A stretch of DNA of 64,000 nucleotides. Origin: Rhizorhabdus sp. Its GTDB lineage: Bacteria; Pseudomonadota; Alphaproteobacteria; Sphingomonadales; Sphingomonadaceae. Below, one piece after another: positions 1-64,000 of this stretch. The number at the start of each line of letters is the position of its first letter. Position 1 is the first letter of the stretch. The stretch is taken from contig NZ_JAGMXV010000002.1 in the NCBI RefSeq assembly GCF_018006725.1, positions 1 to 64,000 on the forward strand, in the 5' to 3' direction. A model generated the notes under the pieces. It was given only the letters and a program-made list of their open reading frames with translations. It was not told where the DNA came from and searched no databases. Both the position numbers and the translations under genes were made by a program.

Positions 1-566
1 AACTGGCCGGCCGCAACATCTACATCCGCGAGGGCTGCTACAACTGCCACAGCCAGATGATCCGCCCCTTCCGGGACGAGGTCGAGCGCTACGGCCATTA
101 CAGCCTCGCCGCCGAGAGCATGTACGACCACCCGTTCCAGTGGGGGTCGAAGCGGACCGGTCCCGATCTCGCCCGCGTCGGCGGTCGCTATTCGGACGAA
201 TGGCATGTCCAGCATCTCGTCGATCCGCGCTCGGTGGTGCCGGAATCGATCATGCCGGCCTACGCCTTCCTGCGCGAACGCGATCTCGACGTGAAGCATC
301 TCGACGAACATCTGGCTGCGCTGCGAAAGGTCGGCGTCCCCTACAGCAAGGAGGCGATCGACAAGGCGGTCGAGGATGCGCTCGCCCAGGCCAGCCCCGA
401 CGCTGACAGCAGCCTCCTGAAGGCGCGCTATCCCAAGGCGCAGGCCCGCGACTTCGACGGCGACCCCAAGCGGGTGACCGAGATGGATGCGCTCGTTGCC
501 TATCTGCAGATGCTCGGCACGCTGGTCGACACCCGTGCCGCCGAACCGATGGAGCAGGCGCGATGA
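1..566 (+). CDS. ccoO: cbb3-type cytochrome c oxidase subunit II (CcoO), 3' part
   Basis: This is the C-terminal part of the mono-haem c subunit of the cbb3 terminal oxidase, which passes electrons from CcoP to the CcoN core in the inner membrane. The gene enters from the left edge; the reading frame is open from base 3. The haem-binding motif CYNCHSQ is visible about 12 residues in, followed by the typical [16 protein letters not shown] segment and, later, the conserved sequence [14 protein letters not shown] containing the likely axial Met. The stop overlaps the ccoQ start (ATGA), so the genes are translationally coupled. ccoN and the promoter lie outside the window. Confidence 0.95.
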
Positions 567-727
567 ACTACGAGACGCTGCGCCACGCCGCCGACAGCTG
601 GGGGCTGCTCTTCCTGACCACGACATTCCTGCTCGCGACCTGGCGGGCGCTGCGCCCCTCGGCGCGGGCAGCCCATCGCGACGCGAGCCTCATTCCTCTT
701 CGTGACGAAAGCCCGTGCGATGACTGA
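563..727 (+). CDS. ccoQ: cbb3 oxidase subunit CcoQ/FixQ
   Basis: A 54-residue protein with one transmembrane helix (about residues 12-28, [15 protein letters not shown]) followed by a charged cytoplasmic tail, the standard layout of CcoQ. This small subunit stabilises the cbb3 complex and the CcoP interaction. It sits in the canonical place between ccoO and ccoP, starting within the ccoO stop (ATGA) and overlapping the ccoP start by a few bases. Sequence conservation in this family is low, so the call rests mainly on size, topology and position. Confidence 0.85.
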
Positions 728-1589
728 GAAGAAGATCGACGAAGCGACCGGGACCGAGACCAAGGGCCATGAATGGGACGGCATCGAGGAACTCGATACG
801 CCGCTGCCCCGCTGGTGGCTGTGGAGCTTCTATGCCTGCATCCTGTTCGCGATCGGCTATTCGATCGCCTATCCCGCGATCCCGCTGCTCGACCGGGCGA
901 CCACCGGCCTGCTCGGCTGGACCAGCCAGGGCGAGCTGCGGCAGGAGATGCGCGCGGCGGATACGGCGAACGCCGCCACCCGCACCGCGATCGCCAGCGC
1001 CGACATCGCGACGCTCGATCCGCACAGCCCGCTGATGCAGGCCGCCGTCGCGGGCGGTCGCGCCGCGTTCAAGGTGAACTGCGCGCCCTGCCACGGCGCA
1101 GGCGCCGCCGGGAGCAAGGGCTATCCCAACCTCAACGACGACGACTGGCTGTGGGGCGGCGACCGCGCCGCGATCCATGCCACCATCCTGCACGGCATCC
1201 GCCAGCCCGACAGCAGCACGACGCGCATGTCGCAAATGCCCGCCTTCGGACGCGACGGCATATTGAAGCCCGAAGAGATTCAGGACGTCGTGTCCTATGT
1301 ACGACTGATCTCGCGGCAGGAGGGCACCAGCCCAGCGGCACAACGCGGTGCGGCGCTGTTCGCCGCCAACTGCGCCGCCTGTCATGGCGCCGACGCCCAT
1401 GGGAATCGCGAACTCGGCGCGCCGAAGCTGACCGACGCGATCTGGCTCTATGGTGGCGACCGTGAGGCGCTGACGACCACGATCACCAACGCCCGTTATG
1501 GCGTCATGCCGGCCTGGGGCGAGAAGCTGGACGCGGCGACGATCAACATGCTCACCGCCTATGTCCATTCGCTCGGAGGTGGCGAATAA
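720..1589 (+). CDS. ccoP: cbb3-type cytochrome c oxidase subunit III (CcoP), dihaem
   Basis: The dihaem c subunit that receives electrons from soluble or membrane cytochrome c and passes them to CcoO. It is 289 residues from the ATG at 720; a GTG at 702 is possible but adds only six residues. An N-terminal FixP/CcoP region with a transmembrane helix (WWLWSFYACILFAIGY) is followed by two cytochrome c domains with the CxxCH motifs CAPCHG and CAACHG. Possible distal Met ligands are in MSQMPAFG and YGVMPAWG. Its stop overlaps the ccoG start (TAATG). Confidence 0.97.
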   Translation: MTEKKIDEATGTETKGHEWDGIEELDTPLPRWWLWSFYACILFAIGYSIAYPAIPLLDRATTGLLGWTSQGELRQEMRAADTANAATRTAIASADIATLDPHSPLMQAAVAGGRAAFKVNCAPCHGAGAAGSKGYPNLNDDDWLWGGDRAAIHATILHGIRQPDSSTTRMSQMPAFGRDGILKPEEIQDVVSYVRLISRQEGTSPAAQRGAALFAANCAACHGADAHGNRELGAPKLTDAIWLYGGDREALTTTITNARYGVMPAWGEKLDAATINMLTAYVHSLGGGE

Positions 1590-3031
1590 TGTCCGGTCAT
1601 GCGGACAGAACCGGCAAGGAGGGCGGGCTCTATGCCCGCCGCGCCGACATCTTTCCGCGCGCGGTCGACGGCTTCTTCCGTCGGCTCAAATGGTACGTCA
1701 TGGCCGCGACGCTGGCGGTCTATTATGTCACGCCCTGGCTGCGCTGGGACCGGGGCCCCTATGCCCCCGACCAGGCGGTGCTGGTCGACCTCGCCCATCG
1801 CCGCTTCTATTTCTTCGGCATCGAGATCTGGCCGCACGAATTCTATTTCGTCGCGGGGCTGCTGGTGATGGCCGGCGTCGGCCTGTTCCTCGTCACCTCG
1901 ACCGTGGGCCGCGCCTGGTGCGGCTATGCCTGCCCGCAGACCGTGTGGACGGACCTGTTCCTGCACATCGAGCGCTTCATCGACGGCGACCGCAACGCGC
2001 AGCTGCGACTGAAGAAGGCGCCGTGGACTACGGCCAAGATCGCGCGTCGCGCCGTGAAGCATGGCGCATGGATCGTCGTCGGCCTGCTGACCGGAGGCGC
2101 CTGGATCTTCTACTTCGCGGATGCCCCGACGCTGCTGTCCGACCTGCTGAACGGACAGGCGGCGACCGTCGCCTATGCGACGATCGGCGTGCTGACGGCA
2201 ACCACCTATGTGTTCGGCGGACTGATGCGCGAGCAGGTCTGCATCTATATGTGTCCCTGGCCGCGTATCCAGGGGGCGATGCTCGACGAACGGTCGCTCA
2301 TCGTCACCTACAAGGACTGGCGCGGCGAACCCCGGTCGCACGGCACCAAGCGCAGCGAGGGTGCTGGCGACTGCATCGACTGCAAGGCCTGCGTGCAGGT
2401 CTGTCCGACCGGCATCGACATTCGCGACGGCGCGCAGATGGCCTGCATCACCTGCGCGCTCTGCATCGACGCCTGCGACGAGATGATGGACAAGATCGGC
2501 AAGCCACGCGGTTTGATCGACTATGCGACGCTGGAAGGCTGCGAGGCCGAAGCCGCCGGCGCGGCTCCGATACCGATCGCGCGGACGCTGACCCGGCCGC
2601 GTACGCTGTTCTATGTCGGGCTGTGGGCGCTGGTCGGGCTGGTCATGATGTTCGCGCTCGGCAACCGCACGCGCCTCGACCTGACCGTCGGCCATGACCG
2701 CAACCCGCTTTGGGTGCGCATGTCCGACGGCGACGTCCGCAACGCCTATACGATCAAGCTGCGCAACATGGAGTCGCGCCCGCGCGTCGTGCTGCTTAGC
2801 CTCGACGGCATGGCGGACGCCCGGATGTGGGACTCGGCCGATGGCGAGAGCGCCGCCGCGCCCGTTCTGCGCTTCACGGTGCCCGCCGACAGCGTCGCCC
2901 AGCGGCGCATCTATGTCCGTGGAAAAGCGCAGGCGGAAGCGAGCGTGCCGGTCGGCTTCACCGTCACGGCCGCCGACGACCACAAGGCAAGCGACCGCGT
3001 CGAGAGCCGTTTCGAAGGACCGGAGGAGTAA
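1589..3031 (+). CDS. ccoG: cbb3 oxidase maturation ferredoxin-type protein CcoG/FixG
   Basis: A membrane iron-sulfur protein needed for copper handling and maturation of the cbb3 oxidase; characterised family members reduce Cu(II) before delivery. The 480 residues contain several transmembrane helices in the N-terminal half, the motifs GRAWCGYACPQTVWTDLF and EQVCIYMCPWPRIQGAM, and a dicluster ferredoxin segment (CIDCKACVQVCPTGID, then CITCALCIDACDE). A C-terminal periplasmic immunoglobulin-like domain follows a last helix near residue 340. It begins on the last base of the ccoP stop, forming one operon with the oxidase genes. Confidence 0.96.
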   Translation: MSGHADRTGKEGGLYARRADIFPRAVDGFFRRLKWYVMAATLAVYYVTPWLRWDRGPYAPDQAVLVDLAHRRFYFFGIEIWPHEFYFVAGLLVMAGVGLFLVTSTVGRAWCGYACPQTVWTDLFLHIERFIDGDRNAQLRLKKAPWTTAKIARRAVKHGAWIVVGLLTGGAWIFYFADAPTLLSDLLNGQAATVAYATIGVLTATTYVFGGLMREQVCIYMCPWPRIQGAMLDERSLIVTYKDWRGEPRSHGTKRSEGAGDCIDCKACVQVCPTGIDIRDGAQMACITCALCIDACDEMMDKIGKPRGLIDYATLEGCEAEAAGAAPIPIARTLTRPRTLFYVGLWALVGLVMMFALGNRTRLDLTVGHDRNPLWVRMSDGDVRNAYTIKLRNMESRPRVVLLSLDGMADARMWDSADGESAAAPVLRFTVPADSVAQRRIYVRGKAQAEASVPVGFTVTAADDHKASDRVESRFEGPEE

Positions 3032-3487
3032 ATGCGCAGAGGGTTTACCGGCCGCCACATGGCGGCCTCGATGGTCGGCTTCTTCACGGTGGTCATAGCG
3101 GTCAACGTGACCATGGCCACCGTGGCGTCGCACAGCTTCGGGGGCACCGTGGTCGACAACAGCTATGTCGCCAGCCAGCGTTTCAACCGCTGGCTCGACG
3201 AAGCCGCCGCCGAACGCAAGCTGGGCTGGACGGTCGGGGCCGATCGCGTCGGTGACCGGGCGGAGATTCATCTCCATGGCACCGGCGGCCCTCTCCCCGA
3301 AGCCAGCGTCACCGCCGTGGCACAGCATCCGCTCGGGCGCCAACCCGACCGTCCCCTGCGCTTCGAGAGCCAGGGGAACGGCCAATATCGCTCGATCCAG
3401 ACCCTGCCGGCGGGCCGCTGGCGGCTGCGGATCGAGGTCCGCAACGGCCATGACGCCGCCCGCTTCGTCGACGAGGTGCCCGCATGA
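3032..3487 (+). CDS. ccoH: cbb3 oxidase assembly protein CcoH/FixH
   Basis: A 151-residue single-span membrane protein of the FixH family, required for assembly and stability of the cbb3 oxidase. One N-terminal helix (about residues 10-30, MAASMVGFFTVVIAVNVTM) anchors a periplasmic domain; the motif VVDNSYVASQRFNRWLDEA is characteristic of FixH. It starts directly after the ccoG stop and its own stop overlaps the ccoI start (ATGA), consistent with translational coupling within ccoGHIS. Confidence 0.93.
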   Translation: MRRGFTGRHMAASMVGFFTVVIAVNVTMATVASHSFGGTVVDNSYVASQRFNRWLDEAAAERKLGWTVGADRVGDRAEIHLHGTGGPLPEASVTAVAQHPLGRQPDRPLRFESQGNGQYRSIQTLPAGRWRLRIEVRNGHDAARFVDEVPA

Positions 3488-5604
3488 ACGCGCTGCTGTC
3501 CCACGCCGAATTCGTCCTGCCCGGCATTCGCTGCGCCGGCTGCATCGCCAAGATCGAGGACGGCCTGTCCGGGTTGCCGGGCGTCGTTTCTGCGCGTGTC
3601 AATTTCACGGCGAAGCGGGTCGCGGTCGATCATGACGGCTCGCTCGACGATGCCGAACTGCGCCGTGCGATCGGAGAGCTGGGGTTCACCGCCGAACTTC
3701 TGGTCGAACCCGGCGAAAAGGACGCGGCTCAGGCGCGCGAAAGCCGCGACCTGCTCAAGGCTCTGGCGGTTGCCGGCTTCGCGGCGATGAACGTCATGCT
3801 GCTGTCGGTGTCGATCTGGTCGGGAGCGGAGGGCTCCACGCGCGATCTGTTCCACTGGCTATCGGCGCTCATCGCGATGCCGACCGTCGCCTATGCGGGG
3901 CAGCCCTTCTTCAAGTCGGCCTGGGCGGCATTGCGCCATGGCCGGACCAATATGGACGTGCCGATCTCGATCGGCGTCCTTCTCGCGACGCTGCTGAGCC
4001 TGTTCGAAACGATCGTCGGCGGAGCCCATGCCTATTTCGACGGTGCGGTCTCGCTGCTCTTCTTCCTGCTCGCGGGCCGCTATCTCGACAGCGCGATGCG
4101 GGATCGTGCTCGCGACAGCGCTGCGGCGCTGATGCGTCAGACCGCGCCCGGCGGAACCGTGGTCTATCCCGACGGCAGCAGCGCCTGGGTCCGCGCCGCC
4201 GATCTCTCTCCAGGCATGCGCATGATCGTCGCCACCGGCGAGCGCTTCAGCGGGGACGGACGAATCGAAAAGGGCGAGACCCTTATCGATGCCTCGCTCG
4301 TCACGGGCGAAAGCGAGCCCGCCCCCGCTGCCACGGGCGATCGCGTGATCGCCGGCACGCTGAACCTGGCTGCACCCGTCGAGATCACCGTGACCGCCGC
4401 CGGCGCGGATACCGCAATCGCGGGCATGGCGCGGCTGATGGAAGCCGCCGGACAGGGCAAGTCGCGCTATGTCCGCATCGCCGACCGCGCGGCACGGCTC
4501 TACGCACCCGCCGTCCACTCTCTGGCGGCGCTCAGCTTCGCCGGCTGGATGATCGCCGGCGCCGGATGGCATCAGTCTTTGCTGATCGCCGTGGCGGTAC
4601 TGATCATCACCTGCCCCTGCGCGCTCGGACTGGCCGTGCCGGTCGCACAGGTGGTCGCCGCCGGCGCGATGATGCGGCGGGGCATTTTGGTGAAGGACGG
4701 CTCCGCGCTCGAACGCCTGGCCGAAGCCGACAGCGTGCGCTTCGACAAGACCGGCACGCTGACGCTCGGACGCCCCGAACTGGTCGGGGACATGCCCCTG
4801 TCGGCCGAGGAGCAACCACTGGCACTGGCGCTTGCCCGGGCTAGCCGCCACCCCTTGTCGATTGCGCTCGCGCGCCGGCTCGAAACGCACGGCGTGACCG
4901 CCGCCGATCTCGGCCGGATCGTCGAATATCCGGGCAAGGGCGTCGAAGCGCGGCTGGCCGGAAGGACGATCCGCCTCGGCAGCCCGGCCTGGATCGGCTG
5001 CATGGCGCCCGGCGAAGAGCTTGCCTGCGCCTTCTCCGTCGACGGTCAGCCGCCGCGCCTGCTGCGCTTCAGCGACCGCATCCGGCCCGAGGCCGAGGCG
5101 AGCGTGCGGCGGCTCGAAGCACAAGGGCTCGAATGCGCCATCCTGTCCGGCGACCGGCGCGCAGCGGTCGCGCCGGTAGCGGCCGAACTCGGCCTGACGG
5201 CCGCCGTCGGGCTGTCGCCTGCGGAAAAGGTCGACGCGATCCACCGCCAGGCCGCGATCGGCCATCGCGTGCTGATGGTCGGCGACGGGCTGAACGACGG
5301 CCCCGCGCTGGCTGCCGGCCATGTATCGATGGCGCCGGCCTCGGCCAGCGATGTCGGACAGATGGCGGCCGACCTGGTGTTTCTCGGCGACTCGCTGGCC
5401 CCCGTTCCGACCGCTATTGACGCCGCGCGGCGCACGATGCGCGTCGTCCGACAGAATTTCGTTCTCGCGATCGGGTACAACATGCTGGCGGTACCGCTCG
5501 CGCTGGCCGGCATGGTGACGCCACTTGTGGCCGCGATAGCAATGTCGACATCTTCAATCATCGTCGTGGCGAATGCGCTGCGGCTCCGGAGGATCGGCGT
5601 ATGA
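3484..5604 (+). CDS. ccoI: Cu(+)-translocating P1B-type ATPase CcoI/FixI
   Basis: A copper-transporting P-type ATPase that supplies copper for the cbb3 oxidase active site. The 706 residues start with a heavy-metal-associated domain carrying CAGC (Cys17, Cys20). Next come transmembrane helices with the CPC ion-binding motif (about 377-379), the phosphorylation motif DKTGTLTLG (Asp421) and the hinge GDGLNDGPAL (about 600-609). The ATP-binding domain has an HP motif (RHPLSIAL). Position between ccoH and ccoS favours CcoI over a copper-detoxifying CopA. The stop overlaps ccoS. Confidence 0.96.
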   Translation: MNALLSHAEFVLPGIRCAGCIAKIEDGLSGLPGVVSARVNFTAKRVAVDHDGSLDDAELRRAIGELGFTAELLVEPGEKDAAQARESRDLLKALAVAGFAAMNVMLLSVSIWSGAEGSTRDLFHWLSALIAMPTVAYAGQPFFKSAWAALRHGRTNMDVPISIGVLLATLLSLFETIVGGAHAYFDGAVSLLFFLLAGRYLDSAMRDRARDSAAALMRQTAPGGTVVYPDGSSAWVRAADLSPGMRMIVATGERFSGDGRIEKGETLIDASLVTGESEPAPAATGDRVIAGTLNLAAPVEITVTAAGADTAIAGMARLMEAAGQGKSRYVRIADRAARLYAPAVHSLAALSFAGWMIAGAGWHQSLLIAVAVLIITCPCALGLAVPVAQVVAAGAMMRRGILVKDGSALERLAEADSVRFDKTGTLTLGRPELVGDMPLSAEEQPLALALARASRHPLSIALARRLETHGVTAADLGRIVEYPGKGVEARLAGRTIRLGSPAWIGCMAPGEELACAFSVDGQPPRLLRFSDRIRPEAEASVRRLEAQGLECAILSGDRRAAVAPVAAELGLTAAVGLSPAEKVDAIHRQAAIGHRVLMVGDGLNDGPALAAGHVSMAPASASDVGQMAADLVFLGDSLAPVPTAIDAARRTMRVVRQNFVLAIGYNMLAVPLALAGMVTPLVAAIAMSTSSIIVVANALRLRRIGV

Positions 5605-5768
5605 ACGGAATTGCCTTGCTCATCCCGATCGCGCTCGGCCTCGGGCTCGCCGGTCTCTTTGCCTTCCATTGGGCGCTGCGCGTGGGCCAGTTCGACGACC
5701 CGGAAGGCGCGGCAATCCGTATCCTTCTCGACGACGAGCCGGTTGAAAGGGATTCACACGCCTCCTGA
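5601..5768 (+). CDS. ccoS: cbb3 oxidase maturation protein CcoS
   Basis: A 55-residue protein with one N-terminal transmembrane helix (about residues 3-24) followed by the CcoS signature GQFDDPEGAAIRIL. CcoS is required for insertion of haem and copper cofactors into the CcoN subunit. It overlaps the end of ccoI by four bases (ATGA) and closes the ccoGHIS group. The last residues are rich in charged amino acids, as usual in this family. Confidence 0.93.
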   Translation: MNGIALLIPIALGLGLAGLFAFHWALRVGQFDDPEGAAIRILLDDEPVERDSHAS

Positions 5769-5804
5769 CTTAGCCGGAGCTGGCAGCCGCCTCTGTAATC
5801 ATTT

Positions 5805-5841
5805 CGTCACCAGCCCGTCACAAATGTCATCGAACTGTCAT
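5805..5841 (+). promoter_or_regulatory. Two tandem Pho boxes upstream of the porin gene
   Basis: Four TGTCA-like heptamer cores lie in phase: CGTCAC at 5805 and 5816, TGTCAT at 5825 and 5836. Within each pair the spacing is exactly 11 bases, as in PhoB-binding Pho boxes; the second pair (ATGTCAT-N4-CTGTCAT) is close to the enterobacterial consensus. The site is about 50 bases upstream of a gene for an OprO/OprP-type phosphate-selective porin, which is a classic PhoB target. The functional assignment is inference from motif and neighbour. Confidence 0.8.
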
Positions 5842-5891
5842 CAACCCGGCCTAGGGCGAGCTGGTTTTTCATCATCCTGAAGGCAAGATAC

Positions 5892-7358
5892 ATGGCACGC
5901 AGCTTCAAGGCGGCGCTGATCGCGGGCACCCTGCTCGCATTCCCTGGCCCCGCGGGCGCGCAGACGATCGAAGAGCTGAAGCGCGAGATCGACGAACTGC
6001 GGACCATGGTCAAGGCGCTGCAGGCGGCCCAGGCCGCCGGCACGGCACGGCCTGCGGATGCCGCCGTAGCTTCATCGTCCACCACCCCGGCCAGCGCCGC
6101 GCCCGTCCCGGCGACATCGCTTGCCGCCAGCCCGGCCGTGGCTCCTGCGGCCGGGACGCCAGCCAATGCGCCGGTCGTCCTGGCATCGGCTCCCGTGCAC
6201 AAGTCCAAGGCCTGGTATGAGCGGCTTCAGATCCGCGGCTACACCCAGATGCGCTACAACGCCTTTCTGTCGGGGGACGATACCGCTCCAGCCGGCATCT
6301 CGCGCCTGCGCTCGGTCCACGACTCGTCGATCTCGGACAAGGGAAGTTTTTCGCTGCGCCGGGTCCGTCTGGTCCTGCAGGGCGACGTAACCGACCGCCT
6401 GTCGATCTATATTCAGCCCGATTTCGCCACGGCGGTGAACAATCAGGCGGGCAGCGAACGCCGCGAAGGCTTCGGCCAGCTGCGCGACGCCTATGCCGAT
6501 TTCTTCCTCGACAAGGACAAGCGCTTCCACCTGCGCTTCGGCCAGTCGAAGGTCCCCTATGGCTGGGAAAATCTTCAGTCCTCGTCGAACCGACTGACGC
6601 TCGACCGCTCTGATGCAATCAACAGCGCGATCCCGGGTGAACGCGATCTGGGCGTCGTCGCCTTCTACACCCCGACCCATGTCCAGAAGATCTGGGATCG
6701 GCTGGCAGCCGATGGCCAGAAGCTGTTCGGCAATTACGGCGCCCTCGGCCTGGCCCTATACAATGGGCAAGGCATCAACAAGACCGAGCAGGACAAGCAT
6801 CTGATGAAGGTCGCGATGGCGACCTGGCCGCTCGAGCTCGACGGACTGGGCGAGATGTTCGAGGGACAGGTCCTTGAGGTCGGCGGCTCCGCCATGCTCA
6901 ACAAATTCCGCCCCGAGATCCGCTCGGGCGGGGTCAGCGCGGTCGCCTATGACGACAACCGCGCGGGCGCACATATCGTCCTCTACCCCAAGCCCTTCGG
7001 CTTCCAGGCCGAATGGAACTGGGGCAAGGCGCCGCAATTCGACACGGCGACCCAGACGATCCGCTCGAAGAAGCTCAGCGGCGGCTATGTCCAGACGATG
7101 TACCGGATCAAGGAAAGCCCGATCGGGCCGATCATGCCCTATGCCCGCTGGCAGCGCTATCGCGGCGGATGGAAGGCCGCGACCAACGCGCCGCGCCTGG
7201 AAACCGACGAACTGGAGCTGGGCGTCGAGTGGCAGATCATCAAGCCGCTCGAACTGACCATCGCTTATGCGTCGATGAAGCGCAGCGAAGCCGACGAACG
7301 CCGCACCGGCCGCGCCGAGGGGCAGCTGATCCGGACGCAGCTCCAGTTCAGCTACTGA
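5892..7358 (+). CDS. OprO/OprP-type (phosphate-selective) porin
   Basis: An outer-membrane porin of the phosphate-selective porin O/P family, 488 residues. It has a signal peptide (residues 1-23, ending PAGAQ), then a short coiled coil (TIEELKREIDELRTMVKALQ), an Ala/Pro-rich linker, and a beta-barrel beginning with the family motif RLQIRGYTQMRYN and continuing through RLVLQGDVTDRLSIYIQPDF. The C-terminus ends in an aromatic residue (QLQFSY), as expected for BAM-dependent insertion. The tandem Pho boxes just upstream suggest induction under phosphate starvation. Substrate specificity is inferred. Confidence 0.9.
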   Translation: MARSFKAALIAGTLLAFPGPAGAQTIEELKREIDELRTMVKALQAAQAAGTARPADAAVASSSTTPASAAPVPATSLAASPAVAPAAGTPANAPVVLASAPVHKSKAWYERLQIRGYTQMRYNAFLSGDDTAPAGISRLRSVHDSSISDKGSFSLRRVRLVLQGDVTDRLSIYIQPDFATAVNNQAGSERREGFGQLRDAYADFFLDKDKRFHLRFGQSKVPYGWENLQSSSNRLTLDRSDAINSAIPGERDLGVVAFYTPTHVQKIWDRLAADGQKLFGNYGALGLALYNGQGINKTEQDKHLMKVAMATWPLELDGLGEMFEGQVLEVGGSAMLNKFRPEIRSGGVSAVAYDDNRAGAHIVLYPKPFGFQAEWNWGKAPQFDTATQTIRSKKLSGGYVQTMYRIKESPIGPIMPYARWQRYRGGWKAATNAPRLETDELELGVEWQIIKPLELTIAYASMKRSEADERRTGRAEGQLIRTQLQFSY

Positions 7359-7363
7359 TCCGA

Positions 7364-7579
7364 TCAGTCGCTGTTCTTTCCGAACACCGCGTCCTTGGCC
7401 GAATCCAGCCCCTTGAGCACGGCCCAGCCGACCGCATAGGTGAAGACCAGCGGGACGATCGCCCGGACCACGGTGGCCGTGGCCGCGCCGATGATCGCGC
7501 CGTCGGCGGTCGAATCTTCGCCGTCCGCGCCATCGATGGCGCTGCCGATCAGGGCACCCAGAGCGGTACTCAGCATCAT
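7364..7579 (-). CDS. Small hydrophobic protein of unknown function
   Basis: A 71-residue protein beginning MMLSTALGALIGSAIDGADGED, with a glycine/alanine-rich first helix and a second membrane-spanning stretch (about residues 37-58, VVRAIVPLVFTYAVGWAVL). A GGAG ribosome-binding site lies 5-8 bases upstream of the two possible ATGs. The gene is convergent with the porin gene, with six bases between the stops. I do not recognise the family; the glycine-zipper-like N-terminus suggests a small membrane protein. Confidence 0.6.
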   Translation of the reverse strand: MMLSTALGALIGSAIDGADGEDSTADGAIIGAATATVVRAIVPLVFTYAVGWAVLKGLDSAKDAVFGKNSD

Positions 7580-7631
7580 ATAATCTCCATGTGTTGCGGG
7601 CCTGATACGCCCTGCCCGGGCTGCGGTTCCA

Positions 7632-7660
7632 CAAAAAGAAGGGGAAGCCGAAGCCTCCCC
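7632..7660 (-). terminator. Rho-independent terminator of the ompW-like gene
   Basis: Read on the minus strand, a 20-base near-perfect hairpin (GGGGAGGC-TTCG-GCTTCCCC, positions 7660-7641) is followed by a T-rich run (TTCTTTTTG). It lies 30 bases past the ompW stop, the expected place for an intrinsic terminator. Confidence 0.85.
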
Positions 7661-7689
7661 AAGGTGCAAGTCGGAGAGGAGGACTTGTC

Positions 7690-8349
7690 TCAGAAACGCA
7701 TGCCGATGCCAGCACCGAAGACGAACGGGTCGAGATGGAGCTTCACCCGCTGGGTCGCAGCGGCAGTCGTGTCGAGCCGCGCGCGGGTGTCGATGTCGAT
7801 ATATTTGACGTCGAGATTGAAGAATGCGCGCTTGCCAATCGGTATGTCGACGCCGGCCTGCAGCGCATAGCCGAAGCTGGACTTCATCGAGACGTCGGTC
7901 TTGCCGACCGCCGCCACGAGACCCTTCGACGCCTTCTCCGAATAGAAGATCGTGTAGTTCACGCCCGCGCCGACATAGGGGCGGATCTGGCCTTCCGGCG
8001 CGAAATGATATTGCAGCGTCAGCGTAGGCGGCAGCACCCAGGTCGAGGCCAGCTTGCCGATCGATCCGGTCGTGCCGGTGCGGCCGCTGGCGTCGTGCTT
8101 GGTGGTCGCCAGGATCAGCTCGGTGCCGACATTCTTGGTCAGCATGTAGGTGAAGTCGACCTCGGGCATGAAGCTGTTGTTCACCTTGACCTTCTCGCCG
8201 GGGAAGGCGGGAAGCACGGAACCGGACTTCTCGTTCGGCGCGACGACGATACCGCGCAGGCGAATGAGGAGGTCACCCTGCTCGGCGCGCGCAGGTCCCG
8301 CCAGCATGGTGGCAGCGACTGCGGTTCCGATCATCAGTTTGCGGATCAT
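7690..8349 (-). CDS. ompW: OmpW family outer membrane protein
   Basis: A 219-residue eight-stranded beta-barrel protein of the OmpW family. It has a signal peptide (MIRKLMIGTAVAATMLAGPARA), the N-terminal LLIRLRGIVVAPNE segment typical of OmpW, the core LASTWVLPPTLTLQYHF and IRPYVGAGVNYTIFY, and the C-terminal LDPFVFGAGIGMRF ending in Phe. OmpW proteins form narrow hydrophobic channels. In E. coli ompW is FNR-regulated; here a perfect FNR box lies 82 bases upstream of the start, shared with divergent hemN. The chosen ATG is preceded by AGGGA. Confidence 0.93.
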   Translation of the reverse strand: MIRKLMIGTAVAATMLAGPARAEQGDLLIRLRGIVVAPNEKSGSVLPAFPGEKVKVNNSFMPEVDFTYMLTKNVGTELILATTKHDASGRTGTTGSIGKLASTWVLPPTLTLQYHFAPEGQIRPYVGAGVNYTIFYSEKASKGLVAAVGKTDVSMKSSFGYALQAGVDIPIGKRAFFNLDVKYIDIDTRARLDTTAAATQRVKLHLDPFVFGAGIGMRF

Positions 8350-8430
8350 GTCTCGTAAATCCCTGTGCGTTGACCCGGCCCTGATGCGCCCCCGGCCCCG
8401 CCGCTCCCTTGACCTCGCGCAACCCCGCTC

Positions 8431-8444
8431 TTGATACGGATCAA
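8431..8444. promoter_or_regulatory. FNR/FixK-type anaerobox between ompW and hemN
   Basis: The sequence TTGATACGGATCAA matches the FNR/FixK/CRP-type consensus TTGAT-N4-ATCAA perfectly on both half-sites. It lies in the divergent region between ompW (start 8349, minus) and hemN (start 8480, plus), both established members of FNR or FixK regulons, and close to a cbb3 oxidase operon that is typically controlled by the same regulators. Confidence 0.9.
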
Positions 8445-8479
8445 GGGCGCCAGTGCCCCGGCATGCGATCGGTCCGATC

Positions 8480-9799
8480 ATGTGGACCTATCATCCCGCC
8501 CTGCTCCAACGCGCGGTGCCGCGCTACACGAGCTATCCCACTGCCGCCGAGTTCCAGCCGGACGTCGGCACCGCCGAGTTCGCCGAGGCTCTCGACGCGA
8601 TCCCGGCGCGCGCGCCGCTCTCGCTCTACGTACACATCCCTTATTGTCACGAGATCTGCAGCTATTGCGGCTGCAACACCGGTCGGGCGAACCGCAGCCA
8701 TCGGCTGGCGGCCTATCTTGAAGCGCTGGATGCCGAGATCGACATGGTCGCCGATCGGCTGTCGGGACGGGGCGTGGTGTCGCGCATCGCCTTCGGCGGC
8801 GGCAGCCCCAACGCCATCGCCCCGCTCGACTTCGTCCGCCTCGTCGACCGTCTGACCACGCGCTTTCGCGCGTCGGCGCCGGTCATCTCGGTGGAGATCG
8901 ATCCGCGCACGCTCGATGCGGCCTGGCTGGGAACGCTGCGCACCGTGGGCGTGCAGCGGGTCAGCCTGGGCGTGCAGACCTTCGATCCCGCGATCCAGGA
9001 CGCGATCGGACGGGTTCAGCCCGACGCCATGATTGCCCGCGCGGTGGCAGGCTTTCGCGACGCCGGGGTCGGCTCGATCAATTTCGACCTGATGTACGGT
9101 CTGCCGGGACAGACGATCGCCGATGTCGAGCGTTCGGCGACCCGCGCCATCGAACTGGGCGCCGATCGCATAGCGCTGTTCGGCTATGCCCATCTGCCGT
9201 CGATGTTTCCGCGCCAGCGTCGTATCGATGCCTCCGCGCTTCCCGACGCTGCGCTGCGCTTTCACCAGGCCGCAGCGGGTCACGATCTGTTCGTGGCGGC
9301 GGGCTATGTACCGGTCGGCTTCGACCATTTCGCGCGCCCGGACGATGCGCTCGCCATCGCCGCACGCGCGGGCACGCTGCGCCGCAATTTCCAGGGCTTC
9401 ACCGAGGATGGCAGCCGCCACCTGATCGGCTTCGGCGCGAGCGCGATCAGCGAGTTCCCCGAGCTCCTGACACAGCATCAGAAAAATGCCGGCGCCTATC
9501 GCGAGACCGTCACCGCCGGCCGGGTCCCGGTCGAACGCGGCATCCGGCGCGACCAGCAGGAACTCGCCCGGGCCAGGGTCATCGAACAGCTGCTGTGTGC
9601 CGGACGAGCACGCACCGGACGCGCGTTGCTACAGGCGGCCGGCCCGGCGCTCGACATCTTCGCGCAGCGCAATCTGCTGCGCATCGAAGGCGACACAATA
9701 GAACTCGCCGCCGATGCCCTGCCCTATGCGCGCTCGATCGCGGCCTGTTTCGACGGCCACCGTCCCATCAGCGAAGGGCGGTTCAGTAATGCCATCTGA
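8480..9799 (+). CDS. hemN: Oxygen-independent coproporphyrinogen III dehydrogenase
   Basis: A radical SAM enzyme that oxidatively decarboxylates coproporphyrinogen III to protoporphyrinogen IX without oxygen, keeping haem synthesis running at low oxygen. The 439 residues start MWTYHPALLQRAVPRYTSYPTA. The SAM/4Fe-4S motif is CHEICSYCGC, preceded by SLYVHIPY, and GGGSPNAI follows as in HemN. An upstream ATG at 8453 would sit only nine bases past the FNR box, so the ATG at 8480 is preferred. The short coding overlap at the 3' end links it to a small exported protein gene. Confidence 0.95.
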   Translation: MWTYHPALLQRAVPRYTSYPTAAEFQPDVGTAEFAEALDAIPARAPLSLYVHIPYCHEICSYCGCNTGRANRSHRLAAYLEALDAEIDMVADRLSGRGVVSRIAFGGGSPNAIAPLDFVRLVDRLTTRFRASAPVISVEIDPRTLDAAWLGTLRTVGVQRVSLGVQTFDPAIQDAIGRVQPDAMIARAVAGFRDAGVGSINFDLMYGLPGQTIADVERSATRAIELGADRIALFGYAHLPSMFPRQRRIDASALPDAALRFHQAAAGHDLFVAAGYVPVGFDHFARPDDALAIAARAGTLRRNFQGFTEDGSRHLIGFGASAISEFPELLTQHQKNAGAYRETVTAGRVPVERGIRRDQQELARARVIEQLLCAGRARTGRALLQAAGPALDIFAQRNLLRIEGDTIELAADALPYARSIAACFDGHRPISEGRFSNAI

Positions 9800-10019
9800 G
9801 CCCGGCACCATGGCCCTGATCGCCTCCGCCACGATGATCGTGGCAATGCTCGGCACGGCCGGGCCGGCACCGGCCGCGACGATGCGTGTCGAGCTGTGCA
9901 GCGGCGGCGCGACGCGGACGGTCGACGTCCCCATCGGGGGCAAGCACCGCCCCCATGACGAGAATTGTACGATGGCCTGCCACGCGGCCGATCCGCGGCG
10001 GCGGCGCGCCGTCACCTGA
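9789..10019 (+). CDS. Small exported protein with two Cys pairs, unknown
   Basis: A 76-residue protein whose start overlaps the 3' end of hemN by 11 bases. It has a signal-like hydrophobic N-terminus (MALIASATMIVAMLGTAGPAPAA) and a mature part of about 45 residues with three cysteines, ending CTMACHAADPRRRRAVT. The CxxxC and the basic tail suggest a small periplasmic metal- or redox-related peptide. I do not recognise a named family. Translational coupling to hemN suggests co-expression at low oxygen, which is inference. Confidence 0.6.
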   Translation: MPSEPGTMALIASATMIVAMLGTAGPAPAATMRVELCSGGATRTVDVPIGGKHRPHDENCTMACHAADPRRRRAVT

Positions 10020-10045
10020 CCTTGTTCCGCCCGAAGGATTTGATC

Positions 10046-10573
10046 ATGTCCGCCTCAGCGACGCTCGCCCCGGTTACCGAACTCCGCACGCGCAGCGGCC
10101 AGCCGCTGCTCGTTCGCTCTGCATCACCCGAAGATGCCAGCCTGCTGGTCGCCTTTTTCGAGCGCGTGTCGGCGGAGGATCTGCGCTTCCGCTTCCTCAG
10201 CGCAGTCCACCATGTCCCCGCTGGACAAATTCAGGCGATGACCGAGGTCGACCATCAGCGCAGCGAGAATTTCCTCGCTTTCGACGAAGAAGGCGAGATG
10301 GTCGCGACCGCCGTGCTCGGCTGCGACGCGGTGTTCGACACCGCCGAGGTGGCGATCGCGATCCGCCGCGACTGCAAGGGGCGCGGCATCGGCTGGACGC
10401 TGCTCGACCATGTCGCGCGCGCGGCGAAGGCCCGAGGCATCAAGCGGCTCCAGTCGATCGAGAGCCGCGACAACCATGCCGCGATTGAACTGGAGCGCGA
10501 AATGGGCTTCTCGGCGCGCGAATGTCCCGATGATCCCAGTCTGGTCCTGCTGGAAATCCGCTTCGACGGCTGA
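10046..10573 (+). CDS. GNAT family N-acetyltransferase
   Basis: A 175-residue acetyltransferase of the GNAT fold. The acetyl-CoA-binding motif A is visible as VAIAIRRDCKGRGIGWTLLDHVARAAKARG (about residues 108-137, R-x-x-K-G-R-G-I-G), followed by the C-terminal FSAREC strand. The N-terminal part (VRSASPEDASLLVAFFERVSAEDLRFRFL) resembles the GNAT domain found at the end of Pat-type acyl-CoA synthetase fusions, here as a stand-alone protein. Substrate unknown. Confidence 0.85.
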   Translation: MSASATLAPVTELRTRSGQPLLVRSASPEDASLLVAFFERVSAEDLRFRFLSAVHHVPAGQIQAMTEVDHQRSENFLAFDEEGEMVATAVLGCDAVFDTAEVAIAIRRDCKGRGIGWTLLDHVARAAKARGIKRLQSIESRDNHAAIELEREMGFSARECPDDPSLVLLEIRFDG

Positions 10574-10754
10574 AGGAGATCGGCGCGCTTCCGACCGCGC
10601 AACCGCTTCATCACCCTGCCGCCGCCATCGACGGGCTTGGACGTCGGGGCAGAAATCCGACATGGTGCGCTCCGTGCGCGATCGGGCTCGCTCAGGTCGA
10701 AGAGACCGGACCGCGTTTTCAGCCAAACATGGCTTCTAAGCTAAGGGGACGAGG

Positions 10755-12428
10755 ATGATGGAGCGAGCGGAGCTGGCCGAACTGCCCAGGCACCACCGGG
10801 CAACCCAGAACGAGAAGCTGGTCATCGCAGCCTCTTCGCTCGGTACGGTCTTCGAATGGTATGACTTCTATCTCTACGGCCTGCTGGCAACCGCCATCAC
10901 CGCCCATTTCTTCTCGGGCGTCAACGAGACGACCGGCTTCATCCTGGCGCTCGGCGCTTTCGCGGCAGGCTTTGCGGTGCGGCCTTTCGGCGCGCTCGTC
11001 TTCGGGCGGATCGGTGATCTCGTCGGACGCAAGAACACCTTTCTGGTCACCATGGCGATCATGGGCCTGTCGACCTTCGCGGTCGGCTGCCTGCCCTCCT
11101 ATGATCAGATCGGCGTCGCGGCTCCCGTGATTCTCGTCGGCCTGCGCCTGCTGCAGGGCCTGGCGCTGGGCGGCGAATATGGTGGGGCCGCCACCTATGT
11201 CGCCGAACATGCGCCCGCCGACCGGCGCGGCCTCTACACCAGCTGGATCCAGACCACAGCGACGCTCGGCCTGTTCGCCGCGCTGCTGGTGGTGATCGGG
11301 GTCCGATTCCTGATGGGGGAGGACAGTTTCGCGGACTGGGGCTGGCGGGTACCCTTCCTCGTCTCGATCGTGCTGCTGGCAGTCTCGATGTGGATCCGCC
11401 TGCAACTGGCCGAGAGCCCCGTCTTCCAGAAGATGAAGGAGGAAGGCACCACCTCCAAGGCTCCGCTGACCGAAGCCTTTGCCCGCTGGGGCAATCTCAA
11501 ATGGGTGCTCGTGGCCCTGTTCGGCGCCGTCGCCGGCCAGGCGGTGGTCTGGTACACCGGCCAGTTCTACGCGCTGTTCTTCCTCGAAAAGACCCTGAAG
11601 GTCGACGGCGCGACGACCAATGTCCTGACCGCGATCGCGCTGGGCATCGCGACACCCGCCTTCGTCTTCTTCGGCTGGCTGTCCGATCGGATCGGCCGCA
11701 AACCGATCATCCTGACCGGCTGTGCGATCGCGGCGTTGAGCTATTTCCCGTTGTTCAACGCGCTGACCGTAGCCGCCAATCCGGCGCTGGCGCGCGCGCA
11801 GGCATCGGCCCCGGTCGAGGTGATCGCCCATGCCGCCGAATGCTCGATCCAGTTCGACCCCATCGGCAAGAACAGCTTCGACGATCGCAGCTGCGACATC
11901 GCCAAGACCTTTCTCGCCAAGAGCGGCATCAGCTACCGCAATGTCGAGGCTCCGGCCGGCACGATCGCGAGCATCCGCATCGGCGATCGCCGGATTGATG
12001 CGCCGGACCCGGCCCGCGTTACCGGCGCGGAACGCAAAGCGGCGGTCGCGGCCTTTCAGGCGGAAGCGAAATCGGCGCTCGAGGATGCTGGCTATCCTGC
12101 GGCCGCCGATCCCGCAGCGATCGACAAGCCGATGGTGGTCGCGATCCTGACCATGCTCGTCCTGCTGGTGACGATGGTCTATGGACCGATCGCGGCGCTG
12201 CTCGTCGAGCTGTTCCCAAGCCGCATCCGCTACAGCTCGATGTCGCTGCCCTATCATATCGGCAATGGCTGGTTCGGCGGCTTCCTGCCGACGATCGTCT
12301 TCGCAATGGTCGCCGCGACGGGCAACATCTATCATGGTCTCTGGTATCCGATCCTCATCGCTGCAGCGACGGTCCTCATCGGCCTCTTCTTCCTGCCGGA
12401 AACCTTCCAGCGCGACATCGACCGTTAG
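10755..12428 (+). CDS. MFS transporter, metabolite:H+ symporter (MHS) type, with a central insertion
   Basis: A 557-residue inner-membrane transporter. The N-terminus has the MHS family signature SLGTVFEWYDFYLYGLLA, the loop GRIGDLVGRKNTFLVT and the sugar-porter-like WRVPFLVS motif; the second half repeats WLSDRIGRKPIIL. A soluble-looking stretch of about 120 residues (roughly 338-458, including two Cys and many charged residues) interrupts the C-terminal six-helix bundle before MVVAILTMLVLLVTMVYGPIAALLVELFPSRIR. AGGGGACGAGG precedes the ATG. Substrate likely an organic acid or betaine-like solute; not determinable here. Confidence 0.88.
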   Translation: MMERAELAELPRHHRATQNEKLVIAASSLGTVFEWYDFYLYGLLATAITAHFFSGVNETTGFILALGAFAAGFAVRPFGALVFGRIGDLVGRKNTFLVTMAIMGLSTFAVGCLPSYDQIGVAAPVILVGLRLLQGLALGGEYGGAATYVAEHAPADRRGLYTSWIQTTATLGLFAALLVVIGVRFLMGEDSFADWGWRVPFLVSIVLLAVSMWIRLQLAESPVFQKMKEEGTTSKAPLTEAFARWGNLKWVLVALFGAVAGQAVVWYTGQFYALFFLEKTLKVDGATTNVLTAIALGIATPAFVFFGWLSDRIGRKPIILTGCAIAALSYFPLFNALTVAANPALARAQASAPVEVIAHAAECSIQFDPIGKNSFDDRSCDIAKTFLAKSGISYRNVEAPAGTIASIRIGDRRIDAPDPARVTGAERKAAVAAFQAEAKSALEDAGYPAAADPAAIDKPMVVAILTMLVLLVTMVYGPIAALLVELFPSRIRYSSMSLPYHIGNGWFGGFLPTIVFAMVAATGNIYHGLWYPILIAAATVLIGLFFLPETFQRDIDR

Positions 12429-12540
12429 GCCGGGGCGCTGCGGGCAAGAGCGCGACAGACAGAGCCGCGCCCGCAAGCCGCGTCGCCATCCGTATGTTTA
12501 CGAATGGAGCGCGGCCCGTCCTCCTGCCTAGCTCAGCGCC

Positions 12541-12900
12541 ATGCCGTGGAACATCGTTCGCCTCGACCTAGCCCCTGCGCCGGACGATCCGGACGGCTCG
12601 CGCGACCATTGCTATTTCCTGCGCCTCCCGCTCAATCCGGCGGGCTTCGTCGACCAGCGGCGCCTGCGCGAGCAGCCCGAAGAGGCGACCGTGTTGAAAT
12701 CGACACCGGACGCACCGGAACGCAAGGGCCACCTCGCGCATGTCCGCGACCGATGGGTGATCTCTTATGGACCCGACGGGGAGGACGAGGCGGTGTTCCA
12801 CCTCGAGACCCACCCCTTCCGTCCCGGTGGCTATGTCACGATTACAGGACCCAGGGGACGACCACTGTCTTTCAGGGTCTGGAGTTGCCAGGCTTTGTAA
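12541..12900 (+). CDS. Conserved hypothetical protein
   Basis: A 119-residue soluble protein beginning MPWNIVRLDLAPAPDDPDGSRDHCYFLRLPL, with no signal peptide or membrane segment. The sequence is rich in short beta-type segments (GHLAHVRDRWVISYGPDGEDEAVFHLETHPFRPGGYVTITGP) and reads as a compact beta fold. No motif identifies a function. It stands alone between the transporter and the acid phosphatase genes. Codon usage is like that of its neighbours. Confidence 0.65.
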   Translation: MPWNIVRLDLAPAPDDPDGSRDHCYFLRLPLNPAGFVDQRRLREQPEEATVLKSTPDAPERKGHLAHVRDRWVISYGPDGEDEAVFHLETHPFRPGGYVTITGPRGRPLSFRVWSCQAL

Positions 12901-13059
12901 GTCCCTGTCCCGAGGTTCGGGTTCATTCAAGCTTCCGGAAATGATCGTGTCATGATCCCCGGCTTACCGAAGGCGCAGCGCAGGAGGGGCGTCGCCTTGG
13001 TCGCCCCGCCGACCGCTGCTACTTATTGCAAGGAGCGAAACAGCCGCGAGAGGATGACG

Positions 13060-13881
13060 ATGACGCGCAAATGCCGGACCGCCCTCTTCAGCGCTGTTGC
13101 TGTCATGCTGCTGGCAGGCGGGATCGTCATCGCCGCCGACGTGCCGCCCGCCATGACCTCACCGGTCAACACGCTTCTCGCGCAGGGCTATCTCGCCCGC
13201 GAGGCCTTGCCCGACAGCCTCGCCATTCTGCCCGCACCGCCCACCGAAGGGTCCGCCGCGCTGGCCCGCGATCGGGAGGCGTCGAAGGCGGCGCTCGCGC
13301 TCGGCAAGGGCGCGCGCTGGGACCTCGCCACGGCCGACGCCGACCTCCGCACGCCGGCTGCGACAGGCGCCTTTTCCTGCGCTGCCGGTTTCGAGATCAG
13401 CCCGCAAGCGACACCGGCGATCGATCGCCTCATGCGCCGCAGCCTGCCTGACCTCGGGCTCGCGACCTATGGTGTCAAGGAACGCTATAAGCGGGCGCGC
13501 CCGTTCATGGAGAATGGCGAAGCCAATTGCTCGCCCGATTACACCGAGATGCTGCGCAAGGATGGTTCCTACCCGTCCGGGCATAGTGCGATCGGCTTCG
13601 GCTGGGGCCTGATGCTGGCCGAGATCGTGCCCGATCGCTCCGCACGGCTGGTGGCACGCGGCATCGCCTTCGGGGACAGCCGGCGCATCTGCAACCTCCA
13701 CTGGCTCAGCGATGTCGAGCAGGGACGACTTATGGGGGCAGCGGTCGTTGCCCGCCTGCGTGCCGACCCTCGATTTCAGGCCGATCTTCAGGCCGCCAAA
13801 GCCGAGGCGATCGCCGCCCGATCGACGGCGCCGTCGCGCAACTGCGCGCAGGAAGACGCCGCTTTGGCCCAGAAGCCCTGA
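13060..13881 (+). CDS. Class A (PhoN-type) acid phosphatase, PAP2 superfamily
   Basis: A secreted non-specific acid phosphatase of 273 residues with a signal peptide (RTALFSAVAVMLLAGGIVIAA). The three PAP2 catalytic motifs are present: KERYKRARP, YPSGHS and SRRICNLHWLSDV, supplying the nucleophile and general acid His residues. The sequence FSCAAGFEISPQATPAIDRLMRR is also typical of the bacterial class A family. ATG 13054 touches the Shine-Dalgarno GAGAGG, so the ATG six bases later (13060) is preferred. Likely role: periplasmic phosphate scavenging from organic phosphomonoesters. Confidence 0.9.
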   Translation: MTRKCRTALFSAVAVMLLAGGIVIAADVPPAMTSPVNTLLAQGYLAREALPDSLAILPAPPTEGSAALARDREASKAALALGKGARWDLATADADLRTPAATGAFSCAAGFEISPQATPAIDRLMRRSLPDLGLATYGVKERYKRARPFMENGEANCSPDYTEMLRKDGSYPSGHSAIGFGWGLMLAEIVPDRSARLVARGIAFGDSRRICNLHWLSDVEQGRLMGAAVVARLRADPRFQADLQAAKAEAIAARSTAPSRNCAQEDAALAQKP

Positions 13882-13885
13882 TCGA

Positions 13886-14326
13886 TCAGGCGGGGTCGAA
13901 GCAGCGCTCCGCCATCGCCGCAGCGGCCGGCCGCCGACGGCGGTTGCGCCAGTTCGCGACATGAGCACCGGCGAGCAACAGGCTGCCGGCGACAGTCAGA
14001 CCCGTCTCGATCGCCTCGCGGCTGGCAAAGGCGATACCGGCCGCCATCAACGCGAGGCCCGCCGATCCGGCGGCCAGCGGTACCGAGGCCCGGTGCCGCC
14101 GCCAACCAGCGACCAGCGCGAAGGCACTGGTCGGGATCGCCACCAGCAACACGACCAGGTGGAAGCTCTCGCCAGGGTCGAGCCGGTCGGCAAAGGCCGG
14201 TAGCGCCGCCAGCAGCAAGGGCAGCAGAAGGCAATGCGCCATGCAGGTGAAGGAAGCGCAGACCGCAAAGCCGTCCAGCACGCTCTCGGCTCGGGCCGAT
14301 GGCCGCTTTTCATCATCCTGCATCAT
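13886..14326 (-). CDS. MerC domain-containing membrane protein, putative metal transporter
   Basis: A 146-residue protein with four predicted transmembrane helices and the MerC-type motif FTCMAHCLLLPLLLAALP in the first helix, whose Cys pair would bind a thiophilic metal ion. No mer operon genes are nearby. The gene is divergent from a DUF1826 gene across a near-perfect Zur box, so a role in zinc uptake or zinc-starvation physiology is more likely than mercury resistance. That role is inference from context. Confidence 0.8.
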   Translation of the reverse strand: MMQDDEKRPSARAESVLDGFAVCASFTCMAHCLLLPLLLAALPAFADRLDPGESFHLVVLLVAIPTSAFALVAGWRRHRASVPLAAGSAGLALMAAGIAFASREAIETGLTVAGSLLLAGAHVANWRNRRRRPAAAAMAERCFDPA

Positions 14327-14360
14327 TACCGCCTCTTTCCTTCTGATCGGCGGCCGATAT

Positions 14361-14378
14361 GTAATGGTATAACATTAC
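14361..14378. promoter_or_regulatory. Zur box between the MerC-like and DUF1826 genes
   Basis: The 18-base palindrome GTAATGGTATAACATTAC differs by one base from the symmetric sequence GTAATGTTATAACATTAC, which fits the Zur operator described in alphaproteobacteria. It lies 34 bases upstream of the minus-strand MerC-like start and 16 bases upstream of the plus-strand DUF1826 start, placed to control both genes. Confidence 0.82.
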
Positions 14379-14394
14379 TTTCAAGGCTGAATCG

Positions 14395-15018
14395 GTGGCC
14401 CCTGTTCTTTCCATCGCTCCCGCAGCTCTCAGCCCGCCGGTCGCGAGAGGGAGCTCGGAGGCGGTCCTGTCGACCATAACCGATCAGGACGTCCAGCTGG
14501 CGCTCTGGCAGCGGCCCAGGCCCTTCGCACTCGCGCCGCTGGACAGGCTCGATCCGGCCAGCATTGCCGACATCGACGTGGAGATCGCCGTCGCCGCGCT
14601 TTGCGATGGTGTCGCCCGCGCCATAGACGATGCCGGACCGGGATATGCTCCTGTCAGAACCGCGCTCATTGCCGAAGTCGCTGCGCGCGCCACCGGCTTC
14701 GCAGCGCTCTTCCCGGCGCCGTGCCTCCGCCTGCGCCTGGAGGTCGTACAGACCAATGCCTGCTGGAAGTTCCATATGGATTATGTCCGGGCGCGGCTCA
14801 TCGCCACGCTGTCGGGCCGCGGGACGGAGTGGTGTCTCGCGGATCGCACCGACCCGATCGAAAGAATGACGGCCGGCGAGGTGGCCATCTTCAAGGGGCA
14901 TATGCTGGTGGACGAGCCGCGCATCCTCCACCGCTCGCCGCCGATCGACGGCAGCGGCGAAACTCGGCTGCTGCTTGCGATCGATCCGGTTACGCCCGAC
15001 CGCCACCAGATAGCTTGA
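14395..15018 (+). CDS. DUF1826 family protein, probable Zur-regulon member
   Basis: A 207-residue protein of the DUF1826 family. The conserved region CWKFHMDYVRARLIATLSGRGTEWCL (about residues 121-147) has the His/Asp pair seen across the family and in oxygenase-like folds, and VAIFKGHM further on supplies another His. GTG start at 14395 is supported by AAGG nine bases upstream. DUF1826 genes are repeatedly found behind Zur boxes; a Zur box precedes this one. Molecular function is not established. Confidence 0.8.
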   Translation: MAPVLSIAPAALSPPVARGSSEAVLSTITDQDVQLALWQRPRPFALAPLDRLDPASIADIDVEIAVAALCDGVARAIDDAGPGYAPVRTALIAEVAARATGFAALFPAPCLRLRLEVVQTNACWKFHMDYVRARLIATLSGRGTEWCLADRTDPIERMTAGEVAIFKGHMLVDEPRILHRSPPIDGSGETRLLLAIDPVTPDRHQIA

Positions 15019-15082
15019 ACGCGTCCGGGAGCAGGCACAGATCGCGCTTTCTTGTCGCCCATAAAGCCGTTAGGGCGGCGCC

Positions 15083-15676
15083 ATGATCCTCGTCATCGAC
15101 AATTATGACAGCTTCACCTGGAACCTCGTCCATTATCTGATGGAACTGGGCGCGCGGGTGGAGGTCGTCCGCAACGACGCGATCAGCGTCGGCCAGGCGA
15201 TGTCGAGCGGCGCCGATGCCTATCTGATCTCGCCCGGCCCATGCACGCCCAACGAAGCGGGTATCTCGCTCGACCTGGTCGGTGCATGCGCCGAGGCAGG
15301 ACGTCCGCTGCTCGGCGTATGCCTGGGCCATCAGTCGATCGGCCAGTATTTCGGTGGTCGCGTCGAGCGCGCACCGCAGCTGATGCACGGCAAGACAAGC
15401 CCGATCATCCATGACGGCACCGGCCTGTTCAGGGGACTCCCCTCACCCTTCACCGCGACGCGCTACCATTCGCTGGTGGTGCCTGAGGAAACGATGCCCG
15501 ACGCGCTGCACATCGCCGCGCGCACGCCCGATGGGCAGGTCATGGGCGTACGCCACAAGACGCTCCCGATCCATGGCGTGCAGTTCCACCCCGAAAGCAT
15601 CGCCACCGAACATGGTCATGCGTTGCTCGCCAATTTCATGCGCGAAGCCGGCATCGCGGTGAAGGACCGCGGCTGA
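15083..15676 (+). CDS. trpG: Anthranilate synthase component II (glutamine amidotransferase)
   Basis: The glutaminase subunit that feeds ammonia to TrpE in the first step of tryptophan synthesis. The 197-residue class I amidotransferase has [14 protein letters not shown] at the N-terminus, the nucleophile motif [10 protein letters not shown] and the catalytic His-Glu in [13 protein letters not shown]. It is followed after two bases by trpD. trpC is found 3.2 kb further on, so the pathway genes are split by an iron-receptor gene. Such proteins can also serve as PabA. Confidence 0.95.
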
Positions 15677-15678
15677 CC

Positions 15679-16665
15679 TTGGCCTCGCTGCCCGATCCGC
15701 GTTTTCCGTTCGATCAGGAAACGGCCCATGCCGTCTTCGCGTCGATCCTCGACGGTTGGCATGGCGAGGAAGAACTCGTCACCTTCCTGACGGCGATGGC
15801 CGAGCGCGACGAAACCAGCGCGGAGATAGCCGGCGCGGCCCTCGCCATGCGCGAGCGGGTCGTGCCCGTTCAGGCTCCCCCAGGTGCGATCGACGTCTGC
15901 GGCACGGGTGGTGACGGGGCGCACAGCCTGAACGTCTCGACCGCCGTTGCGATCGTGGTTGCGGGTGCGGGCGTGCCGGTGGCGAAGCATGGCAATCGGG
16001 CAGCCTCCTCCAAGGCCGGCGCAGCCGACACGCTGGAGGCGCTGGGGCTCGACCTCGATCGCGCATCCGAGCGTGCCGAAGCGAGCCTCAACGAGCTCGG
16101 CATCTGCTTCCTGTTCGCGCAGAAGCACCATCCCGCGCTCAAGCCGCTGGGCCCGATCCGCAAGCGCATCGGCCGGCGGACGATCTTCAACCTGCTGGGA
16201 CCGATCTGCAATCCCGCCGGCGTCACTCGCCAGCTGATCGGCGTCGCGCGGCCCGATTATCTGCCGGTCTATGCCGGGGCGCTCGAACGGATCGGTTGCG
16301 ATGCCGCCATGATGGTGTCGGGCGACGAACCGCTCGACGAACTGTCGATCGGCGGGCCGAGCAGCATCTTTCGGCTCGGCGAGGTCGGTTTCGGCCCCGA
16401 GCGGTTCGAGCCCGCCGATGCAGGCCTGTCGCGCCACCCGCTCGAGGCCATTCGCGGCGGCGACGCCACCTATAATGCCGCCGCGCTGGGCCGGCTGCTC
16501 GATAGCGAAAGGGGCGCCTACCGCGACGCGGTGCTGCTCAACGCCGCCGCAGCGCTGATCGTCGCGGGTCGTGCAGAGGGTTGGACCGATGGTGTCGCCA
16601 TGGCCGGCGAGGCAATCGACAGCGGCGCCGCGCGCCGGCTCCTGACCCGCTGGATCGCCTTCTGA
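15679..16665 (+). CDS. trpD: Anthranilate phosphoribosyltransferase
   Basis: Transfers the phosphoribosyl group of PRPP to anthranilate, the second step of tryptophan synthesis. The 328 residues show the PRPP-binding motif DVCGTGGDGAHSLNVSTA, KHGNRAASSKAGAADTLEALG, and the downstream GPICNPAGVTRQLIGV. The start is a TTG at 15679, two bases after the trpG stop; no better start lies nearby, and the N-terminus from there matches the family length. Transcription with trpG is likely. Confidence 0.95.
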   Translation: MASLPDPRFPFDQETAHAVFASILDGWHGEEELVTFLTAMAERDETSAEIAGAALAMRERVVPVQAPPGAIDVCGTGGDGAHSLNVSTAVAIVVAGAGVPVAKHGNRAASSKAGAADTLEALGLDLDRASERAEASLNELGICFLFAQKHHPALKPLGPIRKRIGRRTIFNLLGPICNPAGVTRQLIGVARPDYLPVYAGALERIGCDAAMMVSGDEPLDELSIGGPSSIFRLGEVGFGPERFEPADAGLSRHPLEAIRGGDATYNAAALGRLLDSERGAYRDAVLLNAAAALIVAGRAEGWTDGVAMAGEAIDSGAARRLLTRWIAF

Positions 16666-16716
16666 TCCTATGACGGCATCGGCTAGCTTGGGCTGCCCAT
16701 AAACGCTCGTTCCGCA

Positions 16717-16830
16717 TTCCCCCTCCACCGCCTTCGGCGGTCCCCCTCCCCGTTCCGGGGAGGAACTTTTACACCTTAGTTCCTCCCCGGCACGGGGAGG
16801 GGGACCATGCGAAGCATGGTGGAGGGGAAG
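16717..16830. repeat. Inverted pair of REP-like palindromic repeats
   Basis: Two copies of a ~50-base element lie head to head: one at 16717-16766, the other inverted at 16779-16830. Each copy has two short hairpins, one of the form CCTCCCCGG-CACGG-GGAGG and one variable (CCGCC-TTCG-GGCGG or CCATGC-GAA-GCATGG), flanked by CCCCTCCACC. The same element occurs three more times after gltA. Non-coding, intergenic, and REP-like in architecture. Confidence 0.85.
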
Positions 16831-16919
16831 CGGCGCTGCCCGCCTAAATCGACCAAGCGCTGCGGCTTGCACCTCGATCACCTTCAAACATTGTTGCGAC
16901 AAATTCTCATTTTATTAAT

Positions 16920-16934
16920 TGCGAATCATTCTCA
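16920..16934. promoter_or_regulatory. Fur box upstream of the siderophore receptor gene
   Basis: The sequence TGCGAATCATTCTCA is a 7-1-7 inverted repeat with one mismatch, matching the Fur-box core TGANAAT-N-ATTNTCA. It lies about 45 bases upstream of the TonB-dependent receptor ATG in an unusually A/T-rich stretch (16891-16945), fitting iron-repressed expression. Confidence 0.78.
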
Positions 16935-16977
16935 CTATCGTTAGCAGCGAACCAGCGACATATCGAAGGGGATCCGC

Positions 16978-19386
16978 ATGACGAACAGGGATTTGGCCAG
17001 CTCGGGCTTTTTGGCATTGGCCTGCGTGGGCTTCATCGCAAGCGCGCCGGCTGTGGCGCAGACCGCCGCGAAGCCCGATGAGGAGAAGCGGCTCGGCGGG
17101 ATGACCGTCAGTTCGACCGCGATCGACGAGGACACGCCCAAGGTCGAGCGGATGGAATCCCCCAAATATACCCGCCCGCTGCTTGACACGCCGCAGACGA
17201 TCACCGTCATCAACAAGGCGACGATCCAGCAGCAAAACCTCCTGACTCTGCGCGACGTGCTCAGCACCGTCCCCGGCATCACCTTCGGCGCCGGCGAGGG
17301 CGGCTTCGGCTATGGCGACCGCATCATCCTGCGTGGACAGGATGCCAAGAACGACGTGACCGTCGACGGCGTGCGCTCGGCCGCCTTCCTCAACCGCAAC
17401 GAGGTCTATAATATCGAGCAGGTCGAGGTGTCGAACGGCGCCAATTCGGTCATGAACGGCGGCGGTTCGGTCGCCGGCACGATCAACCTCGTTACCAAGC
17501 GGCCCCAGGGCGACGACCAGACGATCGTCGATGCCGGCGTCGGCACCGACAATTATTACCGCGCCACGCTCGACGCCAACCGCCGCGTCAGCGACCTGAT
17601 CGCCGTACGTCTCAACGCCGTCTACCATGAGAATGACGTGCCCGGCCGCGACGTCGAGGATTACAAGCGCTGGGGCATCGCCCCCTCGGTCACCATCGGC
17701 GTCGACGGCCCCACCAGCCTGACCCTGCAGTTCGAGCATCTCGACGACAAGGCGATGCCCCAATATGGACTGCGCTATTACGCCAATCTCGGCGGCTTCC
17801 TGTCGGACTTCGATCGCAGCGGCTATTATGGCTTCGCCAATCTCGACCGGCAGGATTCCAAGACCAATTCGATGCAGGGCATCTTCAGCCACCGTTTCAG
17901 CGATGCGCTGAGCGTTCGCAACCTGACCCGCTACGAAAAGATCCGCCAGCACACCGTCACCAGCCAGCCGACCGGTACCTTCTGCCTCGCCTCGACCGGA
18001 CTGCAGCCGGCAGTTCCGGGCGCGACCGTCGGCGCCGCCTGCCCCGCGACCGTGCCCGCAGGCTATTATCTGCCGACCGGCGGACGCGGCGTCGAACGCT
18101 TCATCACCAATGAGACCGCCTATACGCAGACCGACCTGAGCGCCGAATTCGCCATCGGCGGGATCGAGCATTCGCTGGTCGCGGGCGTCTCGGCCTTGTG
18201 GCAGGACTATCGCCAGACGCAGGGCACGCTGCCGCGCAACGCCGACGGCTCGACCCCGACCTTCCCGCTCGTCAGCATCGCCAATCCGGGCGAGGTGGTG
18301 CAGGGGCCCGCAGGCTTCACCTATGGCAGCAACATCTACACCGGCCCGGTCAACTTCATCCTGACAAGCCGCAATTTCGGTACGCAGAAAAGCTATGCCG
18401 CCTATTTGTTCGACACCGCCAAGTTCAGCGACTGGTTCGAACTGAACGGTGGCGTGCGCTATGAGCATGTCAAGGGATCGAACCGCACGCTGAGCTATGT
18501 CACCACGGCGGGCGCGGCCAATCTCGGCGACCTGAGTGCGGCGACCGGCCCCTTCCGCGTGAGCGACAATCTGCTGTCCTACCGCATCGGCGCGGTGTTC
18601 AAGCCCAGCGCCAATACCAGCCTCTATGTCGCCTATGGCAATTCCAAGCTGCCCTCGCAGGCGTCGGTCGATGGCGCCTGCACCAACGCCAATTGCCGAC
18701 TGAAGCCGGAGACCACCTATAATTACGAGATCGGCGCCAAGGCCGACCTGTTCGATGCCCGGCTGCTGCTCACCGCCGCGCTGTTCCGCAACGAGCGCAA
18801 CTCGATCCGGGTAAACTCGAACGACCCGACCCTTCCCGATCAGACGCTCGACGGCAAGCAACGCGTCGAAGGCCTCTCGCTCGGCGCCTCGGCCCAGATC
18901 ACCAGCAACTGGACGATCTCGGCCAACTATATGTACCTCGAGTCGAAGATCCTGCAGGGCGTGTCCGACTTCTGCCTTGCCAACCCCAGCACCGCCTGCG
19001 CCAACAGCGCAGCCTTCCCCGATCCGACGCGCGGCTATGAGCTGGTCAACACGCCCAGCCATTCGGGCAGCCTGTTCACCACCTATCGCTTCGGCTTCGG
19101 CCTCGAGGTCGGCTATGGCCTGACCTATCAGGGCAGCTTTCTGCTCAACCAACCGACCGTGGCCCAGCTGACCGCCGGCAATTATGTCGGCTATCGGGTG
19201 CCGAGCTACACGATCCACCGCCTGATGCTGTCCTACCCGATCAGCGACCAGCTGAAGGCGCAGGTCAACGTGCAGAACTTCACCGACGAGAAATATGTCA
19301 CGACGGTCCGCAACAACGTCAACGGCAGCTGGGCGCAACCCGGCGTCGGACGGCAGGCGGTTTTCAGTCTGAACTACCGCTTCTGA
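16978..19386 (+). CDS. TonB-dependent siderophore receptor, Fiu-like
   Basis: An 802-residue outer-membrane receptor for ferric siderophores, taken up with energy from TonB. After the signal peptide (ending APAVAQ) the plug domain runs LLDTPQTITVINKATIQQQNLLTLRDVLSTVPGITFGAGEGG and includes RGQDAKNDVTVDGVR. The barrel ends with FSLNYRF, a C-terminal Phe. The plug closely resembles catecholate receptors of the Fiu/FiuA type. A Fur box precedes it. It is inserted between trpD and trpC. Exact ligand not determinable from sequence. Confidence 0.92.
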   Translation: MTNRDLASSGFLALACVGFIASAPAVAQTAAKPDEEKRLGGMTVSSTAIDEDTPKVERMESPKYTRPLLDTPQTITVINKATIQQQNLLTLRDVLSTVPGITFGAGEGGFGYGDRIILRGQDAKNDVTVDGVRSAAFLNRNEVYNIEQVEVSNGANSVMNGGGSVAGTINLVTKRPQGDDQTIVDAGVGTDNYYRATLDANRRVSDLIAVRLNAVYHENDVPGRDVEDYKRWGIAPSVTIGVDGPTSLTLQFEHLDDKAMPQYGLRYYANLGGFLSDFDRSGYYGFANLDRQDSKTNSMQGIFSHRFSDALSVRNLTRYEKIRQHTVTSQPTGTFCLASTGLQPAVPGATVGAACPATVPAGYYLPTGGRGVERFITNETAYTQTDLSAEFAIGGIEHSLVAGVSALWQDYRQTQGTLPRNADGSTPTFPLVSIANPGEVVQGPAGFTYGSNIYTGPVNFILTSRNFGTQKSYAAYLFDTAKFSDWFELNGGVRYEHVKGSNRTLSYVTTAGAANLGDLSAATGPFRVSDNLLSYRIGAVFKPSANTSLYVAYGNSKLPSQASVDGACTNANCRLKPETTYNYEIGAKADLFDARLLLTAALFRNERNSIRVNSNDPTLPDQTLDGKQRVEGLSLGASAQITSNWTISANYMYLESKILQGVSDFCLANPSTACANSAAFPDPTRGYELVNTPSHSGSLFTTYRFGFGLEVGYGLTYQGSFLLNQPTVAQLTAGNYVGYRVPSYTIHRLMLSYPISDQLKAQVNVQNFTDEKYVTTVRNNVNGSWAQPGVGRQAVFSLNYRF

Positions 19387-19534
19387 ACAACTGCGGCAGC
19401 GCCCGCGCGAGGATCCGCCATCGGCTAGGCCGGTGGCGGATTCGTGCTGCTCCAGGAGACGCGACTCGGACGGTCTTTACGCATTCATAATCAACGGCAT
19501 GTTAGCCATGTTTCCCGGATCGAAAGGGAAATCG

Positions 19535-19855
19535 ATGCTTTCTGCCGAAGTCACCGTCGTCAAACCGTCGCGCCGCCGCGAGGAAAGACTCCCGGCCGAC
19601 CTCCGCGCCCGGTACGGCGCCTCAGGCAATCCCGAACGCGCGCTGTGCCGGATCATCGACGTTTCGAAACATGGCGCGCGGCTCGAGGTCTATTGCGACC
19701 TGCCGCTGTCCACGAGCATCACGCTGAAGCTCCCCAACAGCGAGGCTCTGGGCGCGCGTGTCGTCTGGTCTAAGGATTTCGAGGCCGGCTGTCGATTCAA
19801 CGAGCCGCTGTCCGACGACGAGCTGGAGTTCATCTTCCGCAAGGGAAACGCCTGA
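19535..19855 (+). CDS. PilZ domain protein
   Basis: A 106-residue stand-alone PilZ domain, predicted to bind cyclic di-GMP. The RxxxR motif is seen as RRREERLPADLRARY and the D/NxSxxG motif as DVSKHGARLEV, followed by the beta-strand SITLKLPNSEALGARVVWSK. The ATG at 19535 is preceded by AAGGGAA, which supports this start over longer versions. It has no effector domain, so it probably acts as an adaptor. No neighbours indicate its target. Confidence 0.85.
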   Translation: MLSAEVTVVKPSRRREERLPADLRARYGASGNPERALCRIIDVSKHGARLEVYCDLPLSTSITLKLPNSEALGARVVWSKDFEAGCRFNEPLSDDELEFIFRKGNA

Positions 19856-19927
19856 CGGCCGCCGCTCCCCTTCGACGACGCGGGCGATGCTGGACCCGCG
19901 CCCCGTCCGGGGCTATGCCGCGCGGCG

Positions 19928-20722
19928 ATGAGCAACAAGCTGACCGAGATATGCGACACCAAGCGAGAACTGGTGGCGCAGCGCAAGAGCACGATCGCCT
20001 TTTCCGATCTGTCCGACCGCGCCCGCGCGGCCTCGCCCCCGCGTGGCTTCCGCGCCGCGCTCGATGCCAAGGTCGCAGCCGGCGGCTACGGGCTGATCGC
20101 GGAGATCAAGAAGGCCTCACCGTCCAAGGGCCTGATCCGCGCCGATTTCGATCCGCCCGCCCATGCGCGAGCTTATGAAGAAGCCGGCGCCGCCTGTCTC
20201 TCGGTTCTGACCGACGAGCCCTATTTCCAGGGCCATGATGACTATCTCGTCCAGGCCCGCGCCGCCTGCGCGCTGCCCGCGCTGCGCAAGGATTTCATGG
20301 TCGACCCGTGGCAGGTCACCGAGGCCCGCGCACTCGGCGCCGACGCGATCCTGATCATCGTGGCCGCCCTGTCCGAGGCACAGATGAGCGAGATCGAGGC
20401 AGCCGCGCTCGACTGGGGCATGGATGTGCTGGTCGAAGTCCACGACGCCGAGGAACTGGAGCGCGCGACGCGGCTGCGCTCCCGCCTGATCGGGGTCAAC
20501 AACCGCGACCTGCGCGACTTCACCGTCGACTTTGCCCGCACCTATGAGCTGGTCGGTCGCGCGCCCGCCGGCTGCACCTTCGTCGCCGAGAGCGGCCTGG
20601 GCTCGAAAGCCGATCTCGACGCGATGGCCGAGCATGGCGTGCGCTGCTTCCTGGTCGGCGAGAGCCTGATGCGCGAGGCCGACGTCGCGGCCGCCACCCG
20701 CCGCCTGCTTACCGGCGCATGA
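19928..20722 (+). CDS. trpC: Indole-3-glycerol-phosphate synthase
   Basis: Catalyses ring closure of CdRP to indole-3-glycerol phosphate in tryptophan synthesis. The 264-residue TIM barrel shows [19 protein letters not shown] (catalytic Lys), [34 protein letters not shown] and [12 protein letters not shown], all family landmarks. The stop overlaps the moaC start (ATGA), placing tryptophan and molybdenum-cofactor genes in one operon. Confidence 0.96.
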
Positions 20723-21192
20723 GCGGCGGGCTCACCCATCTCGACGAAGACGGCGCGGCCCGCATGGTCGACGTCTCGGCCAAGGCCGAAACGAAACGCG
20801 AAGCGACGGCCGAAGGTCGCATCCTGATCGCGGCCGATGCGCTGGAGTCGATCCGGGCGGGTGCAGTGAAGAAGGGCGACGTGCTGGCAGTAGCGCGCGT
20901 CGCCGGCATCATGGCGGCGAAGAAGACCGCCGAGCTGATCCCGCTCTGCCATCCACTGCCGATCACCGGCGTGACGCTCGACCTGACCATCGAAGCTGAC
21001 GGCATCCGCGCCACCGCGACCGTCGGCACGACCTATGGCACCGGCGTCGAGATGGAGGCGCTGACCGCCGTCTCGGTCGCGCTGCTGACCATTTATGACA
21101 TGGCCAAGGCGCTCGATCGCGGGATGCAGATCGGCGACGTGCGGCTGCTCGCGAAGAGCGGCGGCCGGTCGGGCGACTGGAAGGCCGACTGA
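20719..21192 (+). CDS. moaC: Cyclic pyranopterin monophosphate synthase
   Basis: Acts with MoaA to make cyclic pyranopterin monophosphate, the first intermediate of molybdenum cofactor. The 157 residues have the expected motifs: [40 protein letters not shown] and [23 protein letters not shown]. It overlaps trpC at its start and moeA at its end (the A of the TGA stop is the A of the moeA ATG), so all three are translationally linked. Confidence 0.96.
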
Positions 21193-22379
21193 TGGCCTTG
21201 ATCCCGGTCGCGGAAGCCCAGGCGCGGATGCTCGCGCTACGCGGCCCGCTGCCGGAAGAGACCGTCCCGCTGCTCGACGCGCTGGGCCGCTATGCTGCGC
21301 AGGATATCCTTGCCCGGCGTACCCAGCCCGCTTTGGATCTGTCGGCGATGGACGGCTATGCGATCCGCTTCGCCGAGCGGCCGGGTCCCTGGACCGTGGT
21401 CGGCGAAAGTGCCGCCGGTGGTGGGCTCGACCACGCTTTGCAGCCGGGCGAGGCAGCCCGCATCTTCACCGGCGCGCCCGTTCCCCCCGGCGCGGACACG
21501 ATCCTCATCCAGGAAGAAGCGACGCGCGACGGCGACCGGCTCACCATGACCGGCGAAGGGCCGCCCGCGACAGGTGCCCATGTACGACCCGCCGGCGGCG
21601 ACTTTCGTGAGGGTTCACTGCTTCTCGCCCAGGGCAGCAGCATCGGCGCGGCGGCGATTGCACTGGCCGCCAGCGGCGGCCATGGGACGTTGCCGGTGCG
21701 GCGGCGCCCCCGCGTCGGGCTGCTGTCGACGGGCAACGAACTCGTGCCGGCGGGCGAGCCGACTCCCGGCGCGCTGCTGCCGGCGTCCAATGGCCCGATG
21801 CTCGCCGCGCTGCTCGGCCGCAGCGCCTGCATCGTAACCGATCATGGCATCGTCCGCGACGATCTCGACGCCATCGCTGCTGCCTTTGCGCGGATGGCAG
21901 GCGAAAGCGACATCATCCTGACGACCGGCGGTGCTTCGGTCGGCGACCATGACCTCGTGCTCCCCGCGCTCCAGCAGGCGGGCGCCGTGATCGACTTCTG
22001 GCGGGTAAGGATGAAGCCGGGAAAGCCGGTGATGATCGGCACGCTGGGCGAGGCGATCGTGCTGGGCCTGCCGGGCAATCCGGTGTCGGCCTTCGTGACC
22101 GCGACGCTGTTCGCCAGGCCGCTGATCGCCCACCTCCTCGGCGCCACGCACCCCGTGCCGATGCCGATGCCCGCGCGCCTCACGGCCCCCCTCCCCGCAA
22201 CCGGCAACCGCGCCGAATATGTCCGTGCGCGCTGGACGAACGGCGGCGTCGAACCTCTGTCGGGGCAGGACAGCGCCGGCCTTGCCGCACTGGTGCAGGC
22301 CGAACTGCTGATCGTCCGCGAGGCCGAGGCCGGAGGCCTTCCGGCGGGTGCGGAGGTGGAGGTTCTGCCCTTCGCTTGA
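21192..22379 (+). CDS. moeA: Molybdopterin molybdotransferase MoeA
   Basis: Inserts molybdate into adenylylated molybdopterin to give active cofactor. The 395 residues start [14 protein letters not shown] and contain ALDLSAMDGYAIR, IFTGAPVPPGADTILIQEE, VGLLSTGNELVPAG, the MPT-binding TTGGASVGDHDLV, the MKPGKPVMIG motif and GLPGNPVSAFVT. Its last codons overlap the -35 element of the lexA promoter. It is the last gene of trpC-moaC-moeA. Confidence 0.95.
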   Translation: MALIPVAEAQARMLALRGPLPEETVPLLDALGRYAAQDILARRTQPALDLSAMDGYAIRFAERPGPWTVVGESAAGGGLDHALQPGEAARIFTGAPVPPGADTILIQEEATRDGDRLTMTGEGPPATGAHVRPAGGDFREGSLLLAQGSSIGAAAIALAASGGHGTLPVRRRPRVGLLSTGNELVPAGEPTPGALLPASNGPMLAALLGRSACIVTDHGIVRDDLDAIAAAFARMAGESDIILTTGGASVGDHDLVLPALQQAGAVIDFWRVRMKPGKPVMIGTLGEAIVLGLPGNPVSAFVTATLFARPLIAHLLGATHPVPMPMPARLTAPLPATGNRAEYVRARWTNGGVEPLSGQDSAGLAALVQAELLIVREAEAGGLPAGAEVEVLPFA

Positions 22380-22418
22380 CAAGATTCCTGCAGTTGCCTA
22401 AATGTTCCCCGTCCGTTC
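22376..22418 (+). promoter_or_regulatory. lexA promoter with SOS box
   Basis: A perfect -35 TTGACA (22376-22381) overlaps the moeA stop; 17 bases on is a -10-like TAAATG (22399-22404). Overlapping and just after it is GTTC-CCCGTCC-GTTC (22404-22418), an exact copy of the alphaproteobacterial LexA operator GTTC-N7-GTTC. LexA bound here would block RNA polymerase, the expected autoregulation. Confidence 0.93.
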
Positions 22419-22436
22419 CCGATGGGGTCAAAGACC

Positions 22437-23102
22437 ATGCTCACGCGCAAGCAACATGAACTGCTCTGCTTCATCCAGGAACGCCTGTCGGCGACCGGTG
22501 TTTCGCCTTCGTTCGAGGAAATGAAGGAAGCGCTGGAGCTCAAGTCCAAGTCGGGCGTCCACCGCCTGATCAGCGCACTCGAGGAACGCAACTTCATCCG
22601 CCGCCTGCCCAACCGCGCCCGCGCGCTCGAGGTGCTGCGCGTTCCCGAGATGACGGGCAAGGCCTCAGCGCCCGCCGCCAAGGCGAAGGCACCCGCCGTC
22701 GTTCCGCAGCCAGCGAACGAGAATGTGCTCGAGATTCCGCTGCACGGCCGCATCGCCGCCGGTCTGCCGATCGAGGCGATGGAGGGGCACAGCTCGCTTT
22801 CGGTGCCCGCCGCTCTGTTGGGGCCGGGCGAACATTATGCGCTCGAAGTGTCGGGGGACTCGATGGTCGAGGCGGGCATTCTCGACGGCGACTATGCATT
22901 GATCCGCCGCGCCGAAACCGCGCGCGACGGCGAGATCGTCGTGGCGCTCATCGCCGACCATGAGGCGACGCTCAAATATTTCCGGCGCGAGGGCGGCATG
23001 GTCCGCCTCGATCCGGCAAACCGTTCTTACGACCCGCAGCGCTATCGTCCGGATCAGGTGCAGATCCAGGGCAAGCTCGCAGGGCTTTTGCGACGCTACT
23101 GA
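22437..23102 (+). CDS. lexA: LexA repressor, SOS regulator
   Basis: Represses DNA-damage genes and is inactivated by RecA-stimulated self-cleavage. The 221 residues begin [17 protein letters not shown] (winged helix, with the recognition region [20 protein letters not shown]). An Ala/Pro-rich linker follows, then the S24 peptidase domain with the Ala108-Gly109 scissile bond (IAAGLP), catalytic Ser142 in SGDSMVEAG and Lys180 in EATLKYF. A perfect SOS box upstream indicates autoregulation. The ATG five codons inside the longest frame gives the conserved N-terminus. Confidence 0.97.
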
Positions 23103-23151
23103 TCGGATCGGCAGGCCCGGCCTCGCAGCGGGACCGGGCGGCCACCAGTGC

Positions 23152-23523
23152 TCAGCCGAATTTGCAGGCCGAGAATTTGTTGCCGTCGAGATCGCGGAAA
23201 TAGGACATGTAGAAGCCGGGACCGCGCTCGCCCGGCGCGCCTTCGTCGGCACCACCCAGCGCCAGCGCCCTGGCATGGAAAGCATCGACCGCCTCGCGGC
23301 TTTCGAGTTCGAACGCGATCATCGTGCCGTTTCCGGCCGTCGCATCCTTGCCATCGAACGGCCGGACCAGGCCCAGCATCGGGGCCCCGTTCTTGCCGAA
23401 CACGGCGCCCCCGCTCGGATGATCGAACATCTTGGTCGCGCCCTGCGTCGCCAGCAACTCGGTGTAGAAGGCGAGCGCCTTTTCCATATCGTTGGTGCCG
23501 ACGGTGACGTAGCGCAATTCCAT
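23152..23523 (-). CDS. VOC/glyoxalase family protein
   Basis: A 123-residue vicinal-oxygen-chelate protein starting MELRYVTVGTNDMEKALAFYTELL. It ends in the strand FYMSYFRDLDGNKFSACKFG that usually carries the metal-binding Glu; here the typical E is replaced in the DLDGNKFSA segment, so metal binding is uncertain. GGAG lies upstream of two adjacent ATGs (23526 and 23523). Function unknown; proteins of this type include glyoxalases, dioxygenases and antibiotic-binding proteins. Confidence 0.82.
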   Translation of the reverse strand: MELRYVTVGTNDMEKALAFYTELLATQGATKMFDHPSGGAVFGKNGAPMLGLVRPFDGKDATAGNGTMIAFELESREAVDAFHARALALGGADEGAPGERGPGFYMSYFRDLDGNKFSACKFG

Positions 23524-23587
23524 CATCTCTCTCCTCTGTCGATGCGCTGGTGATAGGGCGATCCCCACCGCCTGCCAATGCCGCCGG

Positions 23588-24127
23588 TCACGATCGGTTC
23601 GCGCCCCAGTCCCCTTTCCCGAGCGCCAGATAGACGCTGTCACACCAGCGGCCACCGACGCACCACGTCCGTTCGGCACGCCCGGTTTCGATAAATCCCA
23701 ACCCGGAAAGCAGCGCCAGCGAGGCGACATTGTCCGGATCGACGTCGGCCACAATCTGCGGGAGGCGATGAACCACGAAGGCCCGGTCGATCACCGCAGC
23801 CAGCGCCTCGCGGGCGAAACCCTGCCGCCAATAGTCGGGGTGCAGGATGAAGCCGATCTCGGGAAAGCGATACAGCCCGACCTTGCCGATCACGCGCTCG
23901 TCACGCTCGATCACGAAATCCTCCCCCTCCCCGGGTGGGATCGCTATCGTATCGGCAAGCCAGTCCGCCGTTTGCGCGATATCGACATGGGGCGGGCTCG
24001 ACCAGAAGCGCATGGCCCGCGCGTCCGACAGGACCGCGTGGAGATCGGCGACATCGCCAGGCCGAGCGGGCCGCAGCGCCAGCCGGGATGTTCGCAGGAC
24101 GAATGGGTGCGCGCCATCGTCGATCAT
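23588..24127 (-). CDS. GNAT family N-acetyltransferase, RimJ/RimL type
   Basis: A 179-residue acetyltransferase. It begins MIDDGAHPFVLRTSRLALRPARPGDVADLHAVLSD and has the GNAT motif A region EIGFILHPDYWRQGFAREALAAVIDRAF and motif B DPDNVASLALLSGLGFIETGRAE, a RimJ/RimL-like pattern. Its ATG overlaps the comEC stop (ATGA), so it is translated from the same message as comEC. Substrate unknown: ribosomal protein N-termini or small molecules are both possible. Confidence 0.87.
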   Translation of the reverse strand: MIDDGAHPFVLRTSRLALRPARPGDVADLHAVLSDARAMRFWSSPPHVDIAQTADWLADTIAIPPGEGEDFVIERDERVIGKVGLYRFPEIGFILHPDYWRQGFAREALAAVIDRAFVVHRLPQIVADVDPDNVASLALLSGLGFIETGRAERTWCVGGRWCDSVYLALGKGDWGANRS

Positions 24128-26274
24128 CGATCGAACCTCACCCAGGGATGGTGCCCCGCCTCGGCGGCGACGGTCGCCACGCCGCCGCGGTCGAGGTCGA
24201 TCGCGATGCCCCCGGTGCGGGCGAGCAGGCGGCGGTCGATCGTCAGCCAGCGCGCCTTGCAGCCACGCGGCAGGCGGCGGTCGCTGATCACGATATCGGC
24301 ACGCGCACAGATGCGGGTGAACCGGACCCAGTCGAGCCGATAGGGGCTGCGCGTCGCGGCGATGCGCCAGCGCCGGCCGCCGCGGGCAATCTCGGTCACG
24401 CACAGGTCGGTCGAGCAACGCGCCTGCATCAGCGCGTCGACCGGAAGCGGCTCGCCATCATGGCCCGCCGCCTCCCCCAGCATGCCGCGCACATAATCGC
24501 CCGCCCGTTCGCGCAGCAGCGCAACGCGGCCGTCGCCGAGGACGAAGGCGACATGCCGCCCGTCGCCCGTGATCAGCACGTCCGGCGCGGGTGCCGTCAG
24601 CGCGAGGAGCGTTGCAGCGGCGCAGGGCACGAGTCCCCAGCGCCGCCAGCCGGTCCGCCACAATGCGAGCCAGAGTCCACCCGCGACGAACAACCCGAAG
24701 GCGAGCCGCCCCATGGTCGGCAGCATCGTCACCGCCCCCGGCGCCTCGGCCACCGTGCGGGCCAGCCAGAGCAGGCCCGCCAATGCCTGCCCCGTCACCC
24801 ACCAGAAGGGCGCCCCGAACCCGACGGCGTCGAACAGCAGCGCGAGCGCCTCGGCCGGCATGATCAGGAAGGTGGTCAGCGGGATGGCGACGATGTTGGC
24901 GAGCGCGCCATAGAGGCCCGACTTGTGGAAGTGGAACAGCGCGATCGGCGCCAGCGCCACCTCGATCACCAGACCGGAGAGCAACAGCAGCGCCAGCGAC
25001 CTACCGCGACGGACGAGCCAGCCTTCCTCGCGCGGCGCGGCGAAGGCGCGGATGCGCGGGTGATCGAGCAGGGCGACTAGCGCGGTGACGGCGGCGAAGC
25101 TCAGCTGGAAGCTCGGCCCGGCAATCGCCTCGGGCCACAAGAGCAGGACCACCAGCGCGCCCGTCGCGACCAGCCGCAAGGTGATCGCCTCACGTCCCAT
25201 CGCGATCCCGGCGAGGACGAGCAGCGCGGCGATGCAGGAGCGGATCGTCGGCACCTGCGCGCCCGATAATAATGTATAGACGATACCGGACAGCGCCCCC
25301 GCCCCGGCCGCGATCAGCAGCAAGGGCGCCCGCAGTGCCAGCGCCGGGCTGAGCGCAAGCAGGCGCAAGGTCAGCAGCATGACACCGCCAACGACGGCCG
25401 AGACGTGCAGTCCCGAGACCGACAACAGATGCGCGAGGCCCGCCCGGCGGAGCGCCTCGGCATCCTCCTCGGCGATGGCACCCTGATCTCCGGTCGCGAG
25501 CGAGGCGGCGACCCCGCCTTCGCTGCCCGGCAGCCGCCCCTCGATATGGCGCGACAATACCGCGCGCCGATCGGCGAGCCAGCCCAGCCACCCGCCCTGA
25601 CTGCCCTGTGTTACCACCGGCGGATCGAGCGCCTTGCCGGTCGCTCCGAGCTGCTGGAACCAGGCGGTGCGGGCGAAGTCCTGCGCGCCGGGCACCGGCG
25701 GCGGCGCGGGTGGCATCAGCCGGGCGCGCACATTGATGCCGTCGCCCACCGATAGACGCTCGTCGACCTGCGCCTGATCGATGTTGAGGCGCAGCCGGGG
25801 CGGTAGCGGCGCAGCGACGTCCTCAACCGTCACGCGCACGATTTCCCGCGCGGGCAGCCGTTCGACCGAGACCACCCGCCCGGCCACCACCGCGACCACC
25901 GGCCGGTCGATCCGCGGCGAAGCGACCCAGTCGGCGCGCGTCCAGATCAGCACGACCCCGAACAGCGCGACCGCACCGCCCACCGCCATCATCCGACCCA
26001 GCCGCGAGCCCAGGCCGACCGCACATCCGACGAAGGCGAGCGCGGCAAAGCCCGCCATCGCCGCGAACCAGGCGAAGCGGTCGGGCAGCACCATCCAGGC
26101 GGCGATGCCCGCGCCGAGGGCTATCGGCAGCCACAAGGCGATCTGGTCGCGCTCCGCCTCCAGCCGCGTCTCGATCGCGGCGAGCGGGTTCAGCCCGCGC
26201 AGCGCCGCGCGCAGGCCGCCGGCGACCGCCGCAGGATCAGAAGCGGAGAGGATCGGCGAGCGGCTCACCGACAT
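24124..26274 (-). CDS. comEC: ComEC/Rec2 family DNA uptake channel protein
   Basis: A polytopic inner-membrane protein (716 residues) of the ComEC/Rec2 family, which moves single-stranded DNA into the cell during transformation. N-terminal membrane segments are followed by a periplasmic OB-like DUF4131 domain and the Competence domain with the hallmark LSVSGLHVSAVVGGVMLL and RAGLAHL just before it. A helix-rich part (about residues 300-530) and a C-terminal region of about 130 residues follow. The usual beta-lactamase-like domain motif HxHxDH is not visible, so the C-terminus looks shortened. The start overlaps the upstream NTF2-like gene by 38 bases. Confidence 0.88.
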   Translation of the reverse strand: MSVSRSPILSASDPAAVAGGLRAALRGLNPLAAIETRLEAERDQIALWLPIALGAGIAAWMVLPDRFAWFAAMAGFAALAFVGCAVGLGSRLGRMMAVGGAVALFGVVLIWTRADWVASPRIDRPVVAVVAGRVVSVERLPAREIVRVTVEDVAAPLPPRLRLNIDQAQVDERLSVGDGINVRARLMPPAPPPVPGAQDFARTAWFQQLGATGKALDPPVVTQGSQGGWLGWLADRRAVLSRHIEGRLPGSEGGVAASLATGDQGAIAEEDAEALRRAGLAHLLSVSGLHVSAVVGGVMLLTLRLLALSPALALRAPLLLIAAGAGALSGIVYTLLSGAQVPTIRSCIAALLVLAGIAMGREAITLRLVATGALVVLLLWPEAIAGPSFQLSFAAVTALVALLDHPRIRAFAAPREEGWLVRRGRSLALLLLSGLVIEVALAPIALFHFHKSGLYGALANIVAIPLTTFLIMPAEALALLFDAVGFGAPFWWVTGQALAGLLWLARTVAEAPGAVTMLPTMGRLAFGLFVAGGLWLALWRTGWRRWGLVPCAAATLLALTAPAPDVLITGDGRHVAFVLGDGRVALLRERAGDYVRGMLGEAAGHDGEPLPVDALMQARCSTDLCVTEIARGGRRWRIAATRSPYRLDWVRFTRICARADIVISDRRLPRGCKARWLTIDRRLLARTGGIAIDLDRGGVATVAAEAGHHPWVRFDR

Positions 26275-26683
26275 CGATCGCCTTGCCGAACAGCCGCGCC
26301 TCGGCCTGGACCGTGTCGAAATATTCCCACAGCTCGACGATCTGCCCGCCCTCGACGCGAAAGACCTGACAATAGGTCTGCTCGTAGTGCTGGCCGTCGA
26401 GCGTCTCGGCGCCGCCCTCCATCATGCCGACGACGATCGGCGGATCGACCGCGAAGATGCGATAGCGCCGGCCGAGATTGACCTTGCCCGGCACCAGATT
26501 GGCCATGACCTTGGGGAACACCTCCTCGAACAGCTGGCGCTTGCCGTTGCAGCGACCGGAGACCGCCGTCCGCCCCGACACGTTGAGCACCACGTCGTCG
26601 TGCATCGTCGCGGCGAAACCTTCGACGTCCATCCGCCCCAGGCAATCGTACCAGCGCTCCACCACCGCCCGTATATTCGTCAT
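26237..26683 (-). CDS. NTF2-like (SnoaL-type) protein
   Basis: A 148-residue single-domain protein with the NTF2-like cone fold: MTNIRAVVERWYDCLGRMDVEGFAATMHDDVVLNVSG at the N-terminus and CQVFRVEGGQIVELWEYFDTVQAE near the end. Family members are small hydrolases, isomerases or ligand-binding proteins; no active-site pattern decides the matter here. The 3' end overlaps the comEC start by 38 bases, so the two may be co-transcribed, with no evident functional connection. Confidence 0.8.
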   Translation of the reverse strand: MTNIRAVVERWYDCLGRMDVEGFAATMHDDVVLNVSGRTAVSGRCNGKRQLFEEVFPKVMANLVPGKVNLGRRYRIFAVDPPIVVGMMEGGAETLDGQHYEQTYCQVFRVEGGQIVELWEYFDTVQAEARLFGKAIDVGEPLADPLRF

Positions 26684-26901
26684 GCGCCCGTCCTTCCCGC
26701 GCCACCCTCTCGGGGCACAGGTCTATGCCGCGAGCCGGGGACCGGCAAGGGCGGGCGATTGCCTCGAAGCGGGGCATTTGCGCGGTCTCCCGGGCCATAT
26801 TTGCGTTTTGAGCATCGTCAGCCAAATTGACCCGACCGGAAAATGCTTTAGGGGGCGCTGCACAGTCGCAGGCCTTCGCCCCGCAATCGGAGAATCGGCG
26901 C

Positions 26902-28326
26902 TTGAGCGCACAGACGGACACAAAAGCGGTCGTCACCCGCTTCGCCCCCTCGCCCACGGGATTCCTCCATATCGGCGGCGCCCGCACCGCCCTGTTCAAC
27001 TGGCTGTTCGCGCGCCACCATGGCGGCCAATTCCTGTTGCGGATCGAGGATACCGATCGCGCCCGTTCGACGCAGCCCGCGATCGACGCCATTCTGGATG
27101 GAATGCGGTGGCTCGACCTGAACTGGGACGGCGATGTCGTCTATCAGTTTGCCCGCGCCGACCGCCATGCGCAGGTGGCGAACGAGCTGCTCGAAAAGGG
27201 CCACGCCTATCGCTGCTATGCGACGCCGGAGGAACTGGCCGAACTGCGCGAGCAGCAGCGCGCGGCCAAGCAGCCGCTGCGCTATGACGGCCGCTGGCGC
27301 GACCGCGATCCGTCCGAGGCGCCCGCCGGCGCGCCCTTCGTCATCCGCCTGAAGGCGCCGCGCGAGGGCGAGGTGACGATCGACGACAAGGTGCAGGGCC
27401 CGGTCACCGTGCAGAATGCCGAGCTGGACGACATGATCCTGCTGCGGTCGGACGGCACCCCCACTTATATGCTCGCAGTCGTCGTCGACGATCACGACAT
27501 GGGCGTCACCCACGTCATCCGCGGTGACGACCATCTCAACAATGCCTTTCGCCAGCTGGCGCTGATCCGCGCGATGGGGTGGCCCGAGCCGGTCTATGCC
27601 CATATCCCGCTGATCCACGGCGCCGACGGCGCGAAACTGTCGAAGCGCCACGGCGCATTGGGCGTCGATGCCTATCGCGACGAGATGGGCCTCCTGGCCG
27701 AGGCGGTGAACAATTATCTGCTTCGGCTCGGCTGGGGCCATGGCGACGACGAGATCATCAGCCGCGAACAGGCGATCGAGTGGTTCGATCTGGCCGGCGT
27801 CGGCCGTTCGCCCTCGCGCTTCGATTTCAAGAAGCTCGAGAATCTCAATGGGCACTATATCCGCGAGGCCGACGACGCCCGCCTGGCCGCACTGATCGCC
27901 CCCGGAGTCGCAGCGGCGGCAGGGCGCGAATTCGGTGCTCAGGAGCAGGACCTACTGCTGCGCAGCATTCCCTACCTGAAGGTAAGGGCCAAGGATCTCA
28001 ACGAGTTGACGGAAGGCGCAGCCTTTCTGTTTCGCACCCGCCCGCTCGATATGGACGAGAAGGCGGCATCGCTGCTAGACGAACCCGGCAAGGCGTTGCT
28101 GGCGCAGGCCCGCGAAGCGCTTGCCGCGACTGCCGACTGGTATGCGGACGCCCTCGAGGCGGCCGTCCGGTCGGTGGCGGAGCAAGGGGGGATCGGCCTC
28201 GGCAAGGTGGCGCAGCCGCTCCGCGCGGCGCTCACCGGACGCACGACCTCCCCGGGCATATTCGACGTTCTGGCCCTTCTCGGCCGCGAGGAGAGCCTGG
28301 GACGACTGGATGACCAGCTGCGCTGA
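26902..28326 (+). CDS. gltX: Glutamyl-tRNA synthetase
   Basis: Class I aminoacyl-tRNA synthetase that charges tRNA-Glu (and, in organisms with GatCAB, tRNA-Gln). The catalytic domain has [25 protein letters not shown] (HIGH motif) and [10 protein letters not shown] (KMSKS motif, about residues 248-257). A TTG at 26902 with GGAG nine bases upstream gives 474 residues and the conserved N-terminus; the longer in-frame ATG at 26827 would add 25 atypical residues. It is followed after 66 bases by gltA. Confidence 0.94.
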
Positions 28327-28392
28327 CGGCTGGTCGAGTTGGCATGAACCAGCCGGCTTGCCGGCACAGGGGCAAACGACAGGAGATTGAAC

Positions 28393-29676
28393 ATGGCTGA
28401 ATCTGTGAAACTGGAGCTCGGCGGAAAGTCGTCCGAATATCCGGTCCTGTCGGGCACCGTCGGTCCCGATGTCGTCGACATCCGCAAGCTCTACGCGAAC
28501 ACCGGCGCCTTCACCTACGACCCCGGCTTCACCTCGACCGCGTCGTGCCAGTCGGCACTGACCTATATCGACGGCGACGAGGGCGTCCTGCTGCACCGCG
28601 GCTATCCGATCGACCAGCTCGCCGAGCAGTCGAGCTTCATGGAAGTCGCCTATCTGCTGCTCAACGGCGAGCTGCCGAGCGCGAAGGGCCTCGACGACTT
28701 CACCTACACGATCAGCCGCCACACCATGCTGCACGAGCAGCTGGCGCAATTCTATCGTGGCTTCCGTCGCGACGCGCACCCGATGGCGATCATGTGCGGC
28801 GTCGTCGGCGCGCTGTCGGCCTTCTACCACGACTCGACCGACATCAACGATCCGAAGCAGCGCCTGATCGCGTCGCACCGCCTGATCGCGAAGATCCCGA
28901 CGATCGCGGCGATGGCCTATAAATATTCGGTGGGTCAGCCCTTCGTCTATCCGAAGAACGACCTCAGCTACACCGCCAACTTCCTGCGCATGACCTTCGG
29001 CGTTCCGGCCGAGGAGTATGAGGCGGATCCAGTGATCGTGTCGGCAATGGACAAGATCTTCATCCTGCACGCCGACCACGAGCAGAACGCGTCGACCTCG
29101 ACCGTCCGTCTGGCCGGTTCGTCGGGCGCCAACCCGTTCGCCTGCATCGCGGCCGGCATCGCCTGCCTGTGGGGGCCGGCGCATGGCGGCGCGAACGAGG
29201 CGGCGCTCAACATGCTGCGCGAGATCGGCACCCCGGATCGCATCCCCGAGTACATCGCCCGCGCGAAGAACAAGGACGATCCCTTCCGCCTGATGGGCTT
29301 CGGCCATCGCGTGTACAAGAATTTCGACCCGCGCGCGAAGGTGCTCAGCAAAGCCGCTACCGAGGTGCTCGACAAGCTGGGCATCAACGACCCGGTCCTC
29401 GACACCGCCCGCGAACTCGAGCGGATCGCGCTGAGCGACCCCTATTTCATCGACAAGAAGCTCTACCCGAATGTCGATTTCTATTCGGGCGTGATCCTGT
29501 CGGCGATCGGCTTCCCGACGACGATGTTCACCGTTCTCTTCGCCCTCGCCCGCACCGTCGGCTGGGTCGCGCAGTGGAACGAGATGATCTCGGACCCCGA
29601 GCAGAAGATCGGCCGCCCGCGCCAGCTCTACACCGGCCCGACGCAGCGCGACTACGTCCCCGTCAGCCAGCGCTAA
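28393..29676 (+). CDS. gltA: Citrate synthase
   Basis: Condenses acetyl-CoA and oxaloacetate, the entry step of the TCA cycle. The 427-residue type II enzyme shows [26 protein letters not shown], the active-site His in [30 protein letters not shown] and [14 protein letters not shown], and the catalytic Asp in YPNVDFYSG. The ATG at 28393 is seven bases past AGGAG. A strong intrinsic terminator follows. Confidence 0.97.
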
Positions 29677-29705
29677 GGCGCCGGTCCCGATCGGCGCGAG
29701 AATCA

Positions 29706-29738
29706 GGGGGTCGGTGCCCAGCACCGGCCCCCTTTTTT
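29706..29738 (+). terminator. Rho-independent terminator after gltA
   Basis: An 11-bp stem (GGGGGTCGGTG pairing with CACCGGCCCCC, one G-T pair) with a five-base loop is followed by six T residues. It is 30 bases past the gltA stop. Confidence 0.95.
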
Positions 29739-29755
29739 GTCGCGCGGAGCATAAA

Positions 29756-30026
29756 CTCCTCCCCGGCAACGGGGAGGGGGCCGCCGAAGGCAGTGAGGGA
29801 AAGGGGCCCGCCTCCCGCCCGGCGACATCAGGGAGATGAGGAAGACCCCTCCACCATCCTGCGGATGGTCCCCCTCCCCGTTCCGGGGAGGAACCGGCGC
29901 CTCCCGCCTTCCGCCTCCCCAAATCCTTGGCGCCCTCGGAAACGAACCTTCCCGCGCCACCGGCAGCCATCAATAATTCCTCCCCGGCACGGGGAGGGGG
30001 ACCGGCGAAGCCGGTGGAGGGGAAGG
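29756..30026. repeat. Three REP-like palindromic repeats in a 420-base gene-free stretch
   Basis: Three copies of the ~50-base element seen after trpD lie at 29756-29806, 29846-29895 (inverted) and 29977-30026. Each carries a CCTCCCCG-loop-CGGGGAGG hairpin and a second variable hairpin (e.g. ACCGGC-GAA-GCCGGT), with CCCCTCCACC at one end. No convincing gene lies between the gltA terminator (29738) and the next gene (30161). The spacers (about 40 and 80 bases) are unique sequence. Confidence 0.85.
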
Positions 30027-30160
30027 CGCAACCCCTCCCACCCGCGTTGCCGGTGAGGAGCCGAAGCTCTACGGGACAGCGATTCCCGTCACCCGCTGTT
30101 CAGCTTGACGCATCCACGCTAGTCTGAACCCGAACGCCACAAGGATCGACGGCCCGCGCA

Positions 30161-30757
30161 ATGACGAAGCTGAACCGACGCGGCCTGCTCGCGGCCCTTC
30201 CCGCCCTTTACCTCGCTACCCGCACCGGCAGCGTCGGCGCGAGCAAGGCAGGGATCGCCGGGCAAGCCAGCTTTCAGGACCAACTGGCTCCCTTCTGGGA
30301 TCAGCTGGCGATGCTTCCCAGCATCCGCCAGCCCGCGACGAAAGCGCCCACCGACGGCATCTGCTACATGTTCACCAACAAGGATTGTGCCGTGTGCCAA
30401 GTGGTGCACCAGCAATTCCCCCGGGGCTTCCGCGCGCTGGAGATGCGCTACATCGTCTATCCCTGGCCGGGCGAACCCTATCGCGAGCTCAACTATCTCT
30501 ACCGTCCGGAAACGACTCTCGCCGAGTATGAGGCCTATATGGCGAAGAAGCTGACCGCGACCTCGCCCTCCGACAGCAGCGCGCAGGTCGACCTCGTCAT
30601 GGCCGTCGCCGCCGACATGGCATCGGCGCTGGTCGAAGGCGACAGCTTCGGCACACCCTTCTTCTTCCACGGCGTGGAAGGCGATACGCCCGGCCGGATG
30701 ATCTTCAGCGCGGGGGACATCGTGGCGATGGGACCGTTATTGGATCGGGCGGCTTAG
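30161..30757 (+). CDS. Exported thioredoxin-fold (DsbA/DsbG-like) protein
   Basis: A 198-residue protein with a possible twin-arginine or Sec signal (MTKLNRRGLLAALPALYLATRTGSVGA). The mature part has a thioredoxin-like fold: ICYMFTNKDCAVCQVVHQQFP carries a CxxC redox site (CAVC), GFRALEMRYIVYPWPG follows as in DsbC/DsbG-type proteins, and FGTPFFFH supplies the cis-Pro (T-P). Probably a periplasmic disulfide oxidoreductase. It lies 80 bases upstream of the lasso-peptide genes; whether it belongs to them is unknown, and the predicted precursor core contains no Cys. Confidence 0.7.
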   Translation: MTKLNRRGLLAALPALYLATRTGSVGASKAGIAGQASFQDQLAPFWDQLAMLPSIRQPATKAPTDGICYMFTNKDCAVCQVVHQQFPRGFRALEMRYIVYPWPGEPYRELNYLYRPETTLAEYEAYMAKKLTATSPSDSSAQVDLVMAVAADMASALVEGDSFGTPFFFHGVEGDTPGRMIFSAGDIVAMGPLLDRAA

Positions 30758-30837
30758 GCTCGCGCTACACCGTTCGGGGGAGTCGATTGCGAACGAGTGG
30801 GAATCCGGTATCATCGGATCTTGGAGAAATAGCCGCC

Positions 30838-31134
30838 GTGACCAATGCCTTGCCCATTTCCATCAATCGCCATGCGACGATTTACCGTTGCCCTCCGGTG
30901 CTCTCCACCGAAGTCGCGGGAGAGGCGACGATGATGGATATGGAAAGCGGCCTCTATTTCGGCTTGGATTCGATCGGAACGGACATGTGGCAGCGGCTCG
31001 AACATCCCCAGAGTCTGGCTGCCCTGTCCGACGGGATGGCACAAGACTATGCCGCCGACGCGGATCGGATCGAACGGGATCTTGGCGCTTTGCTTCTGAC
31101 GATGGCGGACCACGGCCTTGTCGAGTTCCGCTGA
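30838..31134 (+). CDS. PqqD-family lasso peptide leader-binding protein (B1/RRE)
   Basis: A 98-residue PqqD-like protein. In lasso-peptide systems such a free-standing RiPP recognition element (RRE, B1) binds the leader peptide and presents it to the modifying enzymes. The sequence shows the PqqD pattern of a short beta sheet and helices: VLSTEVAGEATMMDMESGLYFGLDSIGTDMWQRLEHPQS, then ERDLGALLLTMADHGLVEF. A GTG at 30838 has GGAG 11 bases upstream and is preferred over a TTG at 30787. No pqq genes are nearby; a lasso cyclase and a precursor are. Confidence 0.85.
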   Translation: MTNALPISINRHATIYRCPPVLSTEVAGEATMMDMESGLYFGLDSIGTDMWQRLEHPQSLAALSDGMAQDYAADADRIERDLGALLLTMADHGLVEFR

Positions 31135-31903
31135 TCGGGCTGCAGCGCAGCAACGATCGGGAGCTGACCTCGCGAAGGACGACTGGCTGACGGCCCGGAT
31201 CGGGCGCAACAGCGTCGCACAGAATCTCGATCAGGCCGTTGCGAAGGGCGCCCTCGAGCGCAACGATAAAGATAGCTATACCCTGCCCGCAGACGACCGT
31301 TCGCATGACCGCACCGCGCGCAATCCGGTGCCTTGGCCCTATCCCTGCCGGAAGCTCCTCTTCCTGTTCGACAATGTCTATGAGCGTCGTCAGGTCCCCT
31401 CGACGTGCCGCAGCTGCTACAAGGTCAAGGTGGCGCCTCGCAAGGTATCGCAGCTTGTGCGCATATTCGATGCCACGGTCGGAAAGCCCTATCCGTCGAA
31501 GTTCCAGCCGGATATGGACGCCCATTACACATCCGACGTCTACGGCGCCTATTTCTACGCTGACGGTCTTGAACAGGCGCGGGCAATTCATCGGGACATC
31601 AGCGCTACATTGATCGAAGACTCTGCGCTTGATGGCGTTCCGATCACGATCAAGCGCGGATGCACGGAATATGAGATGCATTGCGGTCCATCGGACCAGT
31701 ATAGTTTCCCGGATGGGCTGCCGGCGATCGAGGAAAAGCTGCTGGAGATGATCGATATGCCTGCCGGCACATCGAGACACAGTTCCCGCAACCTCATCAT
31801 CCTCATGTGGGTCCGGCAGGCATTCCGCATCGGCGACGACAGCTATCTCGAACTCACGGGTGGACGCCGCCTTTTTCCGGAAACCGTGAAATACGCCCCC
31901 TGA
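31118..31903 (+). CDS. Unrecognised protein of the lasso cluster, with C and CxxC motifs
   Basis: A frame of up to 261 codons between the B1 and kinase genes, with normal coding composition. The only in-frame starts before the conserved-looking part are TTG 31118 (17-base overlap with B1) and GTG 31328. The core (from residue ~70) reads NPVPWPYPCRKLLFLFDNVY, then STCRSCYKVKV with a C-x2-C pair, and later GCTEYEMHCGPSDQ with two more Cys, suggesting bound Zn or an Fe-S cluster. It stands where lasso clusters usually carry the B2 leader protease but lacks a visible Cys-His-Asp transglutaminase pattern. I do not recognise the family. Confidence 0.6.
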   Translation: MSSSADRAAAQQRSGADLAKDDWLTARIGRNSVAQNLDQAVAKGALERNDKDSYTLPADDRSHDRTARNPVPWPYPCRKLLFLFDNVYERRQVPSTCRSCYKVKVAPRKVSQLVRIFDATVGKPYPSKFQPDMDAHYTSDVYGAYFYADGLEQARAIHRDISATLIEDSALDGVPITIKRGCTEYEMHCGPSDQYSFPDGLPAIEEKLLEMIDMPAGTSRHSSRNLIILMWVRQAFRIGDDSYLELTGGRRLFPETVKYAP

Positions 31904-31950
31904 TCGGCCGTCGGCGCGCATCCTACTCTCTTTTTTTCCGGGCAACGAAG

Positions 31951-32874
31951 ATGCACTATGAGCTTTGCGGTCTTAAATTCGCGTCCGAATTGCCTCTCCC
32001 GGAGCTTCTTCCCTGGTCCGGCGACGATCGGCCGGCGGATGTGGACATCATCCTAGGAAGCGTTGGCCCCAGCCTCGACGAGGCAATTCATGTCGGACCT
32101 TTTTTTCAGGCATCGCGCGACGGTAGCTGCCGCTACGAGATTGCCGACGTTGCAGCCTACAGGATCGAGGGCGGGCGTCGCATCACGATTGCGCCGCGCC
32201 TGCCGGTCGGCGAACCCGCAATCCGTGTCTTCCTGCTCGGAAGCGTATTTGGCCTGCTTTGTCACCAGCGCGGCCTGATTCCCCTTCATGCAGGCTGCGT
32301 CGAGATCGACGGAAAAGCCGTCGCCTTCGCGGGCAATTCGGGGGCAGGCAAATCGACGCTCGCAGCCGCGTTCCATCGTCTGGGTTTTCCCATACTCGCT
32401 GATGACGTGACGGTGGTCGATGTAAACGGAGCAGCTCGACCGGTTGTCCTACCATCCTTTCCCGGCATGAGACTTTGGCGCGACACGATGGACGCCCTTG
32501 ATATCTCAAGCGGCGGGCTTGATCGCGTGCGGCCTGATATCGACAAATATCTGATTCCGATCGAACAAAACCCGGTCCGCTCGCCCCTGCCGCTTTCCAT
32601 GGTATTTCACCTGAGGATCGCCAAGGATCATCGGCAGGTTGGCGACCAGTTGCTTGCCGGCTCCTCCGCGCTATCCGCCTTGCTAGACTCGGTCTATCGA
32701 CGCATGTCGGCCTTCCGGATGGGGCGGAGAGAAGCACTGCTCGCCCGGCTCATGCGCGTGCTTGCGGCGCCGTCCGTCGAACTGACCCGGATCATGGACA
32801 TGGATCAGCTCGATGCGACCGTGGACCACATGGTGCGCCGCGTCCGCACGGAGATGGAACTGGTCTCGGGATGA
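31951..32874 (+). CDS. HprK-like serine kinase of a lasso-peptide cluster
   Basis: A 307-residue protein related to HPr kinase/phosphorylase. It has the P-loop GNSGAGKST (residues 128-136) and, as in HprK, an acidic motif shortly after (PILADDVTVVD). In characterised lasso systems (paeninodin type) such kinases phosphorylate the C-terminal Ser of the precursor. No HPr or PTS genes are near, while a lasso precursor ending in Ser is. The ATG at 31951 gives a typical family N-terminus (MHYELCGLKFASELPLPEL). Its stop overlaps the sulfotransferase start (ATGA). Confidence 0.87.
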   Translation: MHYELCGLKFASELPLPELLPWSGDDRPADVDIILGSVGPSLDEAIHVGPFFQASRDGSCRYEIADVAAYRIEGGRRITIAPRLPVGEPAIRVFLLGSVFGLLCHQRGLIPLHAGCVEIDGKAVAFAGNSGAGKSTLAAAFHRLGFPILADDVTVVDVNGAARPVVLPSFPGMRLWRDTMDALDISSGGLDRVRPDIDKYLIPIEQNPVRSPLPLSMVFHLRIAKDHRQVGDQLLAGSSALSALLDSVYRRMSAFRMGRREALLARLMRVLAAPSVELTRIMDMDQLDATVDHMVRRVRTEMELVSG

Positions 32875-33704
32875 GCTGCTATCATTGGCTGGCCTCCTAC
32901 CCCAAGTCGGGAAACACATGGCTGCGGCTCGCCTTGGCAAGCCTCAGTAAGGGCGGCCAGAACCTGGACTTCCGGTCATCCGAACTGTTCGCACCGATCG
33001 CGTGCGATCGCGCCGCAATGGACGAGGTGGCGGACGTCGACAGCGCAGCCCTGACTCTGGCCGAGGAGGAGGCTGCCCGTCCGGCCTTCTTTCGTCTCGA
33101 GGCGGCCTGGCTGGGCAAGCCACAGCTGCGAAAGGTCCATCACGCCTGGACCCGCACGGCTGCGGGCGAACCGCTCTTCCCTCCCGACGTCACGGCAAGC
33201 GCCGTTTACGTCATCCGCGACCCCCGTGACGTTGCCATTTCGCTAGCCCATCACCATGGCTCCAGCATCGATGCCGCCATCGCCTTCATGGACGATCCGG
33301 CTGCCATGCTTGCAGGCGGGTCAGGCTATGGCAGCCCCCAGTTGCGACAAAGGCTGCTGACGTGGAGCGACCATGCGCGCAGCTGGCTTGCCTCCCCAAT
33401 ACAACCACTATTGGTTCGGTTCGAGGACATGCTCGACACCCCTGCGGATTCGCTCGAACGGGTTGCCCGCCATCTCCGCTGGAACCCGTCTGCCAGCGCA
33501 ATAGCGGGCGCTGTAGAGGCGAGCCGCTTCGACGCCCTCCAGGCACAGGAAGAACGGCACGGCTTTCGTGAGCGGACGCGGGCAGAAGTTCCCTTCTTCA
33601 GACGCGGCTTAGCAGGCGGGTGGCGCGACAGCCTCACACCGGCGCAGAGGCAGCGCATCGAAGCCAGCCACGGCGAGGCTATGGCGATGTTTGGCTATCT
33701 TTGA
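32871..33704 (+). CDS. PAPS-dependent sulfotransferase in the lasso cluster
   Basis: A 277-residue cytosolic-type sulfotransferase that would move a sulfuryl group from PAPS to a hydroxyl or amine. Visible motifs are the 5'-phosphosulfate loop YPKSGNTWLRLAL (residues 10-22), the 3'-phosphate site VIRDPRDVAISLAHHH (about 113-128) and the C-terminal FFRRGLAGGWRDSLT (about 242-256), corresponding to the RKGxxGDWK region. It is translationally coupled to the kinase gene and converges on the cyclase gene with only four bases between stops. The most likely substrate is the lasso peptide, which is inference. Confidence 0.88.
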   Translation: MSCYHWLASYPKSGNTWLRLALASLSKGGQNLDFRSSELFAPIACDRAAMDEVADVDSAALTLAEEEAARPAFFRLEAAWLGKPQLRKVHHAWTRTAAGEPLFPPDVTASAVYVIRDPRDVAISLAHHHGSSIDAAIAFMDDPAAMLAGGSGYGSPQLRQRLLTWSDHARSWLASPIQPLLVRFEDMLDTPADSLERVARHLRWNPSASAIAGAVEASRFDALQAQEERHGFRERTRAEVPFFRRGLAGGWRDSLTPAQRQRIEASHGEAMAMFGYL

Positions 33705-33708
33705 CCTT

Positions 33709-35592
33709 TCATCCGCCATTGCTGGGGTCAAGCCAGCGCAGGAAGGAACCTACATGGAGGCCCCGCACCAGGGTCGACCGATAGGCAGGCCCCGCCGCCG
33801 TCGCAGCTTCGGCGGTCGCGGGCCATTGGTCGAGCAGGCGCTTGAGCCGTGGCAGGTCCAGCGCCTGCCGCGCGAGGGGCGAGGTCTCGATCTCTTCCAG
33901 CTGCTCGTGCAGGCGATCCCGCCGCAGCCTCAGATTGTGAAACCATTCTGCATTCTGTTCGGCCTTGACGCTGTTGTCGCGAACCTCCTTCGGGAGCACA
34001 TCGCGGAAAGCCTCACGCGCCAGCCAGCGGAAGCGGCCATCCCGCACGAACGCTCTTTCAGGCAGTGACAGACAGAAATCGACCACCCGGCGGTCACTGA
34101 ACGGACTCGTATGGTCGACTCCGGTCAGAGCGCGCAAAGCTGCGATATTGTCGACGGTCCCCGCCCGCCGCCGCATGTAGATGTCCACCGCTTCCCGATA
34201 TCCGGGCGGGCGATGGCGAAAGCCTCCCGGAAACCCCTCTTCGATCAGGAGCTCGGTCACGCCGGCCTCTTGGGCGAAGTCCGGGTGAATGGGGCTGTAG
34301 TGGCGCCAATCCCCGGGGCGTGGCCCCTTGCCACGTATCAAATTCCATGTGCCGCCGAAGAAAGCCATATCGATATGGTCGCGCAGGCGGCCCTGCCCCC
34401 CGCGAGCCAGACGCCACGCTTCGAGCGCCGCTCTCGCTGGCTCGCCCTGACGAACCAATGCCGACAGCGACCCGCGGTGGGTGATCGACATCTCACCCTC
34501 GTCACCGGTCATCAGCATCTGCACACCGGCAGCCTGCGCGTGCTGCCACGCACCGAGCAGCCAACCGATATTCGGCGCGAGCCCGATGGGCTGGCCCGTC
34601 GCTACGAAAAGATGCGTCGGGTCGACGTCTACCCTGTGAACCGGAGGCATGATGTGATCGATCCGCAAATTGCCGTGGCAGCGCGCCAGCGCCTCCAGTT
34701 GCGGACGACCGTCCGGCACCCAGCCGGGATGCACGGCCAGGTCCTGATCGCCTGGCACGAGGGCGATACCGAGAACGGATTCAGGCGCCCGCACCGCCGC
34801 CGCCACGCCAGCCACGATCGAAGAATCGAGACCACCGCTGAGCGAAACCGCAACCGGCCCGGTCCGGGCACGATCGCATATAGCGCGCTCCAGCAGCTCG
34901 CGCGCGCCTTCGGTCCATTCGGAGGGTTTGACCGGACCGGGGCGGCGAAACGGGCGCCAGTTCGCCTCGAGCCGCAATCGCTCGGCCGTGATTATGGCCG
35001 TCGTGCCCGGCAGGACATGGCGGATGTCGCGATAGACCGTCCGGTCGCCCATGCCGGGATGAAGTGCTACGAATTCGGCCAGCGCCTGCCGATCCAGGTC
35101 GCGGGGCACGTCGGGAAGCGCGAGCAGAGCGCGAACGCTGGTGGCGAAAGCGACGAGTCGGGTATCACGATAATAATATAGCGAGCGGGATGCAGAGGGA
35201 TCCCTCGCAAGAATCAGACACGCATTCGCAGCGTCCCAGATCGCCCACGCAAACTCGCCCAGCATCTCGCGCGGTGCATCCGTCCCCCAGCGGTCGAACG
35301 CAGCCAGGACCAGCGTCTTGTCATCGGGCTCCCGATCGGACAGATTCAGACGTGCCGCCAGATGGACGCGATCATCGACGCGTCCGTCGAATAGCGAAAC
35401 TATGGGCCCGTCCGGCTTTTGTCGGGAAGAAGATCTACCGCGTTCCGCGAGCGCGGCGACAAGGGGAGGCGCCGAGACTATCGTCGGCTTCAGATGACCT
35501 GTTGCCGTCGCTGCAGAAATCAATCGGGCCGAGTCACCCGGGTCAAGCGGGCCCCTGCCATCCCAGCGAACGATGCCGGCGAACGCGCTCAT
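33709..35592 (-). CDS. Lasso peptide macrolactam synthetase, asparagine-synthetase-like (C protein)
   Basis: A 627-residue protein with the two-domain architecture of AsnB. It would adenylate the side-chain carboxyl of ring Asp/Glu and close the macrolactam on the core N-terminus. The PP-loop SLSGGLDSSIVAG is intact (about residues 248-260). The N-terminus is MSAFAGIVRW: the glutaminase nucleophile Cys2 of AsnB is Ser, so ammonia production is not expected, fitting a lasso cyclase. No clear ribosome-binding site precedes the ATG; instead a perfect hairpin ends six bases upstream. The precursor gene lies 62 bases upstream. Confidence 0.9.
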   Translation of the reverse strand: MSAFAGIVRWDGRGPLDPGDSARLISAATATGHLKPTIVSAPPLVAALAERGRSSSRQKPDGPIVSLFDGRVDDRVHLAARLNLSDREPDDKTLVLAAFDRWGTDAPREMLGEFAWAIWDAANACLILARDPSASRSLYYYRDTRLVAFATSVRALLALPDVPRDLDRQALAEFVALHPGMGDRTVYRDIRHVLPGTTAIITAERLRLEANWRPFRRPGPVKPSEWTEGARELLERAICDRARTGPVAVSLSGGLDSSIVAGVAAAVRAPESVLGIALVPGDQDLAVHPGWVPDGRPQLEALARCHGNLRIDHIMPPVHRVDVDPTHLFVATGQPIGLAPNIGWLLGAWQHAQAAGVQMLMTGDEGEMSITHRGSLSALVRQGEPARAALEAWRLARGGQGRLRDHIDMAFFGGTWNLIRGKGPRPGDWRHYSPIHPDFAQEAGVTELLIEEGFPGGFRHRPPGYREAVDIYMRRRAGTVDNIAALRALTGVDHTSPFSDRRVVDFCLSLPERAFVRDGRFRWLAREAFRDVLPKEVRDNSVKAEQNAEWFHNLRLRRDRLHEQLEEIETSPLARQALDLPRLKRLLDQWPATAEAATAAGPAYRSTLVRGLHVGSFLRWLDPSNGG

Positions 35593-35598
35593 GCCATG

Positions 35599-35623
35599 CG
35601 CTGAAAACGCAGCGTTTTCAGCG
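35599..35623 (-). promoter_or_regulatory. Perfect hairpin between lasso precursor and cyclase genes
   Basis: An 11-base perfect inverted repeat (CGCTGAAAACG and CGTTTTCAGCG) with a three-base loop fills the centre of the precursor-cyclase gap. There is no following T-run. Hairpins between the A gene and the processing genes are known from several lasso operons and are thought to raise the precursor-to-enzyme ratio. Here the 3' arm covers the place where the cyclase Shine-Dalgarno would be. Confidence 0.85.
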
Positions 35624-35654
35624 TAGATGCTTCAACGTGCAAACGAAAGGAGCG

Positions 35655-35816
35655 TCAGGAGGTTGGCGCGAATATCGACGAGCCGTCGTTGCGGGACGAG
35701 GTGCTGCCGCTGCGGGTAATTTCATCGACATGCTCGACTTTCAGCACAGGCGGGTGCCACGGCCGCAGAGGAGCCTGATTGTCGCGCTCGGGCATCCGTC
35801 CAACAGTGTCAGTCAT
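35655..35816 (-). CDS. Lasso peptide precursor
   Basis: A 53-residue peptide from ATG 35816, which has AGGAAAGG nine bases upstream. The leader of 35 residues contains W20-HP-P23-V-L25, matching the YxxPxL motif bound by B1 proteins, and ends in Thr34-Arg35, with the conserved Thr at position -2. The predicted core is SGSTSSRNDGSSIFAPTS: Ser1 could be joined to Asp9, giving a nine-residue ring and a nine-residue tail ending in Ser18, the target site for an HprK-like kinase. The Ser1 N-terminus is uncommon but allowed. The neighbouring cyclase, B1 and kinase support the call. Confidence 0.82.
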   Translation of the reverse strand: MTDTVGRMPERDNQAPLRPWHPPVLKVEHVDEITRSGSTSSRNDGSSIFAPTS

Positions 35817-35852
35817 CGGTATCTGCCTTTCCTGCAACCCTATTCCTGAAGG

Positions 35853-35881
35853 TGCATAGGTAGCGACCCAATGCCTGTCAA
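35853..35881 (-). promoter_or_regulatory. Putative sigma-70 promoter of the lasso precursor
   Basis: On the minus strand a perfect -35 TTGACA (35881-35876) is followed 17 bases later by the weak -10 TATGCA (35858-35853). Transcription would begin near 35846, giving a leader of about 30 bases before the precursor ATG at 35816. It lies just past the ung stop (35924). Confidence 0.55.
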
Positions 35882-35923
35882 CGAACGCTACGCAGGCCTG
35901 CGGCCCGCATCACGCCTTCTTCC

Positions 35924-36622
35924 TCACCCCACCGCCGGTAGCGACCAATCGATCGGCTCCATCCCATGCGCCTCCAGAAAGGCATTGGCCTTCGAGAAAT
36001 GCCGGCATCCGAAGAAGCCGTTATAGGCCGATAGCGGCGAGGGGTGCGGCGCCTTCAGCACGAGATGGCGGCCGCCCTTGTCGGTGCTGTCGACGAAGGC
36101 CGCCTTCTTCTGCGCATAGCTGCCCCACAGCAGAAAGACGACCGGATCGGTCTTCGCGTTGACCAGCCGGATCACCGCGTCGGTGAACTTCTCCCAGCCG
36201 CGGTCGCGGTGGGAGGCGGCCTGGGCCATTTCCACGGTCAGCACCGAATTGAGCAGCAGCACGCCCTGTTCGGCCCAATGTTCGAGGAAGCCGTGCGCCG
36301 GCCGTTCCAGCCCCAGGTCGCTATGCAGTTCTTTGTAGATGTTGACGAGGCTGGGCGGCGGCGGAACGCCCGGGCGCACGCTGAAGCACAGGCCATGCGC
36401 CTGGCCGGGGCCGTGATAGGGGTCCTGCCCCAGAATCACGACCCGTACCTTGTCGAGCGGGGTGAGATCGAGCGCCCGGAACCATTCGCTCGCCGCCGGG
36501 AAAATGCGACGGCCCTGGCCGCGCTGCTCGACCAGAAACTGGCGCAGCGCCGCCATATAGGGGGCCTCGAATTCGGGGGCGAGCGGTCCCTTCCAGCTCT
36601 CGTGCAGCTTGATGTCGGCCAT
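35924..36622 (-). CDS. ung: Uracil-DNA glycosylase, family 1
   Basis: Removes uracil from DNA, starting base-excision repair. The 232 residues carry the water-activating motif [18 protein letters not shown], then [23 protein letters not shown] and the DNA-intercalation loop HPSPLSAY. Length and motifs are those of standard family 1 enzymes. It is not adjacent to other repair genes and is followed by the lasso promoter. Confidence 0.97.
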
Positions 36623-36700
36623 GGCCGCTGTGTGGCGCAGCTTGAGCGGAGGAACAAGAGCGGCGGGAGGCTGAGCGCGGGCCGGGCCGCGCGGGCGCGA

Positions 36701-39154
36701 TCAGACCAGCAGGCGCTCGATCGCCTGGGCGAGCGCGACATAGAGCTTGCCCATGTCGGACGACAGCATCGTCACCGCCAGCGCCCCGCCGTCGCGGCTG
36801 GCGAGAACGCGGCGCAGCAGCGCCTCGAAATCGTGGATGTAGCGATTCACATGGCCGCGGAAATCGACGTCGGCATCATAGAGCGCCGCGATCCGCCGCG
36901 CCTCCTCGGTCCGCAGCAGGCGGACGGCGGCGCGGGTGAACGCGCCGTGGTCGCCATGGAGATAGGCCTTCCATGCGCCGTCGGGCACGTCGTGCGACAG
37001 CAGCTTGGTGACGTCGATCGCGGCCGAGTTCAGATGCTCGACGAGCACGGCGACCTCGCGGCTGATCGCTTCCTGGTCGGTCCTTTCCTGGCTCGCGCCC
37101 GCCTCGGCGACGCGCTTCTCCATCGTTGCGGCCGCCTCGGTGATCGACAGCATCTGCTGCATCAGTCGCTCGCTCGCCTGATTGGCGGCCGCGACCGCCG
37201 CCTCGGCGGTGTCGGAGATCAGGTGGATGCGCTGGGTGATCTGATCGCCGAAGGTGCGCTCGATCGCCTCGGCGCCGCTGCGCGCGAGCGTCTCGCTGGC
37301 ATCGGGGATGATCGATTCGAGCGCCTCGCGCGCGCCGCGCGCCGCTTCGCTCGCGGTTTCGCGTACCTTGAGGATGGCATCGACCAGCTTGCTGCCCGAC
37401 AGCTCGGACAGAGCGCGCATATTGCCCTCGCTCTCGGCGATCAGGCGGGCGAGTTCGTTCGAATGGTCGCGGAGCGCCTCGAGCCGGGCATTGGCCTCTT
37501 CGGCGAAGGCGTCGGACAGTTCGCGCTGGCGTTCGAGCAGGGCGTCACCATCGGCGGCGATGCCGGCCATGCGGCGGGCGGCGAGATCGCCCAACCCCGC
37601 AATCGCCTCGCGCTGGCGGTCGATCAGCAGGTCCGCCGAGCCGAGCCGGTCGGTCGCGCGCTCGACGGTCTGGGTCAGCTGTTCGGCCTGCGCCGTGATC
37701 GCGCGCATCACGCCGTCCCCGCGCGCGGCCTCCGCCTCGACCCGGTGCATCACCTGGGGCAGGTCGCGCTCGACATTGGCGATGATCGAATCGAACGCGA
37801 TACGCAGCGCATTGGCGCGGTCAGTCAGCGTGCGCGCGCCGGCCATGCTGTTGGTCACCGCCTGGCCGAGATTGTCGACATGGTCGCTGAGGGTCACGAC
37901 CAGTTCGGCGAGGTCGGCGGTCTGTTCGGTGCTGGTGGCACCCAGCGCCTCGAACCGGCTTTCGATCGCCGACAGCGCATGTTCGAGATTGGCGACCAGC
38001 CGGCGCGCATCCTCGTCCTGGCGAGTCAGCTGGCGCGACAGGTCGGCCGCCATGGCACCCATTTCGGTCAGGCGTTGCGCGATCGAGGCGGCGGCGGCGG
38101 TACCGGCCTCGTCCAGCGCAGCGCGGCCATGGTCGATCATCGCCGCCATCGCCTCGCGCTGGGCATCGATGCCCGATCCGACCTGGTCGATCGCATGGAC
38201 CGCCTTGTCGAGCGTGCCGTCGATCGTCTGGCCAAGCGAGGCCGCCGCCTCCTCGATCGTACGGGTGGTGCGCTCGGCGCGGGTTTCGATTCGGCCGATC
38301 TGGGTCGCGAGACGGCCCGAGGCGGCGCCGATCATCTCGTCCGCCTCATGGCTGCGCGCGACGATCGCCGACAGCGCCTCCGACAGGCCATCGGCGTGAT
38401 CCTTGGCAGTGCCGCCGATCGACCCGATCAGTTCGGCCACTTCCTTCACCATGTCGAGCGAGCGCGGCAGGTCCTGCATCAGCCCGCTCATGTCCGAGCG
38501 GGCACCGCCGGCCGCGTTCTGCAGCAACTCGGTCTGGCGCGCGAGGAGGTCGGTCTCGTCGCGCATGTCCATGCTAATCTGCTGGAGCTTTTCGGCCGCA
38601 CGGTTGCCTTCGTCGAGCAGCGCATTGGTGTGACCGGCAAGATCGGTGCGGCGGTTGTCGAGCACGGCGGTGATCCGGCCCACAGCCTCTTCCAGCCGAC
38701 GCGCCTCGACCCGCAGCGACAGCGCGGTATCACCGAAGCGCTTCGCCTCGCGCAGCGAGCCACGCTGGAGCAGGATGTACAGAATGCCGAGCAAGGCAAG
38801 CGGGCCGCTGAGCAGCGCTACGCCATTGGCGATTGCGGCGAGGTCGCCCGAAGTGGGCGCGGCGCCGCCGATCCATAGCGCGACCCAGCCGGTCGCGAGC
38901 GCGCCGAACAGCACCCCGATGGCGATGTCGGCACCGCGACGACGCGGCATATAGGAAACCGGATCGAGATGCGCCGGCGCATCCTCGCGAGCGCCCTCAC
39001 CAAGGATCAGCTCGCTGCTGTCGGCCGGGATTTCGGAGGTCGTGGGGCTGTCCGCATCGTCCCCGTTCGGCAGCGTCGCGGCGGAACGAACGGCCTCGGC
39101 CTCGGCCGCGTTGGCGGCGCGCCAGCGATCCAGCGGATGCGGTGCCTTCCCCAT
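36701..39154 (-). CDS. Large membrane-anchored coiled-coil protein
   Basis: A protein of about 817 residues. It has two adjacent transmembrane helices (IAIGVLFGALATGWVALWIG and VALLSGPLALLGILYILL, roughly residues 70-130) followed by over 600 residues of Ala/Glu/Arg-rich coiled coil and a folded C-terminal part (GDHGAFTRAAVRLLRTEEARRIAALYDADVDFRGHVNRYIHDFEALLRR). The pattern looks like a chemoreceptor or apolipoprotein-like scaffold but lacks the conserved MCP hairpin tip. ATG 39154 is preferred because AGGGG lies nine bases upstream. Function unknown; the opposite-strand neighbour is an HPt-like protein. Confidence 0.75.
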   Translation of the reverse strand: MGKAPHPLDRWRAANAAEAEAVRSAATLPNGDDADSPTTSEIPADSSELILGEGAREDAPAHLDPVSYMPRRRGADIAIGVLFGALATGWVALWIGGAAPTSGDLAAIANGVALLSGPLALLGILYILLQRGSLREAKRFGDTALSLRVEARRLEEAVGRITAVLDNRRTDLAGHTNALLDEGNRAAEKLQQISMDMRDETDLLARQTELLQNAAGGARSDMSGLMQDLPRSLDMVKEVAELIGSIGGTAKDHADGLSEALSAIVARSHEADEMIGAASGRLATQIGRIETRAERTTRTIEEAAASLGQTIDGTLDKAVHAIDQVGSGIDAQREAMAAMIDHGRAALDEAGTAAAASIAQRLTEMGAMAADLSRQLTRQDEDARRLVANLEHALSAIESRFEALGATSTEQTADLAELVVTLSDHVDNLGQAVTNSMAGARTLTDRANALRIAFDSIIANVERDLPQVMHRVEAEAARGDGVMRAITAQAEQLTQTVERATDRLGSADLLIDRQREAIAGLGDLAARRMAGIAADGDALLERQRELSDAFAEEANARLEALRDHSNELARLIAESEGNMRALSELSGSKLVDAILKVRETASEAARGAREALESIIPDASETLARSGAEAIERTFGDQITQRIHLISDTAEAAVAAANQASERLMQQMLSITEAAATMEKRVAEAGASQERTDQEAISREVAVLVEHLNSAAIDVTKLLSHDVPDGAWKAYLHGDHGAFTRAAVRLLRTEEARRIAALYDADVDFRGHVNRYIHDFEALLRRVLASRDGGALAVTMLSSDMGKLYVALAQAIERLLV

Positions 39155-39236
39155 GGGCTCAACCCCTACAGGAATCGCGAGTCGCGGCATAGCCCGCAGT
39201 AACGAAATCTTTACGCCTGCGGGCGCTGATGGCGGG

Positions 39237-39533
39237 ATGACCATCGATCCCGGAACGCTCGACCGCCTTCTCGCAGACGCCGTCGGCCCCGACAGCGCGG
39301 TTGCGGCCGATCTGCGGGCGCTGTTCCTCGCCTCGGCCACCCAGCATCTCGCCGCTATGTCGCAACCCTCATCGCCTGCGTTCTGGCGCGAGGAGGCGCT
39401 TCGCCTGCAGGGGCTTGCCGCGAGCTTCGGTCTGGTCGAACTGGCGGATCAGGCCGCCGAAGCAGCGGCCTCCGCCCCCGACACGGCTATGCTCGACCGG
39501 CTCGCCTGCAGCCTGGCAGACTGCCGCCGCTGA
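39237..39533 (+). CDS. HPt-like protein lacking the phosphorylatable His
   Basis: A 98-residue helical protein beginning MTIDPGTLDRLLADAVGPDS. The segment FWREEALRLQGLAASFGLVELADQAAEAA aligns by eye with the HPt signature RxxHxLKGxSxxxGxxxL, but the His position is Ala and the following Lys is Gln. It probably cannot accept phosphate and may be a binding-only domain. Divergent from the coiled-coil gene (83 bases apart), with a weak GGCGGG as ribosome-binding site. The family call is tentative. Confidence 0.55.
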   Translation: MTIDPGTLDRLLADAVGPDSAVAADLRALFLASATQHLAAMSQPSSPAFWREEALRLQGLAASFGLVELADQAAEAAASAPDTAMLDRLACSLADCRR

Positions 39534-39675
39534 GGCACCGCTCGGCGGTTGCCCAACCAGCCGCCGTCTTGCCGTCTCGACCCGGCCCGAAAGGGGACGG
39601 GCGGGGCCATGATCGGCTTTGCAGAATCCTCCTTTTCCCCCTATTGCGACCGGCTTGCCGAGGGGGACGTGTCCA

Positions 39676-40911
39676 TTGCCGCTCGCCGCGCTGATTGCCG
39701 CGCAGGATCAGGTCGACCGGGGTGACGGGCTGCGCGCGGTCCTGCCGCTGGCCGGTCGCACGCTGATCGAACATCAGGCCGGGCTGGCCCGCCGGGCCGG
39801 CGCCGCGCATGTCGTGGTGCTGGTCGAGCGCGTACCCGCCGCACTCGCACAGGCGATCGACCGTCTGCGGCGCGACGGTCTGCGGATCGAGATAGCCCGC
39901 ACCGTCGGCGATGCCGTCGACCGATTCCATCCCGACGAACGCGTGCTGCTGATCGCCGATGGCGTGGTCGCGGCGCAGGCGGCGGTCGACGCGCTGGTCG
40001 ATACGCCTGGCCCCGCTTTGCTCGCGCTGCCGGACATGCCAGACCATGAGGCGTTCGAACGGATCGATGCCGAGGACCGCTGGGGCGGCTATGCCGTGAT
40101 GGACAAGGCGATGCTCGTCGCCACCGCCAACATGCTGGGGGACTGGGATTTCAGCTCCACCCTGTTGCGCCGGCTGGTGCAGGGCGATGCCCTGCGCGTG
40201 CCGGCATTGGCGCCCGACGGCCCGGCGGCGGAGGGGGGCGCGGCGCTACCGCCGCCGGTGATCGCGACCGGGCCGGCCGCGACCGCTGCGGTCGAGCGGC
40301 TGATGCTCAGCCGCGCCGAGCGCGACGAGGGCAACTGGGCCGAACGCCATCTCCACCGGTTGATCGCGGCCCCGCTGCTGCCGCAGGCGATGGTCCGGCG
40401 GATCGACGAGCGGCAGGTCGCCTGGGGATCGGTCGCGGTTGCCTGGCTCGCGCTATTGCTGGCGGGGTTCGGCTATTTCTGGGGGGCCGCGCTGCTGCTG
40501 CCGATCGCCGCTGCGGGAGGGGCGCTGGCCCGGCGCATGGGGCTGGTGTGGAGCGACGCCCCCGCCGAATTCCTCCCCGGCGCGGCACGGATGCTGGCGA
40601 GTGCCGCGGTGCTAGGTCTGCTCGCGCGGCACGAGGCGGCGACCGGGGGCTGGGGCTGGTGGACAATTGCACTGCTGGTGCCCGCGTCGCTCGGCGGAAT
40701 GGCAGCCCTCCGCCCGGTGGCCCGAGCGCTGCGGGCGCCGCCGACGCCGCTCTGGACCGCCAGCGAAGATGCGCTACTGTGGCTGGCACCGGCCCTGGCG
40801 GTGCTGGGCGGGTGGCGCTGGGCGATCGCGGCGCTCGCGGCCTATGCCATGGCCTCTTTCCTCGAACGCTTCCGGGCGGTGTGGAAGAGCGCCAGTGCTT
40901 GCGAGGATTGA
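39676..40911 (+). CDS. Predicted nucleotidyltransferase-like membrane protein
   Basis: From TTG 39676 (GAGGGGGA eight bases upstream) the protein has about 411 residues. The N-terminal half looks like a Rossmann-type NTP-transferase domain (LPLAGRTLIEHQAGLARRAGAAHVVVLVERVP, then ERVLLIADGVVAA). The C-terminal half has about six transmembrane helices starting AERHLHRLIAAPLLPQAMVRRIDERQVAWGSVAVAWLALLLAGFGYF. This resembles nucleotidyltransferase-CDP-alcohol phosphotransferase fusions, but the DG-x2-AR catalytic motif appears only as a degenerate GGALARR. Assignment is low-confidence. Confidence 0.5.
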   Translation: MPLAALIAAQDQVDRGDGLRAVLPLAGRTLIEHQAGLARRAGAAHVVVLVERVPAALAQAIDRLRRDGLRIEIARTVGDAVDRFHPDERVLLIADGVVAAQAAVDALVDTPGPALLALPDMPDHEAFERIDAEDRWGGYAVMDKAMLVATANMLGDWDFSSTLLRRLVQGDALRVPALAPDGPAAEGGAALPPPVIATGPAATAAVERLMLSRAERDEGNWAERHLHRLIAAPLLPQAMVRRIDERQVAWGSVAVAWLALLLAGFGYFWGAALLLPIAAAGGALARRMGLVWSDAPAEFLPGAARMLASAAVLGLLARHEAATGGWGWWTIALLVPASLGGMAALRPVARALRAPPTPLWTASEDALLWLAPALAVLGGWRWAIAALAAYAMASFLERFRAVWKSASACED

Positions 40912-40915
40912 TCGT

Positions 40916-40930
40916 TTAGCTTCGATTTAA
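40916..40930 (+). promoter_or_regulatory. CtrA-like site upstream of the DUF2336 gene
   Basis: TTAG-N7-TTAA followed by C, seven of eight bases of the CtrA full-site core TTAA-N7-TTAA. It lies 24 bases upstream of the DUF2336 start. CtrA control of motility and signalling genes is widespread in alphaproteobacteria; the site is a prediction. A second copy precedes the chemoreceptor gene. Confidence 0.4.
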
Positions 40931-40953
40931 CGACATTTCGATACGAACGACGC

Positions 40954-42159
40954 ATGATGGGGTTGGAAGACGAGTGGCGGCCGGAAGGGCAGTCCGCGGC
41001 GACGCGGTGGCTGCATGACGCCGCACGCGCGCTCGACAGCGTCGAAAGCCGCGTCGGCCGCGCCGCCAGCGACCTGTTCCACGACAGCGCCGTGACCCTG
41101 TCCGACCAGCACCGCGCGCAGATAGCGCAGTTGATCCGCGCGCTGATCGGCGCGATCGAGGACGAACTGCGCGTCCGCCTGATCGGCGCGCTGGAGAGCA
41201 GCTATCCCCTTAATGATACTGACTTTTCATCTGCATCGGACGCAACTGTCGCACACCGCCTGCATGACGCTCCCATAGCTCCGCCGCAGGCCGCGACCGA
41301 TGCCGCGCTGATCGCGCAGCTCGGTTCCGCCACCACCCCGATCGCGCTTCCGCTGCTAGAGCCGACCCCGCTGCTGCGCGAGCCCGATCTCGTCGCCGCG
41401 ATGCTCCGCCGGGTCGACGAACATCGCCTGGCGCTCATGCTGGGGCGCGGCTCGCCCTATCATGTCGCCGACCTCGCCCAGCGGCTGCTCGACAAGGGCG
41501 ATACCGCGCTGGCGGAGGCGACGATGGCACTGCTGATCGCCGAGAGCCGCCGCTATGATGCGTTCGGCGATCCCGCGCTCGCCCGCACCGATTTGCAGCC
41601 CGGCCCGCACCGCAAGCTGCTCTGGGCGGTGGCGGCGGCCCTGCGCCATTATCTGGTCGACCGGCAAGGCATGGCCGAGGCCCGCGCCGACCTGCTGATG
41701 GCAGGCGCCGTGCGCGGACTGCTCGCCGAACATGACGACAGCGACACGCTGGAGGCGCGCGCCGACATTCTGGCGAAACTGCTTTCCGATCGCGACATGA
41801 TCGATGACCAACTGCTCGTCGATGCGCTGGAGGAAGGATGGCTGGCGCTGTTCACCGCCGCGATCGCCCAGCGCGCGGGGATGGATTCGACCGGTGTCTG
41901 GTCGATGGTGACGGATCCGCACGGGCTGATGCTCGGCACCATCCTGCGCGCGATCGAGTGCGACCGGGCGGCGGCGGTGACGATGCTCTACCGGATCGGA
42001 TCGGCCGAAGGCGCGGCCGAGGACGAGATCGTCGCCCGCGCCGAGGCGTTCGACCGGATGAGCCAGCGGCAGGCTGCCGAGGCGGTGCTGATCTGGCGGC
42101 TCGATCCCAATTATCGCCGCGCGGTGATCGAGATCGGCGAAGGCGGCCGGCGGCGATGA
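40954..42159 (+). CDS. DUF2336 domain protein
   Basis: A 401-residue mainly helical protein of the DUF2336 type, found almost only in alphaproteobacteria. The C-terminal region (AGAVRGLLAEHDDSDTLEARADILAKLLSDRDMIDDQLLVDALEEGWLALFTAAIAQRAGM) consists of repeated helical pairs like HEAT repeats. No enzyme motif is seen. The stop overlaps the histidine kinase start (ATGA), making a two-gene unit, and a possible CtrA site precedes it. A role in regulating the kinase is a reasonable guess. Confidence 0.7.
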   Translation: MMGLEDEWRPEGQSAATRWLHDAARALDSVESRVGRAASDLFHDSAVTLSDQHRAQIAQLIRALIGAIEDELRVRLIGALESSYPLNDTDFSSASDATVAHRLHDAPIAPPQAATDAALIAQLGSATTPIALPLLEPTPLLREPDLVAAMLRRVDEHRLALMLGRGSPYHVADLAQRLLDKGDTALAEATMALLIAESRRYDAFGDPALARTDLQPGPHRKLLWAVAAALRHYLVDRQGMAEARADLLMAGAVRGLLAEHDDSDTLEARADILAKLLSDRDMIDDQLLVDALEEGWLALFTAAIAQRAGMDSTGVWSMVTDPHGLMLGTILRAIECDRAAAVTMLYRIGSAEGAAEDEIVARAEAFDRMSQRQAAEAVLIWRLDPNYRRAVIEIGEGGRRR

Positions 42160-43691
42160 ACGCTCCGCAGGGCGTCCGGCCCGTGTTCGGCAAGGTCGAC
42201 GCGCAGGGGCGTCTGGTGGAGGCCGACCCTCCTCTGCTGCGGCTGCACCAGCAGGCCGGCGGAGTAACCGGCGGGATGATCGCGCTGCCCCAGCTGGGAC
42301 AGATTGCGCGGCTGTCGCGCCGGCTGGGCATTCCGATCGCGCGACAGGTGATCGCCGCCAGCGACGAGCAGGATGTCGCCCTGTGGGTATCGGTGCGCCC
42401 CGCTGAGGACGACGACGGGGTCGTCCTCGCCATTACCGGCTGGCAGGAAAATCTCGCCTCGCAGCCAACCCCTGCGACCGAGGCCGTACGCTGGCGCGAC
42501 TTCGGCCGCGCGGCCGCCGACTGGATCGTCGAGACCGACGCCATGCTGCGCATCGCGCAGAGCCCTCCCAATCTGCCCGCGACCATCGGCGCGCCGGTAG
42601 AGACGCTGCTGTCCTTCAGCCGCGATGCAGAAGGGCTGTCCTCGATCGTGGCAGCTGCGATGCGCGCCGACCGGTTCGAGGATGGCGAGGCGCATTGCCT
42701 GCTCGGCCGCGGCGTGGCGGTGCGCGTCGCCGGCATGCCCAGCTTCGGAGCCAATGGGGGCTTTGCCGGCTATCAGTTGCTGATCAGCCGCCGCGATGCT
42801 CCGCTTCCGCCTAAGCCGGTGGCCGCCGGCGGTCACGCCAATCCGCCGCCGCTCGACGCCGCCTTCGGCACCGCACTGGGTCAGGCGATGCGCGAGCCGC
42901 TCGACCGGATCATCGCCCATGCCGACAGCATCTCCGATCGCGGCGACGGCCCGGTGCGGCGCGATTATGCCAGCTATGCCGATGATATCGCGGGAGCGGG
43001 CCGCCATCTGCTCGCGCTGGTCGAGGATCTGGTCGACCTTCAGACGATCGAACGTCCCGATTTTCGCCCCGAAGCCGAGGCCGTCGACCTGATCGATGCG
43101 TCCGCCCGCGCCGCCGGACTGCTCGCCGTGCGCGCCGATCTGGCGCAGGTGCGGGTGATAGGACCTGCCTGGCGAAGACGGCCTGCGCTCGCCCCGACAC
43201 TCGTCGCTGCAACCCTCTCGGCGGGTGCGACGCCACCGGCCATGGCGGGCGATCCCGCCGCCGCCAATCACGGCGTGTCGGGCCCGATGGCGGCGCAGTG
43301 GCGGCCCATCCCCGACCCTTCGGCATCGACCGCCATATCGCCCATCGTCGCGCACGGCGATTTCCGCCGGATCCTGCAGGTGCTGATCAACCTGCTGAGC
43401 AACGCGATCCGCCACACTCCGCCCGGCGGGACGGTGCGCATCGACTGCGCACGCGAGGGGGACATCGCCGCCGTGATCGTCGCCGACGAGGGCGAAGGCA
43501 TCGCCCCCGAGGACCAGGAGCGCGTCTTCGACCGGTTCGAGCGGCTCGGCCTGCAAGACGGTACCGGCAGCGGCCTCGGCCTCTACATCTCCCGCCGACT
43601 CGCCCGCGCCATGGGCGGCGAACTCGGCGTCGACAGCGCGCCTGGGAAAGGCGCGCGCTTCGTTCTGACGCTACCGATCAGCTCTCGCTGA
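42156..43691 (+). CDS. Histidine kinase-like protein with Gln at the phospho-acceptor site
   Basis: A 511-residue cytosolic sensor kinase-like protein. The ATP-binding domain appears intact: N box NLLSNAIRHTPPGG, G1 DEGEGI, F box FDRFERLG, G2 GTGSGLGLYISRR. The upstream DHp helix reads FGTALGQAMREPLDRII (from Phe237); compared with the usual SHELRTPL it has Gln243 in place of His. So it probably cannot autophosphorylate in the standard way, as in DivL-type kinases where the His is Tyr. The N-terminal part may be PAS-like. Translationally coupled to DUF2336. Confidence 0.8.
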   Translation: MNAPQGVRPVFGKVDAQGRLVEADPPLLRLHQQAGGVTGGMIALPQLGQIARLSRRLGIPIARQVIAASDEQDVALWVSVRPAEDDDGVVLAITGWQENLASQPTPATEAVRWRDFGRAAADWIVETDAMLRIAQSPPNLPATIGAPVETLLSFSRDAEGLSSIVAAAMRADRFEDGEAHCLLGRGVAVRVAGMPSFGANGGFAGYQLLISRRDAPLPPKPVAAGGHANPPPLDAAFGTALGQAMREPLDRIIAHADSISDRGDGPVRRDYASYADDIAGAGRHLLALVEDLVDLQTIERPDFRPEAEAVDLIDASARAAGLLAVRADLAQVRVIGPAWRRRPALAPTLVAATLSAGATPPAMAGDPAAANHGVSGPMAAQWRPIPDPSASTAISPIVAHGDFRRILQVLINLLSNAIRHTPPGGTVRIDCAREGDIAAVIVADEGEGIAPEDQERVFDRFERLGLQDGTGSGLGLYISRRLARAMGGELGVDSAPGKGARFVLTLPISSR

Positions 43692-43932
43692 GTTCCACGA
43701 CCTCGAACTGAAAAGACCGCCAGCCTCTGGCCTTCGCGGCCTCAGCTGCCGCCTCCTTCTTGCCTCCCGCCTCCTTGGCCGACTTGCTGTGGCCCCAGAA
43801 AACCTCGGTCTTTCCGTTTTCCAGAATGGCGACGATGCGCCAGAAATGGGTAAAGGGCGCGGCGGTCGGGCCGATCGTCTTCACATAGCCATCGGCCATG
43901 GTCGCGGTCAGGATGCGCTTCTTTCTCGCCAT
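43678..43932 (-). CDS. Small basic protein of unknown function
   Basis: An 84-residue protein starting MARKKRILTATMADGYVKTIGPTAAPFTHFWRIVAILENGKTEVFWGHSKSAKEAGGKKEAAAEAAKARGW. A beta-rich first half is followed by a Lys/Ala-rich helix. An upstream ATG at 43953 would add seven residues; neither start has a strong ribosome-binding site. Its 3' end overlaps the kinase gene by 14 bases, tail to tail. Family not recognised. Confidence 0.6.
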   Translation of the reverse strand: MARKKRILTATMADGYVKTIGPTAAPFTHFWRIVAILENGKTEVFWGHSKSAKEAGGKKEAAAEAAKARGWRSFQFEVVELSES

Positions 43933-44020
43933 CGGCCGCTGATAATGGCCCATCCACAGATCGTCACGGCATTATACAGCGTACGCCGAGCTCGGCTGCA
44001 TCCACAGGAGTGTCGCACTG

Positions 44021-44908
44021 TCAGGGGCCGGGTGCCGAAGCGGACGTGAAGGACTGGACCCTCATCAGCTTCTCGGGATTGCTGACGATGTAGATCGCGA
44101 CGATCCTGTCGTTGCGGATTTCGAGAGCGGTGGTCTGCAGCACCTCGCGGCCGTCGATACTCACATAGCCTGGCAGGCCATCGATGGTGACCATGCGCAG
44201 GAGCCGGGGTGGCTTCGGGGCTTTTCGATGGAGACTGGCGTAGAGCCGCCGGACGCGGTCCACTCCCTGGACGACGTTGTGAAAGGCCAGAACCTTGCCA
44301 CCACCGTCCATGTGAATCGCGACATCCTCTGCCAGCAGAGCCGATAGAGCGCCAGTGTCACCATCACGTGCTGCAGCGAAGAAAGCGCGCGCGATCCGAT
44401 CGCCTTCGGCTGCGTCGAGCGCGTACCGCGGCCGGGCATCCTGCACATGTTTGCGAGCCCGCGAGGCTAGCTGGCGGACAGCGGCGGGTTCGCGACCCAG
44501 CGTCAAAGCCACCTCGCCGAGCGCCACGTCGAATATATCGTGCAACAGAAAAGCTGCCCGCTCCAACGGCGACAGTCGTTCCATCGCAAGCATGAGCGTC
44601 ACCGTGATGTCGTCAGCCGCCGCTTCATCCGGCTCGACGTCACTGATCAACGGCTCCGGTAGCCAGGGACCGACATAGGTTTCCCGGCGCATGCGCGCAG
44701 ACTTCAATCGGTCGAGACACAACCTCGTGACGATTCGCGTGAGATATGCGGCCGGCGCATCGATCGTGGCTTCGGCAGCTGCGAAGCGAAGCCAGGCGTC
44801 CTGCGCCACGTCTTCGGCCTCGCTGATGGACCCGAGCATGCGATAGCCGAGCCGGATCAGCCGCTGCCGTTCCAGCTCGAAATCGGCGGTCCTTTGCTCC
44901 GTGGTCAT
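44021..44908 (-). CDS. ECF41-type sigma factor with C-terminal SnoaL-like domain (SigJ-like)
   Basis: A 295-residue extracytoplasmic-function sigma factor. Region 2 is visible as RLIRLGYRMLGSISEAEDVAQDAWLRFA and region 4 as MERLSPLERAAFLLHDIFDVALGEVALTLGREPAAVRQLASRARKHV. A C-terminal NTF2/SnoaL-like extension of about 110 residues is the hallmark of ECF41; it controls activity in place of a separate anti-sigma factor. The divergent COE-type partner gene and a perfect ECF41 promoter in between confirm the group. ATG 44908 is preferred because AAGG lies eight bases upstream. Confidence 0.92.
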   Translation of the reverse strand: MTTEQRTADFELERQRLIRLGYRMLGSISEAEDVAQDAWLRFAAAEATIDAPAAYLTRIVTRLCLDRLKSARMRRETYVGPWLPEPLISDVEPDEAAADDITVTLMLAMERLSPLERAAFLLHDIFDVALGEVALTLGREPAAVRQLASRARKHVQDARPRYALDAAEGDRIARAFFAAARDGDTGALSALLAEDVAIHMDGGGKVLAFHNVVQGVDRVRRLYASLHRKAPKPPRLLRMVTIDGLPGYVSIDGREVLQTTALEIRNDRIVAIYIVSNPEKLMRVQSFTSASAPGP

Positions 44909-44960
44909 CTGCGCATCCTTCATGTGCGGTGCCGCCCACACGCATGACGAGGCAGACCGC

Positions 44961-44980
44961 CCGGATGTGACGTCATCCGG
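44961..44980. repeat. Inverted repeat in the sigma/CMD intergenic region
   Basis: CCGGATG and CATCCGG form a seven-base perfect inverted repeat around a six-base centre (TGACGT). It sits between the sigma factor gene and the ECF41 promoter. It could be a protein-binding palindrome or the start of the sigma transcript's leader; nothing more can be said. Confidence 0.4.
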
Positions 44981-45005
44981 ACCGTTCGAAGAAATTCTTC
45001 CGCGA

Positions 45006-45032
45006 TGTCACAGCCGGACCCCGCACCTCGTC
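45006..45032 (+). promoter_or_regulatory. ECF41-dependent promoter
   Basis: TGTCACA (45006-45012), a 16-base spacer and CGTC (45029-45032) match the published ECF41 target promoter TGTCACA-N16-CGTC exactly. It lies 45 bases upstream of the carboxymuconolactone decarboxylase-like gene. Confidence 0.9.
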
Positions 45033-45076
45033 ATGCTGGATAGCGCCGGACCACGGGCGCGCAACGAGGAACGTTC

Positions 45077-45532
45077 ATGACTACAAAGCATCGCTTGAAC
45101 TGGAATGAGGTGGCGCCCGCAGGCGCGAAGGCCCTATTCGGTATCCATCACTATATCACCCGGGAAACGGCGCTGCCCGACGAGTTGATCCACCTCGTCT
45201 TTCTGCGCGTCTCGCAAATCAATGGGTGTGCGCACTGCATAGACTTGCACAGCCGCGACCTGCTCAAGACCATGCCCCTCGAAAAGGTGCTGCTCGTACC
45301 GGTGTGGGCGGAAGTGCCCCACCTGTTTTCCGACCCATATCGCGCAGCCCTGGCATGGGCCGAGGAGGTCACGCTGATAAGCGAGACCCACGCATCGGAC
45401 GAGGCTTATGCCAAGGTGGCAGCGGCGTTCCAGCCAAAGGATCTGGTCGATCTCACCCTAGCCATTGCCGCAATGAACGCCTTCAATCGGCTCGGCGCGC
45501 CGTTTCGTCTGCCGGTAAAGGCAAAGCCGTGA
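45077..45532 (+). CDS. Carboxymuconolactone decarboxylase (AhpD-like) family protein, ECF41 target
   Basis: A 151-residue protein of the CMD/AhpD fold. The redox motif is in QINGCAHCIDLHSRDLLK (CxxC followed by His), as in AhpD-type peroxidase partners. COE (carboxymuconolactone decarboxylase, oxidoreductase, epimerase) proteins are the standard neighbours and only known targets of ECF41 sigma factors. The promoter upstream matches. Substrate unknown; a thiol-dependent stress role is plausible. Confidence 0.9.
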   Translation: MTTKHRLNWNEVAPAGAKALFGIHHYITRETALPDELIHLVFLRVSQINGCAHCIDLHSRDLLKTMPLEKVLLVPVWAEVPHLFSDPYRAALAWAEEVTLISETHASDEAYAKVAAAFQPKDLVDLTLAIAAMNAFNRLGAPFRLPVKAKP

Positions 45533-45550
45533 TGCCGGGCAGGGCAGGAT

Positions 45551-45600
45551 CCGTCCATGCTCGGACGGCGGGCGGTCAGGAGGGGTGAGCAACCCTCCTG
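45551..45600. terminator. Two hairpins between convergent genes, possible terminator
   Basis: CCGTCC/GGACGG (45551-45568) and a perfect eight-base inverted repeat CAGGAGGG/CCCTCCTG with an eight-base loop (45577-45600) lie between the convergent CMD and DUF2238 genes. No T-run follows on either strand, so intrinsic termination is uncertain. Confidence 0.4.
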
Positions 45601-45610
45601 CCCTACTCCC

Positions 45611-46237
45611 TCACCGGACGGACGTGGACTGCATAAGCTGCCGATCATGCACGGCGCTCAACCCTGCCAGCGCCATCATCGCGCCGATCAGGCACATCAG
45701 CATGTCCCATTGCGTGTCCCAGACGTCGCCCTGCGTGCCGAGAAACTCTTCCGCGCCCTGGCCGAGGAGCATCGCGGCGGCGAACTCGATCAGTTCGTAG
45801 GTGGCGCTGACCGCGAGACAGCAGGCGAGGACGAGTGCAGTCACGAGCTTGCCCGGCGCGATTCCGCCCAGCCGGATCAGCAGTTCGCGCAGGACGATCG
45901 CGGGGACGAAGCCCTGCATGAAATGACCGAGGCGGTCATAGGGATTGCGCGCCAGATCGAGCCAGTCCTGCACCATGAAGCCGACCGGTACGCGCGCATA
46001 GCTATAGGCGCCGCCGACGATCAGGACGAGGCCATGAACCGCAGTTAAACCGAAGGCGAGGCCGGTCAGCGGGAAGCGCGCGGCGGACAGCCAGAGGACC
46101 GGGAGCGCGATCAGGACGGGCGCGACCTCCATCCACCATGTGGTCCGATCGAAGGGATGCCAACCCGACCAGGCGAGCGCCGCCAGCCAGACTATCGTCA
46201 CCACCAGAAGCGGCTTTCGCTGATCGATCAGGTGCAT
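45611..46237 (-). CDS. DUF2238 (YjdF-type) membrane protein
   Basis: A 208-residue protein with about six transmembrane helices of the DUF2238 family. The family signature is seen in ARNPYDRLGHFMQGFVPAIVLRELL (NxYDRxGHF) and in ATYELIEFAAAMLLGQGAEEFLGTQGDVWDTQWDMLMCLIGA. The conserved Asp, His and Glu residues within membrane helices hint at ion or metal handling; the function is not established. It stands alone downstream of thiC on the same strand, after the thiC terminator. Confidence 0.88.
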   Translation of the reverse strand: MHLIDQRKPLLVVTIVWLAALAWSGWHPFDRTTWWMEVAPVLIALPVLWLSAARFPLTGLAFGLTAVHGLVLIVGGAYSYARVPVGFMVQDWLDLARNPYDRLGHFMQGFVPAIVLRELLIRLGGIAPGKLVTALVLACCLAVSATYELIEFAAAMLLGQGAEEFLGTQGDVWDTQWDMLMCLIGAMMALAGLSAVHDRQLMQSTSVR

Positions 46238-46297
46238 CCTTCTCCCCTCCCGGCCTGGTGACCGGGGTCATGGCCGTGCGCGGTCGACCACCGCAAA

Positions 46298-46330
46298 TGA
46301 AAAGAGGCCCGGCAATGCCGAGCCCCTTTC
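46298..46330 (-). terminator. Rho-independent terminator of thiC
   Basis: On the minus strand a GC-rich stem (GGGGCTCGGC-ATT-GCCGGGCCTC, one mismatch region) is followed by TTTTC and ATTT. It is about 30 bases past the thiC stop. Confidence 0.8.
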
Positions 46331-46360
46331 ATCGTTGAACGGCAGTTGCCGCCCTCACCC

Positions 46361-48418
<2,058 letters not shown>

Positions 48419-48495
48419 ATGGCCAATCGTAACCAATGTCTCGCTCCGGCGAAAGAGCGGACTGCTAGGCTGGCTAAAGAGACAGCGCCGTCTAT

Positions 48496-49650
48496 ATGCT
48501 GGGCAGGATGAGCGGCCCCAATTGCGACCTTGCGATCATCGGCGGCGGCCTGTCGGGCGGCCTGCTGGCGCTTGCCGCACGGCGGGAGCGGCCCGACCGG
48601 CGCGTGATCCTGATCGAGGCGGCGCCGGCGCTGGGCGGTGCCCATCTCTGGTCCTTCATCGACAGCGACATCGAGCCGGAGGACAAGCCACTGCTCGAAC
48701 CGCTGATCAACTATGGCTGGCGGGCATTCTCGGTCGTCTTCCCGCTCTACAAGCGCGCGCTGCCCTTTCCCTTATACAGCATCCGGTCCGACCGGTTCGA
48801 CGCCGCACTGCGTGAAGTGATGCCGGCTGAAAGCATATTGACCGGACGACGCGCGGTCGCGGTTAGCCCGACCGAGGTGCGGCTGGAGGACGGTACGCTG
48901 ATCAGCGCCCGGGGCGTGGTCGATGCGCGCGGGCCTGGGGACCTGTCGCTCCTCGACCTGCACTGGCGCAAATTCGTCGGCTATGAGCTGACCCTCGACG
49001 GCCCGCACAGCGTGCGCCGCGCGACGATCATCGACGCCGCTGCGGATCCGGCCGAGGGCTTCCAGTTCATGACGATGCTGCCGATCGAGACCGACCGGCT
49101 GTTCATCGAGGATATACGCTACGAAGCCTGGCCCGACCTCGACATGAACGATCATGGCGCGCGCATCGTCAACCACGCCGCCCGCTTCGGCTGGCGGATC
49201 CGCAGTTCGGCGCGTGGCCAGGCGGGCATTTTGCCGATCGTGCTCGACGGCGATTTCGAAAGCTATTGGCGGTCGGGTGGCGAGGGCGTGGCGAAGGTCG
49301 GCCTGCGATCGGGGCTGTTTCACCCGATCCTGGGCAATTCGCTGGGGGACGCGGCGCGAACGGCGCAGTTGGTTGCCGGGGCGGACGACTGGTCCGGCCC
49401 CGCGCTACATGCGCTGCTTCATGCACATGCGACGAAAAGCTGGGCGCGGCGCGACTATTATCGACGTTTCGCGCGGCAGATGCTGCGCGAAACCCCGGTG
49501 GCGGGAAGCTACAAGATGCTCGAATCGCTCTACGCGATGGACGCCGACCTTATCGCGCGCTTCCACGCAATGAAATTGGGCTTTACCGACCGGATGGCGC
49601 TCAGCCTCGGCGAAGGGCCGATGCCGGTCACCGCCTTTCTCAAACGATGA
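48496..49650 (+). CDS. crtY: Lycopene beta-cyclase
   Basis: Cyclises both ends of lycopene to beta-carotene, precursor of zeaxanthin-type sphingomonad carotenoids. The 384 residues have an FAD-binding N-terminus CDLAIIGGGLSGGLLALAARRERPDRRVILIEAA, the motif GVVDARGPGDLSLLDLHWRKFVGYELTL and MTMLPIETDRLFIEDIRY, as in the CrtY family. No other crt genes are nearby, a frequent situation in sphingomonads. A second ATG at 48508 is an alternative start. Confidence 0.94.
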   Translation: MLGRMSGPNCDLAIIGGGLSGGLLALAARRERPDRRVILIEAAPALGGAHLWSFIDSDIEPEDKPLLEPLINYGWRAFSVVFPLYKRALPFPLYSIRSDRFDAALREVMPAESILTGRRAVAVSPTEVRLEDGTLISARGVVDARGPGDLSLLDLHWRKFVGYELTLDGPHSVRRATIIDAAADPAEGFQFMTMLPIETDRLFIEDIRYEAWPDLDMNDHGARIVNHAARFGWRIRSSARGQAGILPIVLDGDFESYWRSGGEGVAKVGLRSGLFHPILGNSLGDAARTAQLVAGADDWSGPALHALLHAHATKSWARRDYYRRFARQMLRETPVAGSYKMLESLYAMDADLIARFHAMKLGFTDRMALSLGEGPMPVTAFLKR

Positions 49651-49677
49651 CATCTATCAGCGACGGACCCTGCTGCC

Positions 49678-50265
49678 ATGGCGATTTCCACTCTCTGCGT
49701 CTTCTGCGGCTCCAGCCCCGGCCATGACCCGGTACATGGCACGGCCGCCCGCGCGCTGGGCGGGGCGCTGACCGATGCGGGGATCGACCTGGTCTATGGT
49801 GGCGGCCATGTCGGCCTCATGGGCATGGTCGCCGACGCCGTGCTGGCGGGTGGCGGGCGCGTGACCGGGGTGATTCCGCAGGCGCTGCACGACCTGGAGG
49901 TCGCGCATCACGGGCTCACCACGCTGCACGTCGTCGGGTCGATGCACGAACGCAAGGCGATGATGGCAGACCTGTCCGACGGCTTCATCGCCATGCCGGG
50001 CGGGATCGGGACCTTCGAAGAACTGTTCGAGATGTGGACATGGGGGCAACTGGGCTATCACCGCAAGCCGGTGGGGCTGCTCAATGTCGGCGGCTTCTAT
50101 GACCGGCTGGTCGGCTTCATCGACGATGTCGTCGATGCCGGCTTCCTGCGCGCCGCGCACCGCTCGATGCTGATGGTCGAGGAGGATCCCGCTGCGCTGG
50201 TCGCGCGAATGCAGGCCTATGAGCCGCCGGTCATCGAGAAATGGATCGGACGCGAGCAGAGGTGA
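49678..50265 (+). CDS. LOG family cytokinin-riboside 5'-monophosphate phosphoribohydrolase
   Basis: A 195-residue member of the lysine-decarboxylase-like LOG family: VFCGSSPGHDPVHG, LVYGGGHVGLMGMVADAVL, SMHERKAMMADLSDGFIAMPGGIGTFEELFEMWTWGQLG. The PGGxGTxxE motif with the preceding MHERK marks type I LOG enzymes that hydrolyse nucleoside 5'-monophosphates to base and ribose 5-phosphate. The physiological substrate may be AMP rather than a cytokinin. It starts 27 bases past crtY and may be co-transcribed with it. Confidence 0.93.
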   Translation: MAISTLCVFCGSSPGHDPVHGTAARALGGALTDAGIDLVYGGGHVGLMGMVADAVLAGGGRVTGVIPQALHDLEVAHHGLTTLHVVGSMHERKAMMADLSDGFIAMPGGIGTFEELFEMWTWGQLGYHRKPVGLLNVGGFYDRLVGFIDDVVDAGFLRAAHRSMLMVEEDPAALVARMQAYEPPVIEKWIGREQR

Positions 50266-50318
50266 GCGCGTCCGATCCATTCAGCCCGGCGAAAGCCCGC
50301 GCGGGCCATTCCGAGGCC

Positions 50319-50732
50319 ATGAAAGCCCTGCTTCCCCTTGCGCTGCTGCTACTTCCCATTTTGGGCGCCTCGCCGGCTATCGCCGCCGAACGCAAACCGA
50401 TCGATGCGAGCCCGCCACCGCGCGTGGCGACGCTGGTCGTTTATGGCGACGACCCCTGCCCGCGCAGTTCGGACGAGGAAATCGTCGTGTGTGCGCGCCA
50501 GCCGGAAAGCGAGCGCTATCGCATCCCCAAGGAGCTTCGCAACAAGCGCAAGACCGACATCCCCTCGCAAAGCTGGGCTTCGCGGGTCCGGACGCTCGAC
50601 ATGGTCAGCAAGCGCGGCCTGCCCAACAGTTGTTCGCCCGAGGGGTCGGGCGGCCAGACCGGCTGCATGCGCCAGTTCCTTGAGGCAGCCCGCGCCGAGC
50701 GCGAAGCCGCCAAGGCCGAGGCGGAGCAGTAA
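50319..50732 (+). CDS. Exported protein of unknown function
   Basis: A 137-residue protein with a signal peptide (MKALLPLALLLLPILGASPAIA). The mature part has DDPCPRSSDEEIVVCARQPESERYRIPKELR, a segment with two conserved-looking Cys, two more Cys near the end (NSCSPEGSGGQTGC), and a charged helical tail. The pattern EEIVVCAR...ERYRIP is common in sphingomonad secreted proteins of unknown function. It is 53 bases past the LOG gene. Confidence 0.7.
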   Translation: MKALLPLALLLLPILGASPAIAAERKPIDASPPPRVATLVVYGDDPCPRSSDEEIVVCARQPESERYRIPKELRNKRKTDIPSQSWASRVRTLDMVSKRGLPNSCSPEGSGGQTGCMRQFLEAARAEREAAKAEAEQ

Positions 50733-50826
50733 CCGGTCGCTTTTGCGCTACGACATCTGCCATCCCGTATTGCCCCCACTTGGGAGATCGATCGCGCGGC
50801 GCTATAGTTGACGGCGGACCGAATAG

Positions 50827-51582
50827 ATGAAGACGATCGACCCCGAACTGCTCCTTAGAGCCTATTCGATCGGCGTGTTCCCGATGGCGGACAGCCGTGA
50901 TGCCGACGACGTCTATTGGGTCGAACCCAAGAAGCGCGGCATATTGCCGATCGACCAGTTCCGTCTGTCGCGATCGCTGGCCAAGGTCATCCGCTCGGAT
51001 CGCTTCACCGTCACCTGTGACGCCGCTTTTGCCGAAGTCGTGGCGCAGTGCGCGGAATCGACCGACGACCGGCCCGACACGTGGATCAACACTGCGATCG
51101 AATCGGCCTATGCCGATCTGCACCGGCGCGGCCATGCCCATTCGATCGAGTGCTGGCGTGACGGCCGGCTGGTCGGCGGACTCTACGGCGTACGCCTCGG
51201 GGGAGCCTTTTTCGGGGAAAGCATGTTCAGCCGCGAAAGCAACGCGTCGAAGGTCGCGCTCGCCTGGCTGATAGCCCGGCTGCGGGTCGGGGGCTTTCGC
51301 CTGCTCGATTGTCAGTTCATCACCGAACACCTCCGCTCGCTCGGCGCGATCGAAGTGAGCCGCGACGATTATGTGGCGTTGCTGGACGGGGCGCTAGGCG
51401 TTGCCGGTCTGGGCGCGGGCGGGGCTGCGGGTGTCGCAGCAGACGGAGCCACAGCCGGCGCGGCCTGGTCGCCGCCCGACTTCTTCGCACTCGACGGCGG
51501 CGCGACGCGACCCGACAGGCGCACCGTGTCGGGACCGATATCGGGGTGCACCATCGTGCAGCTCTTGGGCCAGACGTCGTAA
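50827..51582 (+). CDS. aat: Leucyl/phenylalanyl-tRNA-protein transferase
   Basis: Adds Leu or Phe to proteins with N-terminal Arg or Lys, marking them for ClpAP (N-degron pathway). The 251 residues begin MKTIDPELLLRAYSIGVFPMAD and contain WVEPKKRGILPIDQFRLSRSL, HSIECWRDGRLVGGLYGVRLGGAFFGESMFSR and LLDCQFITEHLRSLGA. A Gly/Ala-rich linker and the tail TVSGPISGCTIVQLLGQTS, also seen in alphaproteobacterial homologues, are encoded opposite the 3' end of the DUF2155 gene. The two genes overlap tail to tail by 214 bases. Confidence 0.93.
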   Translation: MKTIDPELLLRAYSIGVFPMADSRDADDVYWVEPKKRGILPIDQFRLSRSLAKVIRSDRFTVTCDAAFAEVVAQCAESTDDRPDTWINTAIESAYADLHRRGHAHSIECWRDGRLVGGLYGVRLGGAFFGESMFSRESNASKVALAWLIARLRVGGFRLLDCQFITEHLRSLGAIEVSRDDYVALLDGALGVAGLGAGGAAGVAADGATAGAAWSPPDFFALDGGATRPDRRTVSGPISGCTIVQLLGQTS

Positions 51583-52100
51583 ACGGGATCCTCGACAGCG
51601 TTGAGCGAGGGGGATTCCTTGAACAGCCAGCCCGAGAAGATCCGCCGCCAAGCCCCGTCGCGGCCGCGCACATCGGTCTGGACGAAGGCACCGGTCAGCT
51701 TCTGATCTTCCCACGGCGCCGTCGTTTCGCAGGCGCGGAGACGGACGATCACGTCGCCCACGCGTATCGCCTGTCCGGGCCGCATTTTCAGATCGCGCGA
51801 TTCGCCGTTGCGCTTGTTCAGCAGACCCAGCACCGCCACGCGGTCGCCCATCGGCGTGCCCTGGGTCACGAGTGGCTTGTCGGGAATGGGATCGGCGACA
51901 GGAGCCGCCGCCTGGGCCGTCTTGACGGGCTCGGCCGCAGCCCCCTCGCTCTCGTCTCCTGCGGGATCGAGCGGCACCGCTCCGGCCTGTTCCTCCGACT
52001 GGACGGCTTCGACCGGCGCCTGTTGCTGCCCGATCGCCTGCCAGGCGCCAAAGGCGACGAGGCCGCCGAGCGCGACCGCGCCCAGCAGGACCGGCTTCAC
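51369..52100 (-). CDS. DUF2155 domain protein
   Basis: A 243-residue membrane-anchored or exported protein. After an N-terminal hydrophobic helix (MKPVLLGAVALGGLVAFGAWQAIG) and an acidic, low-complexity region comes the DUF2155 domain: VAVLGLLNKRNGESRDLKMRPGQAIRVGDVIVRLRACETTAPWEDQKLTGAFVQTDV and SGWLFKESPSLNAVEDPVYDVWPKSC. The last ~60 residues are Ala/Pro-rich and are encoded antisense to aat. Its ATG overlaps the mlaD stop, so mlaD and DUF2155 are coupled; role unknown, possibly envelope related. Confidence 0.85.
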   Translation of the reverse strand: MKPVLLGAVALGGLVAFGAWQAIGQQQAPVEAVQSEEQAGAVPLDPAGDESEGAAAEPVKTAQAAAPVADPIPDKPLVTQGTPMGDRVAVLGLLNKRNGESRDLKMRPGQAIRVGDVIVRLRACETTAPWEDQKLTGAFVQTDVRGRDGAWRRIFSGWLFKESPSLNAVEDPVYDVWPKSCTMVHPDIGPDTVRLSGRVAPPSSAKKSGGDQAAPAVAPSAATPAAPPAPRPATPSAPSSNAT

Positions 52101-52591
52101 GGCTTCGCCGCTTCGTCGCTGCCGCCGCCCGACGAGCCGCCGGACTTGTTGATGAACTGGCCGACCATGCCCATCAGATCCATCGCACCCTGGGTGTCGG
52201 CGATGGTGTCGCCTTCCTTCAGCGAAACCGTGTCGCCGCCGGGGATGAGCGAGATGAAGGTCGCGCCCAAAAAGCCTTCCGACGTGATCGCCGCGCTGCT
52301 GTCGGCAGGCAGCTTGAGCGCCGGATCGAGCGCCAGCTTCACCTTGACCTGATAGCTTTGCGGGTCGAGCGCCTGCTCGGCGACGGTCCCGACTTTCATG
52401 CCGGCCACACGAACGTCGCTGCCGACGTTGATGCCGGTGCTGTTGGGGAAAAAGGCGGTGACGTGGATCGCCCCGGCCTTCGCGCCGCCGCCGGTGGCGC
52501 CATAGGCGAACCAGACGAACCAGACGGCGAACAGGATGACGAAGAGGCCGACCAGCGCTTCGCCGATATTTTCACGCAACAGCGATTTCAT
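52097..52591 (-). CDS. mlaD: MlaD family phospholipid transport protein
   Basis: A 164-residue MCE-domain protein with one N-terminal transmembrane helix (EALVGLFVILFAVWFVWFAYG) and the MCE/MlaD core VTAFFPNSTGINVGSDVRVAGMKVGTVAEQALDPQSYQVKVKLAL, SEGFLGATFISLIPGG. MlaD binds phospholipid in the periplasm for the MlaFEDB transporter that keeps the outer membrane asymmetric. mlaE/mlaF are not nearby; in sphingomonads mlaD often lies between NDUFA12 and DUF2155 genes, as here. Confidence 0.92.
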   Translation of the reverse strand: MKSLLRENIGEALVGLFVILFAVWFVWFAYGATGGGAKAGAIHVTAFFPNSTGINVGSDVRVAGMKVGTVAEQALDPQSYQVKVKLALDPALKLPADSSAAITSEGFLGATFISLIPGGDTVSLKEGDTIADTQGAMDLMGMVGQFINKSGGSSGGGSDEAAKP

Positions 52592-52594
52592 GAC

Positions 52595-52978
52595 TCAGTT
52601 CGGGCTCCATGCCTCATAATCGCCGGTCGCCGCCGCTCGGACGCCGCCCCGCTCCAGGGCACCAGACGGACGATAGGCCGCTTCGGTTCCCGTCAGGTTC
52701 GGCACCGCCGGCTGCTGCCAGGCGCGGGGCGCGGGCAACTGGTCGGGAGTGAAGTCGGTGCTGTAGTGCAGCCAGCCATGCCATTCGGCCGGAACCCGAC
52801 TCGCATCATTGGCCCCGGAATAGATCACCCAGCGGCGGGGGCGACCGTCGGTTGCCTTGCCACCCTCATAATAGACGTTGCCCAGCGAATCCTCGCCGAT
52901 GCGGGTGCCGTTCTTCTTGGTAAAGCGGAGGGTGCCGATCGTGGCGCCGTCCCACCAGGTGAAAATCTTCTTGAGCAT
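52595..52978 (-). CDS. NADH:ubiquinone oxidoreductase subunit NDUFA12
   Basis: A 127-residue homologue of the mitochondrial complex I accessory subunit NDUFA12 (B17.2), present in alphaproteobacteria. The family sequence is clear: IFTWWDGATIGTLRFTKKNGTRIGEDSLGNVYYEG, RRWVIYSGANDASRVPAEWHGWLHYSTDF, and the C-terminal AWQQPAVPNLTGTEAAYRPSG. It starts the minus-strand unit NDUFA12-mlaD-DUF2155, three bases from mlaD. Confidence 0.95.
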   Translation of the reverse strand: MLKKIFTWWDGATIGTLRFTKKNGTRIGEDSLGNVYYEGGKATDGRPRRWVIYSGANDASRVPAEWHGWLHYSTDFTPDQLPAPRAWQQPAVPNLTGTEAAYRPSGALERGGVRAAATGDYEAWSPN

Positions 52979-53088
52979 GCCGTCCGCTTAGCCTCTGCCG
53001 CCCATGCCGCGCAACCGTTTAGACGCTGGACCGTGACAGCTTGCGCAGGGCTGAACGCGGGCGACGGGCGTCGCTGCGCGCCCGTTCG

Positions 53089-53568
53089 TCATCTGCCCGC
53101 CCAGGAAACGCGATCGCCTTCGGCGATGCCGTGCCGTGCCGCACCGCCTCCGGCGATCTCGAGCACCGCCGCGACCGGCTCACCCGAGGGGATCGGACTG
53201 AGATCCTCGGGCACCGCATTGGCCGCGATCCGCGCAATGCTGCCATCCGCGCGGATGAAGATAAGGTCGAGCGGAATATAGGTGTTCTTCATCCAGAAAC
53301 TGGCGAAGCGCGGCGGAGTCATCGGGAAAATCATCCCCCGATCCTCGGCGAGGCTGGTGCGGTACATCAGGCCCCGCGCCTGTTCCTCGGGGGTGCGGGC
53401 GACCTCTACGCGGAACGCAACCTTGCCGGCTCTGGTAGCGATGCTCAACGGCACCGTCGCGGCAGCCGCCTCGCCGGCGGCGGCATCGCGCGCGCCGGCC
53501 GGTCCCGGCGCACAGGCGGCCAGCAACAGAGCGGCGGCGACGGCGCCTGGCAGACGCAATGCGCGCAT
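53089..53568 (-). CDS. DUF192 family lipoprotein
   Basis: A 159-residue protein with a lipobox (LLLAACAP), so the mature protein is probably lipid-anchored at Cys. The DUF192 domain follows: VARTPEEQARGLMYRTSLAEDRGMIFPMTPPRFASFWMKNTYIPLDLIFIRADGSIARI. Function is not established. ATG 53568 follows the cold-shock gene stop by only two bases, indicating co-transcription with it. Confidence 0.9.
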   Translation of the reverse strand: MRALRLPGAVAAALLLAACAPGPAGARDAAAGEAAAATVPLSIATRAGKVAFRVEVARTPEEQARGLMYRTSLAEDRGMIFPMTPPRFASFWMKNTYIPLDLIFIRADGSIARIAANAVPEDLSPIPSGEPVAAVLEIAGGGAARHGIAEGDRVSWAGR

Positions 53569-53570
53569 GG

Positions 53571-54167
53571 TCACTCGGCGATCAGTTCGACCGCGAGCGG
53601 CCCCTTGCGGCCCTCTGCGATGCGCGCGCGCATCCGTGTTTCCGGCAGCAGATCGGCCAGGCCCGCGCGGCGCACCGTTTCCATGTGCACGAAGATATCC
53701 TGCACATCGCCCTCGCGAACGACGAAGCCATAGCCCTTCAGCCGGTTGAACCACTTGACCACGACAGCCTCCGGCTCGCCTGCGGCGTCGATCAGCGCGG
53801 TGGGATCGACTCGGTCGGCGGTGCGCTTGGCGACCAGATCGGGATCGGGACCGGTGGCGGTCGACAGGTCGATCGCAAGAATACGGCGCGCCTGCAGGCC
53901 ACGGTCGCGGGCGACGACCTCACAGGCGACACGCGCGCCTTCCGGAAGGGTACGACGGCCATGGTCACGCAGCACCGAAAAGTGGACCAGCACGTCCCCT
54001 TTGTCTCCATCGGTGGCGATGAAGCCGAAGCCACGGGTGGCATCAAACCATTTGACCGCCCCCACGACGGTCTCGGCGGGCTCGCCTGCTGCCATCGATA
54101 GCCGTTCCTGACCGCTGTCCAAGCTGACATCGCGCAACGTCACAGACGCAACTGACTTATCATTCAT
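53571..54167 (-). CDS. Double cold-shock-domain protein
   Basis: A 198-residue RNA- or DNA-binding protein with two cold-shock domains. The first has [29 protein letters not shown] (about residues 38-66), the second [30 protein letters not shown] (about 135-164). Tandem CSDs on one chain are typical of alphaproteobacteria. The start [14 protein letters not shown] is preferred; a longer frame to 54251 exists. Followed by DUF192 with a two-base gap. Confidence 0.92.
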
Positions 54168-54228
54168 TGTCGAGACACCCGCTGCTTGACGTGCCAGCCT
54201 ATCACAGCGCGCCGCTGAAACGAAGCTC

Positions 54229-54792
54229 TTACGTGCCAGGATGCCATCCATCGCTCGTTACGCCGTCGACTTCAATATCCAGTTCGGCCGCGTCCATAGC
54301 CAGCACGCGCGCGACGATGTCCATCGGATGCCCGGCCCGCGCCATCGCCGAAACCCAGCGTCGGCGTTCGTCCCGATCCGGCACATGATCGGCATAGGGG
54401 CCGATCCGCCGTCGCCGGGCGAAACGCAGTGCGGCCTCCTCGGCGCCGGAGTCGATATCCTCGCGCACCCCATCGGTCGTCTCGGCATCGATCCCCGATG
54501 CCCGCAGCGACGCCACGATCCGGCGGGCTCCATAGCCGCGCCGCAGCAATGACTGCGCGCGCGCATCGGCAAAGGCGCCGTCATTGACATAGCCGCGCTC
54601 GGCGAAGCGGGCGACCATCGCCTCGACCGGCGGCGCCCCCTCCCCGGCCCAGCCGCGCTCCTTGAGCTTGCGGCGCAGATAGGCGGCCAGCTTCGCCCGC
54701 GTCGTCGCATAGCGCGCGGCATAGTCGAGCGCGGTGCGCGACAGCGTTTCGGCGTCATAAGGACGGGGGTCACGGGGGGCTGATCGGGGCAT
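54229..54792 (-). CDS. recX: RecX-family regulatory protein
   Basis: A 187-residue RecX-like protein that modulates RecA filaments. The three-helix repeats are visible: [78 protein letters not shown] and [13 protein letters not shown]. The family is divergent, and the C-terminal repeat is less clear. RecA is not adjacent. The ATG at 54792 has only a weak ribosome-binding site, and a large longer frame upstream is not credible. Confidence 0.85.
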
Positions 54793-54903
54793 GCGCCATC
54801 TTTGTGCCACAGTCGGGCCGGATTTTGAACGCGCGGCTGGGTGAAGGCAGCCAGCTTGTACAGGCCTGTCCGGCGATCGGGCCGCCGCCACGGAGGTGCG
54901 TCG

Positions 54904-56679
54904 ATGCTGGATGGGGCCGAAATCACTTCGGAAAGACAAGGGATCAAGACGAGAATGGCATTGGTGCCGACGCCGACAGTCGATGCGCTGCCGCGCCGCT
55001 TCGCCGATTTCGAGACGCTGGGTGCGGCGCTCGACTATGCCGCGACCGGTGTGCGCGGGCTCAACTTCCATGACGCCCGCGGAACGCTGACGACGCCTTA
55101 TCCCTTCGCACAGCTGCGGGTCGACGCGCTCGCCAATGCACGCCGCCTGATCGCGGCCGGCATCGCCCCCGGCGATCGCATCGCGCTCGTCGCCGAGACC
55201 GGCCCCCATTTCGCGGCGCTGTTCTTCGGCGCAGTCTATGCCGGCGCCTGGCCGGTTCCCTTGCCGCTGCCGACATCCTTCGGCGGCAAGGACAGCTATA
55301 TCGACCAGCTCGTCGTCCAGCTGTCCAGCTCCGATCCGCGGATGCTGTTCTATCCTGAAGAACTGTCCGAAATGGCGTCGGCCGCCGCCGCCCAGCGCGG
55401 CGTCGAGGGGCTCACCTATGAGGGCTTCGAAACCCGCAACGCCCCCGAGGCTCCGCTGCCGCAGTCGGCACCGGACGAGATCGCCTATCTGCAATATTCG
55501 AGCGGTTCGACCCGCTTCCCCCACGGCGTTGCGGTGACGCATCGCGCGCTGCTCAACAATCTCGCCGCCCATTCGCACGGCATGCTGGTCGAGCCGCTCG
55601 ACCGCTGCATCAGCTGGCTGCCCTGGTATCACGACATGGGGCTGGTCGGCTGCCTGTTGTCGCCGATCGCCAACCAGGTGTCCGCCGACTATCTCAAGAC
55701 CGAGGATTTCGCGCGCCGCCCGCTGGCCTGGCTCGACCTGATCAGCCGCAACGAGGGCACGACGATCAGCTATTCGCCGACCTTCGGCTACGACATCTGC
55801 GCGCGGCGCATGTCGAGCCAGACCAAGGCTTCGGACCGGTTCGACCTGTCGCGCTGGCGGCTGGCGGGCAACGGTGCCGACATGATCCGCCCCGACGTGA
55901 TGCAGTCCTTCGTCGACGCCTTTGCCGAGGCCGGTTTCAAGGCCAGCGCCTTCCTGCCGAGCTACGGCCTGGCCGAAGCCACGCTGGCGGTGTCGATCAT
56001 GCCACCGGGCGAGGGCATCGTCGTCGAGCTTGTCGAAGAGACCCAGCTGTCGGGCGGCGCGCACAATCAGGATCGCCCGCGCCGCTTCCGCGCCGTGGTC
56101 AATTGCGGCAAGCCGGTCCGCGACATGGCCGTCGAGATCCGCGATGAGGATGGATCGCCGCTGCCCGAGAAGATGATCGGCAAGCTATGGGCCAAGGGTC
56201 CGTCGATCATGACCGGCTATTTCCGCGACCAGGAGGCGACCGACGCCTGCATGGTCGACGGATGGCTGGATACCGGCGACATGGCCTATATGTCGAACGG
56301 CTACATCTACATCGTCGGCCGCGCCAAGGACATGATCATCATCAACGGCAAGAATCACTGGCCCCAGGATATCGAGTGGGCCGTGGAGCAGTTGCCGGGC
56401 TTCAAGGCCGGCGACATCGCCGCCTTCTCGATCACCACGCCGGGCGGCGAAGAGGCGCCGGCCGTGCTCGTCCAGTGCCGCACCTCGGACCCCGCCGAGC
56501 GGACCCGCCTGCGCGACCAGATCCGCGACAAGGTGCGCTCGATCACCGGTATGCAGTGTGTGGTCGAGCTGGTCCCGCCGCGGACCTTGCCCAAGACCAG
56601 CTCGGGCAAGCTGAGCCGGGCCAAGGCGCGCAATCTCTATCTGGCGGGCGAGATCCAGGGCTACGACATCGCCGCCTGA
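54904..56679 (+). CDS. Fatty-acyl-AMP ligase (FadD32/FAAL type)
   Basis: A 591-residue adenylate-forming enzyme. It carries the FAAL signatures: YLQYSSGSTRFPHGVAVTHRALLNNL (P-loop), SWLPWYHDMGLVG, FLPSYGLAEATLAV, DGWLDTGDMAYMSNGYIYIVGRAKDMIIINGKNHWPQDIE and the final KTSSGKLSRAKAR with catalytic Lys. FAALs activate fatty acids as acyl-AMP and usually pass them to acyl carrier proteins. GGAGG eight bases before ATG 54904 supports the start. No ACP, PKS or sphingolipid genes are adjacent, so the acceptor is unknown. Confidence 0.93.
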   Translation: MLDGAEITSERQGIKTRMALVPTPTVDALPRRFADFETLGAALDYAATGVRGLNFHDARGTLTTPYPFAQLRVDALANARRLIAAGIAPGDRIALVAETGPHFAALFFGAVYAGAWPVPLPLPTSFGGKDSYIDQLVVQLSSSDPRMLFYPEELSEMASAAAAQRGVEGLTYEGFETRNAPEAPLPQSAPDEIAYLQYSSGSTRFPHGVAVTHRALLNNLAAHSHGMLVEPLDRCISWLPWYHDMGLVGCLLSPIANQVSADYLKTEDFARRPLAWLDLISRNEGTTISYSPTFGYDICARRMSSQTKASDRFDLSRWRLAGNGADMIRPDVMQSFVDAFAEAGFKASAFLPSYGLAEATLAVSIMPPGEGIVVELVEETQLSGGAHNQDRPRRFRAVVNCGKPVRDMAVEIRDEDGSPLPEKMIGKLWAKGPSIMTGYFRDQEATDACMVDGWLDTGDMAYMSNGYIYIVGRAKDMIIINGKNHWPQDIEWAVEQLPGFKAGDIAAFSITTPGGEEAPAVLVQCRTSDPAERTRLRDQIRDKVRSITGMQCVVELVPPRTLPKTSSGKLSRAKARNLYLAGEIQGYDIAA

Positions 56680-56792
56680 GGGGCGGTCGGGCGACCTAGT
56701 CGACCGTAGCGCTTGATCCCCGGCGGCCGACCGCCGCATGGTGATGGCGCGTCGCCGGTCCGTTCCGATCGACGCTGCGGAGACGATCGCCG

Positions 56793-57512
56793 ATGCGCTT
56801 CCGATTGCTGATCTCGTCGCTGCTGGCGCTTGCAGCAACTGCCGCCCAGGCGCTGCCGCTCGACCCGCTGGGCGACCCCGGCCAGTTCCAGCGCGATATC
56901 GAGGCGATCAACAGCAGACCGCTGCCCGATGGCGAGGCGCTCGCCCGTGCAGTGGGCGAGGCTGTAGCGTTCGACGCCCGGATGCGCGGGCGCTGCCAAG
57001 CGAAGAAGCTCCGTATCGGGCCGCTCGCGCCGGTAACGCTCGACGGCCTGGTCACCGGGCTGATCGTCGCCGGCAAGATCGAAAATGGCTGGATCACCTC
57101 GGTCGTGCTGGAGGATTGCCCGGCGGGCGACCCGATTCGCATCCTGCTGCTCCGCGACGCCGACGGCACGACCCTGCAGGGCATCTTCGCCGGGCAGGGC
57201 GACACGCTCGCCTGGCCGACACTGGCCCGCGAGGCGCTGCGCGCCACCGTCGCGATGGCGGTGCAGCGACTCAAGGCCGAGGACCCGGCATGCGCCCCGA
57301 AGGACCTGACGCCCACTAGCGTACGGATCACCGGAACCAGCCCCGATCTCGGCCCCGACCAATATGGCATAAGGCTGAAAGGCTCCTGGAGCGAGCTTTG
57401 GACCTTCGAGCCCTGCGGCCACCGGCTGTCGATCCCGATCGCCTTTCGCACCAATGGCAGTGGCGGTGCCTATTGGGATCTCGACCGGGGCGGCGTGCTC
57501 TACGTGCGCTGA
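56793..57512 (+). CDS. Exported protein of unknown function
   Basis: A 239-residue protein with a signal peptide (MRFRLLISSLLALAATAAQA). Mature features: a helical stretch (DPGQFQRDIEAINSRPLPDGEALARAVGEAVAFDARM) followed by beta-rich sequence with five Cys, ending ELWTFEPCGHRLSIPIAFRTNGSGGAYWDLDRGG. The tail resembles that of small secreted proteins widespread in sphingomonads, of unknown function. It lies 113 bases past the FAAL gene. Confidence 0.65.
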   Translation: MRFRLLISSLLALAATAAQALPLDPLGDPGQFQRDIEAINSRPLPDGEALARAVGEAVAFDARMRGRCQAKKLRIGPLAPVTLDGLVTGLIVAGKIENGWITSVVLEDCPAGDPIRILLLRDADGTTLQGIFAGQGDTLAWPTLAREALRATVAMAVQRLKAEDPACAPKDLTPTSVRITGTSPDLGPDQYGIRLKGSWSELWTFEPCGHRLSIPIAFRTNGSGGAYWDLDRGGVLYVR

Positions 57513-57605
57513 TCCCGCCAATCGGCGGACACCGTCACTGCTCGATGGCTGCAACCCCTTGCGCTTCCATGACCCCACCGCTATGTGCCCGCTTCTCGGA
57601 CCCGG

Positions 57606-57681
57606 AGGAGTGTAGCTCAGTTGGTAGAGCATCGGTCTCCAAAACCGAGGGCCGGGGGTTCGAGTCCCTCCACTCCTGCCA
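57606..57681 (+). tRNA. tRNA-Trp (anticodon CCA)
   Basis: A 76-base cloverleaf with encoded CCA. The acceptor stem AGGAGTG pairs with CACTCCT, the D arm has AGCTCAGTTGGTAGAGC, the anticodon loop reads CT-CCA-AA, and the T arm has GGTTCGAGTCC. The anticodon CCA decodes UGG, Trp. It directly precedes secE-nusG, the conserved arrangement in proteobacteria. Confidence 0.98.
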
Positions 57682-57829
57682 TTTGAAATGGTCGGCTGGC
57701 CGAAGGGTACGAGGTGCGAAAAGAGGTCGGGTCCGCCGGTCGTTAAGGCCGATGAAGCGGACAGCGGCCTCTTGTCGCTATTTTGATGTTTTCCCGGATT
57801 TTCGAATCGGGGCAGGATAGGCTGGGAAC

Positions 57830-58027
57830 GTGGCGAAGACTTCTCCCGTCGAGTTCATCAATCAGGTGAAGGCCGAGACCCGCAAGGTCGTCTGGCCGAG
57901 CCGGAAGGAAACCGTGACGACCACCATCATGGTGGGCATCATGACGACGATCCTCGCCTTGTTCTTCTTCGGGGTCGACCAGTTCTTCTCGGCGATCGTG
58001 AAGTTCCTCCTGTCCCTGCTGGGCTAA
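57830..58027 (+). CDS. secE: Preprotein translocase subunit SecE
   Basis: A 65-residue subunit of the SecYEG channel. The motif FINQVKAETRKVVWPSRKETVTTTIMV is the conserved amphipathic helix and the start of the single transmembrane helix (MVGIMTTILALFFFGVDQFF). The start is a GTG at 57830. It precedes nusG by 21 bases. Confidence 0.96.
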   Translation: MAKTSPVEFINQVKAETRKVVWPSRKETVTTTIMVGIMTTILALFFFGVDQFFSAIVKFLLSLLG

Positions 58028-58048
58028 GAAACGGAGACGTTGGCGTTC

Positions 58049-58588
58049 ATGGCGCGCTGGTACATCATTCACGCCTATTCGGGCTTCGAGAACAAGGTCC
58101 GCGAAGCGATCCTGGCCGATGCCGCGCGCCTGGGCCTGGAGCAGCTCGTCGAGGCTGTCGAGGTTCCGACCGAGAAGGTCACCGAAGTCCGCCGCGGCAA
58201 GAAGATCACGTCGGACCGGAAGTTCTTCCCCGGCTATGTGCTGGCAAAGCTCAGCATGAACGACGACGTCTATCACCTCGTCAAGAACACCCCGAAGGTG
58301 ACCGGTTTCCTCGGCTCGTCGGGCAAGCCGCAGCCGATCAGCGAGGCCGAGGCAGCGCGCATCCTGAACACCAAGGAAGAGGCCGCAGCCGCTGCGCCGA
58401 AGACCAAGCTGCGCGTCGACTATGAGATCGGCGACCAGGTCAAGGTGCTCGACGGCCCGTTCGCGAGCTTCAACGGCGTCGTCGAAGAACTCGACTTCGA
58501 CCGCAGCCGCGTCAAGGTTTCGGTGTCGATCTTCGGCCGCGCGACCCCGGTCGAGCTCGAATTCGAGCAGGTCGAGCGCGTCAAATAA
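58049..58588 (+). CDS. nusG: Transcription termination/antitermination protein NusG
   Basis: Binds RNA polymerase, raising elongation rate and linking it to Rho or the ribosome. The 179 residues from ATG 58049 start MARWYIIHAYSGFENKVREAI (NGN domain), with PGYVLAKLSMNDDVYHLVKNTPKVTGFLG in the middle and a C-terminal KOW domain (GDQVKVLDGPFASFNGVVEELD). A TTG at 58040 is in frame but less likely. Upstream of rplK in the conserved order. Confidence 0.96.
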   Translation: MARWYIIHAYSGFENKVREAILADAARLGLEQLVEAVEVPTEKVTEVRRGKKITSDRKFFPGYVLAKLSMNDDVYHLVKNTPKVTGFLGSSGKPQPISEAEAARILNTKEEAAAAAPKTKLRVDYEIGDQVKVLDGPFASFNGVVEELDFDRSRVKVSVSIFGRATPVELEFEQVERVK

Positions 58589-58779
58589 TTCGGAGCGCCG
58601 GCGAGTCCCGGTGCATCCCACCCGTTCCGGAGCGATCCGGGATGGCGCCTTCCAGGCGCTACACGTCGCGGGAGAAGGCTCCGGCCTTCGCAGGAACCGC
58701 TAAACTTGAACGGCCGGATTGCGGATCGGTGTTCGCACCTTTCCACCAGGCAGCCCGGCCAGCATAGAGTGAGTGAGAC
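58589..58779 (+). other. Non-coding gap between nusG and rplK
   Basis: About 190 bases with no credible gene. The segment 58615-58690 has GC-rich inverted sequence (CGGAGCGATCCGGG; GGCGCC-N4-GGCGC) that could fold as a leader for rplK-rplA. In many bacteria rplKA is autoregulated by L1 binding its own leader; no clear L1-binding motif could be picked out by eye. Confidence 0.4.
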
Positions 58780-59211
58780 ATGGCAAAGAAGATTACGGGC
58801 TACATCAAGCTCCAGGTGCCCGCTGGAAAGGCGAATCCGTCGCCGCCGATCGGCCCCGCGCTCGGTCAGCGTGGCGTCAACATCATGGACTTCTGCAAGG
58901 CGTTCAACGCCCAGACCGGTGACCAGGAAGTCGGCACCCCGCTGCCGACCGTCATCACCGTCTATGCGGACCGTTCGTTCAGCTTCGTCACCAAGACCCC
59001 GCCGGCCAGCTATCTGCTGAAGAAGGCCGTCGGTCTGAAGTCGGGCTCGAAGGAGCCGGGCAAGGCGACCGCCGGCAAGATCAAGCGCTCGCAGCTGTCC
59101 GAGATCGCCCAGATCAAGATGAAGGACCTCAACGCCAACGACATCGACGCGGCAACCCGCATCATCGAAGGTTCGGCCCGCGCGATGGGCCTCGAAGTGG
59201 TGGAGGGCTGA
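58780..59211 (+). CDS. rplK: 50S ribosomal protein L11
   Basis: A 143-residue protein of the GTPase-associated centre of the 50S subunit. Family sequence is unmistakable: [39 protein letters not shown] and [24 protein letters not shown]. It is followed four bases later by rplA; the two are one operon. Confidence 0.98.
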
Positions 59212-59215
59212 GATC

Positions 59216-59914
59216 ATGGCCAAGCTGAGCAAGAAGCAGAAGAACCAGCAGGCGTCGGTCGACAGCCAGAAGCTGTACGGCGTCGATGAAGCGATCGCCC
59301 TCGCCAAGCAGAACGCGACCTCCAAGTTCGACGAGACCATCGAGGTCGCGCTGAACCTGGGCGTCGATCCGCGCCACGCCGACCAGATGGTCCGCGGCGT
59401 CGTCACGCTGCCGAAGGGCACCGGCAAGGACGTCCGCGTCGGCGTTTTCGCCCGGGGCGCCAAGGCCGATGAAGCCAAGGCCGCCGGTGCGGAAGTCGTC
59501 GGCGCCGAAGATCTGCTCGAGCAGATCCAGGGCGGCACGGTCGATTTCGACCGCTGCATCGCGACCCCGGACATGATGGGTCTGGTCGGCCGTCTCGGCA
59601 AGATCCTGGGTCCGAAGGGCCTGATGCCGAACCCGAAGCTGGGCACCGTCACGATGAACGTCGCCGAGGCCGTCAAGGCGGCCAAGGGCGGTCAGGTGGA
59701 GTTCCGCGTCGAGAAGGCCGGCATCATCCACTCCGGCATCGGCAAGGCGAGCTTCCCGGCCGAGGACCTGCGCGCGAACTTCGACGCCTTCGTCGACGCG
59801 ATCGTCAAGGCGAAGCCGTCGGGCGCCAAGGGCAAGTATCTGCGCAAGGCCGCCGTCAGCTCGACGATGGGCCCGGGCGTCAAGATCGACGTCGCGGAGG
59901 TCGCCGGCGCCTGA
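59216..59914 (+). CDS. rplA: 50S ribosomal protein L1
   Basis: A 232-residue protein of the L1 stalk, involved in release of deacylated tRNA from the E site and often the repressor of its own operon. Visible are [61 protein letters not shown] and the final [15 protein letters not shown]. Followed by an intrinsic terminator, so rplJL are in another unit here or follow elsewhere. Confidence 0.98.
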
Positions 59915-59939
59915 TCGCCAGCGACATCCACAGAATCGG

Positions 59940-59970
59940 AAGGGGCCGGGAGCAATCCTGGCCCCTTTTC
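59940..59970 (+). terminator. Rho-independent terminator after rplA
   Basis: A ten-base stem (GGGGCCGGGA with TCCTGGCCCC) around a four-base loop, followed by four Ts, 27 bases past the rplA stop. Confidence 0.93.
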
Positions 59971-60032
59971 GTTGCGCGGTCGTCGCGCCTTAGACCTTCG
60001 TCGTAGATTCAAATCCAAAAACGATCGCCGAA

Positions 60033-60047
60033 TTAGCGCCCCCTTAA
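60033..60047 (+). promoter_or_regulatory. CtrA-like site upstream of the chemoreceptor gene
   Basis: TTAG-N7-TTAA, the same variant of the CtrA full site as that before the DUF2336 gene. It lies about 83 bases upstream of the mcp start, in a promoter-like position. Assignment is by motif only. Confidence 0.45.
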
Positions 60048-60129
60048 GACCCCCCATGCCACTCCGGCCCGAGCCGCCCGGACATTCCCCTGTGTCGGGC
60101 GGCACCCAATTTACGTGATGGAGACGTGC

Positions 60130-61965
60130 GTGGCTCAGGATTTGGGCAAAATCGAAAGCTGGGTGACCAGCCGAGCTCTGGGAGAGAGGCTGTCGCTGCA
60201 AACCCGCGCGACGCTGATTGCCAGCCTGCTGATCATGCTGGCAATCATCGGCGGGTCGCTGCTGAGCCTCCAGATGATCAGCGAAGACGGCCATGTGTCG
60301 AACCAGGCGCTGTCCTCGGCCCTGCTCGAAAAGGACTTCGCATCGCTCGAGCGCGACGTGTTCCGCAACGCGCTGATCCGTTCCGAGGAAAGCCGTGGCG
60401 ATGTGGTGACCAACCTGTCCGACATGTCGAAGGCGATCGCCGCCGTGCGCGCCGATTCGGACGAGGCCGACCTGCCGCTGATCGACGCAATCACCACCGC
60501 ACAGACCAAATATTCCTCGCTGGTTTCCACCTCGATGGAAAATGGCGGGCCGAACCCTGTCGAGCTTGCCGCCATCATGGATGCCGGTAACAAGGTCGAC
60601 GACTCGATCGAGGCAATCCGCAACCCGATCATCGCGCGCGCCGAGGCGATTGCCGCCAAGCAGATGGCTCTCGCCTTCGTGACCATGGCGTTGACTGCCC
60701 TGATCGCCCTCGTCGGCGGCTGGCTGGGCTACAAGATCGCCCGCTCGATCCGCACCAGCGTCGGCGACGAACTCGGCGAAGTCAGTGGCGTGATGACCCA
60801 GATCACCAATGGGCGTTACGACGTGACCGTGCGTCATTGCGAGCGCGGCGACGAAATCGGTGACCTGTCGCGTGCCGCCGTCCGTCTGCGCGACGCCAGC
60901 CGCGAGCGCGACGAGGCCGAACAGGCGCTGCGCAACATGATCGACGTCGTCGGCAGCAGCCTGCGCCAGCTCGCCGATGGCGATCTCCGCGTGGTCCTGC
61001 CGCCGCTCGGCTCGGGTTACGAAACGCTGCGTGACGACTTCAACCGCACCATCGCCGCGCTGCATGATGCGATGGCCGAAGTGGCCCGCTCGGCCGAGTC
61101 GATCCATGTCGGCTCGTCCGAGATCAGCCGCGCCACGATCGACCTGGCGCAGCGTTCCGAGCAGCACGCGGCCGAACTGGCTGTCACCGCCGAGACCATC
61201 TCGGGCGTGACCGCCGCGGTCGGCGCGACCTCGACCCGCACCACCCAGGCCGACGATTTCGTCCGCTCGGCGGTGCGAGAGGCCGATGCCGGCTCCGAAG
61301 TCGTGCAGCGCGCCGTCAGCGCGATGGCCAACATCGAAAAGTCGACCGCCGAGATCGGCCAGATCATTTCCGCCATCGACGCGATCACCTTCCAGACCAA
61401 TCTTCTGGCGCTCAACGCGGGCGTCGAAGCGGCCCGCGCCGGCGAAGCCGGCAAGGGCTTTGCGGTCGTCGCCAACGAAGTCCGCGCACTGGCTCAGCGT
61501 TCGGCCGACTCGGCCGCCGACATCCGCGCGCTGATCGACACCAGCGTGACCCAGGTGGCGTCGGGCGTCGAAATGGTTCGTCAGGCCGGTACCGCCTTCG
61601 ACAGCATCGGATCGCGCATCCGCGAGATCACCACGATCGTCTCCGAGATCAGCGAGAGCGCCGCCGATCAGGCCGCCAAGCTGTCGAGCAGCAACAAGGT
61701 GATGGCTGGCATGGACGGCGTCACCCAGCAGAATGCCGCCATGGTCGAGGAGAGCACGGCGTCGGTCCGTCAGCTGGCCGACGAAGCCGATACGCTGGCC
61801 GCGCTCGTCACCCGCTTCCGTCTGCGCGAGGCTGAGAAGAAGGCCCGGATCGTCACGCCGATGGCGCCGGCCGCGACCCGTGCGCCGGCAAGGGCCGCTG
61901 TCAGCCGCCCTGCGGTGAGCGGCAATCTCGCCCTGCGCGATGAGCAGGACTGGGCTGGCTTCTGA
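60130..61965 (+). CDS. Methyl-accepting chemotaxis protein
   Basis: A 611-residue chemoreceptor. Two transmembrane helices (TLIASLLIMLAIIGGSLL and MALAFVTMALTALIALVGGWLGYKIA) enclose a short periplasmic sensor domain of about 140 residues; a HAMP domain and an MA signalling domain follow with the conserved tip AIDAITFQTNLLALNAGVEAARAGEAGKGFAVVANEVRALAQRSA. The last five residues DWAGF fit the CheR/CheB-docking pentapeptide xWxxF. The GTG at 60130 has GGAG six bases before it and is preferred over starts at 60115 or 60118. No other che genes are adjacent. Confidence 0.94.
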   Translation: MAQDLGKIESWVTSRALGERLSLQTRATLIASLLIMLAIIGGSLLSLQMISEDGHVSNQALSSALLEKDFASLERDVFRNALIRSEESRGDVVTNLSDMSKAIAAVRADSDEADLPLIDAITTAQTKYSSLVSTSMENGGPNPVELAAIMDAGNKVDDSIEAIRNPIIARAEAIAAKQMALAFVTMALTALIALVGGWLGYKIARSIRTSVGDELGEVSGVMTQITNGRYDVTVRHCERGDEIGDLSRAAVRLRDASRERDEAEQALRNMIDVVGSSLRQLADGDLRVVLPPLGSGYETLRDDFNRTIAALHDAMAEVARSAESIHVGSSEISRATIDLAQRSEQHAAELAVTAETISGVTAAVGATSTRTTQADDFVRSAVREADAGSEVVQRAVSAMANIEKSTAEIGQIISAIDAITFQTNLLALNAGVEAARAGEAGKGFAVVANEVRALAQRSADSAADIRALIDTSVTQVASGVEMVRQAGTAFDSIGSRIREITTIVSEISESAADQAAKLSSSNKVMAGMDGVTQQNAAMVEESTASVRQLADEADTLAALVTRFRLREAEKKARIVTPMAPAATRAPARAAVSRPAVSGNLALRDEQDWAGF

Positions 61966-62187
61966 CGCCTTCTGGCCAGACGGCATCGTCCCGAGGGGGC
62001 GGTCGGAGCGATCCGGCCGCCCTTGCCGTGTCGGGATATTTGACAGGGCTGGCAGGATGTTAACCAGTAGCTGGCTCGCCGGTCCCGGAAATGCTGGCTT
62101 TCCTCGATTTGGCACGCTTCTGGCTTAACTGTTCACGAACCCGTTTCGGCTCGTCGCGAGGGCAATGCGGGGGAAGGAGAATCGATC

Positions 62188-62382
62188 GTGGGTATCGCAG
62201 TCCGGGGGGTTTTTGCGTTGCTCGCAGCGGTCGCTCTCGCTTTCCCCGCCATGGCCCAGGCCGAGGCGGTTTCGAATTGGCTGGAGCATGTCCCCCAGCC
62301 GAGTGCGTTGATTTTGCTTCTGGTCGCGGTCGCCGGCGTTCTGGTGGGGCGCATTGCAAGCCGTCGGCGGCGCGGCCCCTGA
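62188..62382 (+). CDS. Small PEP-CTERM-like protein
   Basis: A 64-residue protein with a signal peptide (MGIAVRGVFALLAAVALAFPAMAQA), a tiny mature linker and a C-terminal sorting-like signal: VPQPSALILLLVAVAGVLVG, then RIASRRRRGP. This has the PEP-CTERM layout (Pro-x-Pro-Ser, transmembrane helix, Arg cluster), with PQP in place of PEP. PEP-CTERM proteins are processed by exosortase. The GTG start has AAGGAG eight bases upstream. Only about 15 residues would remain outside the signals, so its role is unclear. Confidence 0.7.
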   Translation: MGIAVRGVFALLAAVALAFPAMAQAEAVSNWLEHVPQPSALILLLVAVAGVLVGRIASRRRRGP

Positions 62383-62472
62383 AGCGAAGTCCGGGTTGCG
62401 TTTACCGATTTAGTGTCGAGTGGATTTGCGTACGAGTTTGCTTTTTCCCCTGTAGCGTTGCGCGGCGTGTTC

Positions 62473-62523
62473 GGCCCCCGTCCGCCCTTCTCCGAGAAGC
62501 TCGGCGAACGGCAGGCGGGGGCC
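62473..62523. repeat. Inverted repeat upstream of hisE
   Basis: GGCCCCCG (62473-62480) pairs with CGGGGGCC (62516-62523), enclosing a smaller hairpin (CTTCTC-CGA-GAAG). It lies in the 205-base gap between the PEP-CTERM-like gene and hisE, where no gene is evident. It may be a terminator-like or leader structure; no T-run follows. Confidence 0.4.
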
Positions 62524-62587
62524 GTGCCGTTTCTGTACCCGCGCTTCGAGATTGACCTGACGCGCCTGCCGGGCTTTGAAGCGCGGC

Positions 62588-62905
62588 ATGACCTCGACCC
62601 TTCACACGCTCGAATCGACCATCGCCGCCCGGCGCGGGGCCGACCCGTCGGCATCCTATGTCGCCTCGCTGTTCGCCAAGGGGCTGCCGAAGATCGCACA
62701 GAAGCTGGGCGAGGAAGCCGTCGAGACCGTGATCGCCGCGCTGCAGGGTGACCCGAAGGCGGTCACCGGCGAAGCTGCCGACCTGCTGTTCCACCTGCTC
62801 GTCCTGCTCAACGAGGCCAAGGTGCCGCTGTCCGACGTCCTTGCCGAACTCGAACGGCGCGAGGGACTGTCCGGCCTGGCGGAAAAAGCCGCCCGCAAGG
62901 CCTGA
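62588..62905 (+). CDS. hisE: Phosphoribosyl-ATP pyrophosphatase
   Basis: A 105-residue all-helical MazG-like enzyme that hydrolyses phosphoribosyl-ATP to phosphoribosyl-AMP, the second step of histidine synthesis. Conserved sequence: [48 protein letters not shown], with EEAVE and the later [13 protein letters not shown] supplying metal-binding acidic residues. The other his genes are not in the window; in this group hisE often follows hisF. Followed 16 bases later by the HIT gene. Confidence 0.95.
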
Positions 62906-62921
62906 ACGACCGGAGATACCG

Positions 62922-63299
62922 ATGCCCATCGACGCGACCCAGCCCTATGACGACGGCAATATCTTCGCCCGCATCCTGCGCGGTGAGCTGCCGTCGAAGA
63001 GCGTCTATGAAGACGAGTGGGCGCTCGCCTTTCACGACATCAACCCGCAGGCGCCACTGCACATCCTGGTAATCCCCAAGGGACGCTATGTGTCGTGGGA
63101 CGATTTCAGCGAGCGCGCGAGCGATGCGGAGATTGCAGGCTTCGTCCGCGCCGTGGGCAAGGTAGCGCGCGATGCGGGCCTGCCGGCGCCCGGCTATCGT
63201 CTTCTCGCCAACATCGGCGGACATGGACATCAGGAGGTCCCCCACCTCCACGTCCACATCTTCGGCGGCCGTCAGATGGGGGCGATGCTGCCCCGCTAG
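62922..63299 (+). CDS. HIT family nucleotide hydrolase (HinT-like)
   Basis: A 125-residue histidine triad protein that hydrolyses nucleoside phosphoramidates or similar substrates. It begins MPIDATQPYDDGNIFARILRGELPSKSVYEDEWALAFHDINPQAPLHILVIPK and ends with the triad HLHVHIFGGRQMG. This matches the HinT/PKCI-like branch. Co-transcription with hisE is likely, an arrangement common in alphaproteobacteria. Confidence 0.94.
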   Translation: MPIDATQPYDDGNIFARILRGELPSKSVYEDEWALAFHDINPQAPLHILVIPKGRYVSWDDFSERASDAEIAGFVRAVGKVARDAGLPAPGYRLLANIGGHGHQEVPHLHVHIFGGRQMGAMLPR

Positions 63300-63329
63300 G
63301 CCGTAAACGCCGGCTGTCGCGCGGTCCGC

Positions 63330-64000
63330 CTATTGCCCATGTTCGTCGAGCCACAGCGCGTGGGCGTCGATCCGCAGCCGCGTGATCGCGCGATGCGCCT
63401 CGGCCCGCGCCTCGATCTCGGCGCGCCGCGTCTCACGCGCCTGACGGCGTGCGTAGAGCAGGTCAGCCAGATCGATATGACCGAGCGCATTACCCTGTTC
63501 GGTGCGCCCGGCGGCGGCATCCGCTGCAGCAGCGGCCTTCTCCATCTCGATCCAGGCCGCATGACGGCTGCGCGCGCCGGATAGATCCGCGCTTGCAGTC
63601 GCTTCGACCGACCGCTGCACCGCCGACAGTTCGAAGCGCGCAGCGTCGGCCTCGGCCCCGGCCTGGTCCGCAACCGCGCGCCGATGCCCGCCACCCAGCG
63701 GGATCGACGCGACCACGCCGGCGCCGCGCTCCATCCCGCTGCGCTCGCTGAACATCCGTACGCCAAAGGAGGGATCGGCCACCCGGTCGGCCCGCGCCCG
63801 ACGTGCCAGCACGTCCATCCGCATCGCTTCGCGGTCGGCGGCAACAATCTCGTGGCTGTTCTCGACCACCTTGTCGCGCAGTCGATCCAGGCCGCCATCC
63901 GGCAATTCAGGCGCTGCCAGAGGCGGCGGTTCATCGCCCATCACGAGATCGGGAAAATTGGAGGCCAGCTTCGCGCGCGCCTGTTCGCGCTCGGCGAAGG
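63330..64000 (-). CDS. TolC-family outer-membrane efflux protein, C-terminal part
   Basis: The 3' part of a minus-strand gene entering from the right edge; the frame stays open to base 64000 (about 223 residues in the window). The sequence is long amphipathic helices with the repeat pattern of the outer membrane efflux (OEP) domain: MRMDVLARRARADRVADPSFGVRMFSERSGMERGAGVVASIPLGGGHRRA, then helices ending ADLLYARRQARETRRAEIEARAEAHRAITRLRIDAHALWLDEHGQ. Such proteins form the outer duct of RND or other efflux systems, often metal efflux (CusC/CzcC-like). Partner genes lie beyond the window. Confidence 0.75.
   Translation of the reverse strand, partial: FAEREQARAKLASNFPDLVMGDEPPPLAAPELPDGGLDRLRDKVVENSHEIVAADREAMRMDVLARRARADRVADPSFGVRMFSERSGMERGAGVVASIPLGGGHRRAVADQAGAEADAARFELSAVQRSVEATASADLSGARSRHAAWIEMEKAAAAADAAAGRTEQGNALGHIDLADLLYARRQARETRRAEIEARAEAHRAITRLRIDAHALWLDEHGQ

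Follow-up and report, generated by a model that had tools for sequence, protein, structure and literature searches.

The closest described relatives of the locus reported here are lasso peptide clusters of the paeninodin type, with the kinases PadeK, ThcoK and SyanK, which, in the sections covered of PMC9266682 and PMC8498205, have in common with it a B1 protein, a cyclase, an HprK-like kinase carrying HKDD and a precursor with a C-terminal Ser. Mutagenesis recounted in a section of the review PMC9266682 identified HKDD as essential in lasso kinases. Sulfotransferase genes have been connected to lasso clusters as well: a putative one was mentioned for some Firmicutes clusters (Zhu 2016c, as told in part of PMC8498205), and the relevant part of a 2014 survey reported that lasso clusters of anaerobes in some cases contain genes for an HPr kinase and a sulfotransferase (PMC4289311). 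A preliminary description of our locus had presented a lasso cluster pairing these two genes as atypical; the pairing has more precedent than that suggests, the passages of these two papers providing Gram-positive precedents, as genes only.

The window analysed here is the whole stretch of 64,000 nucleotides from Rhizorhabdus sp. (contig NZ_JAGMXV010000002.1, positions 1 to 64,000). Open reading frames and sequence place six genes between positions 30838 and 35816:

30838..31134, plus strand: B1, a PqqD-like leader-binding protein (PF05402 above cut-off; GTG start at 30838)
31118..31903, plus strand: X, 261 aa, an unnamed protein in which four Cys are invariant (no family; overlaps the B1 stop)
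31951..32874, plus strand: K, an HprK-like lasso kinase (Walker A present, HKDD intact)
32871..33704, plus strand: S, a PAPS-dependent sulfotransferase (PF00685 at 2.9e-20, and motifs)
33709..35592, minus strand: C, a lasso-type cyclase resembling AsnB but lacking the N-terminal glutaminase Cys (convergent with S)
35655..35816, minus strand: precursor peptide A of 53 aa (WHPPVL in the leader, Ser as last residue of the core)
35658..35711, minus strand: predicted core SGSTSSRNDGSSIFAPTS (boundary placed by comparison with other precursors)

The preliminary description had listed a B1/PqqD-like protein, an unknown Cys/CxxC protein, an HprK-like kinase with intact P-loop, coupled by ATGA to a PAPS sulfotransferase with its binding motifs, an AsnB-like cyclase without glutaminase Cys and a short precursor, and we recovered all of these. 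B1 matched PF05402 (PqqD) with 50.8 bits against a Pfam cut-off of 23.4, and the lasso PqqD model NF033536 of NCBIfam with 41.5 bits, under its cut-off of 80; TTG at 30787 is an alternative start. C matched Asn_synthase (PF00733) and GATase_7 of Pfam, both over cut-off, starts with MSAF (no Cys after Met) and contains SGGLDSS; its best NCBIfam match was the lasso cyclase model NF033535 (8e-56; 189.9 bits, below the cut-off of 525). K has the Walker A motif GNSGAGKST and an HKDD that is intact by alignment, with matches to Hpr_kinase_C (Pfam) and HprK_rel_A (NCBIfam) that are both below cut-off. The ATGA at 32871-32874 is the overlap of its stop with the start of S, which matched PF00685 with 73.2 bits (cut-off 22) and contains PKSGNTW, RDPRD, KVHH and RxGxxGxW, which we take to be its PAPS motifs. 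By their motifs, both enzymes look catalytically complete. X matched nothing in NCBIfam and nothing above cut-off in Pfam. Its Cys77, Cys97, Cys100 and Cys182 are invariant in 30/30 aligned rows (that of the window included), relatives amount to 40 proteins including its own and to 491 by profile, and the predicted model has a pLDDT of 90.4. In a structural comparison that included unrelated folds, the phosphoserine lyase fold of LanKC is at most a tentative match for X. Some of the K-S loci described below have X as an accessory; a role together with S is only a lead.

The precursor, with its ATG at 35816 behind AGGAAAGG, has a W..P.L leader motif, a C-terminal Ser and no Tyr. The ring acceptor of lasso peptides lies at position 7-9, and the acidic acceptor in this precursor is Asp8/Asp9: the ring would be Ser1-Asp9 if the Thr is at -2, or Gly1-Asp8 if the Trp is at -17.

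Since the window K keeps HKDD and S keeps its PAPS motifs, phosphorylation together with Ser/Thr sulfation is the likeliest reading. We predict, at a probability of roughly 0.55, that the coupled K and S place phosphate and sulfate on Ser/Thr hydroxyls of the precursor, the C-terminal Ser most likely among them, before threading and closure. B1 would hold the leader via WHPPVL, the C-terminal Ser would be the target of K, as it is for paeninodin-type kinases, and S would sulfate Ser or Thr using PAPS, for which the window genome encodes an APS kinase; Tyr is excluded as acceptor, being absent from the precursor. Ring closure by C would link Ser1 (or Gly1) to Asp, and the leader would be cleaved by a single orphan peptidase, B2, from elsewhere in the genome. 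We infer each of these reactions, their order, the acceptor and the doubly anionic product that would result.

The proposal of the preliminary description depended on K and S being conserved beside cyclases, and this held in our survey. Among the loci examined, 38 carry a total of 40 same-strand K-to-S pairs, with C in the stretch at 33 of these 38. Nine more pairs occur in 8 further stretches, six of them with C; these nine are outside the S tree, the Mantel test and the precursor count given below. When cyclases are taken as the starting point, the pair proves frequent without being universal: among 19 loci with a cyclase of the window's family (the window plus 18 fetched from 19 other places, G151 being left out), 8 have K and S, 5 have K only and 6 have neither in the stretch. 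In a tree of a subset of S (the top 40 regions of a longer S list and the earlier loci), the 40 K-paired rows and the 45 unpaired rows (45/46 passed the length filter) are split on one branch (100/100, in 200/200 bootstrap trees), a split by K pairing that was reached in 0/500 shuffles. Distances of K and S are correlated too (Mantel r 0.74, 0/5000, n=39, one of the 40 pairs being dropped by length), but this is not special to the pair, since on the same 32 loci the distance correlations are 0.70 for C-S, 0.61 for C-K and 0.71 for K-S.

The precursor type recurs as well. The relative at L022 has TSSRNDG and the C-terminal Ser in common with the window precursor, and its Aerophototrophica genome encodes a cyclase 64% identical to C. 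A W..P.x ORF with a final Ser is present at 29/38 K-S loci, and at L022 by eye. Such ORFs end in Ser in 37/52 cases at K-S loci versus 0/3 at 24 loci that have S without K, where shorter stretches were scanned; both candidates at L199 and one of three at L165 are exceptions to the final Ser. K-S pairing is thus no peculiarity of the window genome, and the locus is more than chance because pairing and precursor type recur elsewhere. S could act on a substrate other than the precursor, for instance a glycan or lipid, and have its place in the cluster through a part in resistance or export, in line with unpaired S relatives that occur in arrays lacking lasso genes (L176 has 11 S matches). We regard this as improbable, as in the tree the K-paired S form a group of their own, every one of them next to a K, and as the K-S pairs of Tistrella adjoin precursor-like genes in stretches where other lasso genes are absent.

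The dual modification predicted for the window does not extend to every pair. HKDD is kept in 30/40 K-S pairs of the first set. Of the S-adjacent kinases, 11/49 have lost the catalytic His, in most cases along with other residues, versus 0/29 kinases in stretches without S, by a definition of loss that was set after the rows were seen (L275 was omitted as a repeat of L129, and L078 entered by its longer kinase piece only). With one more kinase at an S-bearing locus this becomes 12/51 versus 0/29 (p 0.003, Fisher on rows), and the losses are 7 changes on the tree, although the rows are related and a phylogeny-aware test with 4 supported pairs cannot reach 0.05. Because of these losses a K-S pair need not in every case imply both modifications, and K may be a non-catalytic partner of S in some lineages. 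A rather unlikely alternative is that S sulfates the C-terminal Ser instead of its being phosphorylated, and that K at S-bearing loci is mainly a docking partner presenting the peptide tail; the window K may still be active, giving either +80 mark. The S motifs could be aligned for 9 of the 11 His-less kinases and are kept beside 7 of these (not at L128 and L167_3273), the precursors at L076, L078, L082, L126, L162, L165 and L166 keep the final Ser, and Thalassobaculum has a degenerate K adjoining S plus a separate intact K. However, the K search profile was built of HKDD rows only (the later kinase search fetching only the stronger places, where new to the set), further intact kinases in Tistrella and G289 could phosphorylate in trans, and the window K itself keeps HKDD.

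No match to the leader peptidase B2 (PF13471) was found in the window. Its genome (G000, a draft assembly of 462 contigs with 7.12% contamination, on which the count rests) has a single B2 match, an orphan of 79.1 bits on contig C76 in a neighbourhood syntenic with G289, versus four cyclase matches, and B2 is therefore probably shared in trans among loci. The missing B2 could also point to a decaying lasso cluster without product, as could the second K-S locus of this genome (C192), where two kinase profile pieces lie in different frames. This is very improbable, since every gene of the window locus has an open frame and neither K nor S lacks any of its motifs, and since B2 is absent from the stretch at 16/38 K-S loci, yet present elsewhere in all 10 genomes that hold these. 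Loss of the His in some S-adjacent kinases and absence of B2 from the window are two points that the preliminary description did not contain.

Beyond the phosphorylated and sulfated product predicted for the window, we tentatively envisage an alphaproteobacterial family of lasso peptides that owe their sulfation to a dedicated S working with an HprK-like partner, which is a pseudokinase in several lineages, where phosphate on the C-terminal Ser would be swapped for sulfate, and with one B2 serving several loci per cell. With a dedicated K-S pair, if true, sulfation would join the tailoring steps of lasso peptides, and a gain of +80 Da on such a peptide could not automatically be read as phosphate. 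If the pattern holds, kinases that lose catalytic residues at S-bearing loci alone would be a testable case of an enzyme turned docking partner, and a protease common to several loci would explain lasso clusters that appear incomplete to genome miners. We found no sulfated lasso peptide in the literature searched, most subscription papers lying outside that search.

Compared with the paeninodin-type systems, as described in the sections covered of PMC9266682 and PMC8498205, the window locus differs in an S coupled to K (a contrast that leaves aside the Sphingobium yanoikuyae cluster), in X, in the lack of a local B2 and in the lack of a transporter among the six genes. The bsf cluster of Bradymonas (PMC10368454) resembles it in a kinase acting on a precursor Ser, a B1 that aids the kinase and related leaders noted in Sphingomonadales, but has Ile at -2 and Ser3 as the site, and a sulfotransferase is not named in the sections covered. 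A list for Pontixanthobacter (PMC10040529) has B2, sulfotransferase, hypothetical, PqqD and Asn synthase-related genes close together; in that passage, they are given as halotolerance-linked, not as a pathway. The Gram-positive lasso clusters, in the parts covered of PMC8498205 and PMC4289311, share a sulfotransferase gene with the window, an HPr kinase being reported too, and in the Firmicutes the sulfotransferase is told to be at the cluster start (PMC8498205). The window locus differs from these, S proteins being compared by description only, in belonging to the Alphaproteobacteria, in its fixed K-S pair and in an S group of its own.

Six genes occupy the segment 30787-35837 of the window, flanked by a small gene that matches no Pfam family and by an ung-like one (named by eye):

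30787-35837, + strand: genes for B1 (PqqD-like leader-binding protein), X (an unnamed four-Cys protein), K (HprK-like kinase) and S (PAPS sulfotransferase)
30787-35837, - strand: genes for A (precursor peptide) and then C (AsnB-like lasso-type cyclase), facing B1-X-K-S

S and C converge, with 4 bases between their stop codons, and K and S have the ATGA at 32871-32874 in common, which bears out the coupling of these two genes in the preliminary description. B1, there called a PqqD-like protein, indeed carries a PqqD domain over the Pfam cut-off, as S does Sulfotransfer_1 and C both Asn_synthase and GATase_7. K scores below the cut-off both in Pfam and for HprK_rel_A, can be aligned with lasso kinases and keeps their catalytic residues His-Lys-Asp-Asp (HKDD). 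At 29740-30010, repeated ctccccggnnacggggagg-like palindromes stand between the cluster and what looks by eye like gltA.

Loci in which a kinase gene is followed by a sulfotransferase gene (K-S loci) were collected via relatives of the cyclase (matched in 14 of 298 genomes of the window's family), of X (in a genome contig collection), of S on plasmids (K beside S in 4/4 records) and of S in genomes of the class Alphaproteobacteria, Tistrella, UR115 and Thalassobaculum included (match at 1e-30 in 86 of 385 genomes; the best 40 regions of the list were fetched). Profile labels gave 40 K-S pairs in 38 loci, S always following K on the same strand; a further 46 S, spread over 24 loci, have no K. 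One of the pairs comes from a Magnetococcales bin. In this neighbourhood survey, called for earlier, K and S recur together beside lasso-type cyclases, with C present at 33 of the 38 K-S loci. The five stretches without C are L167, cut by a contig end, and L126, L129, L165 and L166 of Tistrella. At these four, K-S stands beside 2-3 Ser-ending precursor-like genes, and their genomes hold cyclase matches and the one B2 (leader peptidase, PF13471) elsewhere. Among 19 cyclase loci (the window and 18 others), K-S was found at 8, K only at 5 and neither in the stretch at 6. In an 85-row tree of S, one branch separates the 40 K-paired from the 45 unpaired sequences (100/100, all 200 bootstrap trees); thus, in these bacteria one sulfotransferase group is tied to this kinase. 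Among lasso clusters with a kinase, that of the window represents a real variant that recurs elsewhere, and its gene content predicts, as the likely product, the doubly modified peptide proposed before (phosphorylated and possibly sulfated).

L079, L080 and L081, from the genus of the window, have a cyclase and Ser-ending precursors, and their stretches hold no kinase; the contig of L079 does carry one ~12 kb off. L176, L183 and L189 hold arrays of 4 to 11 S-profile matches of the unpaired group without kinase or lasso genes, and at L255 in G318 (3947-4573) the profile matches S, next to an intact kinase, in two pieces, so that this S gene may be broken.

Precursor A probably starts at the ATG at 35816, behind AGGAAAGG, and then has 53 residues without Tyr, with WHPPVL in its leader; its nearest relative is that of Aerophototrophica crusticola (L022; PWSPPVLTVGSVNEVTRAGTTSSRNDGASVFSPS versus PWHPPVLKVEHVDEITRSGSTSSRNDGSSIFAPTS in the window). 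If Thr is at -2, where PMC12670498 calls it highly conserved, the core would be SGSTSSRNDGSSIFAPTS with a Ser1-Asp9 ring; the first core residues that this paper gives as observed are Gly, Cys, Ser and Ala. If Trp instead takes position -17, held by Tyr in the precursor register of PMC10368454, a Gly1-Asp8 ring would result. The tail ends in Ser under both boundaries. A scan of the K-S loci with one fixed pattern (W..P.x ORF, with a length limit) gave a Ser-ending ORF at 29 of 38 loci and no ORF of the pattern at 8; L022 has a Ser-ending precursor too, which the length limit kept out of the scan. Altogether 37 of 52 motif ORFs end in Ser, three of the Ser-ending ones looking like chance, and exceptions include 2/2 candidates at L199 and 1/3 at L165. 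At the 24 loci with S but without K, where shorter stretches were scanned, none of the 3 motif ORFs ends in Ser.

For X, no family was found in Pfam and NCBIfam profile searches. A sequence search yielded 40 X proteins, including that of the window, and a profile search at least 491; none of the 120 among the matches listed has a Pfam domain. K-S-C accompanies X at 10 of 14 strong X loci, and also in Thalassobaculum; X is missing at 26 of 38 K-S loci and rare in the class (5 of 385 genomes). A distant form, fused behind TPR repeats in e.g. Pelagibacter and Prochlorococcus (10/10 proteins scanned), keeps the four Cys and the IKRGC motif; across L036-L046 such fusions also occur in SUP05 and SAR116, twice near sulfotransferases. 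AlphaFold models of X are confident (pLDDT 90.4 and 88.5), and no fold stands out in comparison with solved structures. We infer that X is a metal-site accessory protein.

The HKDD residues, stated in PMC9266682 to be essential by mutagenesis, are all kept in 30 of the 40 paired kinases of the first set, the exceptions being L076, L078, L082, L126, L128, L129, L162, L165, L166 and L167_3273. In 8 of these 10 pairs S keeps its PAPS residues; in L128 and L167_3273 S is changed as well. In a second K-S locus found in the window's genome, L078 (8617-9502), the kinase falls into two profile pieces in different frames, with SKDG replacing HKDD; its relative in G289 (L082) is a single match with the same residues. 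A wider survey of the class, with short stretches and a profile built from HKDD kinases only, brought the set to 49 kinases adjacent to S and 31 others. The catalytic His is lost, mostly with other losses, in 11/49 versus 1/31 (Fisher p 0.024) and, since that single other kinase sits at an S locus, in 12/51 versus 0/29 when grouped by stretch (p 0.003). Asp-to-Glu changes alone were not scored as loss, a rule chosen after the rows were seen; they occur in S-adjacent kinases (HKDE) as well as in three of the others (HKED). The rows are related: the tree requires 7 changes, and a tree-aware pair test has too few pairs for significance. As a lead, S in some lineages seems independent of catalysis by the kinase, which in the window is intact.

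B2 is absent from the stretch at 16 of 38 K-S loci and present elsewhere in all 10 genomes concerned. The window's genome, a draft assembly with 7.12% contamination, has four cyclase matches and a single B2 match, on another contig (C76), adjoining DoxX-like and alpha/beta-hydrolase-like genes (named by eye) in a neighbourhood that matches G289 (main ORFs 74 to 97.5% identical). Cyclase to B2 matches number 7:2 in G289, 6:1 in G571, 4:1 in G474 and G346, 4:2 in G298, 3:1 in G299, 3:2 in G155 and 4:3 in G408, and are balanced in UR115 and G582 (1:1) and G629 (2:2). Across 14 genomes of the genus, 8 carry both genes, 5 lack both, and in one B2 is accompanied by no cyclase match at 1e-25. Some of the genes counted as cyclases may encode other AsnB-like enzymes; the simplest reading of these counts is that B2 would be shared in trans between loci.

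In the open papers searched we found no report of such sharing and no sulfated lasso product. One published gene list, of Pontixanthobacter (PMC10040529), was met as a parallel, and genes for kinases and sulfotransferases are already in print from lasso clusters of Gram-positive bacteria (PMC8498205, PMC4289311; also Zhu 2016c, as told by PMC8498205).
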